Source of the DNA: Ruegeria faecimaris
Lineage (GTDB): Bacteria; Pseudomonadota; Alphaproteobacteria; Rhodobacterales; Rhodobacteraceae
Length of the DNA: 64,000 nucleotides
Assembly: GCF_900182615.1 (NCBI RefSeq)
Contig: NZ_FXTE01000001.1
Span: 248,001 to 312,000 of the forward strand
Direction of reading: 5' to 3'
Shown here: positions 1 through 64,000 of the stretch, piece after piece
Numbering within the stretch: position 1 is the first letter of the stretch
Layout: the number at the start of each line of letters is the position of its first letter
Translations under genes and position numbers: made by a program
The notes under the pieces: generated by a model
What the model saw: only the letters and a program-made list of their open reading frames with translations
Database searches by the model: none
Told to the model about the DNA's origin: nothing

Positions 1-1
1 G

Positions 2-1684
2 CTTTCGCCGGCGATTGTGCGCGTCAAGGCCAAGGGCTCGGCAACGGCCGCCTTGTCTTTGATGGATCGTCCCCCTCTGCAGCTGATGACAAAGGCAAAT
101 TTGCCCGTGGATGTGGCCTCTGGCGATGTGGAACTGTCAGGCACCTTATCTCTGCCGATGAAGAAGGGGCTGAAGTTCGATGAAACCCAGTTTCACTTTA
201 CTGGTAAGATTGGTGATGTGCACAGTGCTCGCTTGGTCAAAGGTTTTGTCGTCAGCGCGCCTCAGTTGACTATTTCAGGTGACCAATCCGCTGTCGAAGT
301 CGGCGGCGACGGATATTTCGGCGACGTGCCCCTGCAGGCAACCTGGCGCCAGCCTATTGGGGGTCGAGAACCGAAACCCAGTGAACTGAAAGGGCAGATC
401 GAGATTTCGCCCCGGTTGGTGACCGAGCTGCGTGCCGGGTTACCAAAGGGTATGCTGACCGGAAAAGGCGTGGCCGACATAACCTTGGGCATCGGTGCTG
501 GCCGCCCCCCGAAACTGACGGCGACATCGAATCTGGAAGGCGTTGTGCTGTCCATCCCCGAGCTCGGGTGGCGCAAAGGCGCTGGTACCAAGGGGTCGAT
601 GGATGTCGAGGCAACGCTGGGCGATCAGATGCGCGTGGATACACTTCGGCTGGATGCGGGGGGGTTGCGAAGCCTGGCCTCCATTAATTTCAAAAATGGT
701 GCTTTCGATCGTGTTGAGTTCAGCTCATTCGAACTGGGGAACTGGCTTGCGGTTCCGGCGGAGCTGATATCACGGGGGTCAGCCTTGCCCGATATCAGGG
801 TTCTGGGGGGCGTGATGAATCTGGGGGGCGCGACCTTTGGATCCTCCGAAGGTGGTGGCGGTGGTTCCGGGCAGGGGCCCGAGCTGGATGTAGTGTTGGA
901 TCGCCTCCAGATTACAGAGACGATCGCCCTGACCGGGTTCAAAGGAAAATTTGCGACAACTAGCGGTGTCAGCGGCGCGTTCACGGCGAATGTAAACGGC
1001 GGTGCTGCTGTGCGCGGACAGGTGACCCCGCGCGGAGGGCGCAGTGCAGTCAATCTAATCTCTGGTGATGCAGGCGACGTTCTGAGATCGGCCAAAATGA
1101 TAACCCAGGCGCGCGGTGGCAAACTGGACCTGCAACTGGAACCGGTCGGCGGGGCCGGGAACTTCGATGTCATCATGAAGATCGTGAACACCCGAATTCA
1201 TGACGCCCCGGCCATGGCTGCCTTGCTGAACGCAATCAGCCTTGTTGGACTTGTGGATGAAATGGCTGGGCAAGGCATCTTTTTCTCGAGCATCGAAAGC
1301 CGAATGCGGATTACTCCGACCGAAATCAAGGTTCTCAGCGGCAGCGCCGTCGGTCCTTCGATGGGATTGTCCTTCGACGGGACAATCGACACGGTTAGCG
1401 AAATGCTGAACTTGCGTGGCGCGATTTCCCCAATCTATCTGGTGAATGCGATTGGAAGTGTCTTCACCAAAAAAGGTGAGGGTGTGATCGCGTTCAATTA
1501 TACTCTGACCGGCCCTTTGAAATCACCCTCTGTCTCGGTCAACCCTCTGTCAGGGCTTGCGCCATTGTTCTTGCGCAACCTTCTAAGGGAGCCCGCGCCG
1601 AAGGTTCAGGATGGGCCAAATGCACAGAAAGCCAAGCCGGATGAGCCCAAGCGCACCTTTGGATCGCCGCCAAAAGACAACTGA
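2..1684 (+). CDS. AsmA/YhdP-like envelope protein, C-terminal part (5' end outside window)
   Basis: The frame is open from the first bases of the window, so this is the C-terminal ~560 residues of a larger protein; the GTG at 17 is only the first possible start inside the window. The sequence is made of beta-rich, glycine- and aspartate-rich repeats typical of AsmA-like/DUF3971 proteins (the YhdP/TamB superfamily), which bridge the periplasm and are linked to phospholipid transport to the outer membrane. A glycine-rich linker (SSEGGGGGSG) lies about midway, and the tail after about residue 525 is proline/lysine-rich and probably disordered. It sits 44 bp upstream of queA on the same strand. 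Family assignment is by overall character; subfamily is uncertain. Confidence 0.7.
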   Translation, partial: LSPAIVRVKAKGSATAALSLMDRPPLQLMTKANLPVDVASGDVELSGTLSLPMKKGLKFDETQFHFTGKIGDVHSARLVKGFVVSAPQLTISGDQSAVEVGGDGYFGDVPLQATWRQPIGGREPKPSELKGQIEISPRLVTELRAGLPKGMLTGKGVADITLGIGAGRPPKLTATSNLEGVVLSIPELGWRKGAGTKGSMDVEATLGDQMRVDTLRLDAGGLRSLASINFKNGAFDRVEFSSFELGNWLAVPAELISRGSALPDIRVLGGVMNLGGATFGSSEGGGGGSGQGPELDVVLDRLQITETIALTGFKGKFATTSGVSGAFTANVNGGAAVRGQVTPRGGRSAVNLISGDAGDVLRSAKMITQARGGKLDLQLEPVGGAGNFDVIMKIVNTRIHDAPAMAALLNAISLVGLVDEMAGQGIFFSSIESRMRITPTEIKVLSGSAVGPSMGLSFDGTIDTVSEMLNLRGAISPIYLVNAIGSVFTKKGEGVIAFNYTLTGPLKSPSVSVNPLSGLAPLFLRNLLREPAPKVQDGPNAQKAKPDEPKRTFGSPPKDN

Positions 1685-1728
1685 ACAGGGATATAGCCGA
1701 ATCTGATACGACCCTGTAAGGCGCGCCC

Positions 1729-2775
1729 ATGAAACTCAGCGATTTCGATTTCCACTTGCCCGAAAATTTGATTGCCACTCGGCCTGCCAACCCGCGGTCC
1801 TCGGCGCGTTTGCTTGTGGCCGAGGGCGATGCAATCTCGGATGCGCACGTCTTTGACCTGCCAGACTGGCTGCGACCCGGTGACCGGCTGGTGTTGAATG
1901 ATACGCGGGTCATCCCAGCACGCCTCACCGGGCGGCGTCATCGCGACAGTGCGCAAGGGCCGGTTTCTGCGTCGATCGAAGCGACGTTGCTTGATCCGCA
2001 GGCAGACGGCACCTGGGCCGCGTTGATCAAACCGCTCAAGAAGGTCAAGACAGGTGAGGTTATCCGGTTTTCGGATCAACTGAGCGCTGAGTTGGATAGG
2101 GTGGCGGACGGGCAGGCCTTTCTGCGGTTTAACCTTACGGGGCAGGATTTCGATGCTGCGCTGGAACAGGCCGGCGCCATGCCGCTGCCGCCCTATATTG
2201 CCGCCAAGCGCCCTGCCGATGCGCAGGACAAGACGGATTACCAGACGATCTGGGCGCGCAACTCCGGGGCCGTGGCCGCGCCCACCGCGTCGCTGCATTT
2301 TGACGAAGCGCTGATGCAGGCGCTTACCGCGAGCGGCGTTTCTGTTTCCTACGTTACGCTTCATGTCGGTGCCGGAACGTTTCTGCCAGTCAAGGTCGAG
2401 GATGTGACGACCCATAAGATGCATGCAGAATGGGGCAGGGTCAGTGCGGAAGCCGTCAGTGAAATTCGTGAAACCAAAGCCATAGGTGGCCGTGTCATTC
2501 CGGTGGGCACAACCGCGCTGCGATTGATCGAAAGCGCCGCCCGCAGTGGGCAGATCGTACCCTGGGAGGGCGATACCGACATCTTCATCTATCCGGGCTT
2601 TCAGTTTTACGTCACGGATGCGCTGATCACCAATTTCCATCTGCCGAAATCCACGCTGCTGATGTTGGTTTCAGCTTTGATGGGGCAGGATCGGATGCAA
2701 GAGGTTTATGAGCACGCGATTGCGCAGAACTATCGGTTCTTTTCATATGGGGATGGGTCGCTTTTGATCCCTTGA
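1729..2775 (+). CDS. queA: S-adenosylmethionine:tRNA ribosyltransferase-isomerase QueA
   Basis: QueA transfers and isomerises the ribosyl part of SAM onto 7-aminomethyl-7-deazaguanine in tRNA, giving epoxyqueuosine at the wobble position of GUN anticodons. The 348-aa protein has the usual length. It begins with the typical [16 protein letters not shown] and contains the conserved stretches [25 protein letters not shown] and [17 protein letters not shown]. The start at 1729 fits the family N-terminus, although no strong Shine-Dalgarno sequence precedes it. The upstream neighbour is the AsmA-like gene and the downstream one the MFS gene after a 111-bp gap. No other queuosine gene lies in the window. 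Confidence 0.96.
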
Positions 2776-2886
2776 GCGGCGTGTTGTCGGGATCGTTGCG
2801 TTTCGATGTCGTAGACAAGCTGGTTCAAAGCCGTTTTTGATATAAAAACGAATCTCTAGTTCAGGTTAGCAATCTCGGAGGCCTCT

Positions 2887-4161
2887 ATGCTTCAGGTCAT
2901 TACCAGCGCGTGGTCACTTCTTCTTGGCATGGGCCTGCTTATGATTGGCAATGGCCTACAGGGCACAATCCTGGGCGTTCGAGGCGAGATCGAAGGGTTT
3001 TCGACCCTTCAGATGTCTGTTGTGATGTCAGCTTATTTCGTAGGTTTCCTCGGAGGTTCTCGCCTTGCACCGGAGATGATCCGGCGGGTGGGGCATGTGC
3101 GGGTCTTTGCTGCGCTCGCTTCTTTTATTTCGGCCGTGATGATCATGTATCCGATGTTGACCGAGCCAGTCGCGTGGGCTTTGGGGCGTGTCGTGATCGG
3201 GTTTTGTTTCTCGGGAGTGTATGTCACCGCCGAAAGCTGGCTGAACAACGCGGCCAATAACGAGAACCGGGGCCAGGCGCTTTCGCTTTATATGATCGTA
3301 CAGATGACTGGGATCATCACCGCTCAGGGGCTTATGCTGGTTGGCGATCCTGCTGGTTACGAAACCTTTGTGATCGCATCCATTCTGGTTTCGGTTTCCT
3401 TTGCTCCGATTCTGCTGTCGATTTCACCGACACCGGCATTTGACACGACCAAGCCCATGACATTGCGTGAACTGATGGGGAAGTCGCCGTTGGGCTGCGT
3501 GGGCATGTTCCTGCTGGGCGGAGTGTTCTCGGCCCAGTTTGGTATGTCGGCGGTCTATGGCGCGCGCGCTGGGCTGACACTGGTTGAGATTTCGACCTTC
3601 GTGGCGGCTTTCTATGTCGGGGCAATACTGCTGCAATATCCGCTGGGTTGGTTCTCGGACCGGATGGATCGCCGGTTCCTGATCATGCTGGCGGGCATCA
3701 TTGGTGCTTGCGGGGCGGCCACTGCGATGATGTTCGGGTCGACTTCATTTCCGTTCCTTCTGGCCTCGGCCTTTGTGATTGGCGGCATGTCTAACCCGCT
3801 GTATTCGCTGCTGATTGCGCATACGAATGACTTTCTGGAGCATGAAGATATGGCGGCGGCCTCTGGCGGTCTGGTCTTCATCAATGGACTGGGCGCCATT
3901 GCTGGCCCGCTGATTACCGGTTGGTTGATGGGCGATGACGTGTTCGGACCGTCGGGCTTTTTCCTGATCATCTTGGCACTGCTTGCAGCCACTGCTGTCT
4001 ATGCGATGTATCGCATGACACAGCGTGCGGCGATTCCTGTGGACGAGACGGGCAAGATGTCTCCGCTTTACCCAACGGCCTCGCCGGTGGCGTTCGAATT
4101 GGCGCAAGAGGTGGCCATCGAAGCCGCCGAAGCCGATCAGGAAACGCAAGATGTAGCCTAG
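2887..4161 (+). CDS. MFS transporter, YcaD-like
   Basis: This is a 424-aa integral membrane protein with about 12 hydrophobic segments and an MFS-type loop (WFSDRMDRR, about residue 257) between the two six-helix halves. The start (LLMIGNGLQGTILGVRGEIEGFS) and the motif GRVVIGFCFSGVYVTAESWLN resemble the YcaD group of major facilitator proteins, whose substrate is unknown. A good ribosome-binding site (GGAGG) lies 5-6 bp before the ATG at 2887. The C-terminus is acidic and cytoplasmic (about 45 residues). It appears monocistronic, and the substrate cannot be inferred from its neighbours. Confidence 0.85.
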   Translation: MLQVITSAWSLLLGMGLLMIGNGLQGTILGVRGEIEGFSTLQMSVVMSAYFVGFLGGSRLAPEMIRRVGHVRVFAALASFISAVMIMYPMLTEPVAWALGRVVIGFCFSGVYVTAESWLNNAANNENRGQALSLYMIVQMTGIITAQGLMLVGDPAGYETFVIASILVSVSFAPILLSISPTPAFDTTKPMTLRELMGKSPLGCVGMFLLGGVFSAQFGMSAVYGARAGLTLVEISTFVAAFYVGAILLQYPLGWFSDRMDRRFLIMLAGIIGACGAATAMMFGSTSFPFLLASAFVIGGMSNPLYSLLIAHTNDFLEHEDMAAASGGLVFINGLGAIAGPLITGWLMGDDVFGPSGFFLIILALLAATAVYAMYRMTQRAAIPVDETGKMSPLYPTASPVAFELAQEVAIEAAEADQETQDVA

Positions 4162-4269
4162 GACACGAAATTATGTCGCAAGTGTTGCAAATTTTTACTG
4201 TCACAAATCTGTAAATCAGCCTTAAATGACGTTACGTCCCTGGGGAGGGCAAAACGACGGAGCAAGGCA

Positions 4270-4848
4270 ATGGTAGGGCCTGAAGAAGTATTGAGTTTTT
4301 GGCTGGATCAAGTGGGTCCAGATGGTTGGTATATTGAGGATGAAGCGCTAGACGCAGAGATCCGCGAAAAATTTCTTTCCACATGGGAAATTGCTAATGA
4401 GGGAAAGTTCTCTCTCTGGCTGACATACCCCAGCGGGGCACTGGCCTATATCATTCTGATGGACCAGTTTCCTAGAAATATGTTCCGCGGCAGTGGTAAG
4501 GCGTTCGCCACTGATAAGGCGGCCTTGTCGGCAGCGAAATGCGCCATCGACAAGGGCTGGGATCTGAAGATTGACGAACCCGCGCGGCAGTTCTTTTATC
4601 TTCCACTGATGCACTCGGAAAATCTGTGTGACCAAGAGCGTTGTGTACGCCTGATGTGCCAGAATATCGACGAATCCAAGTCAACCAACCTGCTGCATGC
4701 AAGGGCGCATAGGGAGGTGATCCGAAAGTTCGGCCGTTTCCCCTATCGTAACGAAGCATTGTCGCGCCCCATGACCGAACATGAGGCCGCCTATGTAAAC
4801 ATGGGCGGGTACGGATCCACCGTCCGAGAGCTTCAGGCCGCAGGTTAG
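4270..4848 (+). CDS. DUF924 family protein
   Basis: This 192-aa soluble protein starts with PEEVLSFWLDQVGPDGWY and carries LAYIILMDQFPRNMFRGSGKAFATD and FYLPLMHSENLCDQERCV, the hallmarks of the DUF924 family. Members are alpha-helical, TPR-like proteins of unproven function found widely in proteobacteria. Length is normal. The stop codon overlaps that of the convergent downstream gene by a few bases (TTA/TAG at 4845-4848), so both genes end in the same spot with no room for a separate terminator. Confidence 0.9.
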   Translation: MVGPEEVLSFWLDQVGPDGWYIEDEALDAEIREKFLSTWEIANEGKFSLWLTYPSGALAYIILMDQFPRNMFRGSGKAFATDKAALSAAKCAIDKGWDLKIDEPARQFFYLPLMHSENLCDQERCVRLMCQNIDESKSTNLLHARAHREVIRKFGRFPYRNEALSRPMTEHEAAYVNMGGYGSTVRELQAAG

Positions 4849-5279
4849 CCTTCGACCGAACAACCTTTGATTGTGATAATACGGTCGGCCACAGTGTCGG
4901 CCGTTTTTTCTATTGCGGTGCTGATAAAGGCGTCAGGCGTTTCGGCAACCGCAACGATACGAGACTGCGCCGCCTGCAGCGTATCTTCGATTTGGCTCAG
5001 GCGGTCGAGCGTTTGCGAGACCCGTTGGGCGGTGGCGGTGTCGGCAAGCCCGCCATTGACTTGTATAGTTGCGAGTTCAGTGCGAAGTGCTGCCAATTCA
5101 CTGCGCACGCCTTGAACCTCTTCGCGCAAAGGGGCGACGATCTGAACCTTCTGTGAAAAATCAGACATCAGGGACTGCGCTGTTGTGGTCAGCTTCCAGC
5201 CCAAAAACAAACACAAGGCCACCAGGATAAGCGTGGCGTTGATTAGGGCGAGGACCAGATCTTTCAGCGTTTTAGCCAT
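4845..5279 (-). CDS. Small membrane-anchored coiled-coil protein, unknown function
   Basis: This is a 144-aa protein with one N-terminal hydrophobic segment (about residues 8-30, LVLALINATLILVALCLFLGW). A long heptad-rich stretch follows (about 35-110, VREEL/ELAALRTELA-type), typical of a coiled coil in the periplasm or cytoplasm. I do not recognise a named family. The single cysteine near the C-terminus is not part of a visible motif. The gene is convergent with the DUF924 gene, overlapping its stop codon, and divergent from lpdA. The 214-bp space to lpdA holds a palindrome that could serve either gene. Confidence 0.75.
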   Translation of the reverse strand: MAKTLKDLVLALINATLILVALCLFLGWKLTTTAQSLMSDFSQKVQIVAPLREEVQGVRSELAALRTELATIQVNGGLADTATAQRVSQTLDRLSQIEDTLQAAQSRIVAVAETPDAFISTAIEKTADTVADRIITIKGCSVEG

Positions 5280-5442
5280 GTTATGCCTTTCGCGTAAATG
5301 GATTTAGAATGGAGCAACTGGGATACTTAGCTATCTTCTAGCGTTTTGAACGGGTGCGGTATAGGCTCGAACCTCTGCAATCCGTATGGGTTTACCCTGC
5401 GTAGCTTTTGTCGCGGGGACTAAGTGTTGAAGGGTGGCTGAT

Positions 5443-5464
5443 ATTAGTTTAATGGTAAACTAAT
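5443..5464. promoter_or_regulatory. AT-rich palindrome upstream of lpdA, candidate operator
   Basis: Perfect 9-bp arms ATTAGTTTA and TAAACTAAT are separated by ATGG, 30 bp before the lpdA start codon. The dyad symmetry and AT content fit a repressor operator better than a terminator, since no T-tract follows. The regulator is unknown: none is encoded beside it. Confidence 0.5.
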
Positions 5465-5493
5465 TTGGAAATGACCTGCTCCGAGAGGGAAAC

Positions 5494-6888
5494 ATGGCAG
5501 CACAATCTTTTGATCTGATCGTAATCGGCGCTGGTCCTGGCGGGTATGTCGCAGCCATTCGCGCAGCACAGCTTGGTTTGAAAACCGCCGTGGTCGAGCG
5601 CGAACATCTCGGGGGGATATGTCTTAACTGGGGCTGCATCCCAACAAAGGCGCTGCTGCGGTCTTCAGAAGTGTTTCACCTGATGGAGCGCGCAAAGGAT
5701 TTTGGGCTGAAGGCCGAGAAGATCGGATATGATCTGGATGCTGTGGTCAAGCGATCGCGCGGTGTCGCCGGGCAACTTTCGGGCGGTATCGGTCACCTGC
5801 TGAAAAAGAACAAAGTGACGGTTGTCATGGGCGAGGCGACGATCCCGGCCAAGGGCAAGGTCTCCGTCAAGACCGACAAGGGCAGCGAAGAGTTGACAGC
5901 CAAGAACATCGTTCTGGCAACCGGCGCGCGCGCCCGCGAGCTTCCCGGGCTGGAAGCGGATGGTGATCTGGTTTGGACTTACAAACACGCCCTGCAGCCG
6001 CCGCGGATGCCAAAGAAATTGCTGGTCATCGGGTCGGGTGCAATCGGGATCGAGTTCGCTAGCTTCTACAATACGCTCGGTGCAGATACGACGGTGGTTG
6101 AAGTCATGGACCGGGTTCTGCCCGTCGAGGATGCCGAGATCAGCGCCTTCGCCAAGAAAGCCTTTATCAAACAGGGCATGAAGATCATGGAAAAGGCGAT
6201 GGTCAAGCAGTTGGACCGCGCTAAGGGTAAAGTCACCGCGCATATCGAGGTGAAGGGAAAGGTTGAAAAGCACGACTTTGACACTGTGATTTCTGCCGTG
6301 GGCATCGTCGGCAATATCGAAAATCTGGGGCTTGAGGCTTTGGGTGTCAAAATCGACCGGACCCATGTTGTGACTGACGAATTCTGTCGCACCGGTGTCG
6401 ATGGCCTATACGCCATCGGTGACATTGCCGGAGCGCCATGGCTGGCGCATAAAGCAAGCCATGAGGGTGTCATGGTGGCCGATCTGATCGCCGGGAAACA
6501 TGCCCATCCGGTCAAACCCGAAAGCATCGCGGGCTGCACCTATTGCCATCCGCAAGTTGCGTCTGTCGGCTATTCCGAGGCAAAGGCGAAGGAGCTGGGC
6601 TATGACGTCAAAGTCGGCCGCTTTCCATTTATCGGCAACGGCAAGGCAATCGCACTAGGAGAGCCCGAAGGTCTGGTTAAAACCGTCTTTGATGCCAAAA
6701 CCGGAGAGCTGTTGGGCGCCCATATGATCGGTGCGGAAGTCACTGAATTGATTCAGGGATATGTGGTCGGGCGTCAGCTTGAAACCACCGAAGAGGATCT
6801 GATGAACACCGTGTTCCCGCATCCGACTTTGTCCGAGATGATGCATGAAAGCGTTTTGGACGCTTACGGGCGCGTGATCCATATGTAA
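5494..6888 (+). CDS. lpdA: Dihydrolipoyl dehydrogenase (E3)
   Basis: This flavoprotein reoxidises lipoamide in the 2-oxoacid dehydrogenase complexes or glycine cleavage system, passing electrons to NAD+. The 464-aa chain shows the FAD-binding GAGPGG (residues 12-17), the redox disulfide C43-x4-C48 within GGICLNWGCIPTK, the NAD-binding GSGAIGIEFASF, and the C-terminal catalytic HPT...E (H443, E448). The start at 5494 follows GAGAGGGAAAC. No E1 or E2 gene is adjacent, so which complex it serves cannot be told from here. A palindromic candidate operator lies 30 bp upstream, and a strong bidirectional hairpin structure follows the stop codon. Confidence 0.97.
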   Translation: MAAQSFDLIVIGAGPGGYVAAIRAAQLGLKTAVVEREHLGGICLNWGCIPTKALLRSSEVFHLMERAKDFGLKAEKIGYDLDAVVKRSRGVAGQLSGGIGHLLKKNKVTVVMGEATIPAKGKVSVKTDKGSEELTAKNIVLATGARARELPGLEADGDLVWTYKHALQPPRMPKKLLVIGSGAIGIEFASFYNTLGADTTVVEVMDRVLPVEDAEISAFAKKAFIKQGMKIMEKAMVKQLDRAKGKVTAHIEVKGKVEKHDFDTVISAVGIVGNIENLGLEALGVKIDRTHVVTDEFCRTGVDGLYAIGDIAGAPWLAHKASHEGVMVADLIAGKHAHPVKPESIAGCTYCHPQVASVGYSEAKAKELGYDVKVGRFPFIGNGKAIALGEPEGLVKTVFDAKTGELLGAHMIGAEVTELIQGYVVGRQLETTEEDLMNTVFPHPTLSEMMHESVLDAYGRVIHM

Positions 6889-6897
6889 CTCAGGGCA

Positions 6898-7016
6898 GGG
6901 GGCTCTGCCCCCGCCGCCCTTCGGGCGACTCCCCCGAGGTATTTTTGGCCAGATGAAGCAGGGGATCCAATCTTCATCTGGCTCTAAATACCTCGGAGCG
7001 CGAGGCAGAGCCTCGC
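6898..7016. repeat. Paired inverted composite repeats (hairpin + 25-bp core), bidirectional terminator
   Basis: Between convergent lpdA and the M20 gene lie two facing copies of a composite element. The left copy has hairpins GGGGGC-TCT-GCCCCC (6898-6912) and CGCCC-TTC-GGGCG (about 6915-6927), then the core from CCGAGGTATTTTTGG to CCAGATGAAG (6934-6958). The right copy is a reverse-complement core (6972-6996) followed by hairpin GCGAGGC-AGA-GCCTCGC (7000-7016). The two cores can pair with each other around a 13-nt loop. The same core recurs near 38.5, 45.9 and 55.3-55.5 kb. Confidence 0.85.
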
Positions 7017-7022
7017 CAAATG

Positions 7023-8408
7023 TTACTGGGTCAGCGCTTCGAGAATGCGCGCCCAGGACCGGATGCCTTTGTGAAAGCTTTTGACATCATATTTCTCATT
7101 CGGTGAGTGAATTGCGTCATCATCATTGGCAAAGCCCACAAGCATGGAATCCATGCCAAGTTCCGTGTCGAAGTAGCCAACGACAGGGATTGACCCGCCC
7201 ATTCCGGTAAAGACAGCCTCGCGCCCCCATTCATCGGACAATGCGCCTCGGGCGGCTTCGAATTCGGGGCGGTTGATATTCATGACGGATGCGGGCGAGC
7301 CTTCAAGATCGTTGTCCCACTGTACTTTCGCGTCGGGTGACAGGCTGTCTTCTACATGCTTGCGAATCTGGTCGCGCAAGGCGTCAGGGTTCATGTCACC
7401 CACCAGACGGCAGGTGATCTTGCAATGCGCCTGTGAGGGAATGACCGTCTTCGAACCGGCGCCGTTATAACCGCCCCAAAGCCCGTTTACCTCAAGCGTC
7501 GGGCGCGCCCATTGTTGTTGCAATGTCGAATACCCTTTTTCGCCATGTGGCTGAGAATACCCCACCGAGTTCAGATAATCCGCCTCATCGAACCCGCAGT
7601 TTTCCCATTGGCGCAACTGTTCGGGCGGGACCTCATGAACCCCGTCATAAAAGCCTTCGACAGCGACGCGACCAGTTTCGTCGTCATAGAACGAGGCAAC
7701 GATCTTGGACAGCTCTCGCAGCGGGTTTAGCCCCGGTCCGCCGTAATGGCCCGAGTGCAGGTCGATCCGCGGACCGATGATGGTGAATTCGTCCTTGAGC
7801 ATCCCGCGCAGCTGGGACGCGATTGATGGCACCCCACGCGACACCATCGAAGTGTCGCATACCAATGCCAGATCCGCTTTCAACTCGGCCACGTTTTCAC
7901 GCAGGAACGGGACCAACGACGGCGAACCGGATTCTTCTTCGCCTTCGAAGAAGAAGGTGATGCGGCAGGGCAGGGTGCCATGGACGGCCTTCCATGCGCG
8001 GCACGCTTCGACGAAGGTCATCAACTGTCCCTTATCGTCCGAAGAGCCCCGACCCCGGATAACTGGCCCATTTTCGGTTTCTTCAATGGCCGGATCGAAC
8101 GGATCCCGGTTCCACTGGTTCAGCGGGTCAACGGGTTGAACGTCATAATGGCCGTAGAACAGAACATGGGGCGCGCTGTTGTCCTCGCCTATGTGGCCCA
8201 CCACCATGGGGTGTCCGGTGGTCTCACGTTTTTCAGCCTGAATTCCTATGCTCTGCAGATCAGATACCAGCCAGTCAGCTGCCTGGTTGACCTGTTGGTC
8301 AAAGGCCGGATCGGTTGAAATTGACGGAATGCGGAGCAGTTCCATCAGGCGGTCGATTGAGGTTGGCAGATCGGCGTCGATGCGGTTCAGAACAGCGTCC
8401 AGCGACAT
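7023..8408 (-). CDS. M20 family metallopeptidase (dipeptidase type)
   Basis: This 461-aa zinc-dependent exopeptidase belongs to the ArgE/DapE/CPG2 clan. The metal ligands expected for the family can be read: the His in YGHYDVQP, the bridging Asp in SSDDKGQ, the catalytic Glu pair in EGEEESGSP, an Asp in LALVCDTS, and the distal His in AIHSPNEKY. The central part is the lid/dimerisation domain (DLHSGHYGG). Length fits the dipeptidase-like subgroup (M20_dipept). No signal peptide is present, so it should act on peptides in the cytoplasm. The gene is monocistronic and convergent with lpdA across the composite repeat. Confidence 0.92.
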   Translation of the reverse strand: MSLDAVLNRIDADLPTSIDRLMELLRIPSISTDPAFDQQVNQAADWLVSDLQSIGIQAEKRETTGHPMVVGHIGEDNSAPHVLFYGHYDVQPVDPLNQWNRDPFDPAIEETENGPVIRGRGSSDDKGQLMTFVEACRAWKAVHGTLPCRITFFFEGEEESGSPSLVPFLRENVAELKADLALVCDTSMVSRGVPSIASQLRGMLKDEFTIIGPRIDLHSGHYGGPGLNPLRELSKIVASFYDDETGRVAVEGFYDGVHEVPPEQLRQWENCGFDEADYLNSVGYSQPHGEKGYSTLQQQWARPTLEVNGLWGGYNGAGSKTVIPSQAHCKITCRLVGDMNPDALRDQIRKHVEDSLSPDAKVQWDNDLEGSPASVMNINRPEFEAARGALSDEWGREAVFTGMGGSIPVVGYFDTELGMDSMLVGFANDDDAIHSPNEKYDVKSFHKGIRSWARILEALTQ

Positions 8409-8593
8409 GAGAGGGCTCCTGCTTGATTTGGATTTTCCGGAACCCTATCAGCGCCACTTTTGCCGTCTAGCCCGCAAGGACAAGAATCTGGTATAATATC
8501 GGAAACCCGGATGAGATAATGTGCTGTGCCTGCGTCGTTTCCTCGCGTCCAGGGGGCGTAACTTTACTTGTCGGTCAGGGTCAGAGCGGATAT

Positions 8594-8607
8594 TTGATGC
8601 AAATCAA
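8594..8607. promoter_or_regulatory. FNR/FnrL box upstream of hemA
   Basis: The sequence TTGAT-GCAA-ATCAA is an exact match to the FNR-family consensus TTGAT-N4-ATCAA. It lies within the 324-bp gap between the M20 gene and hemA, about 130 bp before the hemA GTG. In Rhodobacter species, hemA and other tetrapyrrole genes are known targets of FnrL, the oxygen-sensing FNR homologue, so a role in raising haem synthesis at low oxygen is likely. The rest of the gap contains a TATAAT (8492-8497) without a clear -35 and no convincing gene. Confidence 0.85.
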
Positions 8608-8732
8608 ATAAGCTTTCACTGTGCTTGCGGTATCAAGCAGGCAGTGGGAAATGCTCTGGTGCAGATTCGTATCCTGCGCAGAAGAAGACGTTCGGTCGCC
8701 GTAATATCGGTCGGGCAACTAAGGAGAAACCG

Positions 8733-9956
8733 GTGGATTATACTGCTCAGCTTGATTCAGCGATCGCAAGGCTGCATGACGAAGGACGGTACCGGACCTT
8801 CATTGATATCGAACGTCGCAATGGTCATTTCCCGCATGCGGTGCGCACGCGCCTCGATGGATCGCAGCAAGATATCACCGTCTGGTGCGGCAACGACTAT
8901 CTTGGCATGGGGCAACACCCTGTGGTGCTGGAGGCGATGCACGAGGCCGTGGATGCCGCAGGCGCCGGATCAGGTGGAACCCGCAACATTTCGGGCACCA
9001 CGGTTTACCACAAACGGCTTGAGGCCGAGCTGGCCGATCTGCACGGCAAAGAAGCTGCGTTGCTGTTCACCAGCGCCTATATCGCAAATGACGCGACACT
9101 CAGCACTTTGCCGAAACTGTTTCCTGGTCTGATCATTTATTCTGACGCATTGAACCATGCTTCGATGATCGAAGGGGTGCGCCGCAACGGCGGGTCCAAG
9201 CGCATCTTCCGCCACAATGACGTCGCCCATCTGCGCGAACTGCTTGAAGCGGATGATCCCGCAACGCCCAAACTGATCGCTTTTGAGTCGGTGTATTCGA
9301 TGGACGGCGATTTTGGCCCGATTGAAGAGATATGTGATCTGGCCGATGAATTTGGTGCGCTGACCTATATTGATGAGGTCCACGCCGTTGGCATGTACGG
9401 ACCGCGCGGCGGTGGCGTGACCGAGCGTGATCGTCTTGCCCATCGGATCGACATCATCAACGGCACATTGGCCAAAGCCTATGGCGTCATGGGGGGCTAT
9501 ATCGCGGCCAGCACTAAAATGTGTGACGCTGTGCGGTCTTATGCTCCGGGCTTCATCTTTACGACGTCCCTGCCACCTGCCGTTGCTGCGGGTGCCGCAG
9601 CTTCGGTTGCCTACCTCAAAACTGCGTCCGAATTGCGAGAGCAGCATCAGACGCAAGCAAAGATCCTCAAGCTTCGGCTCAAGGGGATGGGCCTGCCACT
9701 GATTGATCACGGCAGCCACATTGTGCCCGTGATTGTCGGCAACCCCGTGCACACGAAGAAACTCAGCGATATGCTGCTGGATGACTATGGAATCTACGTC
9801 CAGCCCATCAATTTCCCCACTGTTCCGCGTGGAACAGAACGCCTGCGTTTCACACCGTCCCCGGTTCATGGACCTGACGAAATGAACCGTTTGATCCAGG
9901 CGATGGACGAACTTTGGTCACATTGTGCGCTAAATCGCGCCGAACTTGCCGGTTAA
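8733..9956 (+). CDS. hemA: 5-aminolevulinate synthase
   Basis: This PLP enzyme condenses glycine and succinyl-CoA to 5-aminolevulinate, the first step of tetrapyrrole synthesis by the C4 (Shemin) route of alphaproteobacteria. The GTG at 8733, preceded by AAGGAG with 6-bp spacing, gives a 407-aa protein starting [23 protein letters not shown], the normal N-terminus. The frame is open further upstream to 8625, but those codons show no conserved sequence. Motifs include the glycine-rich [13 protein letters not shown] (residues 77-89), [13 protein letters not shown], and the Schiff-base lysine K248 in NGTLAKAYG, the same number as in Rhodobacter capsulatus HemA. The upstream FNR box suggests oxygen control. 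Confidence 0.97.
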
Positions 9957-10019
9957 CCTAACGCTAAAGTGTGCAATTCGTATGCCGCGTGCTAAAATTA
10001 CGCTAACAAAACTACGGCG

Positions 10020-10042
10020 CGAATCATTCTTTTAATGATTCG
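10020..10042. promoter_or_regulatory. Palindrome between hemA and rodZ with two GANTC sites
   Basis: The arms CGAATCATT and AATGATTCG (9 bp, perfect) flank CTTTT. No T-tract follows, so it is either a weak hemA terminator or a protein-binding dyad in the rodZ promoter region. Each arm contains a GANTC site, the target of the cell-cycle methyltransferase CcrM of alphaproteobacteria. Confidence 0.5.
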
Positions 10043-10084
10043 ACCACGGCGTGAAACACGCACAGGCAGAATGGGGCAGCAGGG

Positions 10085-11296
10085 ATGATTGGGCGCAGAT
10101 CACAGCGCGGATCCGAAGGCGACACTGACGTCAGGCCCAAGGGCTTTGACGACTACGAGGTGCGGCTGGGCGACATGATGCGTGGTGAACGCGCAACAAT
10201 GGGCAAATCCTTACTGGATGTGCAGCGCGAACTGCGGATCAAAGCCAACTACATTGCAGCCATAGAAGATGCCGACCCGGACGCCTTCGATACGCCCGGA
10301 TTTATCGCTGGGTATGTGCGCTCTTACGCCCGCTATCTGGGGATGAACCCTGACGAAACTTTCTTTGCGTTTTGTAAGGAAAGTGGGTTTGAGGTCGCGC
10401 ATGGCATGTCGGCCGAGGCGTCGGTGGTTCGAAAGACCTCGGGCAGCTTGCCGGCTCGCGGTCCGATGGGGCGCGATCCGTTTATCTCGCCAAACACTCC
10501 CTATATTCCCGGACGGGAATCGTTGGTCAGCCAGATAGAGCCGCGTGCCATCGGGTCGTCTCTGGTTCTGTTGGCTGTGATCGGCGGTATTGGATATGGC
10601 GGATGGTCCGTCCTGAACCGGATTCAGCAAGTGCAGGTAAGCCCGGTTGAACAGGCTCCGGTTGTCTTGTCTGATTTGGACCCGCTTGAGGCGGCGCGTG
10701 GCACCACCGAAGATCAAGTCGCGCTGATCGACACCCCCTCGGCTGAGGCTCTGGATAGGCTGTATCGCCCACAGGCCCTGGATTTGCCGGTGCTCGTTGC
10801 CCGTGATGCACCAATTTCTACACTGGACCCGCGTACCGTTGGCACCTTCCAGCCGCCTGAGCCGCCCAAGGTTGAGGTTGCCGAAGTCCATACGGTTCTT
10901 CGCCCGGCATTGCCGCAGGTGGTTGAACAGATTGATACGACCCTGAAAATCGTCGCCGTTGATCCGGCGTGGATGCGGGTCACCGCTGCGGATGGAAGTA
11001 TCATCTTCGAGGGTACGCTTGGAACCGTCGAACAGGGCAGTACATTCGAGGTACCGCTGACAGAAGAACCGCCTAACCTACGTGCAGGTGCCGCCGGATC
11101 TGTCTATTTCTCGATGAATGGTGACCATTTCGGCCCGGTCGGAGCACCAGGAACTGTCGCCAAAGGTGTCGTTCTGTCCAAGGATGCGGTTTCCGAACGC
11201 TATACGGTAGCTGATCTTGAGGCCGAGCAAAACGTCGCCCTCAAGCAACTGGTGGCGGAACTTCAGGCGCAAAGCTCTGCCGCACCGACAGAATGA
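10085..11296 (+). CDS. RodZ-like cytoskeletal/cell-shape protein (HTH_25 + DUF4115)
   Basis: This 403-aa membrane protein has the RodZ layout. An N-terminal helix-turn-helix domain (about residues 27-100, GDMMRGERATMGKSLLDVQREL...NYIAAIED) binds MreB in known RodZ proteins. A proline-rich linker, one transmembrane helix (about 156-176) and a periplasmic region follow, ending in a DUF4115 beta domain (about 280-350, PAWMRVTAADGSIIFEGTL). RodZ connects MreB filaments to wall synthesis. The gene precedes ispG, a pairing common in alphaproteobacteria. The candidate palindromic site lies 43 bp before the start. Confidence 0.85.
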   Translation: MIGRRSQRGSEGDTDVRPKGFDDYEVRLGDMMRGERATMGKSLLDVQRELRIKANYIAAIEDADPDAFDTPGFIAGYVRSYARYLGMNPDETFFAFCKESGFEVAHGMSAEASVVRKTSGSLPARGPMGRDPFISPNTPYIPGRESLVSQIEPRAIGSSLVLLAVIGGIGYGGWSVLNRIQQVQVSPVEQAPVVLSDLDPLEAARGTTEDQVALIDTPSAEALDRLYRPQALDLPVLVARDAPISTLDPRTVGTFQPPEPPKVEVAEVHTVLRPALPQVVEQIDTTLKIVAVDPAWMRVTAADGSIIFEGTLGTVEQGSTFEVPLTEEPPNLRAGAAGSVYFSMNGDHFGPVGAPGTVAKGVVLSKDAVSERYTVADLEAEQNVALKQLVAELQAQSSAAPTE

Positions 11297-11366
11297 TCTG
11301 ACCATTGCAGTGGCCAGTTAGGCTGACTATTTAAAGATCAACTCAGACAGTCTTGGACCCGTCCAC

Positions 11367-12488
11367 ATGTCCCTTAATCACGTGCGCCCATGGCGCAATA
11401 TCTACCGCCGCAAATCTCGTCAGATCATGGTTGGAAACGTCCCCGTCGGAGGTGACGCTCCGATTGCGGTGCAGACTATGACCAATACGCTGACGACGGA
11501 TGTTGCGGCGACTGTGGCTCAGGTACAGGCCGCCGCAGAGGCGGGTGCGGATATCGTGCGCGTTTCGGTCCCGGATGAGGCCTCGTCCAAGGCGCTGAAA
11601 GAGATCGTGCGCGAAAGTCCGGTACCTATCGTGGCGGATATCCACTTTCACTATCGCCGTGGGATCGAGGCCGCCGAGGCAGGCGCAGCATGCTTGCGGA
11701 TCAACCCTGGCAACATTGGCAATGAAAGTCGGGTGAAAGAGGTCATTCAGGCTGCGCGTGACCATAATTGCTCGATCCGGATCGGGGTGAATGCGGGAAG
11801 CTTGGAAAAGCATCTGCTCGAGAAATACGGCGAGCCTTGCCCCGAAGCGATGGTTGAAAGCGGGCTAGAGCATATCCGTATTCTTCAGGACAACGATTTC
11901 CACGAATTCAAGATCAGCGTGAAAGCCAGCGATGTCTTCCTGTCGGCAGCTGCCTATCAGGGCATCGCCGAGGCCACGGACGCCCCCATCCATCTGGGTA
12001 TTACCGAGGCCGGAGGACTGGTTTCGGGCACCATTAAATCGGCGATTGGTCTGGGCAATCTGCTGTGGATGGGCATTGGCGACACGATCCGCGTCAGCCT
12101 GTCCGCGGATCCTGTCGAAGAGGTCAAGGTAGGGTTCGAGATCCTGAAATCTCTGGGCCTGCGCCATCGCGGGGTTAATATCATCTCATGCCCCTCTTGT
12201 GCGCGGCAGGGGTTCGATGTGATCAAAACGGTCGAGGCGTTGGAACAGCGTCTTGAACATATCAAAACACCAATGAGCCTTTCGATCATCGGCTGTGTCG
12301 TGAACGGCCCGGGCGAAGCGCTGATGACCGATGTCGGCTTTACCGGCGGCGGTGCCGGATCGGGTATGGTGTATCTGGCGGGCAAGGCCAGCCACAAGAT
12401 GTCCAACGATCAGATGGTCGACCACATTGTTGAAGAGGTCGAGAAGAAGGCCGCTGAATTGGACGCTGCGCAAGAAGCCGCTGAGTAA
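11367..12488 (+). CDS. ispG: 4-hydroxy-3-methylbut-2-enyl diphosphate synthase (flavodoxin/ferredoxin)
   Basis: IspG (GcpE) is the 4Fe-4S enzyme of the penultimate step of the MEP isoprenoid pathway, converting MEcPP to HMBPP. The 373-aa protein has the N-terminal TIM barrel ([43 protein letters not shown]). The C-terminal cluster-binding cysteines lie in [10 protein letters not shown] and [10 protein letters not shown], with the conserved glutamate in the latter. Length is standard for the proteobacterial two-domain form. It lies 70 bp downstream of the rodZ-like gene and is followed by a hairpin. Confidence 0.97.
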
Positions 12489-12529
12489 TTTTCCAGCTTG
12501 ATTGGCCGTTGAATGACCAGATCGGCGGG

Positions 12530-12559
12530 CATGCAGGGTCAATTCATAGGGCCTGCATG
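12530..12559 (+). terminator. Hairpin downstream of ispG
   Basis: CATGCAGG and CCTGCATG form an 8-bp stem with a 14-nt loop, 41 bp after the ispG stop. No strong T-tract follows, so termination is likely but unproven. The rest of the gap up to 12793 holds another small stem (GGAATGA/TCATTCC near 12641-12659) and no gene that I can support. Confidence 0.5.
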
Positions 12560-12793
12560 TTATTGGCCGCGTGTATCTGGTGGACCCCAATCCCAGACAC
12601 CTCATTGAAAACGCGACGATGTTGGTCCACATTATTGTGAGGAATGAGATTTTCATTCCCGCTTAGATTTGTTGTTTTTGTTTCATGGGTTTCTTAGTCG
12701 TATGCCAGTAAGCGATCGTTTGAAGATTAGATTGTCTCCTGCCTCTTCGGCCCTCGGTCTTTGCGGTCCGGACTCTAACAGGGGGCTTATGCA

Positions 12794-14215
12794 ATGCGCC
12801 GTAACTTGAAAGCCTTCGGCCTGGGTGCAGTGATCGCCGGGTGTTCGGGTTTCATGGTGGCAGATAGCGTAGTGGCCGATCAGCCCGCATTTCCCGGTGC
12901 GGTGGGATATGGGCAGAACGCTACGGGTTGGCGTGGCGGCGAAGTGTTTCATATCACAACCCTGGACGATACCGGCCCGGGCAGCCTGCGTGAGTGCGTC
13001 GAAAATGACGGCTCCGGACGGGTTTGCGTTTTCGATATTTCAGGGACGATAACTGTAGACACCCAGATGAAAGTGGCTTCGAACACCTATATCTCCGGAC
13101 AGACCGCGCCGGGACAGGGGGTGCAGATCAAACTTGGCAAGGTTCTGGATTCACCCCTGATGATTTTTGAGGCGCAGGACGTTTTGCTGCGGAACCTCAA
13201 GTTTCGGCCCGGACCCAGTTACAAGCCCTCGTCGAACGTGGACGGGCTTTCCATAGAGAGCAGTTCGAATATCTACGTTGACCGTGTCTCGATCCAATTT
13301 GCCACGGATGAGAATCTGGGCGTTGGAACGGAAAACCTGCCAAGCGAAGATATCACGATTGCCCGCAGCATCTCAGCCCTGGCTCTGGATAAGTCCACCC
13401 ATACAAAGGGAAAGCATTCAAAAGGAGCTCTGCTGTGTTCCGATGATGGAACGGCAAGGCAATGTGGGCGGGTCACCCTGTATCAAAACCTGTTTGCCCA
13501 TAACCGCGACAGAAATCCAGACATCCAGTCGTCACCATCTGGGCAAGTCGACATTATTAACAACGTGTTCTACGACGCGACCTCGCAATTCGGTGAGTTC
13601 TGGAACCATTACGGCGACACATGGATCGCCTATGTGGGAAACGTGGTCCTGCCGGGCCCCAGTACACGGAACAGGCCGCCCCCCGCCGCATTTGAGGTGT
13701 TCCCTTATGGCGCGGACAAAGGGTTCAGCATCTCGGTTTTCGAACAAGATAACCTGCATCTGGACAGCCGTATTGAGCTGCTATGCGACAGATCAGTGAA
13801 GGGCAAGATTGCGGATGATGCGGCGGTCGAATTCCTTGTGGCTGAACCTCACCAGCCGCTGTCGGTTGAACCTGCCGAGGTGAGCACGACATACGAAACC
13901 GTTCTTGGAACCGTGGGGGCCCGGCACGGGGATGACCAAGCTTTGGACAGTCTGGATGCGATGGTGATCGAAAACGTCCGCGGCTGTGATGGACATCGGA
14001 TAAACGATCCGGGCGAGGTGGGCGGTTGGCCGGATTTGCCCATTGTTCACGCGGCAGTTGATACTGACCGGGACGGAATGTCTGATACTTGGGAAACAGG
14101 GCGGACTGGCCTGGACCCGAATGATCCCTCTGATGTCTGGGCGGACCGGGACGGCGATGGCTGGTCTAATCTAGAGGAATATCTAAGCCACCTTGCTGGC
14201 GACCCGATGCCCTGA
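12794..14215 (+). CDS. Pectate lyase-like polysaccharide lyase with C-terminal calcium-binding repeats
   Basis: This 473-aa exported protein starts MRRNLKAFGLGAVIAGC. The hydrophobic leader contains IAGC at residues 14-17, a possible lipobox that would lipidate C17; a plain signal peptide is the alternative. From about residue 30 the sequence has the right-handed beta-helix pattern of PL1 pectate lyases (GGEVFHITTLDDTGPGSLRE, FDISGTITV, LRNLKFRPG, IYVDRVSIQFATDENL, AHNRDRNPD). The C-terminus has two DxDxDG-type loops (DTDRDGMSD from 423, DRDGDGWSNLEEYL from 451), as in thrombospondin type 3 or dockerin-like calcium repeats. The natural polysaccharide is unknown. No other carbohydrate gene is nearby. 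Confidence 0.85.
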   Translation: MRRNLKAFGLGAVIAGCSGFMVADSVVADQPAFPGAVGYGQNATGWRGGEVFHITTLDDTGPGSLRECVENDGSGRVCVFDISGTITVDTQMKVASNTYISGQTAPGQGVQIKLGKVLDSPLMIFEAQDVLLRNLKFRPGPSYKPSSNVDGLSIESSSNIYVDRVSIQFATDENLGVGTENLPSEDITIARSISALALDKSTHTKGKHSKGALLCSDDGTARQCGRVTLYQNLFAHNRDRNPDIQSSPSGQVDIINNVFYDATSQFGEFWNHYGDTWIAYVGNVVLPGPSTRNRPPPAAFEVFPYGADKGFSISVFEQDNLHLDSRIELLCDRSVKGKIADDAAVEFLVAEPHQPLSVEPAEVSTTYETVLGTVGARHGDDQALDSLDAMVIENVRGCDGHRINDPGEVGGWPDLPIVHAAVDTDRDGMSDTWETGRTGLDPNDPSDVWADRDGDGWSNLEEYLSHLAGDPMP

Positions 14216-14220
14216 CGGAA

Positions 14221-14248
14221 AGGCCGGCTCCTGTTGTGGAACCGGCCT
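14221..14248. terminator. Bidirectional terminator hairpin between lyase and dsbA-like gene
   Basis: AGGCCGGCTCC (14221-14231) and GGAACCGGCCT (14238-14248) form an 11-bp stem with one G-T pair and a 6-nt loop. It fills the 39-bp gap between two convergent genes. T-tracts are weak on both sides. Confidence 0.7.
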
Positions 14249-14254
14249 GCCAAA

Positions 14255-15013
14255 TCAGCCTTGCTCGGCGCGAACGGCGTTCGCAATTTGCTGCATCTGA
14301 TCTGCTTTCAGGTACCCGCGCAGCATTTCGCTGCCCAGCACAAACGAAGGCGTGCCCGAAATCTGCATCCGCTGCGCCAATTCACGGGTCTTTTGGATTT
14401 CCTCGGTGACCTGTTCGCTGTCCATTGCCGCCAGAATCGCGTCACTGTCCAAGCCCAGCCCGTCCGAGATACGGCGCAAAGTAACCGGCGATGGTTCCCC
14501 GGTGAATTCGAGCAGGGCATCGTGAACCTGCTTATAGGCATCGTCCCCGGCAACATGTTTGGCGGCAACGGCAAAGCGGGATGAGATCATCGACGCGTCT
14601 CCGAGGATCGGAAACTCTTTGATCACAAGCCGAATATTGCCATCCTCGGCCAGCAGGCTGGCCACTTCGGGAACCGCACGGCGGCAATATCCGCAGCGAT
14701 AGTCCATAAACTCAACCAACGTGATATCCCCGTCCGGATTGCCGCCCACCCAGCTGTACCCGTCGTTGAAAAGCTCATCAGCATTGCTGGCGACAAGCTC
14801 TTTATCCGCCTGCGCTTCTTCAACGGCGTTGCGTTGTTCCAGAATATTGATCGCTTCGATGATGACTTCGGGGTTTTCCAGAAGGTATTCGCGTACCTGC
14901 TCTCCGAATTGTTGTTTTTCGGCGTCGGTCAGCTGGCTCAGGTCCAAGGCCTGCGCCGATCCTGCGATCAGGGAAAGCCCCAGAAGGGCTGGTGCAGCGT
15001 GTCTGAGGATCAT
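14255..15013 (-). CDS. DsbA-family periplasmic thiol-disulfide oxidoreductase
   Basis: This 252-aa protein has an N-terminal signal peptide (about residues 1-22, ending ...GSAQA). A helical N-terminal extension with TDAEKQQFGEQVREYLLENPEVI follows, as in Com1/ScsC-like DsbA proteins. Then comes a thioredoxin domain with the active-site pair C107-GY-C110 (FMDYRCGYCRRAVPE) and the cis-proline loop ISGTPSFVLG. It should oxidise or isomerise disulfides in the periplasm. Its start overlaps the stop of the upstream M48 protease gene (ATGA at 15010-15013), so the two are translationally coupled. Confidence 0.92.
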   Translation of the reverse strand: MILRHAAPALLGLSLIAGSAQALDLSQLTDAEKQQFGEQVREYLLENPEVIIEAINILEQRNAVEEAQADKELVASNADELFNDGYSWVGGNPDGDITLVEFMDYRCGYCRRAVPEVASLLAEDGNIRLVIKEFPILGDASMISSRFAVAAKHVAGDDAYKQVHDALLEFTGEPSPVTLRRISDGLGLDSDAILAAMDSEQVTEEIQKTRELAQRMQISGTPSFVLGSEMLRGYLKADQMQQIANAVRAEQG

Positions 15014-16368
15014 TTCCGTTTCCTTTTCGAATTACTCTTGTTTGCTTGTTCAAACGCAATCAACACATCTTGGGCCCGTTGCCAACCCGGTGATCCGACC
15101 GGCAACTGCGCAACCGCGCGTTTCGCGTGAATACCGGCGTCATCCAAACGGCCCTGCAGGGCATATCTTTCGGCTGTAACCGCCGATGCCATGCCAGTAT
15201 TGCCTGTTTTGGCATAAGCTGCACCCAGGTCTTGCATCAATCTTGCGTTACGAAAATCTCTGGCCCGCGCTTTTTCAAGAATGGCCAAGGCTTCCACTGT
15301 CTTACCTTGAACCAACAGGGACCGCCCGTATCCGGCCAGGATAAGTGGGTTATTCGGCGCCAATTCAACGGCTTTGCCATATGCTGCTACCGCATCGGCC
15401 ACTTGACGGTTTTCAAGCATGATCTGGCCTTTGAGGTCATAGTAATAGGGGTCATTGGGCCGGATTGCCAATGCACCATCAATCGCAGCGCGCGCTTTGG
15501 TCAGATCACGGTTTTGATGGTGGGCTGCTGCCTTGCGCATCAGTCGTATGTCCTGGGCGGTTTCTTCTTTGGCGCGCCGCATCGTCCATGTGGGCGAGCG
15601 GATGAAGGCCGATAGTTTACCTTTCGCCCTTGCGAACCAGTAATCGGCATTCTGGCTGGGTTTGGCTTTATCGCCGAACTCTTCCAGAAACGCCTCGGCG
15701 GCACGCAACCTCTCGCGGCTGGTGGGGTGTGATCGCATGTATGGGTCCTGGTTGACCGTGTTTAACAGCTCTTGCCCCGCGAATTTACGGTGCAGAGACA
15801 CCATGCCACTGGGCGAGATACCGGCCCAACGTAAATAGCTTGCTGCGCTGCGATCCGCCGAGGACTCTTCAGCGCGGGTGTGGCCAAGAAAGCTGCGCAG
15901 AGCTGCCGAATTAGTACCGGCCGCAATTCCGAATGCAGCCTCGCCGCCGCCAGCAGCTGCAGCAATCAGAGCCAAAGCCGTCCCAAGCCCGGCTTTTTGC
16001 CGTGCTGCATTCAGGTTTTCGTAACGGCGCGATAGATGCCCGTTGGCGATATGGGCCGCCTCATGTGCGATAACCGCCTGCAACATCTCGGGGCTTTCGA
16101 CTGAAAGGATTAACCCATAGTTCAGATAGATCGCATTGTAATCCAGAACGAAGGCGTTGAACGTGCTGTCATTGACCACCAGTATCTGGACCCGGTTGGT
16201 ATTTAGACCGGCGGCGCGCAGAACGGGAAAGGCCAGCTCTCGCAGACCGTGTTCAACATCTGGATCACGGATCAGGCTTTGGGCCTGAACAGCGCCTACG
16301 AGCCAAGTCACTGCAAACAGCAACAGGGCCGGGATTGACGCCAGCCTGGATACGCGTTCAAAAGCCAT
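15010..16368 (-). CDS. M48 family metalloprotease with TPR repeats (BepA-like)
   Basis: This 452-aa exported protein starts at 16368 (MAFERVSRLASIPALLLF...AQA, a clear signal peptide of about 30 residues). The frame stays open upstream to 16710, but that stretch is antisense to the aminotransferase gene and is not conserved-looking. The M48 zinc motif HEAAH is at residues 102-106, with the third ligand expected in RAEESSADR. The C-terminal third contains TPR-like repeats (NDPYYYDLKGQIMLENRQVADAVAAYGKAVELAPNNP is characteristic). BepA-type proteins perform quality control of outer-membrane assembly. It is co-transcribed with the DsbA-like gene and divergent from the aminotransferase gene, whose start is 22 bp away. 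Confidence 0.9.
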   Translation of the reverse strand: MAFERVSRLASIPALLLFAVTWLVGAVQAQSLIRDPDVEHGLRELAFPVLRAAGLNTNRVQILVVNDSTFNAFVLDYNAIYLNYGLILSVESPEMLQAVIAHEAAHIANGHLSRRYENLNAARQKAGLGTALALIAAAAGGGEAAFGIAAGTNSAALRSFLGHTRAEESSADRSAASYLRWAGISPSGMVSLHRKFAGQELLNTVNQDPYMRSHPTSRERLRAAEAFLEEFGDKAKPSQNADYWFARAKGKLSAFIRSPTWTMRRAKEETAQDIRLMRKAAAHHQNRDLTKARAAIDGALAIRPNDPYYYDLKGQIMLENRQVADAVAAYGKAVELAPNNPLILAGYGRSLLVQGKTVEALAILEKARARDFRNARLMQDLGAAYAKTGNTGMASAVTAERYALQGRLDDAGIHAKRAVAQLPVGSPGWQRAQDVLIAFEQANKSNSKRKRK

Positions 16369-16390
16369 GATTGCAACATGGGAGATGGCC

Positions 16391-17554
16391 ATGCGAAACT
16401 CAACCCGGTCCGGGGTCGATCCGTTCATCGTGATGGACGTGATGGAGGCTGCCCGCAAAGCCGAAGAAGCTGGCCGCCACATCATCCACATGGAGGTCGG
16501 CCAGCCTGGAACCGGCGCACCCAAAGGGGCGACCGAGGCATTGGCTAAGGCAATGGAGCAAGGCCCGCTGGGATATACCGTTGCATTGGGTCTGCCAGCA
16601 CTGCGCCGCCGGATCGCGCAGATGTATGGCGAGTGGTATAATGTCGATCTCAATCCCGAACGGGTGGTGATAACCCCCGGTTCGTCAGGCGGATTTCTGT
16701 TGGCGTTCACCGCGCTGTTCGACAGCGGGGATCGCGTGGGTATTGGGGCCCCCGGCTATCCGTCATATCGTCAGATATTGCGGGCCCTGGGGCTGGTCGC
16801 GGTTGATCTGCCCACCGCTCCGGAACACCGCTTGCAGCCGGTGCCAGCCGATTTCGCCGGGCTAAATTTGCAGGGGCTGATGGTGGCCTCGCCCGCCAAC
16901 CCGACAGGAACCATGCTGAACCATGCCGCGATGGGTGCGCTGATCGACGCCGCACACAGCCAGGGCGCGTCTTTCATCAGTGACGAGATTTATCATGGTC
17001 TGGAATACGAAGCCAAAGCCGTCACCGCGCTGGAGCTGACAGATGAGTGCTATGTGATCAACTCATTCTCCAAGTATTTCTCTATGACAGGTTGGCGCGT
17101 TGGCTGGATGGTCGTGCCTGAGGATCAGGTGCGCGTCGTCGAGCGAATTGCGCAGAACATGTTTATCTGCGCGCCCCATGCCAGCCAGGTGGCGGCGTTG
17201 GCTGCGATGGATTGTGATGAAGAATTGCAGGCCAATCTTAATGTCTATCGGCGGAACCGGGCGCTGATGCTGGACGGTCTGCCCAAAGCCGGTTTCACCA
17301 ATATCGCGCCACCTGATGGGGCATTCTATGTCTACGCCGATGTGTCTGACCTGACCGACGACAGCCGTGCCTTTGCGGCTGAGATTTTGGATAAGGTCGG
17401 CGTGGCGGTCACTCCGGGGCTGGATTTCGATCCTCAGCGCGGGCACGGCACCATCCGTTTTTCCTATGCACGTTCGACTGGGGATATCGAAGAGGGGCTG
17501 CGGCGGCTTCAGCGTTTCATGGCTGATCGGGGCTTGATTTCTGCCCAAGCCTAA
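16391..17554 (+). CDS. Pyridoxal phosphate-dependent aminotransferase, class I/II
   Basis: This 387-aa fold-type I aminotransferase starts MRNSTRSGVDPFIVMDVM at 16391, preceded by GGAG with 6-bp spacing; an ATG at 16367 is possible but lacks a good ribosome-binding site. Motifs include EVGQPGTGAP, ITPGSSGGFLLAF, SPANPTGT, SDEIYHGLEY (PLP pyridine and phenol contacts), SFSKYFSMTGWRVGW with the Schiff-base lysine, and a C-terminal RFSYA arginine that binds the substrate carboxylate. It resembles aspartate/aromatic aminotransferase-like enzymes; the amino acid used cannot be told. Confidence 0.92.
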   Translation: MRNSTRSGVDPFIVMDVMEAARKAEEAGRHIIHMEVGQPGTGAPKGATEALAKAMEQGPLGYTVALGLPALRRRIAQMYGEWYNVDLNPERVVITPGSSGGFLLAFTALFDSGDRVGIGAPGYPSYRQILRALGLVAVDLPTAPEHRLQPVPADFAGLNLQGLMVASPANPTGTMLNHAAMGALIDAAHSQGASFISDEIYHGLEYEAKAVTALELTDECYVINSFSKYFSMTGWRVGWMVVPEDQVRVVERIAQNMFICAPHASQVAALAAMDCDEELQANLNVYRRNRALMLDGLPKAGFTNIAPPDGAFYVYADVSDLTDDSRAFAAEILDKVGVAVTPGLDFDPQRGHGTIRFSYARSTGDIEEGLRRLQRFMADRGLISAQA

Positions 17555-17620
17555 AGCGTTCACATCCAAGTGCGGGTCGGGTAGGCTGCGCTTCAATCGA
17601 TCTCGGGAAAACTTGAGGCC

Positions 17621-18841
17621 ATGAGCAGAATTATCTACGCCATCGCGCTGATCTGGGCGCTAGGCAGTACCGCCGTTGCGCAGGATTTCAGCGCACTCGC
17701 CCGTGTTTTGCCAGACCAAAGTTCGATTGTTGATGACGGGCGGTCCGGTGTAAGCATCCAGCTTGGGCTTAGCCAGGGGGTGCCTTATCGCGTTTTTACC
17801 CTGCGCGACCCGTATCGGATGATCCTGGATTTCCAGGAGGTAGACTGGACCGGTCTTGATCGTGACCGCTTTCTACAGACTGGTCGTATCAGTGGTGTGC
17901 AGTTCGGCTCTTACGTACCGGGCTGGTCCCGCATGGTGCTAGAGTTGGGCGCGCCTCTGATGGTCGAGACGGCGGATATGCGAGTGGACTCTGCGACTGG
18001 GGCCGCGCATTTGACGCTTGGGCTGCAAGGGACAGATTTCGACAGTTTCGCAGCCAGCGCTGGCACGCCCCGGCAAACCGGCTGGGATTTGCCGGAACCG
18101 GCGGTAACATCTGTCACGCCAAGGGGGCAGGGCAACGGAACTTTGCGTGTCATGTTGGATCCCGGGCATGGAGGAATTGATCCCGGCGCCGAAGTTGACG
18201 GTGATGATGAGAAAACGCTGATGCTGACCTTTGCCCGAGAGCTGCGCGAGATGCTATTGCGCACGGGCGGATACGAGGTTGAGATGACGCGGACCGATGA
18301 TCAGTTCGTTTCTCTTGAACGTCGTATTGCATTGGCACACCGTGCAGGTGCAGATGTGTTCATCTCTATACATGCCGACATTCTGACAGAAGGGCGGGCT
18401 CATGGCGCGGCCGTTTATACGCTGTCTCAAGATGCCTCGGATGTGGCAAGCCACAAACTGGCCGAGCGGCACGACCGCAGTGATTTGATTTCGGGCGTCG
18501 ATCTGAGCGGTGCGGATGATCAGGTTGCAGATGTTCTGCTGGACCTTGCGCGTCAGGAAACCAGGCCGCGTACGGATGCGTTGGCACAAATGCTGGCGAA
18601 TGGAATGACGCAACAGGGTGGTCCGATGAACAACAAGCCAATTCGCACAGCCTCATTTTCGGTTCTGAAGGCAGCGGATATTCCTTCCGTTCTGATTGAG
18701 CTTGGCTTCCTTTCCAGCCCTAGAGATTTGAAAAACATACGAAATCAGGAATGGCGCATGGGAATGGCGCGCGGTATTCGGGATGGGCTAGAGAAATGGC
18801 GCCAGGACGATATGGTAAAACGATCCCTGATTGGACAGTGA
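17621..18841 (+). CDS. N-acetylmuramoyl-L-alanine amidase, AmiC type
   Basis: This enzyme cleaves the amide between MurNAc and the stem peptide during septum splitting. The 406-aa protein has a signal peptide (about residues 1-20, ending AVAQ) and an AMIN domain (about 35-140, PYRVFTLRDPYRMILDFQEVDW) that targets it to the septum. The Amidase_3 domain from about 176 carries the zinc ligands His (LDPGHGG), Glu, and His (ISIHAD), and the catalytic Glu (SVLIELGFLSS). In many proteobacteria such amidases are activated by EnvC/NlpD; no such partner lies here. The next gene downstream is PBP1A. Confidence 0.95.
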   Translation: MSRIIYAIALIWALGSTAVAQDFSALARVLPDQSSIVDDGRSGVSIQLGLSQGVPYRVFTLRDPYRMILDFQEVDWTGLDRDRFLQTGRISGVQFGSYVPGWSRMVLELGAPLMVETADMRVDSATGAAHLTLGLQGTDFDSFAASAGTPRQTGWDLPEPAVTSVTPRGQGNGTLRVMLDPGHGGIDPGAEVDGDDEKTLMLTFARELREMLLRTGGYEVEMTRTDDQFVSLERRIALAHRAGADVFISIHADILTEGRAHGAAVYTLSQDASDVASHKLAERHDRSDLISGVDLSGADDQVADVLLDLARQETRPRTDALAQMLANGMTQQGGPMNNKPIRTASFSVLKAADIPSVLIELGFLSSPRDLKNIRNQEWRMGMARGIRDGLEKWRQDDMVKRSLIGQ

Positions 18842-18936
18842 CCCCGTGGCGCAAACCGGCTATTATTGGCCATGGTGTTTTGACCCTGCACAGGTGCGAC
18901 ACTATATAGGCGGCACCGCGAGCAAAAGGCAGTAAC

Positions 18937-21426
18937 GTGATCCGTTTCATTCTTTCGATTTTCGGGGCGATATTCAGCCTCGTGACCCTGGGTATTTTTA
19001 TGGCTGCGCTGGTTATCGGCGCGGTGTTCTGGATGTATGGGCGCGACCTGCCCAGTCACGAATCCCTGGCGCAGTACAAACCGCCCACGATCAGCCGGAT
19101 TTATTCTGGCGAGGGTCAGCTGATCGACGAATTTGCGCAGGAACGCCGTCTGTTCACCCCGTCAGAAGAAATCCCCGAACTGGTTAAGCAGGCCTTTATT
19201 TCGGCCGAAGACAAGAATTTCTATAACCATAAGGGCTATGATCCGCGCGGGATTATTGCCGCTGGTGTCGAGGCAGTGAAATCCAAAGGCGAGAATGTAC
19301 GGGGTGCATCGACGATCACACAGCAGGTAATGAAGAACTTCCTGTTGTCGGGGGACCGTCGGGCCGAGCGCAAGATCAAAGAGATCATCCTGGCCACACG
19401 GCTTGAGAATACGCTGGATAAGGAACAGATCCTAGAACTGTACATGAACGAGATTTTTCTGGGCCAGAACTCGTATGGTGTAACCGCAGCAGCGCAAACC
19501 TATTTCAACAAGACCCTTCAGGAATTGGCTCCGCATGAGGCCGCCACTTTGGCGGCTATGCCCAAGGCGCCGTCGGATTATCACCCGGTTCGGCAGAAAG
19601 AACGCCTTGTGAACCGGCGCAATTACGTGCTGCGCGAGATGAACCAAAACGGTTATATCAATACGGCGACCTATGAGGCCGAGGTCGAGATGCCTTTGCG
19701 GTCTGTCCAGAATGGTGATTTCGAAAGTTTCCGCACCGCCTTGCCGCCGCGGGATTACTTCACCGACGAAATCCGCCGCCAGCTGAGCGAAGATTTCGGC
19801 GAGGGCGAGTTCTTCACAGGTGGTTTTACTGTCCGCGCCTCTGTGGACGAGGAAATGCAAGTCAAAGCCGCGCACGCCCTGCGCGAGGCGCTGCAGAAAT
19901 ACGACCGGTCTCGTGGAAAATGGCACGGGACCGACGAAGTGATCGCCGAAGAAATACTGGCGGATGAGGTGCAGTGGCGTGAGGCCTTGGCGATTTTGGA
20001 AATCCCCCGTGATGTGGTTCTGCCTACGCAGTGGTATCCCGCCGTAGTACTGGATGTCGGTGAGCAGGCCCTGACCGTCGGCATTGAAAATGGTCCGGCT
20101 GACGGCATCATCCCGCGCTCGGACATCAAGTGGATGCAGGGCAGCTTCTTCGACAACTTCAAACGCGGTGACGTCATTCTGGTGATGGCCGGGGAAGAAG
20201 GCCAATGGTCGGCCCGTCAGGTCCCCGAGGTTCAGGGCGGCTTTGTTGCGATGGACGTGAACTCGGGCCGGGTTTTGGCGATGCAGGGCGGATTCTCGTA
20301 TCAGGATTCTGTGTTCAACCGTGCCACGCAGGCGCAGCGTCAACCCGGGTCAAGCTTTAAGCCTTTCGTCTATGCCGCTGCGTTGGACAGCGGGTATAGC
20401 CCTGCGACCATTGTGGTCGACGCTCCGATCGAAGTGAACACACCGCAGGGCCTGTGGCGACCCAAGAATTCGACCAACAAATTCTACGGGCCGACGCCAT
20501 TGCGTACCGGGATTGAACAATCGCGGAACCTGATGACCATCCGTCTGGCGCAAGAAGTCACGATGCCCGTGGTTGCCGGATACGCGGAACGCTTTGGCGT
20601 TTATGACCGGATGGGTGCTTTCCTGGCCAACTCGCTGGGGTCCGAAGAGACGACGCTATACAAGATGGTTGCGGCCTATGCGATGTTCGCAAATGGCGGC
20701 GAGCGGGTTGAACCCACTCTGGTTGACCGTATTCAGGATCGGTTCGGCAAGACAATCTATCGCCACGATGACCGCCAGTGCCTGGATTGTAATTCGGCCT
20801 GGCTGGAACCTGATGAATCCCCCACGATCGAGACAAACCGCAGTCAGGTCATGGATGCGATTACCGCCTATCAGCTGACGTCGATGATGAAAGGTGTCGT
20901 AGATCGCGGCACGGCATCCAGCGTTATCAATCTGCCTGTGCCCACCGCTGGGAAGACCGGAACAACCAATGAATCCAAAGACGCCTGGTTCATCGGCTTT
21001 ACCTCGAACATTGTTGCAGGCTGCTATATCGGCTATGACCGCCCCCGCCCGATGGGCCGGGGCGCGTATGGCGGCACTTTGTGTGGACCTGTGTTCCAAA
21101 GCTTCATGGAAACCGCAGTCGAGAAATACGGTGGAGGCCCGTTCGAGGTGCCCCCAGGTGGTCACTTTATCAAAATCGACCGGTTCAGCGGCGCGCGCTT
21201 GCCATCTGATGCGTCCGGAGACTTTGTCGTGGCCGAGTATTTCCGCGATGGCGCCGACGGCTTTATCGACCGCATCTATGACGGTGGTTTTGCGATGGGT
21301 TCCGACCTGCCGCTGTTTGAAGAGGTCAACAGCTCGGGTCGTCAGGTGACCACGTCGACCGGCGACACCATCACCGTTGGCCCAAATGCCAGCCAGGGCG
21401 ATTTGCAGGGCGGCGGGCTTTACTGA
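18937..21426 (+). CDS. mrcA: Penicillin-binding protein 1A, bifunctional transglycosylase/transpeptidase
   Basis: This class A PBP polymerises and cross-links peptidoglycan. The GTG start at 18937 gives 829 aa. A single N-terminal membrane anchor (about residues 3-35) is followed by the glycosyltransferase (GT51) domain with AEDKNFYNHKGYD and GASTITQQVMKNF. An OB-like insertion domain then precedes the transpeptidase domain, with SSFKPF (SxxK nucleophile), SRN (SxN) and KTGTT. Length and order match Gram-negative PBP1A. It follows amiC by 95 bp. Its last 7 bp overlap the end of the convergent kinase-like gene. Confidence 0.95.
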   Translation: MIRFILSIFGAIFSLVTLGIFMAALVIGAVFWMYGRDLPSHESLAQYKPPTISRIYSGEGQLIDEFAQERRLFTPSEEIPELVKQAFISAEDKNFYNHKGYDPRGIIAAGVEAVKSKGENVRGASTITQQVMKNFLLSGDRRAERKIKEIILATRLENTLDKEQILELYMNEIFLGQNSYGVTAAAQTYFNKTLQELAPHEAATLAAMPKAPSDYHPVRQKERLVNRRNYVLREMNQNGYINTATYEAEVEMPLRSVQNGDFESFRTALPPRDYFTDEIRRQLSEDFGEGEFFTGGFTVRASVDEEMQVKAAHALREALQKYDRSRGKWHGTDEVIAEEILADEVQWREALAILEIPRDVVLPTQWYPAVVLDVGEQALTVGIENGPADGIIPRSDIKWMQGSFFDNFKRGDVILVMAGEEGQWSARQVPEVQGGFVAMDVNSGRVLAMQGGFSYQDSVFNRATQAQRQPGSSFKPFVYAAALDSGYSPATIVVDAPIEVNTPQGLWRPKNSTNKFYGPTPLRTGIEQSRNLMTIRLAQEVTMPVVAGYAERFGVYDRMGAFLANSLGSEETTLYKMVAAYAMFANGGERVEPTLVDRIQDRFGKTIYRHDDRQCLDCNSAWLEPDESPTIETNRSQVMDAITAYQLTSMMKGVVDRGTASSVINLPVPTAGKTGTTNESKDAWFIGFTSNIVAGCYIGYDRPRPMGRGAYGGTLCGPVFQSFMETAVEKYGGGPFEVPPGGHFIKIDRFSGARLPSDASGDFVVAEYFRDGADGFIDRIYDGGFAMGSDLPLFEEVNSSGRQVTTSTGDTITVGPNASQGDLQGGGLY

Positions 21427-22253
21427 TCCGCCGCGCGCAACAATAGGTTCAAGAGCGTTGCCTCGGGCGCAGCTGAAACTGTCCCGTGGCCGCGCCACAT
21501 GATGGATAGCGCACCTTTTGCAGCGGCCCATTGGGCAAGACGTTTCCGCGACACACCTAACGCTCCGGAGTAAAGCTGGAGGCAGCGTTCGATCTGGTCG
21601 CGGCTGCGAACCAGATCGGGCATACCGTTGGGATGCCGCAATGCGTTTGCAAGTTCAAAAGCAGGATCGCCCAGATACCCCTTTGCATCAATTACCCGTG
21701 CCCCTGAAGGCGTTTGAATTACGTTATCGGTGTGAAGGTCACCATGCAGCGGCACCACCTGCGGTTGGCTCGTCAGAAGGTTTGATGCCAGTTCCGTTGC
21801 GCGGATCACATCGCGTTGTAGTGCATCAGGGCAATCGCGGGCAAACGTGCAATCAAACAGTGGATTGAATACCTCGTGCAATGGTCGCAGCTCGTCGAAC
21901 GCAACCGTGGGCTTTTGGTGAAGGCGGTGGGCCATCTCCGAGAAAACCTGCAGCGCGCTTTCAGCGTTTCCGTCACGCGCGATGTCACCCAGTGTCGGAC
22001 CCTCCAACCACTCCATCAATACGGCTTTGCCCGCTTCGGCATAAATGGCAACCGCGCCACGATCCTGCCAAAGCGACAAAAGCCTGGTCGAAGCAGCTTC
22101 GTTCCCGCGATCTGCGCGGTGGTATAACTTTAGCGCGGCCGACCCATAATCCCGCGCGTGAACTTTCCAGACTAACGCATGCTGGGCTTCGGCGATCAGA
22201 GTGGCACGGCATAATCCCCAGCAATCCATGATATCACCCGGAACAATATGCAT
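21420..22253 (-). CDS. Aminoglycoside phosphotransferase-like kinase, APH(6)/hydroxyurea kinase type
   Basis: This 277-aa soluble protein has a protein-kinase-like fold: nucleotide-binding lysine in ALKLYHR (about K42), catalytic loop HGDLHTDNV (170-178) and metal-binding DAKGYLGDP (D189). The arrangement, including GDPAFELANALRHP, is that of the streptomycin 6-phosphotransferase (APH(6))/hydroxyurea kinase family. True resistance enzymes of that family are usually slightly longer (about 270-310 aa) and plasmid- or transposon-borne. This one is a lone chromosomal gene with no mobile DNA around it, so the substrate may be an unrelated metabolite. It is divergent from prfB. Confidence 0.8.
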   Translation of the reverse strand: MHIVPGDIMDCWGLCRATLIAEAQHALVWKVHARDYGSAALKLYHRADRGNEAASTRLLSLWQDRGAVAIYAEAGKAVLMEWLEGPTLGDIARDGNAESALQVFSEMAHRLHQKPTVAFDELRPLHEVFNPLFDCTFARDCPDALQRDVIRATELASNLLTSQPQVVPLHGDLHTDNVIQTPSGARVIDAKGYLGDPAFELANALRHPNGMPDLVRSRDQIERCLQLYSGALGVSRKRLAQWAAAKGALSIMWRGHGTVSAAPEATLLNLLLRAADQ

Positions 22254-22330
22254 TCAGGTCTCCGCTGTCTTGTGGTGGCCCCACGCTCTTGCTATCACGC
22301 AGGCCTGATTGAGCAAGTTGGGACGTAACC

Positions 22331-23458
22331 ATGCGCGCCGAAACCCAGAATACCGTGGCGGAAATTGAAAAGTCGCTAGAGCTGCTGGCGCAGCGCATGG
22401 ACTATGAAACCGCACCCCATCGCCTTGAGGAATTCAATGCCCGGGTAGAGGATCCCAACCTGTGGGACAACCCCGAGAATGCGCAGAAACTGATGCGCGA
22501 GCGGCAGATGCTGGTCGATGCTATTGAAATCTATGAATCCATCAAAACCGACCTCAGCGACAATATGGAATTGATCGAACTGGGCGAGATGGAAGAGGAC
22601 GAAGAGGTCGTCACCGACGCTGAAGAGGCGATCAGAAAGCTAAAAGCCAAAGCCGCCAAGAAAGAGCTTGAGGCGCTGCTGGACGGAGAGGCCGACGGCA
22701 ACGACACTTTCCTTGAGATCAATTCGGGCGCAGGCGGCACCGAAAGCTGCGACTGGGCTTCGATGCTGGCGCGGATGTATGTCCGCTGGGCCGAGAAAAA
22801 GGGCTATACGGTCGAGTTGCAATCCGAGACCTCGGGCGAAGAGGCGGGCATTAAATCCGCAGCGTACAAAATTTCTGGCCACAACGCCTATGGCTGGCTG
22901 AAATCGGAAAGCGGTGTGCATCGGCTGGTGCGAATTTCACCTTATGACTCGGCGGCCAAACGGCATACCTCGTTCAGTTCGGTCTGGGTTTACCCGGTGG
23001 TGGACGACAATATCGAGATCGAGGTCAACCCGTCCGAGATTCGCATCGACACCTACCGGTCCTCGGGGGCAGGAGGCCAGCACGTGAACACCACGGACTC
23101 GGCAGTGCGGATCACGCATATCCCGACCGGGATCGTTGTTACATCATCCGTGAAATCCCAGCACCAGAACCGTGATATTGCGATGAAAGCACTGAAATCC
23201 CGCCTGTACCAGCAAGAGCTGGACCGCCGCAATGCTGACATCAACGCAGCCCACGAGGCCAAGGGCGATGCGGGTTGGGGCAACCAGATCCGGTCGTATG
23301 TTCTGCAGCCCTACCAGATGGTCAAGGACCTGAGGACCAACCATGAAACCTCGGATACCAAGGGGGTTTTGGATGGGGATCTTGACGGGTTCATGGCCGC
23401 CACACTGGCCTTGAACGTGGCCGGAAAAAGCCGCTCCGAAGCACAGGGCGAGGGCTGA
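22331..23458 (+). CDS. prfB: Peptide chain release factor 2
   Basis: RF2 recognises UAA and UGA stop codons and triggers peptide release. The 375-aa frame is continuous: the region matching the Escherichia coli frameshift site (residues 20-25, AQRMDY) contains no in-frame UGA, so the +1 frameshift autoregulation is absent. Domain 2 has SPY (203-205) in place of the E. coli SPF recognition tripeptide. The catalytic GGQ is at 248-250 ([10 protein letters not shown]). Length and the acidic helical domain 1 are normal. The M50-like gene follows after 14 bp and is probably co-transcribed. Confidence 0.97.
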
Positions 23459-23472
23459 TAGCAGCGCGTTCG

Positions 23473-24165
23473 ATGCCCATGATGAAGCTGATCAAAGGAC
23501 ATTGGCAACTGATTGCGCTTGTCGCTTTGGTGTTTGTGTTCTGGTCTACGCCGGTTGTGGTGCCTCTGAAGATACTCATCGTTTTCCTGCACGAGCTGTC
23601 GCACGCGATAACCGTCGTCCTAACCGGTGGTTCGGTCGAGAGCTTCTCGATCTCACCGCAGCAGGGTGGTCTTGTCACAGCGCGTGGTGGGCAAAGGTTC
23701 TTCAGCCTGTCCGCCGGTTATCTCGGGTCGCTGGCGCTAGGGATGGGGTTGTTGCTGATTGCATTGCGCACGCATTGGGACCGGGCGGTGCTGGGTGGAT
23801 TTGGCGGAGTGATGCTGTTGGTAACAGCGCTTTATGTCCGCGATCCCTTTGCCATGGCGTTTTGTGCAGGTGTTGGGGCGGTAATGATCGGCATGGCGTT
23901 CTATCTAAGTCGGCCGATCTGTGATCTGGCTTTACGCATGATCGGGCTGACCAGCGTGATCTATGTGCCTTATGATATCTTTGATGACACGATCCGGCGC
24001 TCGGGTGTCCGCTCGGATGCCTACATGCTGGCCCAAGAATTCGGCGGCACAACCATGATGTGGGGCGGGATCTGGCTTGTGTTAAGCGTCCTTTCCATCC
24101 TATTGTGCGTAAAACACTTTCTTGGGCACGACAGCAATTTGCATTTTGAGTCTCGATCCAAGTGA
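23473..24165 (+). CDS. M50-family-like membrane metallopeptidase
   Basis: This 230-aa integral membrane protein has about six hydrophobic segments. The zinc motif HELSH (residues 40-44) lies at the edge of the second segment, as in the M50B-like peptidase family (PF13398), proteins related to site-2 proteases but lacking a PDZ domain. A downstream FDD at about 170 could supply the Asp ligand, which is only a guess. The substrate is unknown. It follows prfB by 14 bp. Confidence 0.82.
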   Translation: MPMMKLIKGHWQLIALVALVFVFWSTPVVVPLKILIVFLHELSHAITVVLTGGSVESFSISPQQGGLVTARGGQRFFSLSAGYLGSLALGMGLLLIALRTHWDRAVLGGFGGVMLLVTALYVRDPFAMAFCAGVGAVMIGMAFYLSRPICDLALRMIGLTSVIYVPYDIFDDTIRRSGVRSDAYMLAQEFGGTTMMWGGIWLVLSVLSILLCVKHFLGHDSNLHFESRSK

Positions 24166-24259
24166 CCTCGGGTAGTCTTTGCTAAAAAGATGCATTCAAA
24201 CTGAGGGTTTAAATGAGGATACGCTCCGGCTAGGCTGACCAAAAAGGTGGAGCCCAGGG

Positions 24260-25654
24260 ATGGATCTAGGCCAAATAACAGCAGCCGAATTGTTGAGTGC
24301 ATTGTCCTCTGGGCGTTTATCGGCGGCTGAGCTGATGCAACTGACGCTAGAGCGGATCGGCGCAGTGAACGAGCGCCTGAATGCAATCGTGGCGATGCGT
24401 GATCCTGATGATTTGATGGCCGAGGCCCGTGCTGTTGATTCCGGACCAAACCGTGGTCCGCTGCATGGTCTGCCGATTGCCGTCAAAGACTTGGTGAATG
24501 TTGCGGGCGTCGTTTCGTCCCAAGGATCACCAATCCTGAATGGGTTTATTCCGGAAACAGACGATCTGTTAGCCCAGCGGATGAAAGAGGCCGGGGCAAT
24601 CCTGATCGGTAAAACCAATACCCCGGAATTCGGGTTGGGCTCACATACGTTCAACCCTGTATATGGCGTCACATGCAACCCATATGACCCCGAGCGTACC
24701 TGCGGCGGTTCATCCGGTGGGGCAGCAGTTGCGCTGGCGTCTGGCATGGTGGCGCTGGCCGATGGGTCTGACATGATGGGCAGCCTGCGCAACCCTGCGG
24801 CATGGAACAACGTCTATGGCTTCAGGCCCAGTTGGGGGCGGGTGCCAAACGAACCCGACGGTGACGGGTACTTGCACCAGCTTTCTACATTGGGCCCGAT
24901 GGCGCGGAGCCCCGAAGATATTGGTCTATTGCTTGATGTGATCAGCGGCACTCATCCGTCTCAACCTTTGGGTCATCCGGGGGAAACCGTGTCTCCGGTC
25001 CAACCCGCAGATCTGACCGGAATGCGTATCGGGTGGTTGGATGACTGGGGCGGAGCCTTTCCATTCGAACCTGGTATCCGCGAGATTTGCCGTGACGCGC
25101 TCGAGGTGTTCACTCAACTCGGGGCCAAGGTCGAACCCCTCACACCGCCCTTTGACGCAGACCAGATGTGGAATAGCTGGATTACATTGCGTTCGTGGAG
25201 CGTGGCCGCCGGTCTTGCGTCTCTGACAGAACACCGCGCGTCACTGAAGGATACTGCGCAATGGGAACTGGACCGTGGTCTGGCGCTGACAGCGATGCAG
25301 GTCCATCGTGCCAGTGTTGTGCGAACCGAGTGGTTCCGACGTGCGACCGAAGTTTTCCAGGACTATGATGCGCTTATCCTGCCGTCGGCCCAGGTCTGGC
25401 CCTTCGACTTGCAGCTTGCATTTCCCACCGAAATCAACGGCACCCGGATGGATACCTATCACCGTTGGATGCAGGTCGTGGTGCCGGTCAGCCTGATCGG
25501 ACTGCCTTGCCTCTCGGTTCCTGTTGGATTTGGATCCGAAGGCTTGCCGATGGGAATGCAGATCTTTGGTCCGCGCGGAGCGGATTCTCGCATTTTGTCC
25601 ATCGGATCTGCATATCATTCTGCCACCAGTTGGCCGCAAAAACGACCCGCCTGA
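24260..25654 (+). CDS. Amidase signature family protein
   Basis: This 464-aa soluble hydrolase belongs to the amidase signature family. The Ser-cisSer-Lys triad can be placed: K76 in AVKDLV, the cis-Ser in CGGSSGGAA (about 151-152), and the nucleophile S175 in [11 protein letters not shown]. The usual TGGS is MGS here, with the serine kept. No GatB or GatC lies nearby, and the sequence does not look like GatA, so a small-molecule amide is the likelier substrate. It precedes the DUF2189 gene by 29 bp on the same strand. Confidence 0.9.
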
Positions 25655-25683
25655 AAATCGACCGGATACGAAGGATAAAAGCC

Positions 25684-26463
25684 ATGGACAAACAGTTTGG
25701 TGTTCCGAACATGGGGCGGGTAGATGTCGAAATGCTGCACGAGGCCCTAAGGCGAGGCTGGAGCGATTTTCGCCGCGCTCCGCTCTTTGGGCTGCTCTTT
25801 TCCGGGTTCTATGTTTTGATGGGTTGGCTGATGGTTTGGGTCACTCTCACGACCGGAACGACCTATTGGCTGATTTTGGCCGCAATCGGTTTCCCGATGC
25901 TGGGCCCCTTTGCCATGGTGGGGCTGTATGAGGTATCGCGGCGCATTCAAGAGGGTGAAGGTTTGGATTCTCGGGCCATATTTGGCGTAATCCTGGGTCA
26001 AAGCCGCCGTCAGTTACCTTCGATCTGCGCCATCATCGTTGTGATGTTTCTGTTCTGGTTCTTTCTTGGCCACATGATCTTTGCCCTTTTTATGGGGCTA
26101 TCGACCATGACCAATGTGTCTTCGTCCCTTGAGGTGTTCCTTACATCAAACGGGTTGACGATGTTGGCGGTTGGAACAGCTGTTGGCGCGATTTTTGTGA
26201 CCATCCTCTACATGATCACGGTGCTTTCAATTCCGATGCTTTTGGACCGAGAGCTGGATTTTGTGACCGCAATGATTGCCAGCTATAGCTATGTGGCCGC
26301 AAACCTCAGATTGATGCTGGGGTGGGGCGCGCTGATTGCGGTTCTGACGTTTGCCGCAATGATTCCCTGGTTTTTCGGCTTGTTGATCGTACTGCCGCTA
26401 TTGGGGCACGCCAGTTGGCACCTATACTGGCTGATCTCTCAGGGCGGGGAAATCGCGCGTTAA
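25684..26463 (+). CDS. DUF2189 domain-containing membrane protein
   Basis: This 259-aa protein has six predicted hydrophobic segments. The N-terminus ([33 protein letters not shown]) is typical of DUF2189 proteins, which are common in alphaproteobacteria and of unknown role. The ATG at 25684 follows AAGGATAAAAGCC. The frame is open further upstream to 25465, but that part overlaps the amidase gene. The gene ends 16 bp from the convergent regulator gene. Confidence 0.88.
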
Positions 26464-26479
26464 CACGCCAGGATCGTTG

Positions 26480-27223
26480 TCAAGCGCGGGCCATGACTTC
26501 TGGTCGGCGTGCAATGCGCGCGGCGGCCAGGACTGTCGAGGTGTCGTCCCCTAAATGTCTGAGCAATATCCGCCGTGTCGTCGTTGCGGTAGCTGTAGTT
26601 TTTGACAGGCAAATTGCGACACCGCGCCAACAGTTTGTTTGATTTTCAATTCCACGTGTCACCAGATAGATCCTGCTTTTCTGAGACGCACGACAGGACA
26701 TGAGCATATAAATCTGCCGCCCGGCACAGGCCACGATACCTTGTACTTCGCGCTCAGCGACTGATGCTCCGGGTGTCTCGGAAATTGGTTCAAACCCTCT
26801 GACCAAAGTACATTGCGGTAACCTTCTGGCGTGAAAAAGCCTGTGTCTCAGGGGTTTTGTGCCATCAAGTTCTGTCTCGGTCGCATAATAGAACCCGCCG
26901 GGAAACAGAATTTCAGTCAGGGTGGCTGGGGTGGATCCTAGAAACTCAGTCAGGGCGACGGCAGCCGGGTGCTTGGACGGTTGGTCAATCTGATCCAAGG
27001 GATGGAGCAAAATCCGAGCATCAACATCAAAAAAGCGGCATATTCGGTCAAGGACATCGGGTCGGGGAAAGCTTTCGCCGCCAAGATAGCGATTGAACTG
27101 AGTTCGGTTCACTCCAAGCTGGCGGCACAGCTCGGAAACTGAATTATATTGTCCAGCAAGAGTTCTCAGATTGGCGCCGAACATCCTGCGTAGGTCGTCG
27201 GGGCTGCGGCTGTCGTTCGTCAT
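26480..27223 (-). CDS. XRE-type helix-turn-helix regulator with C-terminal sensing domain
   Basis: This 247-aa protein starts MTNDSRSPDDLRRMFGANLRTL at 27223; open codons upstream to 27322 are not preferred. Residues ~10-65 form an XRE/Cro-like HTH (VSELCRQLGVNRTQFNRYLGGESFPRPDVLDRICRFF). The remainder (FPGGFYYATETELDG..., repeated short cysteines, threonine-rich tail) is a soluble domain of a type I recall from many roseobacter regulators without known ligand. It probably regulates itself or the neighbouring DUF2189/amidase genes; no operator was identified. Confidence 0.75.
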   Translation of the reverse strand: MTNDSRSPDDLRRMFGANLRTLAGQYNSVSELCRQLGVNRTQFNRYLGGESFPRPDVLDRICRFFDVDARILLHPLDQIDQPSKHPAAVALTEFLGSTPATLTEILFPGGFYYATETELDGTKPLRHRLFHARRLPQCTLVRGFEPISETPGASVAEREVQGIVACAGRQIYMLMSCRASQKSRIYLVTRGIENQTNCWRGVAICLSKTTATATTTRRILLRHLGDDTSTVLAAARIARRPEVMARA

Positions 27224-27469
27224 TTTCGTCCCGGTACTTGTGTGTATTCCGAATAACCGCGACACAACTGGCCAACAAACCAGGCGCTGTCTGAAATCGT
27301 ACAGATGACCCAGCGGACGCATCCCAACGCCGCGCTACCCTTGAAGGCTAACGCGATGATGCACAGACGCAATAGGTTAATTCTGATTTAGCTTAAACTT
27401 TTTAGGCAAATGTGACGTTGATGTTCACGTTTGGCGTATTGTGATCTTGCAAATTGGGTATTGCCGATA

Positions 27470-27499
27470 CCCCGCCGCCAACTGGATGCGCCGGCGGGG
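27470..27499 (-). terminator. Hairpin downstream of ilvN
   Basis: CCCCGCCG (27470-27477) and CGGCGGGG (27492-27499) form an 8-bp GC stem 10 bp beyond the ilvN stop. It overlaps an alternative GGGTAT/ATACCC stem at 27456-27472. No T-tract follows. The rest of the gap up to 27223 is AT-rich promoter-like sequence for the regulator gene, without a visible gene. Confidence 0.5.
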
Positions 27500-27508
27500 C
27501 AGTTTTGG

Positions 27509-28069
27509 TCAATCGCCGCGCAACAGGGCTGCAACGCCGGTCCGGGCGATTTCGATCAGACCCAGCGGGCGCATCAGATCGGCAAAGGCGTCGATCTTGT
27601 CAGGTGCGCCGGTGATCTCAAAAATGAACGAATTCAACGTGCTGTCCACGACATTGGCACGGAAAATATCGGCCAGACGCAGCGCCTCGACCCGCTTGTC
27701 GCCGTCGCCGACCACCTTGATGATGGCCAATTCCCGCTCGACCGACGCGCCTTCGACCGTCAGGTCATGCACGTCGCGTACCGATACGATCCGGCCCAGC
27801 TGCGCCTTGATCTGTTCGATCACCTGCGGGGTGCCGGTGGTGACGATGGTGATGCGGCTGAGGTGGCCGGTATGGTCCACCTCGGCGACGGTCAGGCTTT
27901 CGATGTTATAACCACGGCCCGAGAACAGGCCGATGACGCGGGCTAGAACCCCCGGTTCATTCTCGACCAGAACTGCGATGGTATGGCGTTCCTGTACGTC
28001 GGAAAACGTGGGTCGTAGGTTATAGGCCGAATGGCGGGTGGAGCCTTTTTTGATATGTAGGGCAGACAT
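27509..28069 (-). CDS. ilvN: Acetolactate synthase small (regulatory) subunit
   Basis: IlvN (IlvH type) binds valine and confers feedback control on the acetolactate synthase catalytic subunit. The 186-aa protein has the N-terminal ACT domain (HTIAVLVENEPGVLARVIGLFSGRGYNIESLTV, about residues 28-60) and the C-terminal AHAS small-subunit domain (RELAIIKVVGD...RANVVDSTLNSFIFEITGAPDKIDAF). Length is that of the long IlvH form. It lies downstream of ilvB on the minus strand, but separated from it by an unrelated 134-codon gene whose stop is 6 bp upstream. Confidence 0.96.
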   Translation of the reverse strand: MSALHIKKGSTRHSAYNLRPTFSDVQERHTIAVLVENEPGVLARVIGLFSGRGYNIESLTVAEVDHTGHLSRITIVTTGTPQVIEQIKAQLGRIVSVRDVHDLTVEGASVERELAIIKVVGDGDKRVEALRLADIFRANVVDSTLNSFIFEITGAPDKIDAFADLMRPLGLIEIARTGVAALLRGD

Positions 28070-28075
28070 GCTGAG

Positions 28076-28480
28076 CTAGTCCTCTTCGTAGCGAAGGTTC
28101 GATACACCTTCGGCATTCTCCAGAATTTTCCAAATTGCGCCACGCAATGCATCCACCTTGGGGGCTGCGTGGTATTTCTTGAACATCTTTCTCACATGCT
28201 CGGTCTTTGGTGAGAACTGAACCAGATGGCCATCACCATAGTTTGAGCAGCCGAAAACCAGGGCAAACGGCTCGTCGTGATCAATTTCGTGATACCATCC
28301 CCAGTCCTCGGCACAGGCGAAGGAAACCTCAAACCCGGATGCGGCAAGCTCTTCACTCAGAAAGATGCTGAGTTCCTTGCCAAACACATCCGGATTGATG
28401 AAATCATCAGCTTCTTCGTTCAACTCGTCCGGCGTAGGCTGGAAGCGCGTTGCGTCAAAACTGATCATCTGCGCTGTCAT
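28076..28480 (-). CDS. Hypothetical protein inserted between ilvB and ilvN
   Basis: This 134-aa soluble acidic protein has no recognised domain. Features are an aromatic central stretch (ACAEDWGWYHEID, about residues 55-67), a glycine turn FGCSNYGDGHLVQF, and a basic segment HVRKMFKKYHAAPKVDALR. Its ATG overlaps the ilvB TGA (ATGA at 28477-28480) and it ends 6 bp before ilvN, so it is translated as part of the ilv operon. ilvB and ilvN are normally adjacent. Codon use looks like that of its neighbours, and no mobile element is visible. Function unknown; a link to branched-chain amino acid synthesis is inference from position only. Confidence 0.8.
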   Translation of the reverse strand: MTAQMISFDATRFQPTPDELNEEADDFINPDVFGKELSIFLSEELAASGFEVSFACAEDWGWYHEIDHDEPFALVFGCSNYGDGHLVQFSPKTEHVRKMFKKYHAAPKVDALRGAIWKILENAEGVSNLRYEED

Positions 28481-30228
28481 ACCAGAACCGAACCTTTGCT
28501 ATCGATCACGCCCTGCGTCTCGGCCTCGCCCAGCAGCATCTCGTTATGGGCCTTGCCCGACGGGATCATGGGGAAGCAGTTCTCGTGCTTTTCGACCAGA
28601 CAGTCGAAGATCACGGGGCCGTCATAGTTGATCATCTCCATGATCGCATCGTCCAGATCGGCGGGGTCAGAACACAAGATACCCTTGGCGCCAAACGCCT
28701 CGGCGAGCTTGACGAAATCAGGCAGCGCTTCGGACCAGGAATGCGAATACCGTTCGCCATGCAGCAGTTCCTGCCACTGGCGCACCATGCCCAAGCGTTC
28801 GTTGTTCAGGATGAACTGTTTCACCGGCAGGCGATACTGCGTAGCAGTGCCCATTTCCTGCATGTTCATCAGCCACGAGGCCTCACCAGCCACGTTGATC
28901 ACCAGCGCGTCGGGATGTGCCATCTGAACACCGATCGAGGCCGGGAATCCGTAACCCATCGTGCCCAGACCACCTGAGGTCATCCAGCGGTTGGGATCTT
29001 CGAAGCCAAGGTATTGAGCGGCCCACATCTGGTGTTGGCCAACCTCGGTCGTGATGTAACGGTCATGTTTTTTGGTCAGTTCTTCAAGGCGTTGCAGCGC
29101 GTATTGCGGTTTGATGGTCTTTTCGCTGTTGGTATAGGCAAGGCAGTTCACCTTGCGCCATTCGCCGATCTGTTCCTGCCATTTCGCAATAGCTGCGGTG
29201 TTGGACTTGCGACCGCGCGATTTCCAGACCTTGAGGATGTCCTCAAGCACGTGGGCCACATCGCCAACAATCGGGATATCAACGCGGATCACCTTGTTGA
29301 TAGAAGACGGGTCGATGTCGATATGCGCTTTTTTGGAATCGGGCGAGAACGCGTCGATCCGTCCAGTGATGCGGTCATCAAAACGAGCGCCGATATTGAT
29401 CATCAGATCGCAATCATGCATCGCCAGATTGGCCTCATACAACCCGTGCATGCCCAGCATACCAAGCCAGTTTTTGCCCGACGCCGGATAGGCGCCCAGA
29501 CCCATCAGGGTCGAAGTGATCGGGAAATCTGTTGCGTCTACCAGTTCCCGCAGCAACTGGCTGGCTGCCGGGCCCGAATTGATGACGCCGCCGCCGGTGT
29601 AAAAGACGGGTTTCTTGGCGGTCTCAATCGCAGCAACCAACTCGGTGATCTCTTCCAGATCGCCCTTCACTATCGGTTGGTAGTGCGAGGTCGAGGGCTT
29701 TGGGGCGCTATAGTCACCGGTTGCGAACTGAACGTCTTTGGGGATATCGACCAGAACCGGACCAGGGCGGCCCGAGGTGGCGACATGGAACGCCTCGTGC
29801 AGGGTATCGGACAGCGAATTCGTGTCCTTTACCAGCCAGTTATGTTTGGTGCAGGGGCGGGTGATGCCAATAGTATCAGCCTCCTGAAAGGCGTCCGAGC
29901 CGATCATGAAGGTTGGAACCTGTCCGGTCAGAACAACAATCGGGATCGAGTCCAGAAGCGCATCTGTCAGCCCGGTCACCGCATTGGTAGCGCCGGGGCC
30001 CGAGGTCACAAGTGCAACGCCGGGCTTGCCGGTCGAGCGGGCATAGCCTTCGGCGGCGTGAACCGCACCCTGTTCGTGACGCACCAGAATGTGGCGAATG
30101 TCGTTTTGCAGAAAGATCTCATCATAGATCGGTAGCACGGCGCCACCGGGGTATCCGAATACCGTGTCCACGCCCTGATCCTTGAGGGCCTGAACTACCA
30201 TCTTTGCGCCGGTCATCTCACGTGTCAT
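28477..30228 (-). CDS. ilvB: Acetolactate synthase large (catalytic) subunit
   Basis: This thiamine diphosphate- and FAD-dependent enzyme makes acetolactate or acetohydroxybutyrate, the first common step of valine, leucine and isoleucine synthesis. The 583-aa protein has the N-terminal ThDP pyrimidine domain with the catalytic Glu (VRHEQGAVHAAEGYARSTGKPG), the central FAD-binding domain, and the C-terminal domain with the ThDP diphosphate motif (VINVAGEASWLMNMQEMGTA...NNERLGMVRQWQ). In that motif GEA replaces the common GDG/GDA start. Length is normal. A leader peptide and attenuator precede it. Confidence 0.96.
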   Translation of the reverse strand: MTREMTGAKMVVQALKDQGVDTVFGYPGGAVLPIYDEIFLQNDIRHILVRHEQGAVHAAEGYARSTGKPGVALVTSGPGATNAVTGLTDALLDSIPIVVLTGQVPTFMIGSDAFQEADTIGITRPCTKHNWLVKDTNSLSDTLHEAFHVATSGRPGPVLVDIPKDVQFATGDYSAPKPSTSHYQPIVKGDLEEITELVAAIETAKKPVFYTGGGVINSGPAASQLLRELVDATDFPITSTLMGLGAYPASGKNWLGMLGMHGLYEANLAMHDCDLMINIGARFDDRITGRIDAFSPDSKKAHIDIDPSSINKVIRVDIPIVGDVAHVLEDILKVWKSRGRKSNTAAIAKWQEQIGEWRKVNCLAYTNSEKTIKPQYALQRLEELTKKHDRYITTEVGQHQMWAAQYLGFEDPNRWMTSGGLGTMGYGFPASIGVQMAHPDALVINVAGEASWLMNMQEMGTATQYRLPVKQFILNNERLGMVRQWQELLHGERYSHSWSEALPDFVKLAEAFGAKGILCSDPADLDDAIMEMINYDGPVIFDCLVEKHENCFPMIPSGKAHNEMLLGEAETQGVIDSKGSVLV

Positions 30229-30269
30229 CTGCTTTGCTCCGTTCGCGACATGTGTCTTGCGTTTCGCAT

Positions 30270-30297
30270 AAAAAAAGCCCCCGAGATTTTCGGAGGC
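30270..30297 (-). terminator. Attenuator terminator before ilvB
   Basis: On the minus strand GCCTCCGA and TCGGGGGC (with G-T pairing) form an 8-bp stem around a short AAAAT-type loop, followed by seven T residues (30270-30276). It lies between the leader peptide stop and the ilvB start, the position of an intrinsic attenuator. A second perfect 9-bp stem, GCGCATGGG/CCCATGCGC (30330-30338 with 30296-30304), overlaps the leader stop region and adjoins the terminator, the arrangement expected of a pause or competing hairpin. Confidence 0.9.
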
Positions 30298-30322
30298 GCA
30301 TGGGTTCGATTATGGTTTACCG

Positions 30323-30370
30323 TTACCGGCCCATGCGCGTGGTTCCTACGATTACGACTAGCGTTCTCAT
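30323..30370 (-). CDS. ilvB leader peptide
   Basis: This 15-codon reading frame (MRTLVVIVGTTRMGR, stop TAA at 30323-30325) starts at 30370 behind AAGGAG with 9-bp spacing. It carries Leu-Val-Val-Ile-Val in a row (codons CTA GTC GTA ATC GTA). Such a run of branched-chain codons directly ahead of a terminator is the signature of ribosome-mediated attenuation: with charged tRNAs scarce the ribosome stalls and transcription reads on into ilvB. Confidence 0.92.
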   Translation of the reverse strand: MRTLVVIVGTTRMGR

Positions 30371-30401
30371 CGCCAGAGGCTCCTTTTTGCGTGGGTTGGA
30401 C

Positions 30402-30428
30402 ATTATGGGCGGTGGAAAGGGGCGTCAA
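30402..30428 (-). promoter_or_regulatory. Predicted ilvB promoter
   Basis: On the minus strand TTGACG (30423-30428) and CATAAT (30402-30407) are spaced by 15 bp, close to the sigma-70 pattern. Transcription would start near 30395, about 25 nt before the leader peptide start. The spacing is a little short, so the exact boxes are uncertain. Confidence 0.6.
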
Positions 30429-30650
30429 CAGGCAATTGCACCAATTTTCTAACTTCTGGGTGGTATTTTGCGACATTTTATTGCGCATTTTGACGCATGT
30501 TCGGAACTTTCGGGATTTTCGCCCCTTTGCAATGCTTGGCGAGTGGCACGGAAGTGTCGAAATGCGTCATGCCGATGTCCGAAACGGGCATGATCGTGAT
30601 TTTAGGCTGAGTCACGCTGGACTTAATTGCAGTGGCGAGGGAGGCCGAAC

Positions 30651-31496
30651 ATGTTGCAGGATCTGGTTGATCTCGGGCGATACCCGATAGACCGCCCCGG
30701 TTCATGGGCATATGAGCAGCTGATAGGTGATCTGAGGCGCGAGCTGGATCGGGACGGCTGTGCTGTTCTTCCAGGTTTCGTACACGAGGATGGCGTGGCG
30801 CGTTTGCTGAAAGAAGCCGATAAGACTGCCGTTGGTGCACATAGGTCATTTAGCCGAACGAATCCGTATTTCACCAAAGACGACCCGGCATTGGCGCCAA
30901 GCCATCCGGTGCGTCGATTTTATGATCGGTCGAATGCCTTTGTGCCAGCGGACAGTTTTTCCAAATCCGGACCGCTGCGACGTATTTATGAGTTCGCTGG
31001 TTTTTTACCTTTCATTCGAACGGCATTGAACGAGTCCGAAGACCGGTTCTTTCGCTACGATGATCCTTTGGCTGATGTCATCATCAACGTGGTCGAAGAA
31101 GGGCAGGGGTTTCCCTGGCATTTTGACACCAACAACTACACCGTGACGCTGGCCATTCAGAATGGAGAATTCGGTGGTGAATTCGAATATGCCCCCAACC
31201 TGCGAAGCGCCGAGGATGAGAATTTCGCGGCTGTTTCTGCGGTTCTGGGCGGTGATCGGACACGGGTGCACCAGTTGGTGTTGAACCCAGGGGATCTGCA
31301 GATTTTCAAAGGGCGCTATTCCTTGCACCGGGTCGCTCCCGTGAAAGGAGAGCGCAGACGATATGTCGGGATCTTTTCTTTTGTCGAAACCGAAGGCATG
31401 TGCGGTGGGGTGGAACGGACCCGTCAGTTATATGGGCGTGTTCTTCAGCATCACCATGACAAGGAAGGAGTCCGGCGCGACGCCCTTCTGGATTGA
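30651..31496 (+). CDS. Fe(II)/2-oxoglutarate-dependent oxygenase, BesD/HalD-like, with HxD triad
   Basis: This 281-aa enzyme starts at 30651 after GGGAGG. The jelly-roll iron site is visible as H157-F-D159 (FPWHFDTNNYTV) and a distal H226 (GRYSLHRVAP), with R238 or a neighbour likely to bind 2-oxoglutarate. The flanking sequence (GGEFEYAPNLRSAEDEN, LNPGDLQIFKGRYSLHRV, YVGIFSFVE) resembles proteins that databases often name HalD/BesD amino-acid halogenases, as I remember them. True halogenases have Gly or Ala in place of the metal-binding acidic residue; here Asp is present, so hydroxylation is the likelier reaction. The substrate may be an amino acid, by family analogy only. Confidence 0.78.
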   Translation: MLQDLVDLGRYPIDRPGSWAYEQLIGDLRRELDRDGCAVLPGFVHEDGVARLLKEADKTAVGAHRSFSRTNPYFTKDDPALAPSHPVRRFYDRSNAFVPADSFSKSGPLRRIYEFAGFLPFIRTALNESEDRFFRYDDPLADVIINVVEEGQGFPWHFDTNNYTVTLAIQNGEFGGEFEYAPNLRSAEDENFAAVSAVLGGDRTRVHQLVLNPGDLQIFKGRYSLHRVAPVKGERRRYVGIFSFVETEGMCGGVERTRQLYGRVLQHHHDKEGVRRDALLD

Positions 31497-31553
31497 CGGT
31501 AACTAAGAGTGCTCTCGCCCGTTGCCCGCCTGCCTGCGGCGGCTAGGCCGAGC

Positions 31554-31568
31554 AGCGCGTGCCGCGCT
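31554..31568. terminator. Hairpin between convergent oxygenase and response-regulator genes
   Basis: AGCGCG and CGCGCT flank TGC in the 78-bp gap between two convergent genes. The surrounding sequence is GC-rich (CCGCCTGCCTGCGGCGG just before). No T-tract; termination is plausible only. Confidence 0.45.
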
Positions 31569-31574
31569 ACGGGA

Positions 31575-32222
31575 TCAGAACCCTGGGCTGGTGCCCTGTA
31601 GAACGCCGTGCTCCAGCGCATAGCGGGTCAGGCCGGCAGTTGAGGATATGCCCAATTTTCGTTTGATGTTCTTGCGATGGGTTTCGACCGTTCGCACTGA
31701 GATATCAAGTGTTTGGGCGACTTCCTTGTTCGATTTCCCTTGTGCCAGCTCCAGCAAGATCGTCTGCTCGCGCCCGGTCAAAGCCTCGCGCGTTGTGTCG
31801 CCTTTGGGTTTGAGGGAACCGCTTGCGCCCGTGCACAAGTATTGTTCACCCCGCATGACGGCATCGATGGCCTTTTTGATTTCATCCGTTGGGACGTCCT
31901 TGAGCACGTACCCTTTTGCACCATGGCTGAGAGCAGTCGAAATATATTCGGGGCTGTCATGCATGGACAGGATCAGAATGCAGGTGTCCGGTATGCGTTC
32001 AAGGATGATCTCGGTTGCGCTCAGACCGCTTAGCCCGGGCATGTTCAGGTCCATCAGGATGACGTCAGGCTTCAGATCCGCAACCTGATCAACCGCTTTC
32101 TTTCCGCTGCTGAGTGTCCCGACCACGGTGATGTCGTCATAGCTTTCGAGGATCGACTGGATCCCCTCGGCCACCATTGGATGATCGTCGACAATCAGGA
32201 CCCGGATCGTCTGGTCGCTCAT
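31575..32222 (-). CDS. LuxR/NarL-type response regulator
   Basis: This 215-aa protein has a receiver domain with the acidic pocket DD (residues 12-13), phosphoacceptor D58 (VILMDLNMPG) and a conserved Lys in GYVLKD. The C-terminal LuxR-type HTH (about 145-210) reads LTGREQTILLELAQGKSNKEVAQTLDISVRTVETHRKNIKRKL. It is translationally coupled to the kinase gene upstream (ATGA overlap at 32219-32222). The pair is divergent from the TRAP operon, which is its probable target. Confidence 0.93.
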   Translation of the reverse strand: MSDQTIRVLIVDDHPMVAEGIQSILESYDDITVVGTLSSGKKAVDQVADLKPDVILMDLNMPGLSGLSATEIILERIPDTCILILSMHDSPEYISTALSHGAKGYVLKDVPTDEIKKAIDAVMRGEQYLCTGASGSLKPKGDTTREALTGREQTILLELAQGKSNKEVAQTLDISVRTVETHRKNIKRKLGISSTAGLTRYALEHGVLQGTSPGF

Positions 32223-33652
32223 GTACCGGCCTTTCGGTTCGGAGTTGCGTCTTCCTGCGGCGGCAACAGGTGGCTGAGTGGCAGGCTGACCTCGATCACT
32301 GTGCCGCTGCGGTGGCCGCGTGATGACAGAATACGCAGCGATCCGTCAAGTTGCTCGATCCGTTCCTGCATGTTGCGCAACCCAATCCCGGTACTGCCCC
32401 GACCCGGAGAGTTGCGCAAACCGCGGCCATTGTCGGTTATTCGCATGGTTGCGCCTTTCTTGTGCCCGCGCAGATCGATGGTGACATGGGTGGCTCCGGA
32501 ATGGCGTTCGATATTGGTCAGGGCCTCTTGGGCAATGCGATAGAGGGCGATCTTGCTATCCTGATCCAGCCGGTTGCGGAAAACAACGGTCGAGAAATCG
32601 GTCTCGATCCCGGTTCTCTCGCGGAAATCATCTGTCAGAGCCTCAAGCGCGGGGCCGAGGCCCAAATCGTCCAGCACGCCGGGGCGCAAGTCGCGACTGA
32701 TGCGGCGGACCTCGCTGATGGCGGTTCCCAGATGCTCGATCCCCTTGTCCAGTGGATCATGCGCGCCCACATCATCGCCGCGCGACAGGCGACGGCGGGC
32801 GTTGTCCAACGCAAAGCGCACGCCCACAAGGATCTGACTGATCCCGTCATGAAGCTCGCGTGCCACACGGCCGCGCTCTTCCTCTTGTGCGTCGAACACC
32901 CGTTGGGTCAGCTGTTTCAGCTTGGCATCGGCCAGACGTCTTTCGCGGATGTTGAGCAACATGCCTGAGGCAAAGACAATCAGAACAGCGGCCAGAACAA
33001 TGGCACCGATATACATGAAGGTACGCTGCACGCGCGCTTCAACCTCGGCCCGTGCGCTGGCAACTGCGGCAACAATGTCATCGATGAATACCCCGGTGCC
33101 CACGACCCAGCGCCAATCCTGAAGGCCGACGACATAGGCGATCATCTGCGCTTCTTCCCCGGTCGAGGGCTTTTGCCACATAAAGCTGTGCCAACCCGCA
33201 CCCTGACGAGCAAGGCGAATGAACTCATTCACCACCGGCGTGCCGTCGCTGTCGGTCAGACCCTCCCAATTTCGGTTGATGAACTCAGTCTGACGGGGGC
33301 TGACCAGATTGGTGCCGTCATAGTCATAGACGAAAAAGAACCCGTCCTGCCCATAGATCATGGCCGACAGGATTTGCGCGACCTGAGTTTTGGCGGCGGT
33401 GTCATCCGGAGCCGCGCGCCCGTAGATATAGGCAAACCCATTGCGCGCCTGAGTCACATAGTTGCGCAGCTCTTCCTTCTTGGCCTGAATCAAAGAGCGT
33501 TCCAGTGCTTCAATTTCGCGCTCGGCAGTGGCGCGCGCCTCATAGGCAACCATCACCGCAATCGCGGCCACCGCCACGACCAGCGGGATCGCCGCCACCA
33601 GCGACAGCTTTTGAGCATAGGTCAACGAGACCAGTTGTCGAAGTCTTTGCAT
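32219..33652 (-). CDS. Cache-domain sensor histidine kinase (HisKA_3 type)
   Basis: This 477-aa membrane kinase starts MQRLRQLVSLTYAQKLSLVAAIP at 33652. Two transmembrane helices (about residues 15-37 and 210-235) enclose a periplasmic single-Cache domain (ILSAMIYGQDGFFFVYDYDGTNLVSP...GWHSFMWQKP, DWRWVVGTGVFIDDI), which in this family binds small organic ligands such as carboxylates. The HisKA_3 phosphoacceptor lies in RVARELHDGISQ and the ATPase domain has DNGRGLRN and GIGLRNMQER. It should phosphorylate the adjacent LuxR-type regulator. The 245 bp between it and the TRAP gene would hold both promoters. Confidence 0.92.
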   Translation of the reverse strand: MQRLRQLVSLTYAQKLSLVAAIPLVVAVAAIAVMVAYEARATAEREIEALERSLIQAKKEELRNYVTQARNGFAYIYGRAAPDDTAAKTQVAQILSAMIYGQDGFFFVYDYDGTNLVSPRQTEFINRNWEGLTDSDGTPVVNEFIRLARQGAGWHSFMWQKPSTGEEAQMIAYVVGLQDWRWVVGTGVFIDDIVAAVASARAEVEARVQRTFMYIGAIVLAAVLIVFASGMLLNIRERRLADAKLKQLTQRVFDAQEEERGRVARELHDGISQILVGVRFALDNARRRLSRGDDVGAHDPLDKGIEHLGTAISEVRRISRDLRPGVLDDLGLGPALEALTDDFRERTGIETDFSTVVFRNRLDQDSKIALYRIAQEALTNIERHSGATHVTIDLRGHKKGATMRITDNGRGLRNSPGRGSTGIGLRNMQERIEQLDGSLRILSSRGHRSGTVIEVSLPLSHLLPPQEDATPNRKAGT

Positions 33653-33786
33653 GGACGAATCGATACGCAAGCCACAGCAAAATTGCAAAAAGATTGGGCG
33701 TCTGGCGGGAAAACGGCACCAAAAATCCCTGTTTTGCTATGATTGGACCGTTATTGCCTGTGCAATTCGCGCAGAAAGCCGCGTTT

Positions 33787-33797
33787 CTACGCAGTAG
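33787..33797. promoter_or_regulatory. Palindrome CTAC-GCA-GTAG in the kinase/TRAP intergenic region
   Basis: A perfect 4-bp inverted repeat with a 3-bp centre lies 101 bp before the dctP start, followed at once by another GTAG-like half (TAGTAGG). Short dyads of this kind are the usual targets of LuxR/NarL-type regulators, but the site is small and may be chance. Confidence 0.3.
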
Positions 33798-33897
33798 TAG
33801 GTATTCCCTTTCACTTCCTTGTGACTAGTCTTGCCGCTGTTGAATACGACAGGCCCGGACAATCCGGGTCATGATTATGAAGGGGAGGATCACTCAT

Positions 33898-34980
33898 ATG
33901 GACCGTCGTTCATTTCTGAAAACATCCGCACTGGGCGGCTCGGCTGCTGCAGCGACCACGCTGGCGGCACCGGCCTATGCACAGGGCAAGCGCACGCTGA
34001 CCATGGTCACATCCTGGGGCCGTGGCCTTGCAGGTGTGTTCGACAGCGCGCAGCGTTGCGCCGACAGCATCACCACCATGTCGGACGGCAACCTGAACGT
34101 TGAGATCAAAGCAGCCGGTGAGCTGGTTGGCGCGTTCGAAGTGTTTGACGCGGTATCATCCGGTCAGGCCGACATGTACCACGCGGCAGACTACTATTTT
34201 GTGGGTCAGCATCCGGGCTATGCATTCTTTACCGCTGTTCCGTTTGGTATGACCGCCCAGGAACTGGTGAACTGGTACTACCATGCCGGTGGTATGGAAC
34301 TGCATGACGAGCTGGGCGAAATCTTTGGCCTTAAATCCTTCCTGGCTGGTAACACCGGTGCGCAGGCGGGTGGCTGGTACTCGAAAGAGATCAACAGCCC
34401 CGAAGATTTCAACGGCCTGAAGTTCCGCATGCCGGGGCTGGGCGGTAAAGCTCTGGGTAAACTGGGCGCATCCGTACAGAACATTCCGGGCTCCGAAGTG
34501 TATCAGGCGCTGTCATCCGGCGCGATCGACGGAACCGAGTGGATCGGTCCGTGGGCTGACGAAAAAGCCGGTTTCCAGGAAATCACCAAGACATACTACA
34601 CCGCGGGCTTCCATGAGCCGGGTGCGGGTCTTTCGCTGGCAACCAACCGCGAGGTCTATGACAGCCTGTCTGCCTCGCAGCAGAAGATCATCGAGATCGC
34701 CGCAGGTGAATGCCATCAGTGGAACCTGGCGCAATTCCTGGCCAACAACGGCGCGGCGCTGCAGCGTCTGCAGGCTGGTGGCGTCAAGGTCATGGAGTTC
34801 CCGGACAGCGTTTGGGACGCGTTTGGTGCCGCAAGCCAGGAAGTCCTGGACGAGAACATGGGCGACGAGCTGTTCAAGCGCATCCACGACAGCGCGATGG
34901 AATCCATGGCCGCGTCTTCGGCCTGGAACAATCTGTCGTCGGGTGTCTACACCTCGCAGCGCGACCGCGTTCGCGGCTAA
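33898..34980 (+). CDS. dctP: TRAP transporter substrate-binding protein, DctP family
   Basis: This 360-aa periplasmic binding protein starts at 33898 behind AGGGGAGGA. The leader has a twin-arginine motif (MDRRSFLKTSALGG...APAYAQ), so export by Tat is likely. The mature part shows DctP features: ELVGAFEVFDAVSSGQADM, the carboxylate-binding-arginine region GLKFRMPGLGGKAL and SSGAIDGTEWIGPWAD. It most resembles the alpha-keto acid/TakP-like subgroup; that substrate class is inference. The membrane subunit genes follow, and a two-component system with a Cache sensor is divergent. Confidence 0.93.
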   Translation: MDRRSFLKTSALGGSAAAATTLAAPAYAQGKRTLTMVTSWGRGLAGVFDSAQRCADSITTMSDGNLNVEIKAAGELVGAFEVFDAVSSGQADMYHAADYYFVGQHPGYAFFTAVPFGMTAQELVNWYYHAGGMELHDELGEIFGLKSFLAGNTGAQAGGWYSKEINSPEDFNGLKFRMPGLGGKALGKLGASVQNIPGSEVYQALSSGAIDGTEWIGPWADEKAGFQEITKTYYTAGFHEPGAGLSLATNREVYDSLSASQQKIIEIAAGECHQWNLAQFLANNGAALQRLQAGGVKVMEFPDSVWDAFGAASQEVLDENMGDELFKRIHDSAMESMAASSAWNNLSSGVYTSQRDRVRG

Positions 34981-35004
34981 GTCACTTCGATCTTTGAAAT
35001 CGGT

Positions 35005-35023
35005 TCCCCCGGATGTCGGGGGA
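35005..35023 (+). terminator. Hairpin between dctP and dctQ
   Basis: TCCCCCG and CGGGGGA form a 7-bp GC stem 24 bp after the dctP stop, followed by a weak GCCTTTCC. A leaky terminator or mRNA-stabilising stem here would leave the binding protein in excess over the membrane subunits, as TRAP systems usually need. Confidence 0.6.
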
Positions 35024-35099
35024 GCCTTTCCCGTTGCGCATCTGACGGTCAGACAAACTGTAACTCTCAAATGTGCAACTGACGCGACCTGGGGACAAC

Positions 35100-36026
35100 A
35101 TGCAGGACGAAAACGGTATCTCGTTCTTCGGCGCCCTGTGGAATGGACTGATATGGTTCATTCAGAGCATTGCCGAAGCCTTCATTAATTTCGGATACGC
35201 CATCACGCATCCGCAACTCTGGCTGGACTGGTCGGACAAAGAAGCAGTCATGCGCTTTGTCTATTACGGCGGGTCGGTCGAGTTCTTCTTTGTGGTTTTC
35301 ACGCTGTTTCTGGTGTTGACGGCCATTGGTCTTTACTACCGCAATTTCATGTGGGCGATGGTGCGCGGGCTTGAAGGCTTTGCCAACACGACGGGGCGTT
35401 TCTTCGCCTGGGCAGGCCTTTTGATGGTGGTTCAGCAGATCATCATCGTGTTCATGCAGCGGGTCTTTACGCGCCCGGATATGTCCTTTGGGCTGGGTAT
35501 CCCGTTTCAGATGGATATCAGCTGGTTCGCGGAAGAGCTGAAACTGTATAACGCCATGGTCGTGTGCCTGTGCTGCACCTACACCTTTGTACAGGGCGGC
35601 CATGTCCGCGTTGACCTGATCTATGCCGGCATCAGCCACCGCGCCAAACGTGTGGTCGACATGTGTGGTGCCATACTGTTCATGATGCCGATGGCGGTGC
35701 TGACCTGGATGTATGGCTGGTACTTCATGTGGCGGCATCTGATCGTGCCGAAGCCCTCGGCCAGTGATACTTTGGACCGGCTGGTGGCCAAGTCCCGCGC
35801 GCTGCGCTGGAACGTGGAAACCATCGGGTTCAGCCCCAACGGATTCAACGGCTATTTCCTGTTCAAGATCCTACTGATCGCCTTCGCAGCGATGGTGTTC
35901 CTGCATGCGATTGCATTCCTGTACCGCTCGTATCTGGAATATGTGGAAGGCCCGGAAAGTGTTGGAAAATACCTCGACAAGGACAGCCTTGGCGAGGGTG
36001 AAGAAGCCTACGAAGGCGCGCATTAG
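35100..36026 (+). CDS. dctQ: TRAP transporter small membrane subunit, DctQ family
   Basis: This 308-aa membrane protein is longer than a usual DctQ (about 160-200 aa). The start at 35100 (MQDENGISFFGALWNGLIWF) gives several hydrophobic segments. The DctQ core (AGLLMVVQQIIIVFMQRVF..., VCLCCTYTFVQGGHVRVDLIYAGISHRAKRVVDMCGAILFMMP) shows the family signature VRVD. Extra segments at the N-terminus and a hydrophilic loop before the last helix explain the length. It partners DctM in the inner membrane. It lies 119 bp after dctP and 17 bp before dctM. Confidence 0.9.
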   Translation: MQDENGISFFGALWNGLIWFIQSIAEAFINFGYAITHPQLWLDWSDKEAVMRFVYYGGSVEFFFVVFTLFLVLTAIGLYYRNFMWAMVRGLEGFANTTGRFFAWAGLLMVVQQIIIVFMQRVFTRPDMSFGLGIPFQMDISWFAEELKLYNAMVVCLCCTYTFVQGGHVRVDLIYAGISHRAKRVVDMCGAILFMMPMAVLTWMYGWYFMWRHLIVPKPSASDTLDRLVAKSRALRWNVETIGFSPNGFNGYFLFKILLIAFAAMVFLHAIAFLYRSYLEYVEGPESVGKYLDKDSLGEGEEAYEGAH

Positions 36027-36043
36027 GGACGGAGAACCAGACA

Positions 36044-38398
36044 ATGCTATTCGGACTTGATGGCGTCGAGATAGGCCTCATTATCGTATTTTTCTGCCTC
36101 TTCGGAGGTATTCTATCCGGTTTTCCGGTGGCCTTCGCCATCGGCGGGGCAGGAGTGATCTCATTCGGCATCATCGCCGCATTGGACAGCGCAGGTTTGC
36201 TGATTCACCAGGCGATCGACACCGGCTCTGCGGCGTATCGGGATCTGGTCAGCACCGGGGTTAAACCCGATACCATATCAGTGTTCCGCTTCCCGGACTT
36301 ACCAAGGATTGCCGAGCCTGTTTTTGTCTCGGGCTGGGAAACCGCTCTGGACCGCAACGTGTCGTTCATCGTGAACCGCATGAACGAGCGTGTTCTGGCC
36401 GGTCAGTCTATCGAAACCCTTCTGGCGGTTTTGATGTTCGTGCTGATGGGCATCACGCTTGAACGGTCGAAGATCGCCAATGATCTGCTGACCACAATGG
36501 CGCGCGTCTTTGGACCGTTGCCGGGTGGTCTGGCCGTCTCGATTGTGGTCGTGGGGGCGTTTCTTGCGGCCTCAACCGGGATCGTGGGCGCGACCGTTGT
36601 AACCATGGGCTTGCTGGCGCTGCCAACCATGCTGCGCAACAACTATTCGCCTGAATTGGCGACGGGTGTCATTGCGGCTTCAGGTACGCTGGGGCAGATC
36701 ATCCCGCCCTCGATCGTGATTGTTCTGCTGGGAACGCTGGCCGGTGACTTGTATTCGACGGCTCAAGAGACCCGCGCGGTTGACGCAGGATGCACGGACG
36801 CACTGACCTATCTGGGTGAGCCCGCGGTCGTATCGGTTGGTACTTTGTTCCAGGCCGCCTTGCTGCCAGGGATCATGCTGGCGCTGCTATATGCGCTTTA
36901 TGCCTTTGGCTATGCGCTGCTCAACCCGCATAAGGCGCCTGCGGTGCCCATGACCGGCGGCAGCGGAGAGCCCATTACCCGTTCAGAAGGTTTCACCTGG
37001 TTGCTGGGTGCACCTGTCGCGTTGATCGTGGGTACGGTTCTGCTGGGCAATCTAGGGGTCATCGGCAGCCAGAACGTCTCGGTCTCGGCCTTCTCCGATA
37101 TCGGGCAGGGCGCATCGCTGCGGACCAACGTTTCCGAAACCTGCAAAGCCTCGATGATCGAGCTGCATGGTCAATCCGCTTGGGATCAGGCCGTGGCCGA
37201 GCAAACGGCCATTGATGACGCAGGTGGTGCCGCAGAATCAACTCGTCTGACCGAGGAAGAGCTTGCCACCGCGCAGCAGGAGAAGATTGCCAACGCCGCT
37301 CCGATTGGAACGGGTGTTGCGGTGATGGTTCTGTTGCTGGGTCTGACCATTGTGATGGGTCGGGGCATCGCGCCGTCTCGGTCGCCACAGCCGCTGATCC
37401 TTGGGGCCATTGGTCTGATCCTGATGTTGCTTGTCGATATTCTGTTCGTGTCGCCAACAACCTCGTCAGGGTTGACCTTTGTGATGCTGGCGTTGCCCTT
37501 TGCCTTGGCCATCTATGGCTGCAAAGAGGCTGCGGCGCGCTGTGCCACCAATGATCTGATCCGGGTGGTCTTTCCACCGCTGGTTCTGATCATCGCGGTG
37601 CTGGGGTCGATCCTGGGCGGGGTGACCAACCCGACCCCGGCGGCGGCACTGGGCGCGGGTGGTGCGATCATGCTGGCGGCCTATCGAAAGCTGCAAGATC
37701 AGGAGCGGTCTGGCAAGGTCATCATCTGGGCCACCTTCGCCGTGGTCATTGCCCTGTTGATGGGGGTCAATTTTGATCTGCGCATCAATCAGAGCAGCGC
37801 CTCGGCCGAAACCTGGATTGCCTTCATCATAGCCTATGCGGCCTATCTGTATGCCCTGTTCGGTTTGCTGTTCGGCTGCTGGGTTCTGTATTCCAGCGGC
37901 GTGCTGACCCCGGTGGTGCGGGAGACCGCCAAGGTGACCTCAATGGTGTTTACCATCTTGATCGGGTCTCAGTTGCTGAACCTTGTGGTGATCTCGTTTG
38001 GCGGTGAGCACTATATCCAGCAGTTCCTCAAGAGCTTTGACAATGAATTCACAGTCTTCCTGATCGTGATGCTGGTGCTGTTCTTCCTTGGGTTCGTACT
38101 GGATTTCCTGGAAATCATCTACATCGTGATCCCGATTGTAGGCCCGGTAATCTACGGCGGGTCTTTTGATCCGAAATGGGTGACGATCATGGTGGCGGTG
38201 AACCTGCAGACCTCGTTCCTGACACCACCTTTTGGATTTGCGCTGTTCTATCTGCGCGGGGTCGCGCCGAAAGAAGTGACCACCGGCCACATCTATCGTG
38301 GGATTGTACCGTTTGTGCTGATCCAGGTGGTCGGTATCGGAATCCTTTGGTTCTTCCCTGCGATTGTGACCATCGTGCCGGATCTGATCCCGAATTGA
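36044..38398 (+). CDS. dctM: TRAP transporter large membrane subunit, DctM family, extended
   Basis: This 784-aa permease is far longer than the common 425-450 aa. The DctM core is recognisable (GGILSGFPVAFAIGGAGVISF at the start; GITLERSKIANDLLTTMARVFGPLPGGLAVSIVVVGAFLAASTGIVGATVVTMGLLALP; ASGTLGQIIPPSIVIVLLG; NLQTSFLTPPFGFALFYLRGVAP near the end). Two insertions account for the size. One of about 70 residues follows the first helices (about 45-115); a larger one of about 250 residues lies in the centre (about 235-500) and has its own hydrophobic segments. It is the sodium-coupled channel subunit. A strong palindromic terminator follows. Confidence 0.92.
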   Translation: MLFGLDGVEIGLIIVFFCLFGGILSGFPVAFAIGGAGVISFGIIAALDSAGLLIHQAIDTGSAAYRDLVSTGVKPDTISVFRFPDLPRIAEPVFVSGWETALDRNVSFIVNRMNERVLAGQSIETLLAVLMFVLMGITLERSKIANDLLTTMARVFGPLPGGLAVSIVVVGAFLAASTGIVGATVVTMGLLALPTMLRNNYSPELATGVIAASGTLGQIIPPSIVIVLLGTLAGDLYSTAQETRAVDAGCTDALTYLGEPAVVSVGTLFQAALLPGIMLALLYALYAFGYALLNPHKAPAVPMTGGSGEPITRSEGFTWLLGAPVALIVGTVLLGNLGVIGSQNVSVSAFSDIGQGASLRTNVSETCKASMIELHGQSAWDQAVAEQTAIDDAGGAAESTRLTEEELATAQQEKIANAAPIGTGVAVMVLLLGLTIVMGRGIAPSRSPQPLILGAIGLILMLLVDILFVSPTTSSGLTFVMLALPFALAIYGCKEAAARCATNDLIRVVFPPLVLIIAVLGSILGGVTNPTPAAALGAGGAIMLAAYRKLQDQERSGKVIIWATFAVVIALLMGVNFDLRINQSSASAETWIAFIIAYAAYLYALFGLLFGCWVLYSSGVLTPVVRETAKVTSMVFTILIGSQLLNLVVISFGGEHYIQQFLKSFDNEFTVFLIVMLVLFFLGFVLDFLEIIYIVIPIVGPVIYGGSFDPKWVTIMVAVNLQTSFLTPPFGFALFYLRGVAPKEVTTGHIYRGIVPFVLIQVVGIGILWFFPAIVTIVPDLIPN

Positions 38399-38421
38399 TC
38401 AAAGATCATGTGTTCAAATGA

Positions 38422-38445
38422 AAAGGGGGCCAGCTGGCCCCCTTT
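38422..38445 (+). terminator. Terminator of the TRAP operon
   Basis: A perfect 24-bp palindrome, AAAGGGGGCCAG/CTGGCCCCCTTT, lies 23 bp beyond dctM and is followed by TGCTTTGTT. The GC-rich stem and T-rich tail fit an intrinsic terminator; the symmetry may let it work both ways. Confidence 0.88.
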
Positions 38446-38462
38446 GCTTTGTTGGTAGGTAA

Positions 38463-38526
38463 AAGGGGCCAGCCCCTTCTTGGCCTGTGGCCAATTCAGC
38501 CCCGAGGTATTTTGGGCCAGATGAAG
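38463..38526. repeat. Composite intergenic repeat, single copy
   Basis: Two hairpins, AAGGGGC-CA-GCCCCTT (38463-38478) and TTGGCC-TGT-GGCCAA (38480-38494), are followed by the 25-bp core (38502-38526, CCGAGGTATTTTGGG to CCAGATGAAG, one base different from the 6.9-kb copy). It sits between convergent dctM and the VOC gene, 7 bp from the latter's stop. Confidence 0.8.
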
Positions 38527-38533
38527 ATGAGGA

Positions 38534-38923
38534 TCAGGTGAATTGGATCAGATCCCAGCGGTTGCCGAATGGGTCCTGCCAGACCGCTACGGTCCCATAA
38601 GGTTCATGGCGCGGGGCTTCTTCGAAATGGACGCCTTTGGCCAGCATGGCCTTATAGTCGCGGTCGAAATTGTCTGTTTCCAGAAAGAAGCCGACCCGAC
38701 CACCTGTCTGGTTGCCGATTGCGGTTCTTTGATCTGCATCGGCGGCCCTGGCGAGTAGAAGTGAGCCCCCGGTGGATCCGGGTGGGCTTACGCGGACCCA
38801 TCTTTTTCCAGCGCCCAAGTCGATGTCCTGCGTCAGGGAAAAGCTGAGTGTATGCGTGAAAAAGGCGATGGCATCATCGTAATCCGGCACGACAAGCGTA
38901 ACGGCGTGGAGGCTTTGTCGCAT
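38534..38923 (-). CDS. VOC (glyoxalase/bleomycin resistance) superfamily protein
   Basis: This 129-aa protein has the paired beta-alpha-beta-beta-beta modules of the VOC fold: QSLHAVTLVVPDYDDAIAFFTHTLSFSLTQDIDLG at the start and GGRVGFFLETDNFDRDYKAMLAKGVHFEEAP...GTVAVWQDPFGNRWDLIQ at the end. The latter carries the usual metal-binding glutamate/aspartate positions. The substrate is unknown. It lies downstream of bpt on the minus strand with a 6-bp gap and is probably in the same operon. Confidence 0.9.
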   Translation of the reverse strand: MRQSLHAVTLVVPDYDDAIAFFTHTLSFSLTQDIDLGAGKRWVRVSPPGSTGGSLLLARAADADQRTAIGNQTGGRVGFFLETDNFDRDYKAMLAKGVHFEEAPRHEPYGTVAVWQDPFGNRWDLIQFT

Positions 38924-38929
38924 CAGGTT

Positions 38930-39754
38930 TCAGCCTTTGGTCGGGTGACGATCAGGCAGTTGGATGCTGGCAACCTGTTCGGCGATGGGGGCGGTGGACA
39001 GCGGGTGGTGGCCGTCATGTGCAATGTCACAGGGATCCTTGACCCGTTTCCATTCGCCCTGACTGTACACTTCCAGCCCTGCAAAGCGGGATTTGTATCC
39101 CATTTTCGGGCTGCCAGGCACCCAGTAGCCAAGATAAATATAGGGCAGACCCGCCTCGCGTGCGATGTCGATGTGATCCAAAATCATGTACGTGCCCAGT
39201 GAATTCTGAGGCTGTTCCGGGCTATAGAATGAATAGACCATGCTCAGCCCGTCATCCAAGACATCGGTCAAACTGACTGCGATCAGATTGCCGGATTCCG
39301 GGTCTGAATATTCGACCACTCGGCTGCGTATGGGGGTCTCTTCGATCATGGCTGCAAATTCGAAGACGTCCATATCCGCCATGCCGCCATCCGCATGTCG
39401 GGTATCAAGATAGGTGCGGAAAAGGTCATACTGTTCGTCGGTAGCCCATGGGGAATTCGCCCGGCGTCGCAGATATGAGTTCCGCCTGACCGCGCGTTTC
39501 TGGCTTTTGCTGGGTTGAAAGGCCGAAACGTCAATCCGCGCGGACAAACACGCGGCGCAATCGGTGCAGGAAGGGCGGTATAGGACGTTCTGAGACCGTC
39601 GAAACCCTTGCTGGGAAAGGGAGTCATTCAGTTGATTTGCGCCCTCGCCCTGCAGCGCTGTGAACAGCTTACGCTCCATCTTGCCCTCAAGATAAGGGCA
39701 AGGCTGAGGGGCCGTAACGTAGAATTGCGGCGCGATTGGCAGCGTGTGTCGCAT
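38930..39754 (-). CDS. bpt: Aspartate/glutamate leucyltransferase (Bpt, arginyltransferase family)
   Basis: Bpt adds leucine from leucyl-tRNA to proteins with N-terminal Asp or Glu, marking them for ClpAP through the N-end rule. The 274-aa protein starts [25 protein letters not shown] at 39754. It shows the ATE family cysteines (CPYLEG and [12 protein letters not shown]), RRNSYLRRR, and the C-terminal [38 protein letters not shown]. Length fits the bacterial family. It heads a small minus-strand operon with the VOC gene. Confidence 0.93.
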
Positions 39755-39829
39755 GAATGTCCTATGGTTCCTGAAACGCGATGATAACAACCGTTCCCGG
39801 AGCCGCCAAGTGATTCACGCGACAGTCTT

Positions 39830-40270
39830 TTAAGCGCGACGGTTAATCATAACAGTTCCGAGAAGGGTGTCAGTCAGGCCCTGGCCGCGCGCGCCGGTCA
39901 GCATCATGATGACTGAAATGATTTGCAGCACCGGAAATGCCATGCTGACAAAATAACCGGCTGTGTGTGCGACCGCTTTACCTGTATCCATTCGTTCACC
40001 AAAAGCGTCGCGCAGTTCGACCCCCATGAAACGCATACCCAGAGTGGCCGAGCCGTTGGCGATTGTGACGACGCGATAGACAAAACTGACCACCGCATAA
40101 ATCAGGGCGAGTATCAGTACGCCTAGCCCGAGGGTCAGGACGATGGCGACGGTACAAAGCAGCGAAATAAAGGCGATATCGAACAGCCAGGCCAGGAACC
40201 GTTTGGTCGTGACGGACTGGTAAAACTCGGGCTGTCGGTTCGGGTCTGGCAAGGAGTGCATACGGGTCAT
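39830..40270 (-). CDS. RDD family membrane protein
   Basis: This 146-aa protein has three hydrophobic segments. The RDD pattern is present: TKRFLAWLFDIAFISLL (the second Arg of RxxxxxxD is relaxed), GSATLGMRFMGVELRDAFGERM, and GLTDTLLGTVMINR. RDD proteins are small membrane proteins, some acting as ion antiporters; the role here is unknown. The start at 40270 or the next ATG at 40261 are both possible. It lies 54 bp downstream of the DUF2852 gene. Confidence 0.85.
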   Translation of the reverse strand: MTRMHSLPDPNRQPEFYQSVTTKRFLAWLFDIAFISLLCTVAIVLTLGLGVLILALIYAVVSFVYRVVTIANGSATLGMRFMGVELRDAFGERMDTGKAVAHTAGYFVSMAFPVLQIISVIMMLTGARGQGLTDTLLGTVMINRRA

Positions 40271-40324
40271 TCCGGTAGATGTTTCAAATACCCTGTCCCG
40301 ATTGTCGGAACAGGGCAAGGTCGA

Positions 40325-40747
40325 TCAGGCGTTATCGCCGGTTTCATCGCTTTCGCGGTTCTCGCGGACGCGTTCATCCATGAACTGGTCGAATTCGGCC
40401 TTGTCTTTCGCTTCGCGCAGGCGATGCAGGAACGCTTCGAATTCCTGTTGCTCACGCTCCAGCCGAGCCAGAGTGTCGGACTTGTAGGCGTCGAATGCGC
40501 TGTTGCCCGAGGGTTTCATTGCGCTCATGTGGCTGTGCCAGGATTTGCGACGGCTGCAGGATTTGTTGAACATACGTTTGCTCCAGATCATGTAGGCCAG
40601 AAGGGCCAGGCCGACGGGCCAGAAAAAGATAAAGCCAAGGACCATGGCAGCGATCCAGGCCCCTTTGCCTTTATCGTCAAGCCAGGCTTCTGCGCGGCTG
40701 AGCCATCCCGGGTTTTCAGGGACGGCGTGTTCGGTCAATGCGGTCAT
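40325..40747 (-). CDS. DUF2852 domain-containing protein
   Basis: This 140-aa protein has one hydrophobic segment (about residues 28-50, WIAAMVLGFIFFWPVGLALLAYMIWSKR) and then a basic, helical cytoplasmic tail (LARLEREQQEFEAFLHRLREAKDKAEFDQFM) that probably forms a coiled coil. This layout is the alphaproteobacterial DUF2852 family, function unknown. The start at 40747 follows GGAGAGCACCA on the minus strand. The inverted 22-bp sites at 40766-40842 lie directly upstream. Confidence 0.88.
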   Translation of the reverse strand: MTALTEHAVPENPGWLSRAEAWLDDKGKGAWIAAMVLGFIFFWPVGLALLAYMIWSKRMFNKSCSRRKSWHSHMSAMKPSGNSAFDAYKSDTLARLEREQQEFEAFLHRLREAKDKAEFDQFMDERVRENRESDETGDNA

Positions 40748-40765
40748 TGGTGCTCTCCGGGTTAG

Positions 40766-40842
40766 ATGTAAATTGCTTTCACATTGAATAGATGGGGGCA
40801 CCAAACCCAGTTACAAGAGGTCAATGTGAAAATGATTTACAT
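40766..40842. promoter_or_regulatory. Two near-identical inverted 22-bp sites between the DUF2852 gene and glnE
   Basis: The left site (40766-40787) and right site (40821-40842) are reverse complements at 19 of 22 positions, differing only in the central three bases. Read in one direction they share TCAATGTGAAA, three variable bases, then ATTTACAT. Each site is itself close to a dyad (AATGT...ACATT). Their centres are 55 bp apart. This looks like two operators for one dimeric regulator. The regulator is not known. The rest of the gap to glnE (41029) shows no gene I can support. Confidence 0.6.
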
Positions 40843-41029
40843 TTCTGAATTTCGGATGGTTGACCTGAAATCTGAACAAGCGCAATTTCAGTCTAACGCA
40901 CCACGGTTTCTTTCAAACATTGACTGGGTTGTCTGCTGCGGCGCTGTTTTGAGTTATGCGCCAGATTGTTGCAATGTCGGGTTAGAAATTTGGCCACAGA
41001 AATACTAAAACCACGTCTTCGGAGATGAA

Positions 41030-43819
41030 ATGACAGGACTTCTTGCCGTCAACCGTGTACCGCGCGCCTTTGATCCTTCACTTGGTTCCGAAGCGCGCGA
41101 AGCAGTGGGTGGCATTACACCTGAGCAGGGGGAACTGATCGCAGGGGCTGCGGGCTCCAGCCCCTATCTCAAAGGCCTGATTGATCTGGAAGCCGACTGG
41201 CTACCGCAAGCTTTGGCACAACCGGACGCGATACTTGCATCCATTATGGAAACCGCAAGGACCTTGCCTTCGGATCAACTCAGGCCGGGGCTGAGGCAGG
41301 CCAAGAGGCGTTTGGCGCTGTTGACCGCCCTGGCGGATCTGGCAGGGGCGTGGCCGTTGGAAAAAGTTACAGGGGCACTAACCGATTTCGGGGCCATGGT
41401 AGCTGATGTTGCCGCCAAGGCCGAGATTGCAACCTTGATCCGGCGAGGTAAATTGCCGGGGATGACCGAAGATGATGTCGCCTCTGCCGCGGGAATGATC
41501 ATATTGGCCATGGGCAAGATGGGTGCGCATGAGTTGAACTACAGCTCTGATATCGACCTGATCGTTTTGTTTGACGAAACGCGCTATGATCCGGACGATT
41601 TCTATGAAGCGCGGCAAGGGATGGTCCGGGCGACACGGAATTTCTGCGCCACACTCAGTGACAAGACAGCGGATGGATATGTATTTCGCACTGATCTAAG
41701 GCTGCGGCCTGACCCTGCGGTGACGCCAGTTTGTCTGGCTGCGGAAGCTGCCGAACGGTACTATGAAAGTCTGGGCCGCACTTGGGAGCGCGCCGCATAT
41801 ATCAAAGCGCGCCCCTGCGCTGGCGATATCGCTGCGGGGCAGCGTTTCCTGGATACGCTCCGCCCCTTCATCTGGCGAAGGCATCTGGACTTCGCCGCTA
41901 TTCAGGATGCCCATGACATGCGCTTGCGTATCCGCGAAAACAAAGGGACAGGCGGTGCGCTCACCATTCCGGGTCATGATATGAAACTAGGGCAAGGCGG
42001 GATACGCGAGATTGAATTCTTCACTCAGACCCGACAGTTGATTGCCGGAGGTCGCGATACGGACCTGCGCGTGCGTGGCACTGTACCGGGTTTGGCGGCT
42101 TTGGCCGGCAAAGGGTGGGTGCCCGAGGACGTGGCTGAAAAGCTTACCGATCACTACCGCGCGCATCGCGAAGTCGAACACCGCATTCAGATGATCCATG
42201 ATGCGCAGACCCATAAGATTCCGCAATCCTCGGACGGGATTGAGCGGATTGCATGCCTGATGGGGATTGATAGCGCCGATCTGACTGCGGATCTGAAACG
42301 GCGACTGACCGAGGTTCATGAGTTGACCGAAGGTTTTTTCGCCCCCGGCCCGACAGCCCGTGCACCTTTGCCAGAAGTTGAATTTGACGAAAGCATATTG
42401 GCGCGCTGGACGACCTACCCATCACTGCGTTCTCAGCGCGGGGCGCGGATTTTCGAACGGCTGAAACCCGAGCTGCTGACGCGTCTTGCCAAAACCGCCC
42501 AACCGGATGAGGCGCTGCTGGCACTGGACGGGTTCCTTCGCGGGTTGCCTGCGGGCGTGCAGCTGTTTTCTCTGTTCGAGGCCAACCCGCAGCTTATCGA
42601 CCTGCTTGTCGATATAGTAGGCACGTCGCATGCATTGGCCGCGCATTTGTCGCACAACGCCTCGGTCTTTGATGCGGTGATTGGCGGCAGCTTCTTTGAC
42701 GACTGGCCGGGCCAAGCCGTGCTCCAGGACGAACTGGAACAAGAGCTGTCGCAGGAACAAGACTACGAAAGCCAACTGGATCTGGCGCGGCGCTGGTGCA
42801 AGGAATGGCATTTCCGGATCGGCGTTCACCATCTGCGCGGGTTGATCGACGGCGTGCAGGCGGGGCAGCAATATGCCGAACTTGCAAGCGCGGTGATCGC
42901 TGCGATCCTGCCATGTGTTGTGGACCAGTTCACCAGCAAACACGGGCCCGCACCTGGTCGCGGTGCCGCTGTGTTGGGCATGGGATCCCTGGGGGCAGGG
43001 CGGATCAACTCGCAATCTGACCTTGATGTGATCGTGATCTACGACCCGCTGGATCAGGACATGTCCGAGGGCCCACGGCCTCTTGCCACGCGGACCTACT
43101 ATGCCCGGTTCACGCAGGCACTGATCACGGCGCTGTCGGCCCCAATGTCGCAGGGGCGACTTTATGAGGTCGACATGCGGCTGCGCCCCTCGGGCAATCA
43201 GGGGCCGGTGGCAACCAGTTGGGCCAGCTTCACGAACTATCAGCAGAATGAGGCCTGGGTGTGGGAACACCTTGCTCTGACGCGCGCAAATCCCGTCGCC
43301 GGTGAGCCCTCACTGGCCGACGATATCGAGGGCTTTCGATCACAGCTTGTCTCGCGCCCCCGCGATCAGGCGCAGGTTTTGCGCGAAGTTGCCGAAATGC
43401 GCGCGCGTCTGGCAGCCGCGAAAACCCCCGCCGGTATTTGGGATGCCAAGAATGGGGCCGGACGCATGATGGACATAGAGCTGATGGCCGAAACAGGCGC
43501 TTTACTGTCCGGTGTTGCAAAGCGCGATGTACATGCCGGGTTGGACGGTGCAGTCGCAGCCGCGCTTTTGGATGTCGCTCAGGCGCAAACGTTGAAGGAT
43601 TGCTACGATCTATGCTGGTCTGTGCAATGCGCAGCTCGACTGTTGTCAGGTAAGGTTATCGAGGCCGATAAAATCGGAGAGGGCGGTTCCGCCTTCCTGT
43701 GTCGGGCCACCGGGTATGAGCAGGTAGAACAGTTGCAGGCCGCGTTGCAGGAAAGCTACGATATCGCCGCCGAAATTATCGGCCGCGTGATTCAGGAGGA
43801 TAAAGATGCCGCGCAATGA
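41030..43819 (+). CDS. glnE: Glutamine synthetase adenylyltransferase/deadenylase
   Basis: GlnE adenylylates glutamine synthetase when nitrogen is plentiful and removes the AMP when it is scarce, under PII control. The 929-aa protein has two nucleotidyltransferase domains: MGKMGAHELNYSSDIDLIVLFD (about residues 160-185, deadenylase half) and LGMGSLGAGRINSQSDLDVIVIYD (about 645-670, adenylylase half). They are joined by the regulatory helical region. Each keeps the G-S...SDxDxI pattern. Length is typical. A small gene overlaps its end by 14 bp. Confidence 0.96.
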   Translation: MTGLLAVNRVPRAFDPSLGSEAREAVGGITPEQGELIAGAAGSSPYLKGLIDLEADWLPQALAQPDAILASIMETARTLPSDQLRPGLRQAKRRLALLTALADLAGAWPLEKVTGALTDFGAMVADVAAKAEIATLIRRGKLPGMTEDDVASAAGMIILAMGKMGAHELNYSSDIDLIVLFDETRYDPDDFYEARQGMVRATRNFCATLSDKTADGYVFRTDLRLRPDPAVTPVCLAAEAAERYYESLGRTWERAAYIKARPCAGDIAAGQRFLDTLRPFIWRRHLDFAAIQDAHDMRLRIRENKGTGGALTIPGHDMKLGQGGIREIEFFTQTRQLIAGGRDTDLRVRGTVPGLAALAGKGWVPEDVAEKLTDHYRAHREVEHRIQMIHDAQTHKIPQSSDGIERIACLMGIDSADLTADLKRRLTEVHELTEGFFAPGPTARAPLPEVEFDESILARWTTYPSLRSQRGARIFERLKPELLTRLAKTAQPDEALLALDGFLRGLPAGVQLFSLFEANPQLIDLLVDIVGTSHALAAHLSHNASVFDAVIGGSFFDDWPGQAVLQDELEQELSQEQDYESQLDLARRWCKEWHFRIGVHHLRGLIDGVQAGQQYAELASAVIAAILPCVVDQFTSKHGPAPGRGAAVLGMGSLGAGRINSQSDLDVIVIYDPLDQDMSEGPRPLATRTYYARFTQALITALSAPMSQGRLYEVDMRLRPSGNQGPVATSWASFTNYQQNEAWVWEHLALTRANPVAGEPSLADDIEGFRSQLVSRPRDQAQVLREVAEMRARLAAAKTPAGIWDAKNGAGRMMDIELMAETGALLSGVAKRDVHAGLDGAVAAALLDVAQAQTLKDCYDLCWSVQCAARLLSGKVIEADKIGEGGSAFLCRATGYEQVEQLQAALQESYDIAAEIIGRVIQEDKDAAQ

Positions 43820-44078
43820 CGATCCGAACGATCACAAAGGCCTGATCCGCGAGGCCTATCGCATCGATGGCATCACATTGCCCGAATGTCGCAGTATCTT
43901 TCTGGACTGGGCGTTAAGCCTTCCGGAGGGGCGTGATCAGAGGCAAGCCCTGTCTGACCTGCACGCCAGCTATGCCAAAGATGAGGTCGATCACCCAATG
44001 ACACAGGTGCTGACCGAAGGGTTGCAATCAGCTCAGGCGCCGAAACGGCGCGGTGGTTGGCGGTCTCGCAACCGCTAG
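43806..44078 (+). CDS. Small conserved-looking protein overlapping glnE
   Basis: This 90-aa soluble protein starts at 43806 behind AGGAGG, inside the last codons of glnE (14-bp overlap), so it is translated from the glnE message. The N-terminal half (GLIREAYRIDGITLPECRSIFLDWALSLPEG) looks like a compact helical domain; the C-terminus is basic. I do not recognise a family. Its position suggests a nitrogen-related role, but this is inference only. Confidence 0.75.
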   Translation: MPRNDDPNDHKGLIREAYRIDGITLPECRSIFLDWALSLPEGRDQRQALSDLHASYAKDEVDHPMTQVLTEGLQSAQAPKRRGGWRSRNR

Positions 44079-44116
44079 GGCTTTCCCCTCGGCGCGTTCG
44101 CGACTATGAGGTCGCC

Positions 44117-45319
44117 ATGACCCAAACTGCAGACCGTCCCCGTATCCGCCTGAAACCCAAAGCCAATGCGCGCGGCCTGCGCCATGGCTTCCCGTGGGTC
44201 TATGCCAATGACATTGTCACCGACCGTCGCACGCGCAAAATCCCTGCTGGCGCGCTGGCCGTGCTCGAGGATGAAAATCGCGCGCCGATCGCGCTGGTGG
44301 CGGTCAATCCTGAATCGAAAATCATGTGCCGTGTGCTGGACCGCGATCCTGACGCCGAGCTGACGGCTGATTGGTTCGAAACCCGTCTGCGCCGCGCGCT
44401 TGATATGCGCGAACGCCTGTTTGACTCGCTCTTTTACCGCCTGATCCATGCCGAGGCCGATGGCTTTCCGGGTGTCATCATTGACCGGTTCGGTGAGGCG
44501 TGTGTGATCCAGCCCAACGCTGCCTGGGCCGAAGCGCATCTGGATATGTTGACCGATGCACTGACCGCCGTGACCGGCGTGACGACCGTGCTGAAAAACG
44601 CCTCGGGCCGGACACGCGGTCTGGAAGGGTTGGATGATGTCAACCTGACCTTGCGCGGCACTGTCCCAGATGCGCCTTTGCCCGTGTTGATGAACGGTGC
44701 AACCTATATGGCGGATTTGGCGGGCGGTCAGAAAACCGGCCTGTTCTATGACCAACGCCCCAATCACGCCTTTGCTGCGCAGCTGGTTCAACCCAAGGCA
44801 CAGGTACTGGATGTCTTCAGCCATGTCGGAGGGTTCGGGTTGGCGATGCTGGCGGGTGGCGCCGGACAGGCGCTGTCGGTCGACGGGTCGGCCACGGCAT
44901 TGGAGTTGGCCGCAAAAGGGGCCGAGGCTTCTGGCTTTGCCGATCAATTCGACACGCGCCAAGGCGATGCCTTTGATGTGTTGGCTCAGTTGAACGACGA
45001 AGGCGCTAAATTCGACGTCGTTATCTGTGATCCTCCCGCCTTTGCACCATCAAGGCAGGCGCTGGATGCAGGGCTGCGGGCCTATGAACGCATTGCGCGA
45101 TTGGCCGCCACACTGGTCAAGCCGGGCGGATATCTGGGCTTATGCTCTTGCTCGCACGCTGCTGATCTGGGTCGCTTCCGCGACGCCTCATCCCGTGGCA
45201 TCGGGCGCGCCGGGCGCTCAGCCCAACTGATCCATACGGGCTTTGCCGGGCCCGATCATCCGCAACTGCCGCAGCTGGCTGAAAGCGGTTACCTGAAGGC
45301 CGTGTTCTACCGGTTATGA
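44117..45319 (+). CDS. Class I SAM-dependent rRNA methyltransferase, RlmI-like
   Basis: This 400-aa protein starts MTQTADRPRIRLKPKANARGLRHGFPWVYANDI at 44117. An N-terminal PUA-like domain (to about residue 75) is followed by an RNA-binding linker and a Rossmann methyltransferase domain: LDVFSHVGGFGLAMLAGGAG (SAM motif I), VDGSATALELA, and the catalytic region CDPPAFAPS followed by LCSCSHA with the presumptive nucleophilic cysteine. This is the layout of 23S rRNA m5C methyltransferase RlmI. The ATGA overlap at its end couples it to the PIN gene. Confidence 0.9.
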   Translation: MTQTADRPRIRLKPKANARGLRHGFPWVYANDIVTDRRTRKIPAGALAVLEDENRAPIALVAVNPESKIMCRVLDRDPDAELTADWFETRLRRALDMRERLFDSLFYRLIHAEADGFPGVIIDRFGEACVIQPNAAWAEAHLDMLTDALTAVTGVTTVLKNASGRTRGLEGLDDVNLTLRGTVPDAPLPVLMNGATYMADLAGGQKTGLFYDQRPNHAFAAQLVQPKAQVLDVFSHVGGFGLAMLAGGAGQALSVDGSATALELAAKGAEASGFADQFDTRQGDAFDVLAQLNDEGAKFDVVICDPPAFAPSRQALDAGLRAYERIARLAATLVKPGGYLGLCSCSHAADLGRFRDASSRGIGRAGRSAQLIHTGFAGPDHPQLPQLAESGYLKAVFYRL

Positions 45320-45858
45320 AGGCTGTACTCGATACCTGCGTCATCTATCCAACGGTGATGCGTGAGATGCTGTTGGGCACCGCCCGACTAGGTCATTTCA
45401 CCCCTATATGGTCGGCGCGCATCCTCGAGGAATGGGCCCGCGCTGCACGCAAGCTGGGCCCCGAGGGCGAGGCGCAGGCCCGTGCCGAGATTGCCCTGAC
45501 GCAGGTCAAATGGCCCAAGGCAGAACGCCCAGCCAATGATGGCCTGCAGGCTCGGCTCTGGCTGCCGGACGCCGCTGATATCCACGTTTTGGCCACTGCA
45601 GTAGCCGCGTCAGCGGATACCATCGTCACGGTCAACGCCAAGGATTTCCCCAGAAATATTCTTGCAGAAGAAGGGCTTGAGCGGCGTGACCCTGACAGTC
45701 TGCTGTATGGTTTCTGGTATAACGACCCGCAAGGGCTGGACCAGCTTGCACAGCAGGTACTGGCCGAAGCAAACCGCCTGTCAGGCGATACATGGACTTT
45801 GCGTGGATTGATGAAAAAAGCCCGCCTGCCGCGTCTGGGCAAAGCGCTGACTACCTAG
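45316..45858 (+). CDS. PIN-domain protein without antitoxin
   Basis: This 180-aa protein has a PIN nuclease fold: D6 in KAVLDTCVIYP, E in ILEEWARAA, D in DAADIHVLATAVAA and the C-terminal VTVNAKDFP acidic residue, together a complete four-acid metal site. It matches what I remember as the RSP_2648-type PIN family of Rhodobacter. The start overlaps the methyltransferase stop (ATGA at 45316). No antitoxin-sized gene lies on either side, so a toxin role is not supported; an RNA-processing nuclease working with the rRNA methyltransferase is possible. Confidence 0.85.
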   Translation: MKAVLDTCVIYPTVMREMLLGTARLGHFTPIWSARILEEWARAARKLGPEGEAQARAEIALTQVKWPKAERPANDGLQARLWLPDAADIHVLATAVAASADTIVTVNAKDFPRNILAEEGLERRDPDSLLYGFWYNDPQGLDQLAQQVLAEANRLSGDTWTLRGLMKKARLPRLGKALTT

Positions 45859-45871
45859 GCGCGATCCCTGT

Positions 45872-45920
45872 TTCATCTGGCCAAAAATACCTCGGAGAGC
45901 GCGAGAGGCTGGCCTCTCGC
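45872..45920. repeat. Composite intergenic repeat, single copy, reversed
   Basis: A reverse-complement core (45872-45895, TTCATCTGG to ACCTCGG) is followed by the hairpin GCGAGAGGC-TG-GCCTCTCGC (45901-45920). It fills the gap between the convergent PIN and M48 genes and probably acts as terminator. The hairpin sequence differs from that at 7000-7016, but pairing is kept. Confidence 0.82.
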
Positions 45921-45929
45921 CGCCGAGCC

Positions 45930-46616
45930 TCAGCCACGCGCCCAACGCTGCTCAAGCACTTCCAGCGCCGCAATCCGCTCATCCGTTTTGGGATGGCTCA
46001 TCAACCAGGCGGGTACAACGCCCGCGCGTTGCTGCGTCAAATCCTCAAGCTTGTGAAACAGAGACTTTTGCGGGCCGATGCCGATTCCGGCTTTGGTTAG
46101 CAGGGCGGCGGCATATTCATCTGCTTCATATTCATCCCCACGTGACAGGCGCGACGCCAAAAGCGCAGTCAGCGCGTTTGCAATCATCGCACCGATGAAT
46201 GGGATGAACCGGCTCAGAAGCAGCATCAAGGCTGTCCGCAACGCATTCTGTCCAGAAAAATCAATCATCCGTCGCCGTGCATGACCCAAGGCCACATGCC
46301 CCAGTTCATGTGCGATGACGCTCGCCATCTCTTCGGCGGAAACCTCGCCATTGAGGAACTTGCGATAAAACCCGCGTGTGATGAATATTCGTCCATCCGG
46401 CGCCGCAAGCCCGTTCACCGGGTCGATTTCATATATATAGACCGGAACCCTCTCGATCCCCAGCGCCGCCGCCAGCCGGTCAGTCATACGCTTGAGGGCG
46501 GGATCGGCCAGTTCGGTCGATTTCAGGTCAAGCTCGCGATGGGTGCGCCAGACCGAGATCCGGTACATCACCACGGCATACAGAACCGCCAGAAGAATCG
46601 GAGTAATTCGGAGCAT
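45930..46616 (-). CDS. M48 family metalloprotease, small form
   Basis: This 228-aa protein begins MLRITPILLAVLYAVVMYRISVWRTHREL at 46616 with one N-terminal hydrophobic anchor; an upstream ATG at 46643 is possible. The zinc motif HELGH lies in SVIAHELGHVALGHARRR. The third ligand is expected in YEADEYAAALL and a C-terminal SHPKTDERIAAL follows, the usual M48 ending. A second hydrophobic stretch (SRFIPFIGAMIANALTALLAS) follows the zinc site. It resembles HtpX-like/Oma1-like proteases without TPRs. Substrate unknown. Confidence 0.9.
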   Translation of the reverse strand: MLRITPILLAVLYAVVMYRISVWRTHRELDLKSTELADPALKRMTDRLAAALGIERVPVYIYEIDPVNGLAAPDGRIFITRGFYRKFLNGEVSAEEMASVIAHELGHVALGHARRRMIDFSGQNALRTALMLLLSRFIPFIGAMIANALTALLASRLSRGDEYEADEYAAALLTKAGIGIGPQKSLFHKLEDLTQQRAGVVPAWLMSHPKTDERIAALEVLEQRWARG

Positions 46617-46787
46617 GGTTCTGATATGGGGATAAGCAGACACAAGGGCAAGGCATCAGCGTTTCCGTGGGCCTGAAAGGCTTCCTAGCTGCCATGACGC
46701 AGTGGAAACTGGGTTCTTTAGGATTCTAACTGTTGAAAAACGCCGCTTGCCGCCTTATCCGCACGGGAACTCGTCGGAGAACACACA

Positions 46788-48272
46788 ATGTCCAACAATG
46801 ACCACGAAGCCCGTCACCTGGAAACGCTTGACCGCGACCTTAGACGCTTTTCTCGGCTAGAAGTGGCAACCTCCCAGGTGGGTCGCCCATTTGTCGGGTC
46901 TGGCATCGCGCTTTCTTTTATCGTTGTCGCAGGTCTTGTGGCAGCCTTCCTGTTCGGACAAGGCAACAACACGCTGATCGTAGTACTTGCGGCAATGTTT
47001 GGGGCATATATGGCGCTGAATATCGGGGCCAATGATGTTGCCAACAATATGGGACCGGCGGTCGGGGCCAATGCGCTGACCATGGGGGGCGCCATCGCGA
47101 TTGCTGCCATATTCGAAAGTGCAGGCGCGCTGATCGCTGGAGGTGACGTTGTTTCCACGATCGCGAAGGGCATTATCGCTCCTGAAAGCATGGGAACGCA
47201 GACTGTATTCATCTGGGCGATGATGGCGGCTTTGTTGTCTTCGGCGCTTTGGGTCAACCTGGCGACCTGGGTCGGAGCGCCCGTGTCCACGACCCACTCG
47301 GTTGTCGGAGGCGTCATGGGGGCGGGGATCGCCGCAGCCGGTTTTGGCGCAGTAAGCTGGGGGACGATGAGCAAGATCGCGGCCAGCTGGGTTATCTCGC
47401 CGATGCTTGGCGGTCTGGTGGCGGCTGGTTTTCTTTGGTTCATTAAGGCCAGGATCATCTATCAGGACGACAAGATCGCGGCGGCCCGGAAATGGGTTCC
47501 GATGCTGGTTGGTATCATGGCGGGGGCGTTTGCAAGCTACCTGGCGCTGAAGGGTATCAAGAAGATCGTCAAGATCGACCTGAGCACTGCTCTGCTGATC
47601 GGGGCAGTCTGCGGGGCGTTGGTCTGGGCCGTGATGATTCCGGTTATTCGGCGTCAATCCGAAGGGCTGGAGAACCGCAACAAGTCCCTCAAAATATTGT
47701 TTGGCATTCCGCTGATCGTGTCCGCTGCACTTCTCAGCTTTGCACATGGGGCCAATGATGTGGCCAATGCCGTTGGTCCTTTGGCGGCCATCGTGCAAGC
47801 CTCTGCCTCAGGTGATTTCACCCAGGCGATCAGTATTCCCTATTGGGTCATGATCATCGGCGCCTTTGGCATTTCGTTTGGCCTGTTCCTGTTTGGGCCA
47901 AAACTGATCCGAATGGTTGGCAGCCAAATAACCAAACTTAACCCGATGCGTGCCTATTGCGTTGCGCTGTCTGCAGCCATCACCGTTATCGTGGCCAGTT
48001 GGCTGGGTCTTCCCGTAAGCTCAACCCATATTGCAGTGGGTGCCGTCTTTGGCGTCGGCTTCTTCCGGGAATGGGATGCTGAAAGACGGCTGCGTAAAGC
48101 CCGCATTACAGTGCCTGAGCGGACGGTTCTGGCACCGGAAGAACGCCGCCGGCGCAAGCTGGTGCGCCGCTCGCACTTTATGACGATCATAGCAGCCTGG
48201 ATTATTACCGTGCCCGCGGCGGCTGTGTTGTCGGGTGTTCTGTTTCTGGGCATTCAGGCCATCGCCGGGTAA
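46788..48272 (+). CDS. Inorganic phosphate transporter, PiT family
   Basis: This 494-aa membrane protein is a low-affinity phosphate permease driven by an ion gradient. The duplicated PiT signature is clear: NIGANDVANNMGPAVGANAL (about residues 79-98) and FAHGANDVANAVGPLAAIV (about 317-335). Each repeat half also ends in GxPVSTTHxVVG/GLPVSSTHIAVGAV. About ten to twelve helices are visible, with a cytoplasmic loop and a basic segment (EERRRRKLVRR) before the last helix. The N-terminal 35 residues are soluble. No Pho box was recognised upstream. Confidence 0.94.
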   Translation: MSNNDHEARHLETLDRDLRRFSRLEVATSQVGRPFVGSGIALSFIVVAGLVAAFLFGQGNNTLIVVLAAMFGAYMALNIGANDVANNMGPAVGANALTMGGAIAIAAIFESAGALIAGGDVVSTIAKGIIAPESMGTQTVFIWAMMAALLSSALWVNLATWVGAPVSTTHSVVGGVMGAGIAAAGFGAVSWGTMSKIAASWVISPMLGGLVAAGFLWFIKARIIYQDDKIAAARKWVPMLVGIMAGAFASYLALKGIKKIVKIDLSTALLIGAVCGALVWAVMIPVIRRQSEGLENRNKSLKILFGIPLIVSAALLSFAHGANDVANAVGPLAAIVQASASGDFTQAISIPYWVMIIGAFGISFGLFLFGPKLIRMVGSQITKLNPMRAYCVALSAAITVIVASWLGLPVSSTHIAVGAVFGVGFFREWDAERRLRKARITVPERTVLAPEERRRRKLVRRSHFMTIIAAWIITVPAAAVLSGVLFLGIQAIAG

Positions 48273-48308
48273 TCCCGGCCTCGGCAGAACCTGATCCGCG
48301 GGCTGGCG

Positions 48309-49493
48309 TTATCGCGTCAGCTCGCGCATTCCTTTTTCCAGCCCGGCCAGAGTCATCGGCACCATCCGATCCTGAAAAATCTCGCGGATCATTCCGATTG
48401 AGTGGGTATATTCCCAATACTTCTCAGACACTGGGTTGATCCACAGGTTCGATGCCCATTGGTCGCGTGCCCGCTGCAGCCAGATCTGGCCAGCCTCCTG
48501 GTTCCAATGTTCATTGGCACCGCCGGGATAGGCGACCTCGTAAGGGCTCATCGAGGCGTCGCCGACGAAGATGCATTTGTAATCTGGACCATAGGTGCGC
48601 AGCACCTCATGGGTCGGCGTCTGCTGGTCCCAGCGGCGGATGTTGTCACGCCAGACACCTTCGTACAGGCAGTTGTGGAAGTAGTAATATTCCAGATGCT
48701 TGAATTCGGTTCTTGCGGCCGAGAACAGCTCTTCAACCACTTTGATATGTGGGTCCATTGAGCCTCCGACGTCCAGAAACAACAGCACCTTGACGGCATT
48801 GTGCCGTTCGGGCCGGGTTTTGACGTCTAGATATCCATGCTCGGCTGTGGCGCGGATGGTGCCGTCCAGATCAAGCTCTTCCGCCGCACCCTCGCGGGCC
48901 CAGCGGCGCAGGCGCTTCAACGCGACCTTGATGTTGCGCGTGCCCAGCTCGATCGTGTCGTCCAGGTTCTTGAATTCGCGCTTGTCCCAAACCTTGACCG
49001 CACGCTGATGGCGGCTTTCCTTCTGGCCGATCCGCACACCTTCCGGGTTGTACCCGTAGGCTCCGAAGGGCGACGTTCCAGCCGTACCGATCCACTTGTT
49101 GCCACCTTGGTGGCGGCCTTGTTGATCCTTGAGCCGCTCTTTCAGCGTCTCCATCAGCTTGTCGAACCCGCCAAGGGCCTCGATCTCGGCTTTTTCCTCT
49201 TCGCTGAGGTGCTTTTCCGCCATCTTCGCCAGCCATTCGGCAGGGATGTCGACGGCTTCGAGGACCTGTTCGAACCCGATCTGTTCCAGCCCTTCAAAGC
49301 TGGCGGCAAAAGCGCGGTCGAACTTGTCGATATTGCGTTCATCCTTCACCATCGACACGCGGGCGAGGTAATAGAACGCCTCGACATCATAGGTTGCCAG
49401 TCCCTTTTTCATACCCTCCAGAAAGGTCAGATACTCCCGCAGAGATACGGGGATACCGGCTTTGCGAAGGTTTTCGAAAAAGGGAACAAACAT
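48309..49493 (-). CDS. VWA domain-containing protein, CoxE-like
   Basis: This 394-aa soluble protein has an N-terminal helical region (FVPFFENLRKAGIPVSLREYLTFLEGM) and a C-terminal von Willebrand A-like domain with the MIDAS DVGGS (KVLLFLDVGGSMDPHIKVVEELFSAA). It belongs to the CoxE-like proteins that work with MoxR-type AAA ATPases, here encoded at 51598-52509 on the same strand. Such pairs act as chaperones that insert metals or mature enzyme complexes. The target is unknown. It follows the 56-codon membrane protein gene by 3 bp. Confidence 0.92.
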   Translation of the reverse strand: MFVPFFENLRKAGIPVSLREYLTFLEGMKKGLATYDVEAFYYLARVSMVKDERNIDKFDRAFAASFEGLEQIGFEQVLEAVDIPAEWLAKMAEKHLSEEEKAEIEALGGFDKLMETLKERLKDQQGRHQGGNKWIGTAGTSPFGAYGYNPEGVRIGQKESRHQRAVKVWDKREFKNLDDTIELGTRNIKVALKRLRRWAREGAAEELDLDGTIRATAEHGYLDVKTRPERHNAVKVLLFLDVGGSMDPHIKVVEELFSAARTEFKHLEYYYFHNCLYEGVWRDNIRRWDQQTPTHEVLRTYGPDYKCIFVGDASMSPYEVAYPGGANEHWNQEAGQIWLQRARDQWASNLWINPVSEKYWEYTHSIGMIREIFQDRMVPMTLAGLEKGMRELTR

Positions 49494-49496
49494 GGG

Positions 49497-49667
49497 CTAC
49501 ACCACAAAGCGAACCAGAACCAAGGACAGAATGAGCCCGACCAGCGCAAAGGCGATTCCATATCCGGCTGCATATTGCGCGATATCGGCGCCGCTGCCGT
49601 TGCGTTTGCGCGCGGTCAGCGCCCCAAGGAGCGCACCCAGCACCGCCAGTCCCAGAACCACTATCAT
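49497..49667 (-). CDS. Small two-helix membrane protein (56 aa)
   Basis: An uninterrupted 56-codon frame runs from ATG at 49667 to TAG at 49497-49499, squeezed between the DUF2927 gene and the VWA gene. The product has two hydrophobic segments (residues about 2-17, IVVLGLAVLGALLGAL, and about 32-56, YAAGYGIAFALVGLILSLVL) joined by a charged loop TARKRNGSGAD, so a helical hairpin in the inner membrane. Similar small proteins occur in roseobacter genomes, to my memory, often with misleading names. It is 3 bp from the VWA start and 16 bp from the DUF2927 stop, so it belongs to the operon. Confidence 0.78.
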   Translation of the reverse strand: MIVVLGLAVLGALLGALTARKRNGSGADIAQYAAGYGIAFALVGLILSLVLVRFVV

Positions 49668-49683
49668 GCGTTAATCGCCCCCG

Positions 49684-51036
49684 TTAATTGACTGGTCCTT
49701 CTGCGACGTCCTGCATAAGCGACCGGGCCACTACATCCGAGCCAAAGCCGTATCGTGCCCATCTCAGACTGTCCAGTCTGACGGAACGTGCCTCTGCGGA
49801 ACGGCCGACTTCATTCAGGACCTCGGCTTTCAGCAACAACAACGTTGCAAGCTGCGAGGCGTTCTCAGCCCGTGTCATCACGTTAATAGCGTCGTCGATT
49901 TTGGGCAGGAACTCTGGCCCATTGCCTTGCGAAAGCGCAAAGGCGCCCAGTTGGGTCGTGATGTAGGATCGATGCAATTCCGTGCCCGGTGTAGCGCGCA
50001 GAAACTGCAGGGCAATATCATATTGGCGCAACGCTTCATGCGGATCATCGAACTGTTCCATGCGGCCCATCAGGTAATGAGGGTAAGCGCGCCGGTGATC
50101 GGTCCAACCTTGTTCCTTGCCAATTCGGGCTGCCTTGCGGGCCTGCCTCATGCGCGATTGCTGGCTGCGACTGGATTGCAAGGATTTCTGAATTGCTGAA
50201 ATCCAGGCTCGTGGAGTTTCCGACATGGGCTGTACCGGCACCGCATCACCGCGCGGATTCAGACGCGAGAGAATTTCGGGTATGGCCGTTTCGACCTGTT
50301 CACGTGTCATACCGCTGTGCAGTTGGGATGAATATGCGGCCTTCAGGATCAACATGTCGAACCCGGTCAGGACCGTGTGGATATTGTCATCGTTGAATAC
50401 CGAGTCCGGAAGGCGATACAGGTCATTCAGCGGGCCAAGCGCCTGTGCGATCTCTTCGTGCAGGCAGTCACGTTTTTCCTGCGGACTTGCATCAGCGGGA
50501 ATGAAGATGCCCAGTCGCTGACGGCTGCTCAGTTTGGTCCAGCTGCTTTTCTGTTTGAACCGGTCCCGGCGGTACTCCTCAAGGCTTGAGGCATTGGGCA
50601 CCACGAAACATGCAGCCTGAGGCAGGATGGCCTGAATCTCTTTTTGACTGACCGCCGCGATCGTGATGTTGGCCTGACCGTCCCTGATCTGTTTGATTTC
50701 TATCCCGGCCTCGGTGCGCAGACGGGTCAGCAGGCGGCCCAGATCCTTTTGAAGCGAGGCCGTCGCAGCCCCGGTCAACCGCACCGTGATCGGGGTTTCG
50801 AACCGCGTAAAAACAGGCAGTTCCGTACCCCCTTCCAGTGCGAAATGCAGAGAGATGAAATCCGCTGCCATGTTTTCATTCGACCGCGCCGGAGGCGAGG
50901 GATATGCACGCGTAAAGGACTTGGCAGGGGGCAGGGGTGGTTCGATGTCCACAATCTCGGGTGGGCTTTCGGCAGGCTCAATCGTGGCACATGCGGTCAG
51001 GACAAAGCTGATCAAGATTGCGACCCATCGCGTCAT
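49684..51036 (-). CDS. DUF2927 domain-containing lipoprotein
   Basis: This 450-aa exported protein starts MTRWVAILISFVLTACATIEP. The lipobox LTAC makes C16 the likely lipidated residue. The central part (about residues 55-270, FISLHFALEGG..., IKQIRDGQANITI, LRDCLHEEIAQALGPLNDLYRLPDSVFNDDN) is the DUF2927 domain; HEEIAQALG with the following residues resembles a metalloprotease-like site (HExxQ), though not a standard HExxH. The C-terminal half is helical and TPR-like (HYLMGRMEQFDDPHEALRQYDIALQFL). Function unknown. Its start overlaps the GNAT gene stop (51033-51036). Confidence 0.85.
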   Translation of the reverse strand: MTRWVAILISFVLTACATIEPAESPPEIVDIEPPLPPAKSFTRAYPSPPARSNENMAADFISLHFALEGGTELPVFTRFETPITVRLTGAATASLQKDLGRLLTRLRTEAGIEIKQIRDGQANITIAAVSQKEIQAILPQAACFVVPNASSLEEYRRDRFKQKSSWTKLSSRQRLGIFIPADASPQEKRDCLHEEIAQALGPLNDLYRLPDSVFNDDNIHTVLTGFDMLILKAAYSSQLHSGMTREQVETAIPEILSRLNPRGDAVPVQPMSETPRAWISAIQKSLQSSRSQQSRMRQARKAARIGKEQGWTDHRRAYPHYLMGRMEQFDDPHEALRQYDIALQFLRATPGTELHRSYITTQLGAFALSQGNGPEFLPKIDDAINVMTRAENASQLATLLLLKAEVLNEVGRSAEARSVRLDSLRWARYGFGSDVVARSLMQDVAEGPVN

Positions 51037-51482
51037 GGGCGCTGATACTTGATGAAAGGTGTCTGTTTGCCAATCCTGTCATAGAGCTTTCGCGCGGTAT
51101 GGTTGAAATCCTGCGTCAGCCAATAGACAGACGGTTCACCTTGCCGGTCCGCTTCTTCGTAAACGGCCTGAATCAAAGCGCGACCGACCCCCATGCCGCG
51201 CGCCTCGGGGCGGGCGAAAAGGTCCTGCAAGTAGCACACACTTTCTTCCTTCCAGGCATGGCGGTGGAACAGAAAGTGGGTCAAACCCACAAGCCCCCCG
51301 TCGGCCTGCGCGACGAAACAAGAAAAATCGTTCGGATCATCCCCCAGCAGTCGCGAGAATGTGCTGTCATAGACGGAATCCGGAACCGTCGTTTCATAAT
51401 ACGCCAGATAATCCCGCCACATATCCGCCCAGTCCTCGCGATCAGTCGGATGCAAGGCTCGAATTGTTACTGTTTCTGGCAT
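51033..51482 (-). CDS. GNAT family N-acetyltransferase
   Basis: This 149-aa protein has the GNAT core: TIRALHPTDREDWADMWRDYLAYYET at the N-terminus and the acetyl-CoA-binding motif A, ...YLQDLFARPEARGMGVGRALIQAV (R-x-x-G-x-G). A C-terminal VYWLTQDFNHTARKLYDRIGKQTPFIKY follows. Substrate unknown. It is upstream of, and coupled by ATGA to, the DUF2927 gene; the MoxR gene lies 116 bp further upstream on the same strand. Confidence 0.92.
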   Translation of the reverse strand: MPETVTIRALHPTDREDWADMWRDYLAYYETTVPDSVYDSTFSRLLGDDPNDFSCFVAQADGGLVGLTHFLFHRHAWKEESVCYLQDLFARPEARGMGVGRALIQAVYEEADRQGEPSVYWLTQDFNHTARKLYDRIGKQTPFIKYQRP

Positions 51483-51597
51483 TGCTGAGTCCCGTTGGGT
51501 CTGATGGTAAATTGCCCGGACAAGCCGGGCAACCTGAGACCAATGCTTGCATCCGAGACTTGCTAAGGCAAGCGGCGATCACCGAGGGTTTACCGGC

Positions 51598-52509
51598 TCA
51601 GCGTTTGTTGCGGGCCATGAATGCCAGGCGTTCGAACAGGTGCACGTCTTGTTCATTCTTAAGCAGCGCACCGTGCAGTTTGGGCAGGGCATTGGCGCCA
51701 TCGCGCTTGAGGTCTTCGGCGGTCAGGTCCTCGGCCAGCAGCAGCTTGAGCCAGTCCAGCACCTCTGAGGTTGATGGCTTTTTCTTCAGGCCCTGAGTTT
51801 CGCGAATCTCATAGAACTGGGTCAGAGCCGTTGTCAAAAGTGCATCTTTGATGCCCGGATGATGGACCTCGACGATGCGGCGCATCGTGGCCTCATCAGG
51901 GAACCGGATATAGTGAAAGAAACACCGGCGCAGGAAGGCGTCGGGCAGTTCCTTTTCATTGTTCGATGTGATGATGACGATCGGACGGTTCTTGGCGCGG
52001 ATCGTTTCGCTGGTCTCGTAGACGTGGAACTCCATCTTATCGAGCTCTTGCAGCAGATCGTTCGGAAACTCGATATCGGCCTTGTCGATCTCGTCGATCA
52101 ACAACACAACCTTTTCATTGGTTTCAAAGGCCTGCCACAATTTACCCTTGCGGATATAGTTCGACACGTCGTGCACGCGCTCTTCACCCAACTGGCTGTC
52201 GCGCAGACGACTGACGGCATCGTATTCATACAGTCCCTGCTGCGCGCGGGTGGTGGATTTCACGTTCCACTCTATCATCCGCAGCCCCAACGCTCCGGCC
52301 ACCTGCTTGGCCAACTCGGTCTTGCCAGTTCCCGGCTCACCTTTGACCAGCAAGGGACGTTCCAGCGTCACCGCGGCATTTACCGCAATGGTCAGATCGT
52401 CTGTGGCGACGTATTCGGCTGTTCCTTGGAAACGTGCGGTCATTGGCCCCTCATCAAGTGTCGCGCGAAATGCGCCCTTGGGGTTACCGCGCAGCAGAAA
52501 TTTTGACAA
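51598..52509 (-). CDS. MoxR-type AAA+ ATPase
   Basis: This 303-aa ATPase has Walker A GEPGTGKTEL, Walker B VLLIDEIDKAD, a sensor region IVIITSNNEKELPDAFLRRCFFHYI with the arginine finger, and a C-terminal lid. It belongs to the MoxR/CoxD-like group, partners of VWA-domain proteins in maturation of enzyme complexes; the CoxE-like VWA gene is the last gene of the same strand block. The start at 52509 gives MSKFLLRGNPKGAFRATLDEGPMTARFQGTAEYVATDDLTIAVNAA, matching the long form of these proteins. Confidence 0.93.
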   Translation of the reverse strand: MSKFLLRGNPKGAFRATLDEGPMTARFQGTAEYVATDDLTIAVNAAVTLERPLLVKGEPGTGKTELAKQVAGALGLRMIEWNVKSTTRAQQGLYEYDAVSRLRDSQLGEERVHDVSNYIRKGKLWQAFETNEKVVLLIDEIDKADIEFPNDLLQELDKMEFHVYETSETIRAKNRPIVIITSNNEKELPDAFLRRCFFHYIRFPDEATMRRIVEVHHPGIKDALLTTALTQFYEIRETQGLKKKPSTSEVLDWLKLLLAEDLTAEDLKRDGANALPKLHGALLKNEQDVHLFERLAFMARNKR

Positions 52510-52816
52510 GCCAGGTCGCTGCGTCGCATGAAGGGAAATTGCCGAGTAACTACAATGCTTTTGGTTGATTCGTGCGCTAACATCCGGTGCCGTCTTTTTG
52601 GCGTTGCCCTGAAATGGTCAGTTAATTTTCACAGAAAAACAAGGTTTTGTTGTTTGGTTGGACGTATTTAGATCACGCGCAATGGCGCGGCGCCGGGGCG
52701 ACGTTTGCATAGTGACAATTACTGCGCTGTCAGATAAACGCTCCGCAGAAGGGGATTGCCGCATGTCAGGTAATGAGAGAGTGACCGGCGTTGCAGGCCA
52801 CACCGAGGGAGCAAAA
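52510..52816. other. Intergenic region between MoxR gene and dksA
   Basis: These 307 bp separate divergent genes and must hold both promoters. The middle is AT-rich (TTAATTTTCACAG, then AAACAAGG, TTTTGTTG). A frame in phase with dksA is open from 52658, but its codons are not like DksA. I see no strong promoter boxes, hairpin or small gene. Confidence 0.5.
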
Positions 52817-53239
52817 ATGAAGCAGGAAGTTTTTCTGCCTGAAGATTACCGTCCAGCTGAAGACGAACCATTTATGAATGACAGGCAGCTAGAGTATTTT
52901 CGTCGCAAGCTGCTGGATTGGAAAAACGAACTAATGGCTGGCAGCCGCGATACGATCGAAGGGCTGCAGGACAACACCCGTAACATTCCGGATGTCGCTG
53001 ACCGCGCAAGCGAAGAAACCGATCGCGCGCTGGAACTGCGCACCCGCGATCGTCAGCGCAAGCTGGTTGCCAAGATCGATTCTGCCATGCGCCGGATTGA
53101 TGAAGGCGAGTACGGCTATTGCGAGATGACCGGTGATCCGATTTCGCTGAAACGTTTGGATGCGCGCCCAATCGCGACCATGACGCTTGAGGCGCAGGAA
53201 CGGCATGAGCGTCGCGAAAAGGTCCACCGCGACGATTGA
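52817..53239 (+). CDS. dksA: RNA polymerase-binding transcription factor DksA, one-cysteine type
   Basis: DksA binds the secondary channel of RNA polymerase and, with ppGpp, adjusts rRNA and biosynthetic promoters. The start at 52817 follows GAGGGAGC and yields 140 aa (MKQEVFLPEDYRPAEDEPFMNDRQLEYF). The coiled-coil tip keeps D59-V-A-D62-R-A64, matching the essential DxxDxA. The C-terminal zinc finger has only one of four cysteines (C102 in GYCEMTGDP); the others are Thr, Thr/Leu and Ala-type residues. A similar one-cysteine DksA (RSP2654) is functional in Rhodobacter sphaeroides. A good terminator follows. Confidence 0.93.
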   Translation: MKQEVFLPEDYRPAEDEPFMNDRQLEYFRRKLLDWKNELMAGSRDTIEGLQDNTRNIPDVADRASEETDRALELRTRDRQRKLVAKIDSAMRRIDEGEYGYCEMTGDPISLKRLDARPIATMTLEAQERHERREKVHRDD

Positions 53240-53264
53240 TCGCTGGGAAAATCTGATAACATAG

Positions 53265-53294
53265 ACGCCGGGGCCTTTTGCTCCGGCGTTTTTG
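53265..53294 (+). terminator. dksA terminator
   Basis: ACGCCGG (53265-53271) and CCGGCGT (53283-53289) form a stem with a CTTTTGCT-containing loop, followed by TTTTTG. This is a standard intrinsic terminator 26 bp after the dksA stop. Confidence 0.9.
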
Positions 53295-53309
53295 CGTTAA
53301 GCCGGTGAC

Positions 53310-54461
53310 ATGAACATCAGCGGATCTAAATTCGGCATAGTCGGAGGTGGCATTGGCGGCCTCGCGGCTGCTTTGACCTTGCGACAGCGCGGCGCCGTGG
53401 TGACCGTGTTTGAGCAGGCACCAGAATTGACCGAGGTTGGCGCGGGCCTTCAGATCAGCGCCAACGGGATGGCTGTGCTGCGTGCGCTGAAGGTTGTTGC
53501 GGACACGCCCGAGGCTGGGCTTTTGTCCCATGGAACGGTCCTTCGTGATTACCGGGCAGGGCGGCTGGTCTGCAAAATCGTGCCACCCTCTGCCGGGCCT
53601 ACCTATTATTACCATCGCGCTGACCTGCTTGATCTTCTCTACAAAGCGGCGGTTCAAAAAGGGGTAGAGTTTCACCTTGGTGCGCGTGTGGAACGGGTGC
53701 GAAAGCACCCGTCCGAGGCCGAAATTACCCTCGATACGGGGGCGAGATTTCGGGTTGATTGTGCAGTCGCCGCGGACGGCGGCCAAAGTGCAATTCGTGC
53801 TGACCTGACTGGCAGGGAAACACCGAAATTCACACATCAGGTTGCCTGGCGCGCGACGATTCCGTGGGACCGACGCAACAAGAACCCTTGCGCTGTGCTA
53901 ACCATGGGGCCGGGACGGCATGTAGTGACGTATCCTTTGCGCGATCAGACCCTGATGAACATCGTGGCAATCGAAGAGAGGTCTGACTGGCAGGAAGAAG
54001 GCTGGCGTCTGCGCGGTGACCCCGAAGAGCTGAAGGCGCGATTTGCAGGTTTTGGCGGCTTGGTCAAAGAGATTTTGCAAGAGGTTAAGGACCCGAATAT
54101 CTGGGCATTGTTCCTGCGCCCTGTTGCTGAATGCTGGCAGAATGGGCGTGTGGCGCTTTTGGGCGATGCAGCTCATCCAACGCTGCCTTTCATGGCCCAA
54201 GGTGCTTGCCTTGCACTAGAAGATGCCTGGACTCTGGGGCGGTCTTTCGAAGAACAATCCGGCGTTTCGCAAGCACTGGCCGCCTATGAAGCGACCCGTC
54301 GCCAGCGGGCAACTCGGGTGGTCGCTGCCGCTGGAGCCAACGCGCGCAACTTCCATCTACGTGGCCCTATGCGTGTCGGGGCGCAACTGGCGTTGATGGC
54401 AGTTGGATCGCGGTTGGGCCGAAAATATGATTGGATCTATGAGTTCGATGCCACGGCTTAG
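53310..54461 (+). CDS. FAD-dependent aromatic monooxygenase, salicylate hydroxylase-like
   Basis: This 383-aa flavoprotein of the group A hydroxylases has the N-terminal Rossmann motif GIVGGGIGGLAAALTLRQRG (residues ~9-28), the DG motif (CAVAADGGQSAIR) and the FAD-binding GD motif (RVALLGDAAHPTLPFMAQGACLALEDAW). NAD(P)H-dependent para- or ortho-hydroxylation of an aromatic or quinoid substrate is expected. No catabolic genes surround it, so the substrate is open. Length is normal. It is convergent with xthA, only 4 bp apart. Confidence 0.9.
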   Translation: MNISGSKFGIVGGGIGGLAAALTLRQRGAVVTVFEQAPELTEVGAGLQISANGMAVLRALKVVADTPEAGLLSHGTVLRDYRAGRLVCKIVPPSAGPTYYYHRADLLDLLYKAAVQKGVEFHLGARVERVRKHPSEAEITLDTGARFRVDCAVAADGGQSAIRADLTGRETPKFTHQVAWRATIPWDRRNKNPCAVLTMGPGRHVVTYPLRDQTLMNIVAIEERSDWQEEGWRLRGDPEELKARFAGFGGLVKEILQEVKDPNIWALFLRPVAECWQNGRVALLGDAAHPTLPFMAQGACLALEDAWTLGRSFEEQSGVSQALAAYEATRRQRATRVVAAAGANARNFHLRGPMRVGAQLALMAVGSRLGRKYDWIYEFDATA

Positions 54462-54465
54462 CCGA

Positions 54466-55245
54466 TTACAGATCTAGATCTATCCAAACCGGAACATGAT
54501 CTGAAGGTTTTTCGTGCCCCCGAATTTCGGAATCGATTTTGCAATCGCGCAAAAGGTCAGCGGCCTGAGGGGTCAGAAGGAAATGATCAATACGAATCCC
54601 GTCATTTCGGTTCCACGCACCCGCTTGATAATCCCAGAATGAATAATGTTCCGGACCTTGCGTGCCAGCGCGAAAGGCCTCGGTGAAGCCGAGATTCAGA
54701 ATTTTCCGAAATGCGGCCCGGCTTTCAGGGCGAAACAATGCATCCTCGCGCCAGGCATCGGGACGCGCTGCGTCTTCGGCCTGGGGAATGATGTTGTAAT
54801 CACCTGCCATCAGCGCGGGCTCTTCACCGTTCATCAGATCGCGGGCCCGATGATAGAGCCGTTCCATCCAGGCGAGTTTATACTCATATTTCGGCCCCGG
54901 GGTGGGGTTGCCGTTCGGCAGATAAAGCCCGCAGATACGCAGCGCCTGTTTGCCGACCACCGTTGCTTCGATCCAGCGGGCCTGTTCGTCCTCATTATCA
55001 CCGGGCAACCCACGTGAGACATCCTCAAGCGGAAGCTTCGACAGAATGGCAACGCCGTTAAAACTTTTCTGCCCGTGGGTTTCCACGTTGTAACCGCGCG
55101 CCTCAAAGAGCTCTCTGGGGAAGTTTTCGTCGACTGACTTGATCTCTTGCAGTAGCACAACATCGGGCTGGGCATCATCCAGCCAACGCGGCAATGCTTC
55201 GGCCCGCGCCTTGATGCCGTTGATGTTGAATGTGGCGATTTTCAT
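54466..55245 (-). CDS. xthA: Exodeoxyribonuclease III
   Basis: Exonuclease III is the AP endonuclease/3'-5' exonuclease of base excision repair. The 259-aa protein starts MKIATFNINGIKARAEALPRWL at 55245. It carries the expected EEP-fold residues: N in FNINGIKAR, E in LLQEIKSVD, YLPNGNP, the catalytic D-x-N in MAGDYNIIP, and the terminal SDHVP with the catalytic His. Codons upstream to 55272 are in frame but not conserved. The gap upstream (55246-55527) holds paired composite repeats. Confidence 0.95.
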   Translation of the reverse strand: MKIATFNINGIKARAEALPRWLDDAQPDVVLLQEIKSVDENFPRELFEARGYNVETHGQKSFNGVAILSKLPLEDVSRGLPGDNEDEQARWIEATVVGKQALRICGLYLPNGNPTPGPKYEYKLAWMERLYHRARDLMNGEEPALMAGDYNIIPQAEDAARPDAWREDALFRPESRAAFRKILNLGFTEAFRAGTQGPEHYSFWDYQAGAWNRNDGIRIDHFLLTPQAADLLRDCKIDSEIRGHEKPSDHVPVWIDLDL

Positions 55246-55317
55246 GCGCGACCCTCCGACAGTCCTTGGCAACCTATCGCCCAGAACGGGCCCAACGGCA
55301 AGGCGGAGAACAGGTTT

Positions 55318-55521
55318 GCGAGGCGCTGCCTCGCGCTCCGAGGTATTTTTGGCCAGATGAAGAAACGGACCGTTAACCAGAATCTCCGAAAATCAGCTGG
55401 CGGTACAGGCGGAGGCGCCGATGACCGCGCCAGGTGAAGCTCTCCGGTCTAGAAATCGGAGAGCGGATCCCTGCTTCATCTGGCTAGAAATAAATTGGAG
55501 GTGTGGGGGTGAAACCCCCAC
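55318..55521. repeat. Paired inverted composite repeats between xthA and the Fe-S carrier gene
   Basis: The left unit has hairpin GCGAGGC-GCT-GCCTCGC (55318-55334) followed by the core (55338-55362, identical to the 6934-6958 copy). The right unit has a degraded reverse core (55474-55498) and then hairpin GTGGGGGT-GAA-ACCCCCAC (55503-55521). Between them lies a further stem GCTCTCCG/CGGAGAGC (55439-55464). The layout mirrors 6898-7016, but with a 111-bp instead of 13-bp spacer. Unlike the other copies it lies between two genes of the same strand. Confidence 0.8.
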
Positions 55522-55527
55522 GGGTGA

Positions 55528-55851
55528 TCACATTGAAAACGAAGTGCCGCAGCCGCAGGAGGAGGTGGCGTTTGGGTTTTCGATCACAAAGCGTGCGCCG
55601 ATCAGTTCTTGCGTGAAATCAATCACCGCATTTTCAAGAAACGGCAGTGAGATTGCGTCGACAATGACTTTCTGCCCCTTACCCTCAAGAACCAAATCGT
55701 CGTCTTTGGGTTTGTCCAATGCAATTTCGTACTGAAAGCCCGAACACCCGCCGCCTTCGACAGCGACACGCAGGGCTTGACCCTGATCGGCCGCGCCGAT
55801 CTCGGCAAGGCGGTCAAAGGCGCGTTCTGTAACTGTCGGGGGCAGATTCAT
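55528..55851 (-). CDS. A-type iron-sulfur cluster carrier (IscA/ErpA family)
   Basis: This 107-aa protein starts MNLPPTVTERAFDRLAEIG at 55851. The three conserved cysteines of A-type carriers are present: one in VEGGGCSGFQYEI and two in SSCGCGTSF near the C-terminus. These carriers deliver Fe-S clusters to apoproteins. It is closest to ErpA/IscA; the exact member cannot be decided by eye. No isc or suf genes are adjacent. It is divergent from the dGTPase-like gene, 76 bp away. Confidence 0.93.
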   Translation of the reverse strand: MNLPPTVTERAFDRLAEIGAADQGQALRVAVEGGGCSGFQYEIALDKPKDDDLVLEGKGQKVIVDAISLPFLENAVIDFTQELIGARFVIENPNATSSCGCGTSFSM

Positions 55852-55927
55852 GCCAAACTCCAAAGGTTTATTTCTTAACCACTCTACCATATAGAAAGCC
55901 CAAGGACAGGCGACAAGGACAAGACCG

Positions 55928-57100
55928 TTGGACAGAGCAGGTTTTGCCTCGGATCCCGACCGCGCAAGAGGGCGGTTGGTGCCAGAGGAAGAAAGCAGTT
56001 TCCGGTCATGCTTTCAGCGCGACCGGGACCGGATCATTCATGCCAGCGCCTTTCGGCGGCTCAAGCACAAGACCCAAGTTTTTGTTGAGCACGAAGGGGA
56101 TAGCTATCGGACCCGGTTGACCCATTCGATTGAGGTCGCGCAGGTGGCGCGGACGATTGCCGGGGCCTTGGGTTTGAATCCAGAACTGACTGAAGCGGTT
56201 GCCCTGGCCCATGATCTTGGCCACACGCCGTTCGGACATACTGGCGAGGATGCCTTGCATGAGATCATGCAGCCGTATGGCGGGTTCGATCATAACGCGC
56301 AGGCCATTCGGATCGTCACCCGGCTCGAGCGTCATTATGCCGAGTTCGATGGGTGCAACCTTACGTGGGAAACCCTGGAAGGCATTGCAAAACACAATGG
56401 ACCGGTAGAAGGGGCTTTGCCTTGGGCGCTGGCGGAATGCAATGCGGCTTTTGATCTGGAACTGTACACGCACGCAAGCGCAGAGGCGCAGGTGGCGGCC
56501 TTGTCTGACGACATCGCCTATAACAATCATGACCTGTTGGACGGGCTGAGGGCGGAGTTGTTCAGCGACGAGGACATTCAGCGACTGCCGATCGTGGGCG
56601 ACTGTTATGCGGAGGTGGATCGCAAGTACCCGGGCCTCGACCCCTATCGCCGTCGGCATGAGGCATTGCGGCGGGTGTTTGGGGTTATGGTGTCGGACGT
56701 GATCGACACGTCTCGGGCTCTGATCGCAGGGTCCGGTGCCCAGAGCGTCGAAGAGATCCGGCATCTTGGCTATCCGGTCATTCAGTTCTCAACAGGCCTT
56801 TGGGCGCAACTGAAGGAAATTCGCGCTTTCCTGTTTTCGCGGATGTACAGGGCGCCGTCGGTGATGACGGTGCGCGCCGAGGTCAGCAAAGTGGTCGAGG
56901 ATTTGTTTCCAATCTACCTTGGCGATCCGAAGCAAATGCCCGCGCGCTGGCACGCGGACATTGAAGAGGCTGAGGATGAGACTGCCTTAGCCCGGATCGT
57001 ATCGGACTATATTGCTGGGATGACCGACAGGTTTGCGCTACAGGATCATGCCAGACTGACTGGCCGCCCGATACCGGCGGATCACTCGACCCCGATATAG
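55928..57100 (+). CDS. dgt: Deoxyguanosinetriphosphate triphosphohydrolase-like HD protein
   Basis: This 390-aa HD-domain dNTPase removes triphosphate from dNTPs. The start is a TTG at 55928 (read as MDRAGFASDPDRARGRLVPEEES), with AAGGA about 10 bp upstream; it is the best available start before the conserved RDRIIHASAFRRLKHKTQVF. The metal site is seen as H...HD...D: TRLTHSIEVAQVAR, LAHDLGHTPFGHTGEDAL. Size matches the shorter dGTPase-like family common in alphaproteobacteria. Its last 19 bp overlap the convergent gene. Confidence 0.92.
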   Translation: MDRAGFASDPDRARGRLVPEEESSFRSCFQRDRDRIIHASAFRRLKHKTQVFVEHEGDSYRTRLTHSIEVAQVARTIAGALGLNPELTEAVALAHDLGHTPFGHTGEDALHEIMQPYGGFDHNAQAIRIVTRLERHYAEFDGCNLTWETLEGIAKHNGPVEGALPWALAECNAAFDLELYTHASAEAQVAALSDDIAYNNHDLLDGLRAELFSDEDIQRLPIVGDCYAEVDRKYPGLDPYRRRHEALRRVFGVMVSDVIDTSRALIAGSGAQSVEEIRHLGYPVIQFSTGLWAQLKEIRAFLFSRMYRAPSVMTVRAEVSKVVEDLFPIYLGDPKQMPARWHADIEEAEDETALARIVSDYIAGMTDRFALQDHARLTGRPIPADHSTPI

Positions 57101-57633
57101 GCCAAAGCCCAGACTTGTTGGCCCGTCTGATCCTGCGCCGCCTCAGCGTCGTCGGTGGGTGGGAAGACGATCATCGTTGGGCCATACCCTCCGATCCCCA
57201 TGGGGGCGCCGTCGGCGTGGGTGGCGAGGATAGGCTGATAGGTCGAGATGCTTTGCCAGGGGATTTCAGCCTGATACCCGTCCATTGCCATCGGCTTGGC
57301 CGTCTTACCTTCGGCACCGGCTATGACCATCACATCCGACAAAAGCGGGCCGCTAAAGGTGATGTCGCGCTGGTTGTCCTCGGTGCCGTAGGGAATTGTG
57401 ATCTCGACCTGATCCAAACTATCCAGCAATGTCGCGTCAAAGCCAGCTGCCCCGTCATGGGTGACCTCCAGATATCCCAGCAAGCCGCCGTCATTCTCGC
57501 CGCGCGCGGGCAGATTGGTTTCCTCAACCGCGCCGCCAAGGGTGACCAGCACATGGCCTTGCGGGGCGGGCATTTCTGCAAAAGCGGGCAGGGCGGTCGA
57601 CAAGAGCAGGCACAGGGGCAGGGCAAGGCGCAT
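57082..57633 (-). CDS. Exported molybdopterin-domain-like protein
   Basis: This 183-aa protein has a signal peptide (MRLALPLCLLLSTALPAFA). The mature part (LLGYLEVTHDGAAGFDATLLDSLDQVEITIPYG, ITFSGPLLSDVMVIAGAEGKTAKPMAMDGYQAEIP, GYGPTMIVFP) resembles the oxidoreductase molybdopterin-binding domain of the sulfite-oxidase fold, but is short and lacks the cysteine that coordinates Mo. It is therefore unlikely to be a molybdoenzyme. Its end overlaps the end of the dgt-like gene by 19 bp. Confidence 0.75.
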   Translation of the reverse strand: MRLALPLCLLLSTALPAFAEMPAPQGHVLVTLGGAVEETNLPARGENDGGLLGYLEVTHDGAAGFDATLLDSLDQVEITIPYGTEDNQRDITFSGPLLSDVMVIAGAEGKTAKPMAMDGYQAEIPWQSISTYQPILATHADGAPMGIGGYGPTMIVFPPTDDAEAAQDQTGQQVWALAYIGVE

Positions 57634-57764
57634 AGGAATCTCCGTTTAGATAGATATGACCGACCTTAGCGGCGGCGGCTCTTATTCCAAGCGCATTCTG
57701 GCGCCGTCCATTGACCTTGCTGCACCGCGTGGTAAACCGCCGGGCAAGCAAAAGGACATTCGAA

Positions 57765-59510
57765 ATGAACCTGTTTTCCGAGATCCGCAGCCTCGTGCTG
57801 GACGCGCTGGCACAGATGCAGTCCGAAGGCGCGCTGCCCGAAGGGCTGAGCTTTGACAACGTGGCCGTTGAACCGCCGCGCGATGCGGCGCATGGCGACA
57901 TGGCGACGAATGCGGCTATGGTGCTGGCAAAGCCCACCAAGATGAAACCGCGCGACATTGCCGATGCGCTGGCCGGAAAGCTGGCCGAGGATAACCGGAT
58001 CACCAGTGCCGAGGTTGCCGGGCCGGGGTTCTTGAACCTGCGGTTGGCGCCATCGGTCTGGCAGAGTGTACTGGCTGCGGTGCTGCAACAGGGCACGGAC
58101 TATGGCCGCTCGACCATGGGGCATGGGCAGAAGGTCAACGTGGAATACGTCTCGGCCAACCCGACCGGCCCCTTGCATGTGGGTCATACGCGGGGCGCGG
58201 TGTTCGGAGATGCGCTGGCAAGCCTGTTGGCCTATTCCGGCCATAACGTGACCCGTGAATACTACATCAATGATGGCGGCGCGCAGGTGGATGTTCTGGC
58301 ACGCTCGGCTTACGAACGGTATCGCGAGGCAAACGGGCTGAGCCCCGAGATTGCCGAAGGCCTGTATCCTGGCGACTATCTGATCCCGATTGGTGAGGCG
58401 CTGAAAGAGAAATACGGTGACAGCCTGATCGACAAACCGGAAAGCGACTGGCTGGAAGAACTGCGCGAGTTTTCGACAGACGCGATGATGGACCTGATCC
58501 GCGCCGACCTGAAGGCGCTGGGCGTTGAGATGGATGTGTTCTTCTCGGAAAAGTCGCTCTATGGCACGGGTCGGATTGAAGCTGCGTTGCAATCCCTGAC
58601 CGACAAGGGCCTGATCTATGAGGGCGTGCTGGAGCCGCCCAAGGGCAAAAAGCCCGAAGATTGGGAACCACGTGAGCAGACCCTGTTCAAATCGACCGAG
58701 CATGGCGACGACGTGGATCGCCCGGTCAAGAAATCGGACGGGAGCTGGACCTATTTTGCCCCGGATATCGCCTATCACTATGACAAAGTGACCCGTGGGT
58801 TTGACGCGTTGATCGATGTGTTCGGCGCTGACCACGGTGGCTATGTCAAACGGATGAAGGCCGCAGTATCGGCTCTGTCCGATGGCAAGGTACCGCTGGA
58901 TATCAAGCTAACCCAGTTGGTGAAACTGTGGAAGAACGGCGAGCCGTTCAAGATGTCCAAGCGGGCAGGGAACTTCGTCACATTGCGTGATGTGGTCGAT
59001 CAGGTTGGCCCGGATGTGACCCGCTTCGTGATGCTGACCCGCAAGAATGACGCTGCCCTGGATTTTGACTTTGACAAGGTGTTGGAACAAAGCCGCGAGA
59101 ACCCCGTTTTCTACGTCCAATATGCCCATGCCCGCGTGATGAGTGTTCTGCGCCGTGCAGCTGAGGCCGGGATCGACGCGCAGGACCCAACGCTGAAAAG
59201 CGCCGATCTAGGCAAGATCGACCATGCCTCTGAGCTGACTGTTGCCAAGAAGCTGGCCGAATGGCCGCGTCTGGTTGAGATCGCCGCGCGTACCAATGAA
59301 CCCCACCGCGTTGCCTTCTATCTGTATGAACTTGCAGGGGATTTCCACGCGCTTTGGAACAAGGGCAACGATGAAACCCAGCTGCGGTTTATTCAAGATG
59401 GCGATGTTGCCACAAGCCAGTCAAAAATCGCACTGGCCCGGTCCGTTTCTGTTGTGATTTCAGCAGGCTTGGGTATTCTTGGCGTTACTCCGGCGCAGGA
59501 GATGCGGTGA
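57765..59510 (+). CDS. argS: Arginyl-tRNA synthetase
   Basis: This enzyme charges tRNA-Arg. The start at 57765 ([19 protein letters not shown]) follows AAAGGAC and gives 581 aa. Class I signatures are present as HVGH ([18 protein letters not shown]) and KMSK ([16 protein letters not shown]), with the N-terminal Add-1 domain and the C-terminal DALR anticodon-binding domain ([15 protein letters not shown]). The length is typical. It heads a plus-strand cluster with the SPOR, nagZ, scpA and scpB genes. Confidence 0.97.
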
Positions 59511-59597
59511 ACAACACCGTCCGAACCGCCGGTACGAGGTAGGCAAGAAATGACCCGCGCGCCTTATTTTCGGCGCTAAACGGGCGGTGAGGCGGAC

Positions 59598-60662
59598 ATG
59601 GCAAGTTACGATTACCCGGGGCAAATGCGCCCCGAGCAGATGCATTATACGAATCAAGCTCATCCTCAGGATGGGTATGACTTCCCTAATGACTTGCACG
59701 GATATGACGAAATGCCCCATCCCGCGGGTTTGGGTCGTATTGTTAGTGCTCTGGGTGCCGTTGCATCATTGGCGCTGGTCGCTGGCATCGGTGTTTGGGG
59801 TTACAATTTGGTAATGCGCGATGTGAGTGGCGTGCCGGTTGTTCGGGCCTTAGATGGACCAATGCGTATTCAGCCGGATAGCCCGGGTGGCACCCCTGCG
59901 GATCATCAGGGTTTGGCCGTGAACACGGTTGCGGCAGTGGGCACAGCAGCGCCGCCTGCTGATCGGCTGATCCTTGCACCGCGCCCGGTTTCCCTGACAG
60001 ATGAAGATACTCCGGTGGCACCGTTGCAACCAATACCTGCCGTACATGTGATCCAGGAAAACGTCTCTGACCGGACGGCCACACAGATGCGCCAGGGCGC
60101 GGTTGATACACTGGTTGCTGAACTGGCGGGAGAGGCGGAAAATTCCGATCAGGTTGGCGAGCAAAGTTTTCAGTTGGCCTCTTTGACCATCCCCGAGGAA
60201 GAGCCTGCTATTGATCCGGCTGATCTGGCTGCATCGCAACCGGACCCAGAACTGGCGGCTTTGCCTGGTGTGCGCCGGTCGCTGCGCCCGGTCCTGCGTC
60301 CCGCTGGCGGTGTGCGCAGCGCAATTACGTCAAACAGCACTACCGAAGACGCGATCAACGCGGCGGTCAAAGCTGCGGTCGGCTTGGATGTGGATCCTGA
60401 AACTCTGACCAAGGGCACCCGTATGGCCCAGCTTGGCGCCTATGAAAATTCGGACGTCGCGCGCTCGGAATGGGATCGCATGAATGGACGATTCGGGGAT
60501 TATATGGATGGAAAACAGCGTGTTATACAGAAAACCTCAAGCGGTGGGCGAACCTTCTATCGTCTTCGGGTTCTGGGGTTTGACGATCTGAGCGACTCGC
60601 GTCAATTCTGTGCCGCTTTGCAGGCCGAAGGCGCTGATTGCATACCGGTTGCCGCGCGGTGA
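59598..60662 (+). CDS. SPOR domain-containing membrane protein
   Basis: This 354-aa protein has a soluble N-terminus (about 45 residues), one transmembrane helix (about 50-72, GRIVSALGAVASLALVAGIGVWGYNLVM) and a long acidic/proline-rich periplasmic linker. The C-terminal SPOR domain (about 272-350, GTRMAQLGAYENSDVARSEWDRM...FYRLRVLGFDDLSDSRQFCAALQAEGADCI) binds denuded glycan strands at the septum, so the protein is probably recruited to division sites. Its TGA overlaps the nagZ GTG (60659-60662). Confidence 0.92.
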   Translation: MASYDYPGQMRPEQMHYTNQAHPQDGYDFPNDLHGYDEMPHPAGLGRIVSALGAVASLALVAGIGVWGYNLVMRDVSGVPVVRALDGPMRIQPDSPGGTPADHQGLAVNTVAAVGTAAPPADRLILAPRPVSLTDEDTPVAPLQPIPAVHVIQENVSDRTATQMRQGAVDTLVAELAGEAENSDQVGEQSFQLASLTIPEEEPAIDPADLAASQPDPELAALPGVRRSLRPVLRPAGGVRSAITSNSTTEDAINAAVKAAVGLDVDPETLTKGTRMAQLGAYENSDVARSEWDRMNGRFGDYMDGKQRVIQKTSSGGRTFYRLRVLGFDDLSDSRQFCAALQAEGADCIPVAAR

Positions 60663-61666
60663 ATTTCGGCGCAGTCATTACGGACGCTGAAGGTCTGCGC
60701 CTGACGCCTGATGAGAAAAAACTGTTCCGAGAGATGAACCCATTCGGGTTCATTCTGTTTGCCCGTAATATCGAGTCTGCGGATCAGGTGCGCGCCCTAT
60801 GCGACGATTTCCGCGAGGCTGTGGGGCGAAACTGCCCGATCACTGTTGATCAAGAGGGTGGACGCGTGCAACGACTGCGCACACCGCTGGCACGGGAATG
60901 GATGCCGCCGCTGGATCACGTGGCCCAGAGCGGAGAGCAGGCCGAACGTGCCATGTATCTGCGCTATCGTCTGATTGCGAATGAACTGTTCGAGCTTGGG
61001 ATCGACAGCAACTGCGCCCCCATGGTGGATCTGGCCCGGAACGAGACGCATCCGTTCCTTAAAAACCGCTGCTATGGGTCTGATCCCAAAATGATTTCCC
61101 GGATCGGTCGTGCGGTTGCCGAGGGGCATTTGGATGGCGGTGTATTGCCGGTGCTCAAACACATGCCGGGTCATGGTTTGTCCACGCTGGACAGCCATCA
61201 TGACCTGCCCCATGTCGATCTGACACAAGAGGAGCTGACCGAGGCAGATTTTGGCCCGTTTCGGGATTTGAACGATCTGCCAATGGGGATGACGGCGCAT
61301 CTGGTCTATGACCGGATTGACCCTCAACCTGCTACGATTTCTCGGACCATGATCAGCCTGATCCGCAAAACGATCGGGTTTGGCGGGCTGATCATGACGG
61401 ATGATATCTCGATGAAGGCCCTCAGCGGAAATCCAGAAGAGATTGCCAATCAGGCGCTAGCTGCAGGGTGCGATGTGGTTTTGTATTGCAACGGCTCTTT
61501 TGATGCCCGTGCTAAGGTGCTGAGCACCGCCGGAAAGATGTCCGAACAGGCACAGAAACGCGCTGAACGCGTGTTGGCGATGCGCAAAGCCCCGCAGGAA
61601 CTTGACATCCAAGCCGCCGAAGCCGAACTTTCTCGCCTAATGGGCGGGCAGGTGTATGTCGGATAA
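60659..61666 (+). CDS. nagZ: Beta-N-acetylhexosaminidase NagZ
   Basis: NagZ removes GlcNAc from GlcNAc-anhydroMurNAc peptides during cell-wall recycling in the cytoplasm. The GTG at 60659, overlapping the SPOR gene stop, gives 335 aa (VNFGAVITDAEGLRLTPDEKKLF). Family 3 motifs are present: VDQEGGRVQRLR, KHMPGHG (167-173) with the following loop His (DSHHDLP), and the nucleophile Asp in IMTDDISMKAL. Overlap with scpA is 11 bp. Confidence 0.95.
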   Translation: MNFGAVITDAEGLRLTPDEKKLFREMNPFGFILFARNIESADQVRALCDDFREAVGRNCPITVDQEGGRVQRLRTPLAREWMPPLDHVAQSGEQAERAMYLRYRLIANELFELGIDSNCAPMVDLARNETHPFLKNRCYGSDPKMISRIGRAVAEGHLDGGVLPVLKHMPGHGLSTLDSHHDLPHVDLTQEELTEADFGPFRDLNDLPMGMTAHLVYDRIDPQPATISRTMISLIRKTIGFGGLIMTDDISMKALSGNPEEIANQALAAGCDVVLYCNGSFDARAKVLSTAGKMSEQAQKRAERVLAMRKAPQELDIQAAEAELSRLMGGQVYVG

Positions 61667-62450
61667 TCTTTTTAGCGAAGACCCCGTCTCGGTCGCGGAT
61701 CGCCTTGCGGCAGAGGCATTGATCGTAGATGTCGACGGGTTCGAAGGCCCGCTCGATGTTCTGCTGATGCTGTCCCGCACGCAAAAGGTAGATCTGCGCA
61801 AAATATCGGTTCTGGCGCTGGCGCAGCAATACTTGTCCTTTGTTGAAAAGGCACGGGCGCTGCGGATCGAACTGGCCGCCGACTATCTGGTGATGGCGGC
61901 GTGGCTGGCCTTTCTGAAATCGCGCTTGCTGCTGCCTCCGGATCCGAATGACGAAGGCCCATCTGGCGAAGAACTGGCCGCGCATCTGGCATTTCAGCTC
62001 GAGCGGCTTCAGGCCATGCGTGATGCCGCCGCCCGTTTGATGGGGCGCGATCAGCTGGGGCGCGATTTCTTCAAACGCGGGCAGGGCGAGGATGTCACGC
62101 GCATCCGCACCGTGACCTATTCCGCCACTCTGCTGGACCTGATGCAGGGCTATGCCCGCATTCGTACCCGTGATGAATTCCGCCCCTTTGTCATGGACCG
62201 TGACGCCGTATTCACGATGGAACAGGCGCTGGAACGTATGCGCCCGCTGATCGGCTTTGCTGGGGCCTGGACGGATATGGAGACCTATCTGCCCGAGGGC
62301 TGGGATGCCGACCCGGTGCGCAGGCGGTCCGCGACGGCGGCTACTTTTGCGGCCTCACTTGAGTTGGTGAAAGAAGGACATATGGAAATACAGCAGAGCG
62401 AAACTTTTGCTCCGATACAGCTACGCAAGAGGACCCAATCCCGTGACTGA
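61656..62450 (+). CDS. scpA: Segregation and condensation protein A
   Basis: ScpA is the kleisin that bridges SMC heads in bacterial condensin. The 264-aa protein has the kleisin N-terminal part (VDGFEGPLDVLLMLSRTQKVDLRKISVLALAQQYLSFV) and a winged-helix-like C-terminus (VKEGHMEIQQSETFAPIQL). The start at 61656 lies inside the end of nagZ. scpB follows with an 8-bp overlap, giving the usual scpA-scpB pair. No smc gene is in the window. Confidence 0.95.
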   Translation: MSDNLFSEDPVSVADRLAAEALIVDVDGFEGPLDVLLMLSRTQKVDLRKISVLALAQQYLSFVEKARALRIELAADYLVMAAWLAFLKSRLLLPPDPNDEGPSGEELAAHLAFQLERLQAMRDAAARLMGRDQLGRDFFKRGQGEDVTRIRTVTYSATLLDLMQGYARIRTRDEFRPFVMDRDAVFTMEQALERMRPLIGFAGAWTDMETYLPEGWDADPVRRRSATAATFAASLELVKEGHMEIQQSETFAPIQLRKRTQSRD

Positions 62451-63090
62451 TGCGCCTCAGGAAGAAGGTACCGGCACCCTGTTCGAAGCTCCGCCTATGG
62501 CCGAGCAGGAACGCATGGTTGAGGCCGTGTTATTCGCCAGCGCCGAGCCGGTGACGATCGCCGATCTAGAAGTGCGGATGCCCCATGGCAGCAACGCGTC
62601 ACAGGCGGTGGATATGCTTAAGAAACGCTATGAAGGGCGTGGTGTTCGTGTGGTTCAGGTTGGTGAATCCTGGGCCATTCGCACTGCCCCAGACTTGGGT
62701 TTTCTGATGCAAAAAGAAACGGTTGAAACCCGCAAACTCAGCCGGGCCGCGATCGAAACGCTGGCGATCGTGGCATATCACCAACCCTGTACACGTGCCG
62801 AGATCGAAGAAATTCGCGGCGTATCGGTCTCGCGCGGGACCATCGACCAACTTTTGGAGATGGAGTGGATCAGACTGGGTCGTCGTCGCATGACGCCGGG
62901 CCGTCCGGTGACTTTCGTGGTGACTCCGCAGTTTCTGGATCACTTTGGGCTGGAGAACGCCAGGGATTTGCCGGGGTTGAAAGAATTGCGCGCTGCCGGT
63001 TTGCTGGAGAACAGACCGCCTCCGGGAACGATCCCACAGGGAGAGGGGCAGGAAGACGAAGATCAAACCGAACTGTTCGAGGAAGAGTGA
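62443..63090 (+). CDS. scpB: Segregation and condensation protein B
   Basis: ScpB is the dimeric winged-helix partner of ScpA. The GTG at 62443, overlapping the scpA stop, gives 215 aa (VTDAPQEEGTGTLFEAPPMAEQERMVEAVLFAS). The two winged-helix domains are seen in EAVLFASAEPVTIADLE and SRAAIETLAIVAYHQPCTRAEIEEIRGVSVSRGTIDQLLEMEWI. The acidic C-terminus (EGQEDEDQTELFEEE) is common. Open codons upstream to 62407 start with TTG and are not preferred. Confidence 0.94.
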   Translation: MTDAPQEEGTGTLFEAPPMAEQERMVEAVLFASAEPVTIADLEVRMPHGSNASQAVDMLKKRYEGRGVRVVQVGESWAIRTAPDLGFLMQKETVETRKLSRAAIETLAIVAYHQPCTRAEIEEIRGVSVSRGTIDQLLEMEWIRLGRRRMTPGRPVTFVVTPQFLDHFGLENARDLPGLKELRAAGLLENRPPPGTIPQGEGQEDEDQTELFEEE

Positions 63091-63154
63091 TCACGGGGCC
63101 CTTTTGTTGCCGCACAAATCGACTATTTAGAAGCCTGGAAATCGGAGTTGAGTA

Positions 63155-63397
63155 ATGAATGCCAATCGTATCATTGACATGATTGTGCGACAGGTCATGC
63201 GGCGGCTTGTCACCAAAGGGGTGGACAAGGGGTTCGACATGGCCAGCCGCGTGGGCCAGAAGTCGGGGCAAGAGCAGCCGCCGCACGAGAGCTCAGGTGC
63301 CTCTGATCAGCTGCAGGCGGACGGAAACCGCCAGCGTCAAAACATGCGTCAAGCCCAGCGAGTGGCCAATCAGATGCGCCGGTTTATCCGGTTCTGA
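63155..63397 (+). CDS. Small basic protein downstream of scpB
   Basis: This 80-aa protein starts at 63155 after GGAGTTGAGTA. The N-terminal third (MNANRIIDMIVRQVMRRLVTKGVDKGF) is amphipathic and basic; the rest is glutamine-rich and likely disordered (QRQNMRQAQRVANQMRRF). I do not recognise a family. It is probably the last gene of the argS-scpB cluster, and is convergent with the dCTP deaminase gene with no gap. Confidence 0.75.
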   Translation: MNANRIIDMIVRQVMRRLVTKGVDKGFDMASRVGQKSGQEQPPHESSGASDQLQADGNRQRQNMRQAQRVANQMRRFIRF

Positions 63398-64000
63398 TCA
63401 GGTTACCGCTTTGAAGTGCTTGGACAGTTTCAATCCTTGTCCCTGATAGTTCGAGGCGATGCCTGCACCATAAAGCTGCGTGGGCATTTCTGACATCCGC
63501 TCGTACACCAGCCGCCCGACGACTTGGCCGTGCTCCAACACAAATGGGGCCTCGTGACAGCGGACTTCCAACACTCCGCGTGATCCTTCGCCACCTGCGG
63601 CGGCATGGCCAAAACCGGGATCGAAGAAACCGGCATAATGCACCCGGAATTCCCCGACCATCGCCAGATAGGGGGCCATTTCAGCCGCATACATCGGCGG
63701 GATATGCACCGCCTCGCGGCTGACCAGAATGTAAAACGCACCGGGGTCGAGGATGATGCGCCCATCGGTGGTACGCACCTCTTCCCAATATTCCTGCGGG
63801 TCGTATTCGCCAATCCGGTCCAGATCAATGACACCGGTATGAGGTTTGGCGCGGTAGCCCACCAAATCGGTGTCGAGAAGCCGCAGGTCCACCGAGAACC
63901 CAAGCCCGTCCTGAATGACAGCGGGGCCATCGACCAGCGGGGATTCGGCGTGCAGGGCGCTTAGATCGGTATCGCTCAGCACGGCCTGTCCCTGCCGGAA
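63398..64000 (-). CDS. dcd: 2'-Deoxycytidine 5'-triphosphate deaminase, C-terminal part (5' end outside window)
   Basis: The frame stays open through the right edge (reading FRQGQAV before the first internal GTG at 63982), so the gene continues beyond the window. The visible ~200 residues match the long, duplicated form of dCTP deaminase found in alphaproteobacteria, about 360 aa in total: PGAFYILVSREAVHIPPMYAAEM, VHYAGFFDPGFGHAAAG, VLEVRCHEAPFVLEHGQVVGRLVYERM and a C-terminal YQGQGLKLSKHF. It turns dCTP into dUTP for thymidylate supply. Confidence 0.9.
   Translation of the reverse strand, partial: FRQGQAVLSDTDLSALHAESPLVDGPAVIQDGLGFSVDLRLLDTDLVGYRAKPHTGVIDLDRIGEYDPQEYWEEVRTTDGRIILDPGAFYILVSREAVHIPPMYAAEMAPYLAMVGEFRVHYAGFFDPGFGHAAAGGEGSRGVLEVRCHEAPFVLEHGQVVGRLVYERMSEMPTQLYGAGIASNYQGQGLKLSKHFKAVT

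Follow-up and report, generated by a model that had tools for sequence, protein, structure and literature searches.

The closest described systems to the element reported here are intergenic hairpin repeats, DNA uptake sequences and intrinsic terminators. GTAG-tagged REP, BIME and REPIN repeats, as portrayed in the sections of PMC2817692 and PMC3116915 that deal with them, are short intergenic hairpin repeats with RAYT partners, which form head-to-head pairs, reach tens to hundreds of copies and fall into lineage-specific families; part of PMC2817692 describes the coevolution of REPs and RAYTs. A CGTC-tagged group of REPs belongs to the Alphaproteobacteria, and the portions of PMC3733652 that define it report mostly head-to-head pairs, no known dedicated transposase, stems of 8-9 bp almost always with A-T at the first two positions, a CGTC tag and mostly a CCA tail. 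The available main text of that paper names none of Rhodobacter, Ruegeria, Paracoccus and Roseobacter, and the word Rhodobacter is absent from the available main texts of PMC2267715, PMC12306157 and PMC3116915. The DNA uptake sequences (DUS) of Neisseriaceae, according to the relevant passages of PMC3630211 and PMC3868556, have a word that is spelled uniformly within a genome and varies as dialects from species to species, form inverted pairs at terminators and have a cognate receptor (ComP). Intrinsic terminators place a GC hairpin before a short T stretch at 3' ends.

The element described here was found in a 64 kb window, the whole stretch of Ruegeria faecimaris DNA that was analysed, and resembles each of these systems in part. 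It shares the intergenic hairpins, pairing, copy numbers and lineage-specific families of the GTAG-tagged repeats, but no RAYT was found in 19 element-bearing genomes and no constant GTAG head was seen by eye, and the element sets a variable hairpin beside a conserved bipartite word and differs in dialect in place. Like the CGTC-tagged REPs it is alphaproteobacterial, mostly pairs head to head and has no dedicated transposase known, whereas its stems are varied, many of them GC-only, and its bipartite core is conserved, a distinction drawn from the published text description. Compared with DUS, it has far fewer copies, is almost only intergenic, carries separate hairpins and is bipartite with a free 3-nt spacer. 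Unlike intrinsic terminators, it usually keeps its longest hairpin at least 7 nt from the T stretch, has a conserved word downstream and occurs in both orientations. No earlier description of the element was found among what were mostly the best-ranked matches in the open-licence PMC literature.

Results

A hairpin and a bipartite core

The element consists, in this order, of a single or double GC-rich hairpin, a short linker rich in C and a bipartite core, GRRR-TATTT-NNN-GC(C/A)AGA(T/A)GAAG, in which three freely varying bases (NNN) separate a half made of a 4-mer and TATTT from an 11-mer. In the source genome the core reads GAGG-TATTT-NNN-GCCAGATGAAG, often with GGATC a few bases downstream. 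A first-pass annotation of the window had proposed six copies of a 25-bp core, and the element is present at all six places, on both strands (Table 1); a 15-mer searched at up to two mismatches gave four matches in the window, whereas 100 shuffles averaged 0.12 and never reached four. The copies are real, but the unbroken 25-bp core has to give way to two halves around three free bases. Only the cores at 6934 and 55338 are letter-perfect over 25 bases, those at 38502 and 45871 each differ at one base and that at 6972 at three, and the first half of the 55474 copy is degenerate (CCAATTTATTTCTAG). The hairpins lie on the same side of the core in each window copy, and no copy overlaps a gene predicted by a codon-based gene caller, both as the annotation had stated. 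The 6934 and 6972 cores make up an inverted pair separated by 13 bp, and the gene upstream of the 6934 core is one that we take to be lpd. Just upstream of the 38502 element, at 38422-38445, there is a separate strong terminator-like hairpin with a T-rich tail (AAAGGGGGCCAGCTGGCCCCCTTT), so both kinds of hairpin occur at that gene end.

Table 1. Features of the element in the window, numbered from the first letter of the window
Feature	Position	Strand	Remarks
First hairpin of 6934 copy (GGGGGC TCT GCCCCC)	6898..6912	+	Read in sequence
Second hairpin of 6934 copy (CGCCC TTC GGGCG)	6915..6927	+	Second-hairpin stems covary across 47 copies
Core, left member of inverted pair	6934..6958	+	Downstream of pyridine nucleotide-disulphide oxidoreductase gene
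13-bp spacer of inverted pair	6959..6971	strandless	Contains GGATCC; 34-bp start-to-start spacing common to four inverted pairs of the source genome
Core, right member of inverted pair	6972..6996	-	NNN = AGA
Hairpin of 6972 copy (GCGAGGC/GCCTCGC)	7000..7016	-	Directly past M20 peptidase gene stop
Two hairpins of 38502 copy	38463..38494	+	38463-38478 and 38480-38494
Core	38502..38526	+	Between convergent DctM-family and glyoxalase-family genes
Core	45871..45895	-	Between convergent PIN-domain and M48 peptidase genes
Hairpin of 45871 copy (GCGAGAGG/CCTCTCGC)	45901..45920	-	
Hairpin of 55338 copy (GCGAGGC/GCCTCGC)	55318..55334	+	
Core, left member of widely spaced inverted pair	55338..55362	+	
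Core, right member of widely spaced inverted pair	55474..55498	-	Degenerate first half
Hairpin of 55474 copy (GTGGGGGT/ACCCCCAC)	55503..55521	-	Directly past Fe-S_biosyn-family gene stop

Distribution in the Rhodobacteraceae

Many Rhodobacteraceae carry dozens of copies of this short gene-end element, and some more than 100. Genome-wide, the source genome holds 29 copies at up to two mismatches of the 18 fixed bases, with none for a reversed-pattern control, and 34 copies at up to three mismatches, with two for the reversed pattern; relatives hold between 0 and 166 copies per genome, the maximum being the 166 matched in G110. Six copies in 64 kb, where about 0.45 would be expected from 29 in 4.1 Mb, are a local excess that represents only four independent sites. 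Between 6934 and 55498 the window thus contains a local cluster, with six of the 29 copies within about 49 kb.

Across the family, at least one match at up to two mismatches was found in 62 of 149 genomes, the reversed control giving two matches overall. Sampling across the class covered 385 genomes, including five of the family; more than one match occurred only in the source genome (20) and in one family member (6), while six other genomes had one match each, alongside two control matches. The other pattern-matched holders are Rhodobacteraceae, for example Ruegeria and Roseovarius, and many of the gaps occupied in the source genome are common to them. The hairpin-side half alone (GACTCCCCCNNNNTATTT) was found in 52 of the 149 family genomes. 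Some of these have few 11-mers of the source-genome type or none at all, an example being G128, where this half occurs 79 times. Two Paracoccus megaplasmids (L316, L319) carry the same type of two-hairpin cassette with GGGATATTT/GGGGTATTT but differ greatly in the 3' half. The element may also be present in some phage or prophage contigs, judging by their sequence: of 24 viral stretches with pattern matches, four (L201, L209, L210, L220) have a GC hairpin upstream by regular expression, L201 and L210 having one flank in common, and the other 20 matches are chance-like, many of them in AT-rich DNA.

Position relative to genes

The element sits between genes, mostly at their 3' ends and rarely between divergent genes. 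With genes predicted by a simple codon-based gene caller, 27 of the 29 copies in the source genome are intergenic and two overlap a predicted gene end. The 116 public contig stretches hold 130 copies: 120 lie between genes, three overlap a gene and seven fall in predicted ORFs, two of the seven being hairpin-less matches in Bacteroidales and Gammaproteobacteria MAGs. Leaving out these seven rows, the orientation count covers 152 copies, of which 30 are paired, and 112 of the 122 singles have a gene on both sides: 45 are convergent, 39 tandem in sense, 21 tandem in reverse and seven divergent. In 35 of the 45 convergent singles, no more than 15 nt lie between the end of the core and the stop of the facing gene (three overlap that stop by 14), and in 15 of the 21 reversed tandem singles the core lies 2-9 nt from a stop.

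The first-pass annotation had called the repeats REP/BIME-like, a description supported by this arrangement at gene 3' ends, and had asked after enrichment in convergent gaps. Gaps of 60-600 bp that hold an element are convergent in 56, tandem in 85 and divergent in seven cases, against 35, 253 and 107 for gaps that do not, although these counts are not independent, as loci were chosen for holding a copy and orthologues were included. In tandem gaps, sense exceeds reverse orientation by 39 to 21 (p 0.027, orthologues not collapsed), a bias that also fits an RNA-level role.

Neighbouring copies less than 150 bp apart in the named relatives have facing cores in 11 of 11 cases, 10 of them at 33-35 bp start to start and the eleventh at 143; in the source genome four of five pairs are spaced at 34 bp and one at 132. 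Two other arrangements were seen, an outward pair 109 bp apart in G006 (G006:C33:93349-93477) and two direct-tandem copies about 100 bp apart in G018 (L310). In two genera, elements of differing dialect adjoin the same two genes, which by eye encode DMSO-reductase-like subunits (L464 in G043, L468 in G006).

Hairpins that change sequence and keep pairing

A perfect stem of at least 6 bp within 75 bases on the 4-mer side of the core was found for 25 of 29 copies in the source genome, 31 of 32 in its congener G043, 113 of 123 in the named relatives and 26 of 31 from five further genomes, compared with 4, 4, 15 and 7 after shuffling and 6, 13, 33 and 8 on the opposite side of the core. The copies of the source genome are thus neither detached from hairpins nor scattered at random into genes, none of the 29 lying inside one, which agrees with the first-pass annotation. 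Among the two-hairpin copies, 47 of 54 were long enough to test, and in 83% of these the second stem has 6-7 of its 7 positions paired (orthologues not collapsed). When the arms of the second hairpin are swapped between copies, such pairing is reached in only 27%, and the pairing copies comprise 25 different second stems. This covariation indicates that the hairpin structure is kept while its sequence changes. Together with a core that is kept while NNN drifts, it bears out the annotation's proposal that structure is selected on one half of the element and sequence on the other.

At some orthologous gaps (e.g. L041/L163, L143/L263, L107/L272) the hairpin type is swapped while the core stays; such exchange of hairpin cassettes means that recombination between copies happens and could add to homogenisation. 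By eye, the hairpins are not those of described REP classes: no constant GTAG or GTGG head was seen beside the hairpin, and the letters GTGG are confined to the stem of a single hairpin type; GGGGGC, GCGAGGC and similar stems lack the features of CGTC-tagged REPs, though the AAGGGG type begins with A-T pairs; and the letters CGTC do occur in the two-hairpin type, but within the second stem.

Dialects of the core

The spelling of the core is nearly uniform within a genome's copy family and can differ even between close species; these dialects, the free NNN and the switch at orthologous gaps are new beyond the first-pass annotation. In G110, 100 of the 100 listed copies (of 166 matched) read AGTATTTNNNGCAAGATGAA, and among degenerate-pattern matches G116 (31/31), G027 (43/44) and G003 (37/38) each have one spelling of their own; for several genomes the dialect was read from one to three copies. 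The source genome has GG before TATTT in 23 of 29 copies and GA in five, and G043 has A as the second base of GNTATTT in 49 of 50 copies at up to one mismatch.

Between these two genomes, 13 orthologous gaps with 16 copies could be compared by blastn (about 75-83% identity), 12 of them spanned by one alignment and the remaining one (L036/L280) aligned on one flank only. Orthologous copies agree at 15-16 of 16 for the fixed core positions except two bases of the 4-mer, the second of which agrees in one of 16 and the fourth in three of 16, the copy of the source genome already having A in all three. Agreement at NNN is 9, 5 and 7 of 16. The agreement at fixed positions is partly built in, as both orthologues were mostly found by the core pattern (up to two mismatches), and that pattern misses decayed copies, some of which exist (L048, L049). 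From the source genome to G043, GAGG becomes GGGA in nine copies, and the AAGG/AAGA subfamily becomes AGGA in three of four copies and AGGT in one, with the first base kept. The lpd gap, which was found by protein instead of core, has the dialect switch in both arms of its inverted pair. When the 30 best lpd matches from 149 genomes are compared, three of them (G000, G043, G072) hold the element by pattern; a degenerate copy is visible in the lpd gap of G138, and several others have a hairpin and a T run by eye.

Some genomes hold more than one family. Two are present in each of G006 and G065, and in G065 the spellings of the 5' and 3' halves are linked in 11 of 11 copies. The stretches read in G128 combine GGAG with GGAATAATGAA in five copies (one with a change) and GGGA with CCCAAAGA in five, and G110 has, beyond its main family, GGGG with ACCAGAAAGAAG in four copies and GGGA with GCAAGAGGAAG in two and one more; 4-mer and 11-mer are linked in 10 of 10 and 6 of 6 stretches read in these two genomes. 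Where a genome has two or three such families with linked halves, the pattern points to more than a single factor or to separate acquisition of the families. Mixed spellings were seen in G052, G065, G011 and G006, G070 has one discordant pair, and such genomes are also compatible with horizontally acquired families. The 3' half varies widely between genomes in the stretches found by the hairpin-side half. The dialects were also mapped on an LpdA tree whose bootstrap had yet to stabilise and in which only three of the 23 inner branches have good support. On this tree the 5' half would have changed at least 12 times over 23 genomes and the 3' half at least 12 times over 22, and it adds little beyond the well-supported pairs G000/G043 (99/90) and G116/G011 (100/99).

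Comparison of orthologous gaps, which the first-pass annotation had proposed, revealed not only the in-place 4-mer difference at the 13 shared gaps but also apparently empty sites. One gap holds the element in L042, L101, L126 and L267 and lacks it in L100, and another holds it in L117 and lacks it in L099. Overall, 401 gap comparisons hold the element and 13 were listed as empty, a ratio biased by the choice of loci for holding copies; five of the 13 are false (three L049, two L048, with a degenerate core), four for L100 and one for L099 look real, and three are ambiguous.

Discussion

We propose that this is a REP-like gene-end element of Rhodobacteraceae that joins a structural hairpin half to a core serving as the putative binding site of a dedicated trans-acting factor, a reading for which we consider the case evenly poised. 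The hairpin half would act through RNA (or single-strand) structure, probably by ending or protecting transcripts, and the bipartite core would be bound by a factor that is most likely a protein on double-stranded DNA. Core spelling would be particular to the lineage and, in some genomes, to each of two to three co-resident families, and when the specificity of the recogniser shifts, the copies would follow in place by point mutation under selection. Two observations lead to this proposal. Gene conversion as the homogeniser is disfavoured, since NNN lies inside the homogenised core and conversion across it should have made NNN uniform, yet NNN drifts, although hairpin cassettes do get exchanged; we therefore infer trans-acting recognisers whose specificity shifts between species. 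That the element occurs in either orientation at gene ends speaks for a factor that recognises double-stranded DNA. Binding of the core by a protein, suggested in the first-pass annotation, would accordingly best fit the dialect data. Our working picture is a polar roadblock or insulator combined with a transcript-ending hairpin; a terminator or insulator role is plausible and unproven.

Much of the arrangement recalls a mobile repeat. A REP/REPIN-type element spread by a non-Y1 mobilising enzyme, with the core as its recognition site and the dialects as enzyme-element families like those of RAYT/REP pairs, would fit the range of 0-166 copies per genome, the head-to-head pairs with near-fixed spacing of 33-35 bp, the co-resident families and the gaps that are empty in L100 and L099. 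Against it, recent copying would carry NNN along, whereas NNN varies widely while the core is fixed, and the dialect difference appears at shared sites, not at new ones. No Y1 transposase (PF01797) was found in any of 19 element-bearing genomes, the source genome among them, so the element is not a classical REP/RAYT system and the RAYT-like process envisaged in the first-pass annotation is not supported; PF01797 was present in one of 15 genomes without an element match and in five of 14 control genomes. In 12 of 13 retrieved stretches between closely spaced copies, gene-called and read by eye, we saw only ordinary-looking genes, with no transposase and no identified recogniser gene, and on balance we regard spread by a non-Y1 enzyme as unlikely. 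Dialects between species, inverted pairs and an association with terminators are also described for DUS in part of PMC3630211, but a signal of that type, homogenised by biased recombination, is scarcely credible here: 1543 to over 3400 copies per genome are quoted for DUS, whereas the element has 29 in the source genome and at most 166 among the genomes counted, shuns coding sequence (27 of 29 copies intergenic, the other two at predicted gene ends) and has a separate hairpin attached. The free NNN by itself is not decisive on this point, as a receptor might not read it.

Two further readings are an intrinsic terminator and a 3'-UTR signal. An ordinary intrinsic terminator, with TATTTTT as its U-tract and the conserved tail incidental, accords with terminator-scan calls at 6919-6939 and 55327-55345 on the plus strand and 45906-45890 on the minus strand, and with 54 of 94 sense 3' ends scoring as T-run terminators (11% when shuffled). 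It is nevertheless very improbable, as it leaves the 11-mer and its dialects unexplained. The gap from the end of the longest stem to GxTATTT is 7-12 nt in 15 of 25 copies of the source genome and 14-31 nt in the other 10; pairing of the 4-mer in front of TATTT (P over 0.5) is seen in 29% of 21 AGG copies of the source genome and 57% of 28 GGA copies of G043, with 0-67% across all groups; a G or C often directly follows TATTT in relatives; and counts of terminator-like signals in two window stretches are near those of shuffles (21 vs 19.8; 28 vs 20.4). Replacement of terminators by the element was considered on the basis of separate hairpin and T-run terminators at convergent 3' ends, which number 7 of 48 in sense (core T run masked) and 6 of 47 in reverse, against 32 of 81 without an element (p 0.003 and 0.001); with gene families collapsed these become 6 of 35 and 6 of 34 against 22 of 69 (p 0.16 each), leaving a trend only. 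Tandem gaps show no such difference at sense ends, where separate terminators number 8 of 42 (core T run masked) against 49 of 260 without an element, and they have 1 of 23 at reverse ends. A 3'-UTR signal, with the transcribed core bound by an RNA-binding protein or pairing with a small RNA, would account for the preference for sense orientation in tandem gaps and for hairpins that begin shortly past the stop codon in many sense cases; it is quite improbable, as 21 of the 60 tandem singles are reversed, 15 of them with the core within a few bases of a stop, and RNA would there carry the complement. Rfam gave no match at the gathering threshold over the window, and near 6934 one chance-level match (E 0.77, far below the gathering score), a result that does not count against a new RNA family.

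Two other interpretations of the sequence were set aside. A coding reading of the spacer (GTA TTT NNN GCC AGA TGA) fails, since NNN can be TGA (L030) and other dialects lack the stop; a terminator/antiterminator switch between GCGAGG/CCTCGC and CCTCG/CGAGG, suggested by copies of the source genome, fails as well, since the congener has CCGGGA there and the second pairing is lost.

In its boldest form, the proposal of a gene-end element read by a trans-acting factor becomes a sequence-addressed gene-end system, in which a hairpin cassette would be combined with a bipartite barcode, a fast-evolving recogniser would be matched to it in up to three barcode-recogniser pairs per genome, and dozens of sites would rewrite the same two bases in place upon a change of recogniser. 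We advance this form tentatively and regard it as somewhat doubtful. The pattern nonetheless looks as if something in each cell reads the spelling of the core. Dispersed sites that differ together between congeners, while the three bases in their middle drift, amount to a natural experiment in recogniser-target coevolution. With them the old question of what REP-like repeats do becomes testable, as DNA matched to a dialect could serve to capture the recogniser, whose change in specificity could then be traced by species, and the element would help to annotate gene ends across a large bacterial family.
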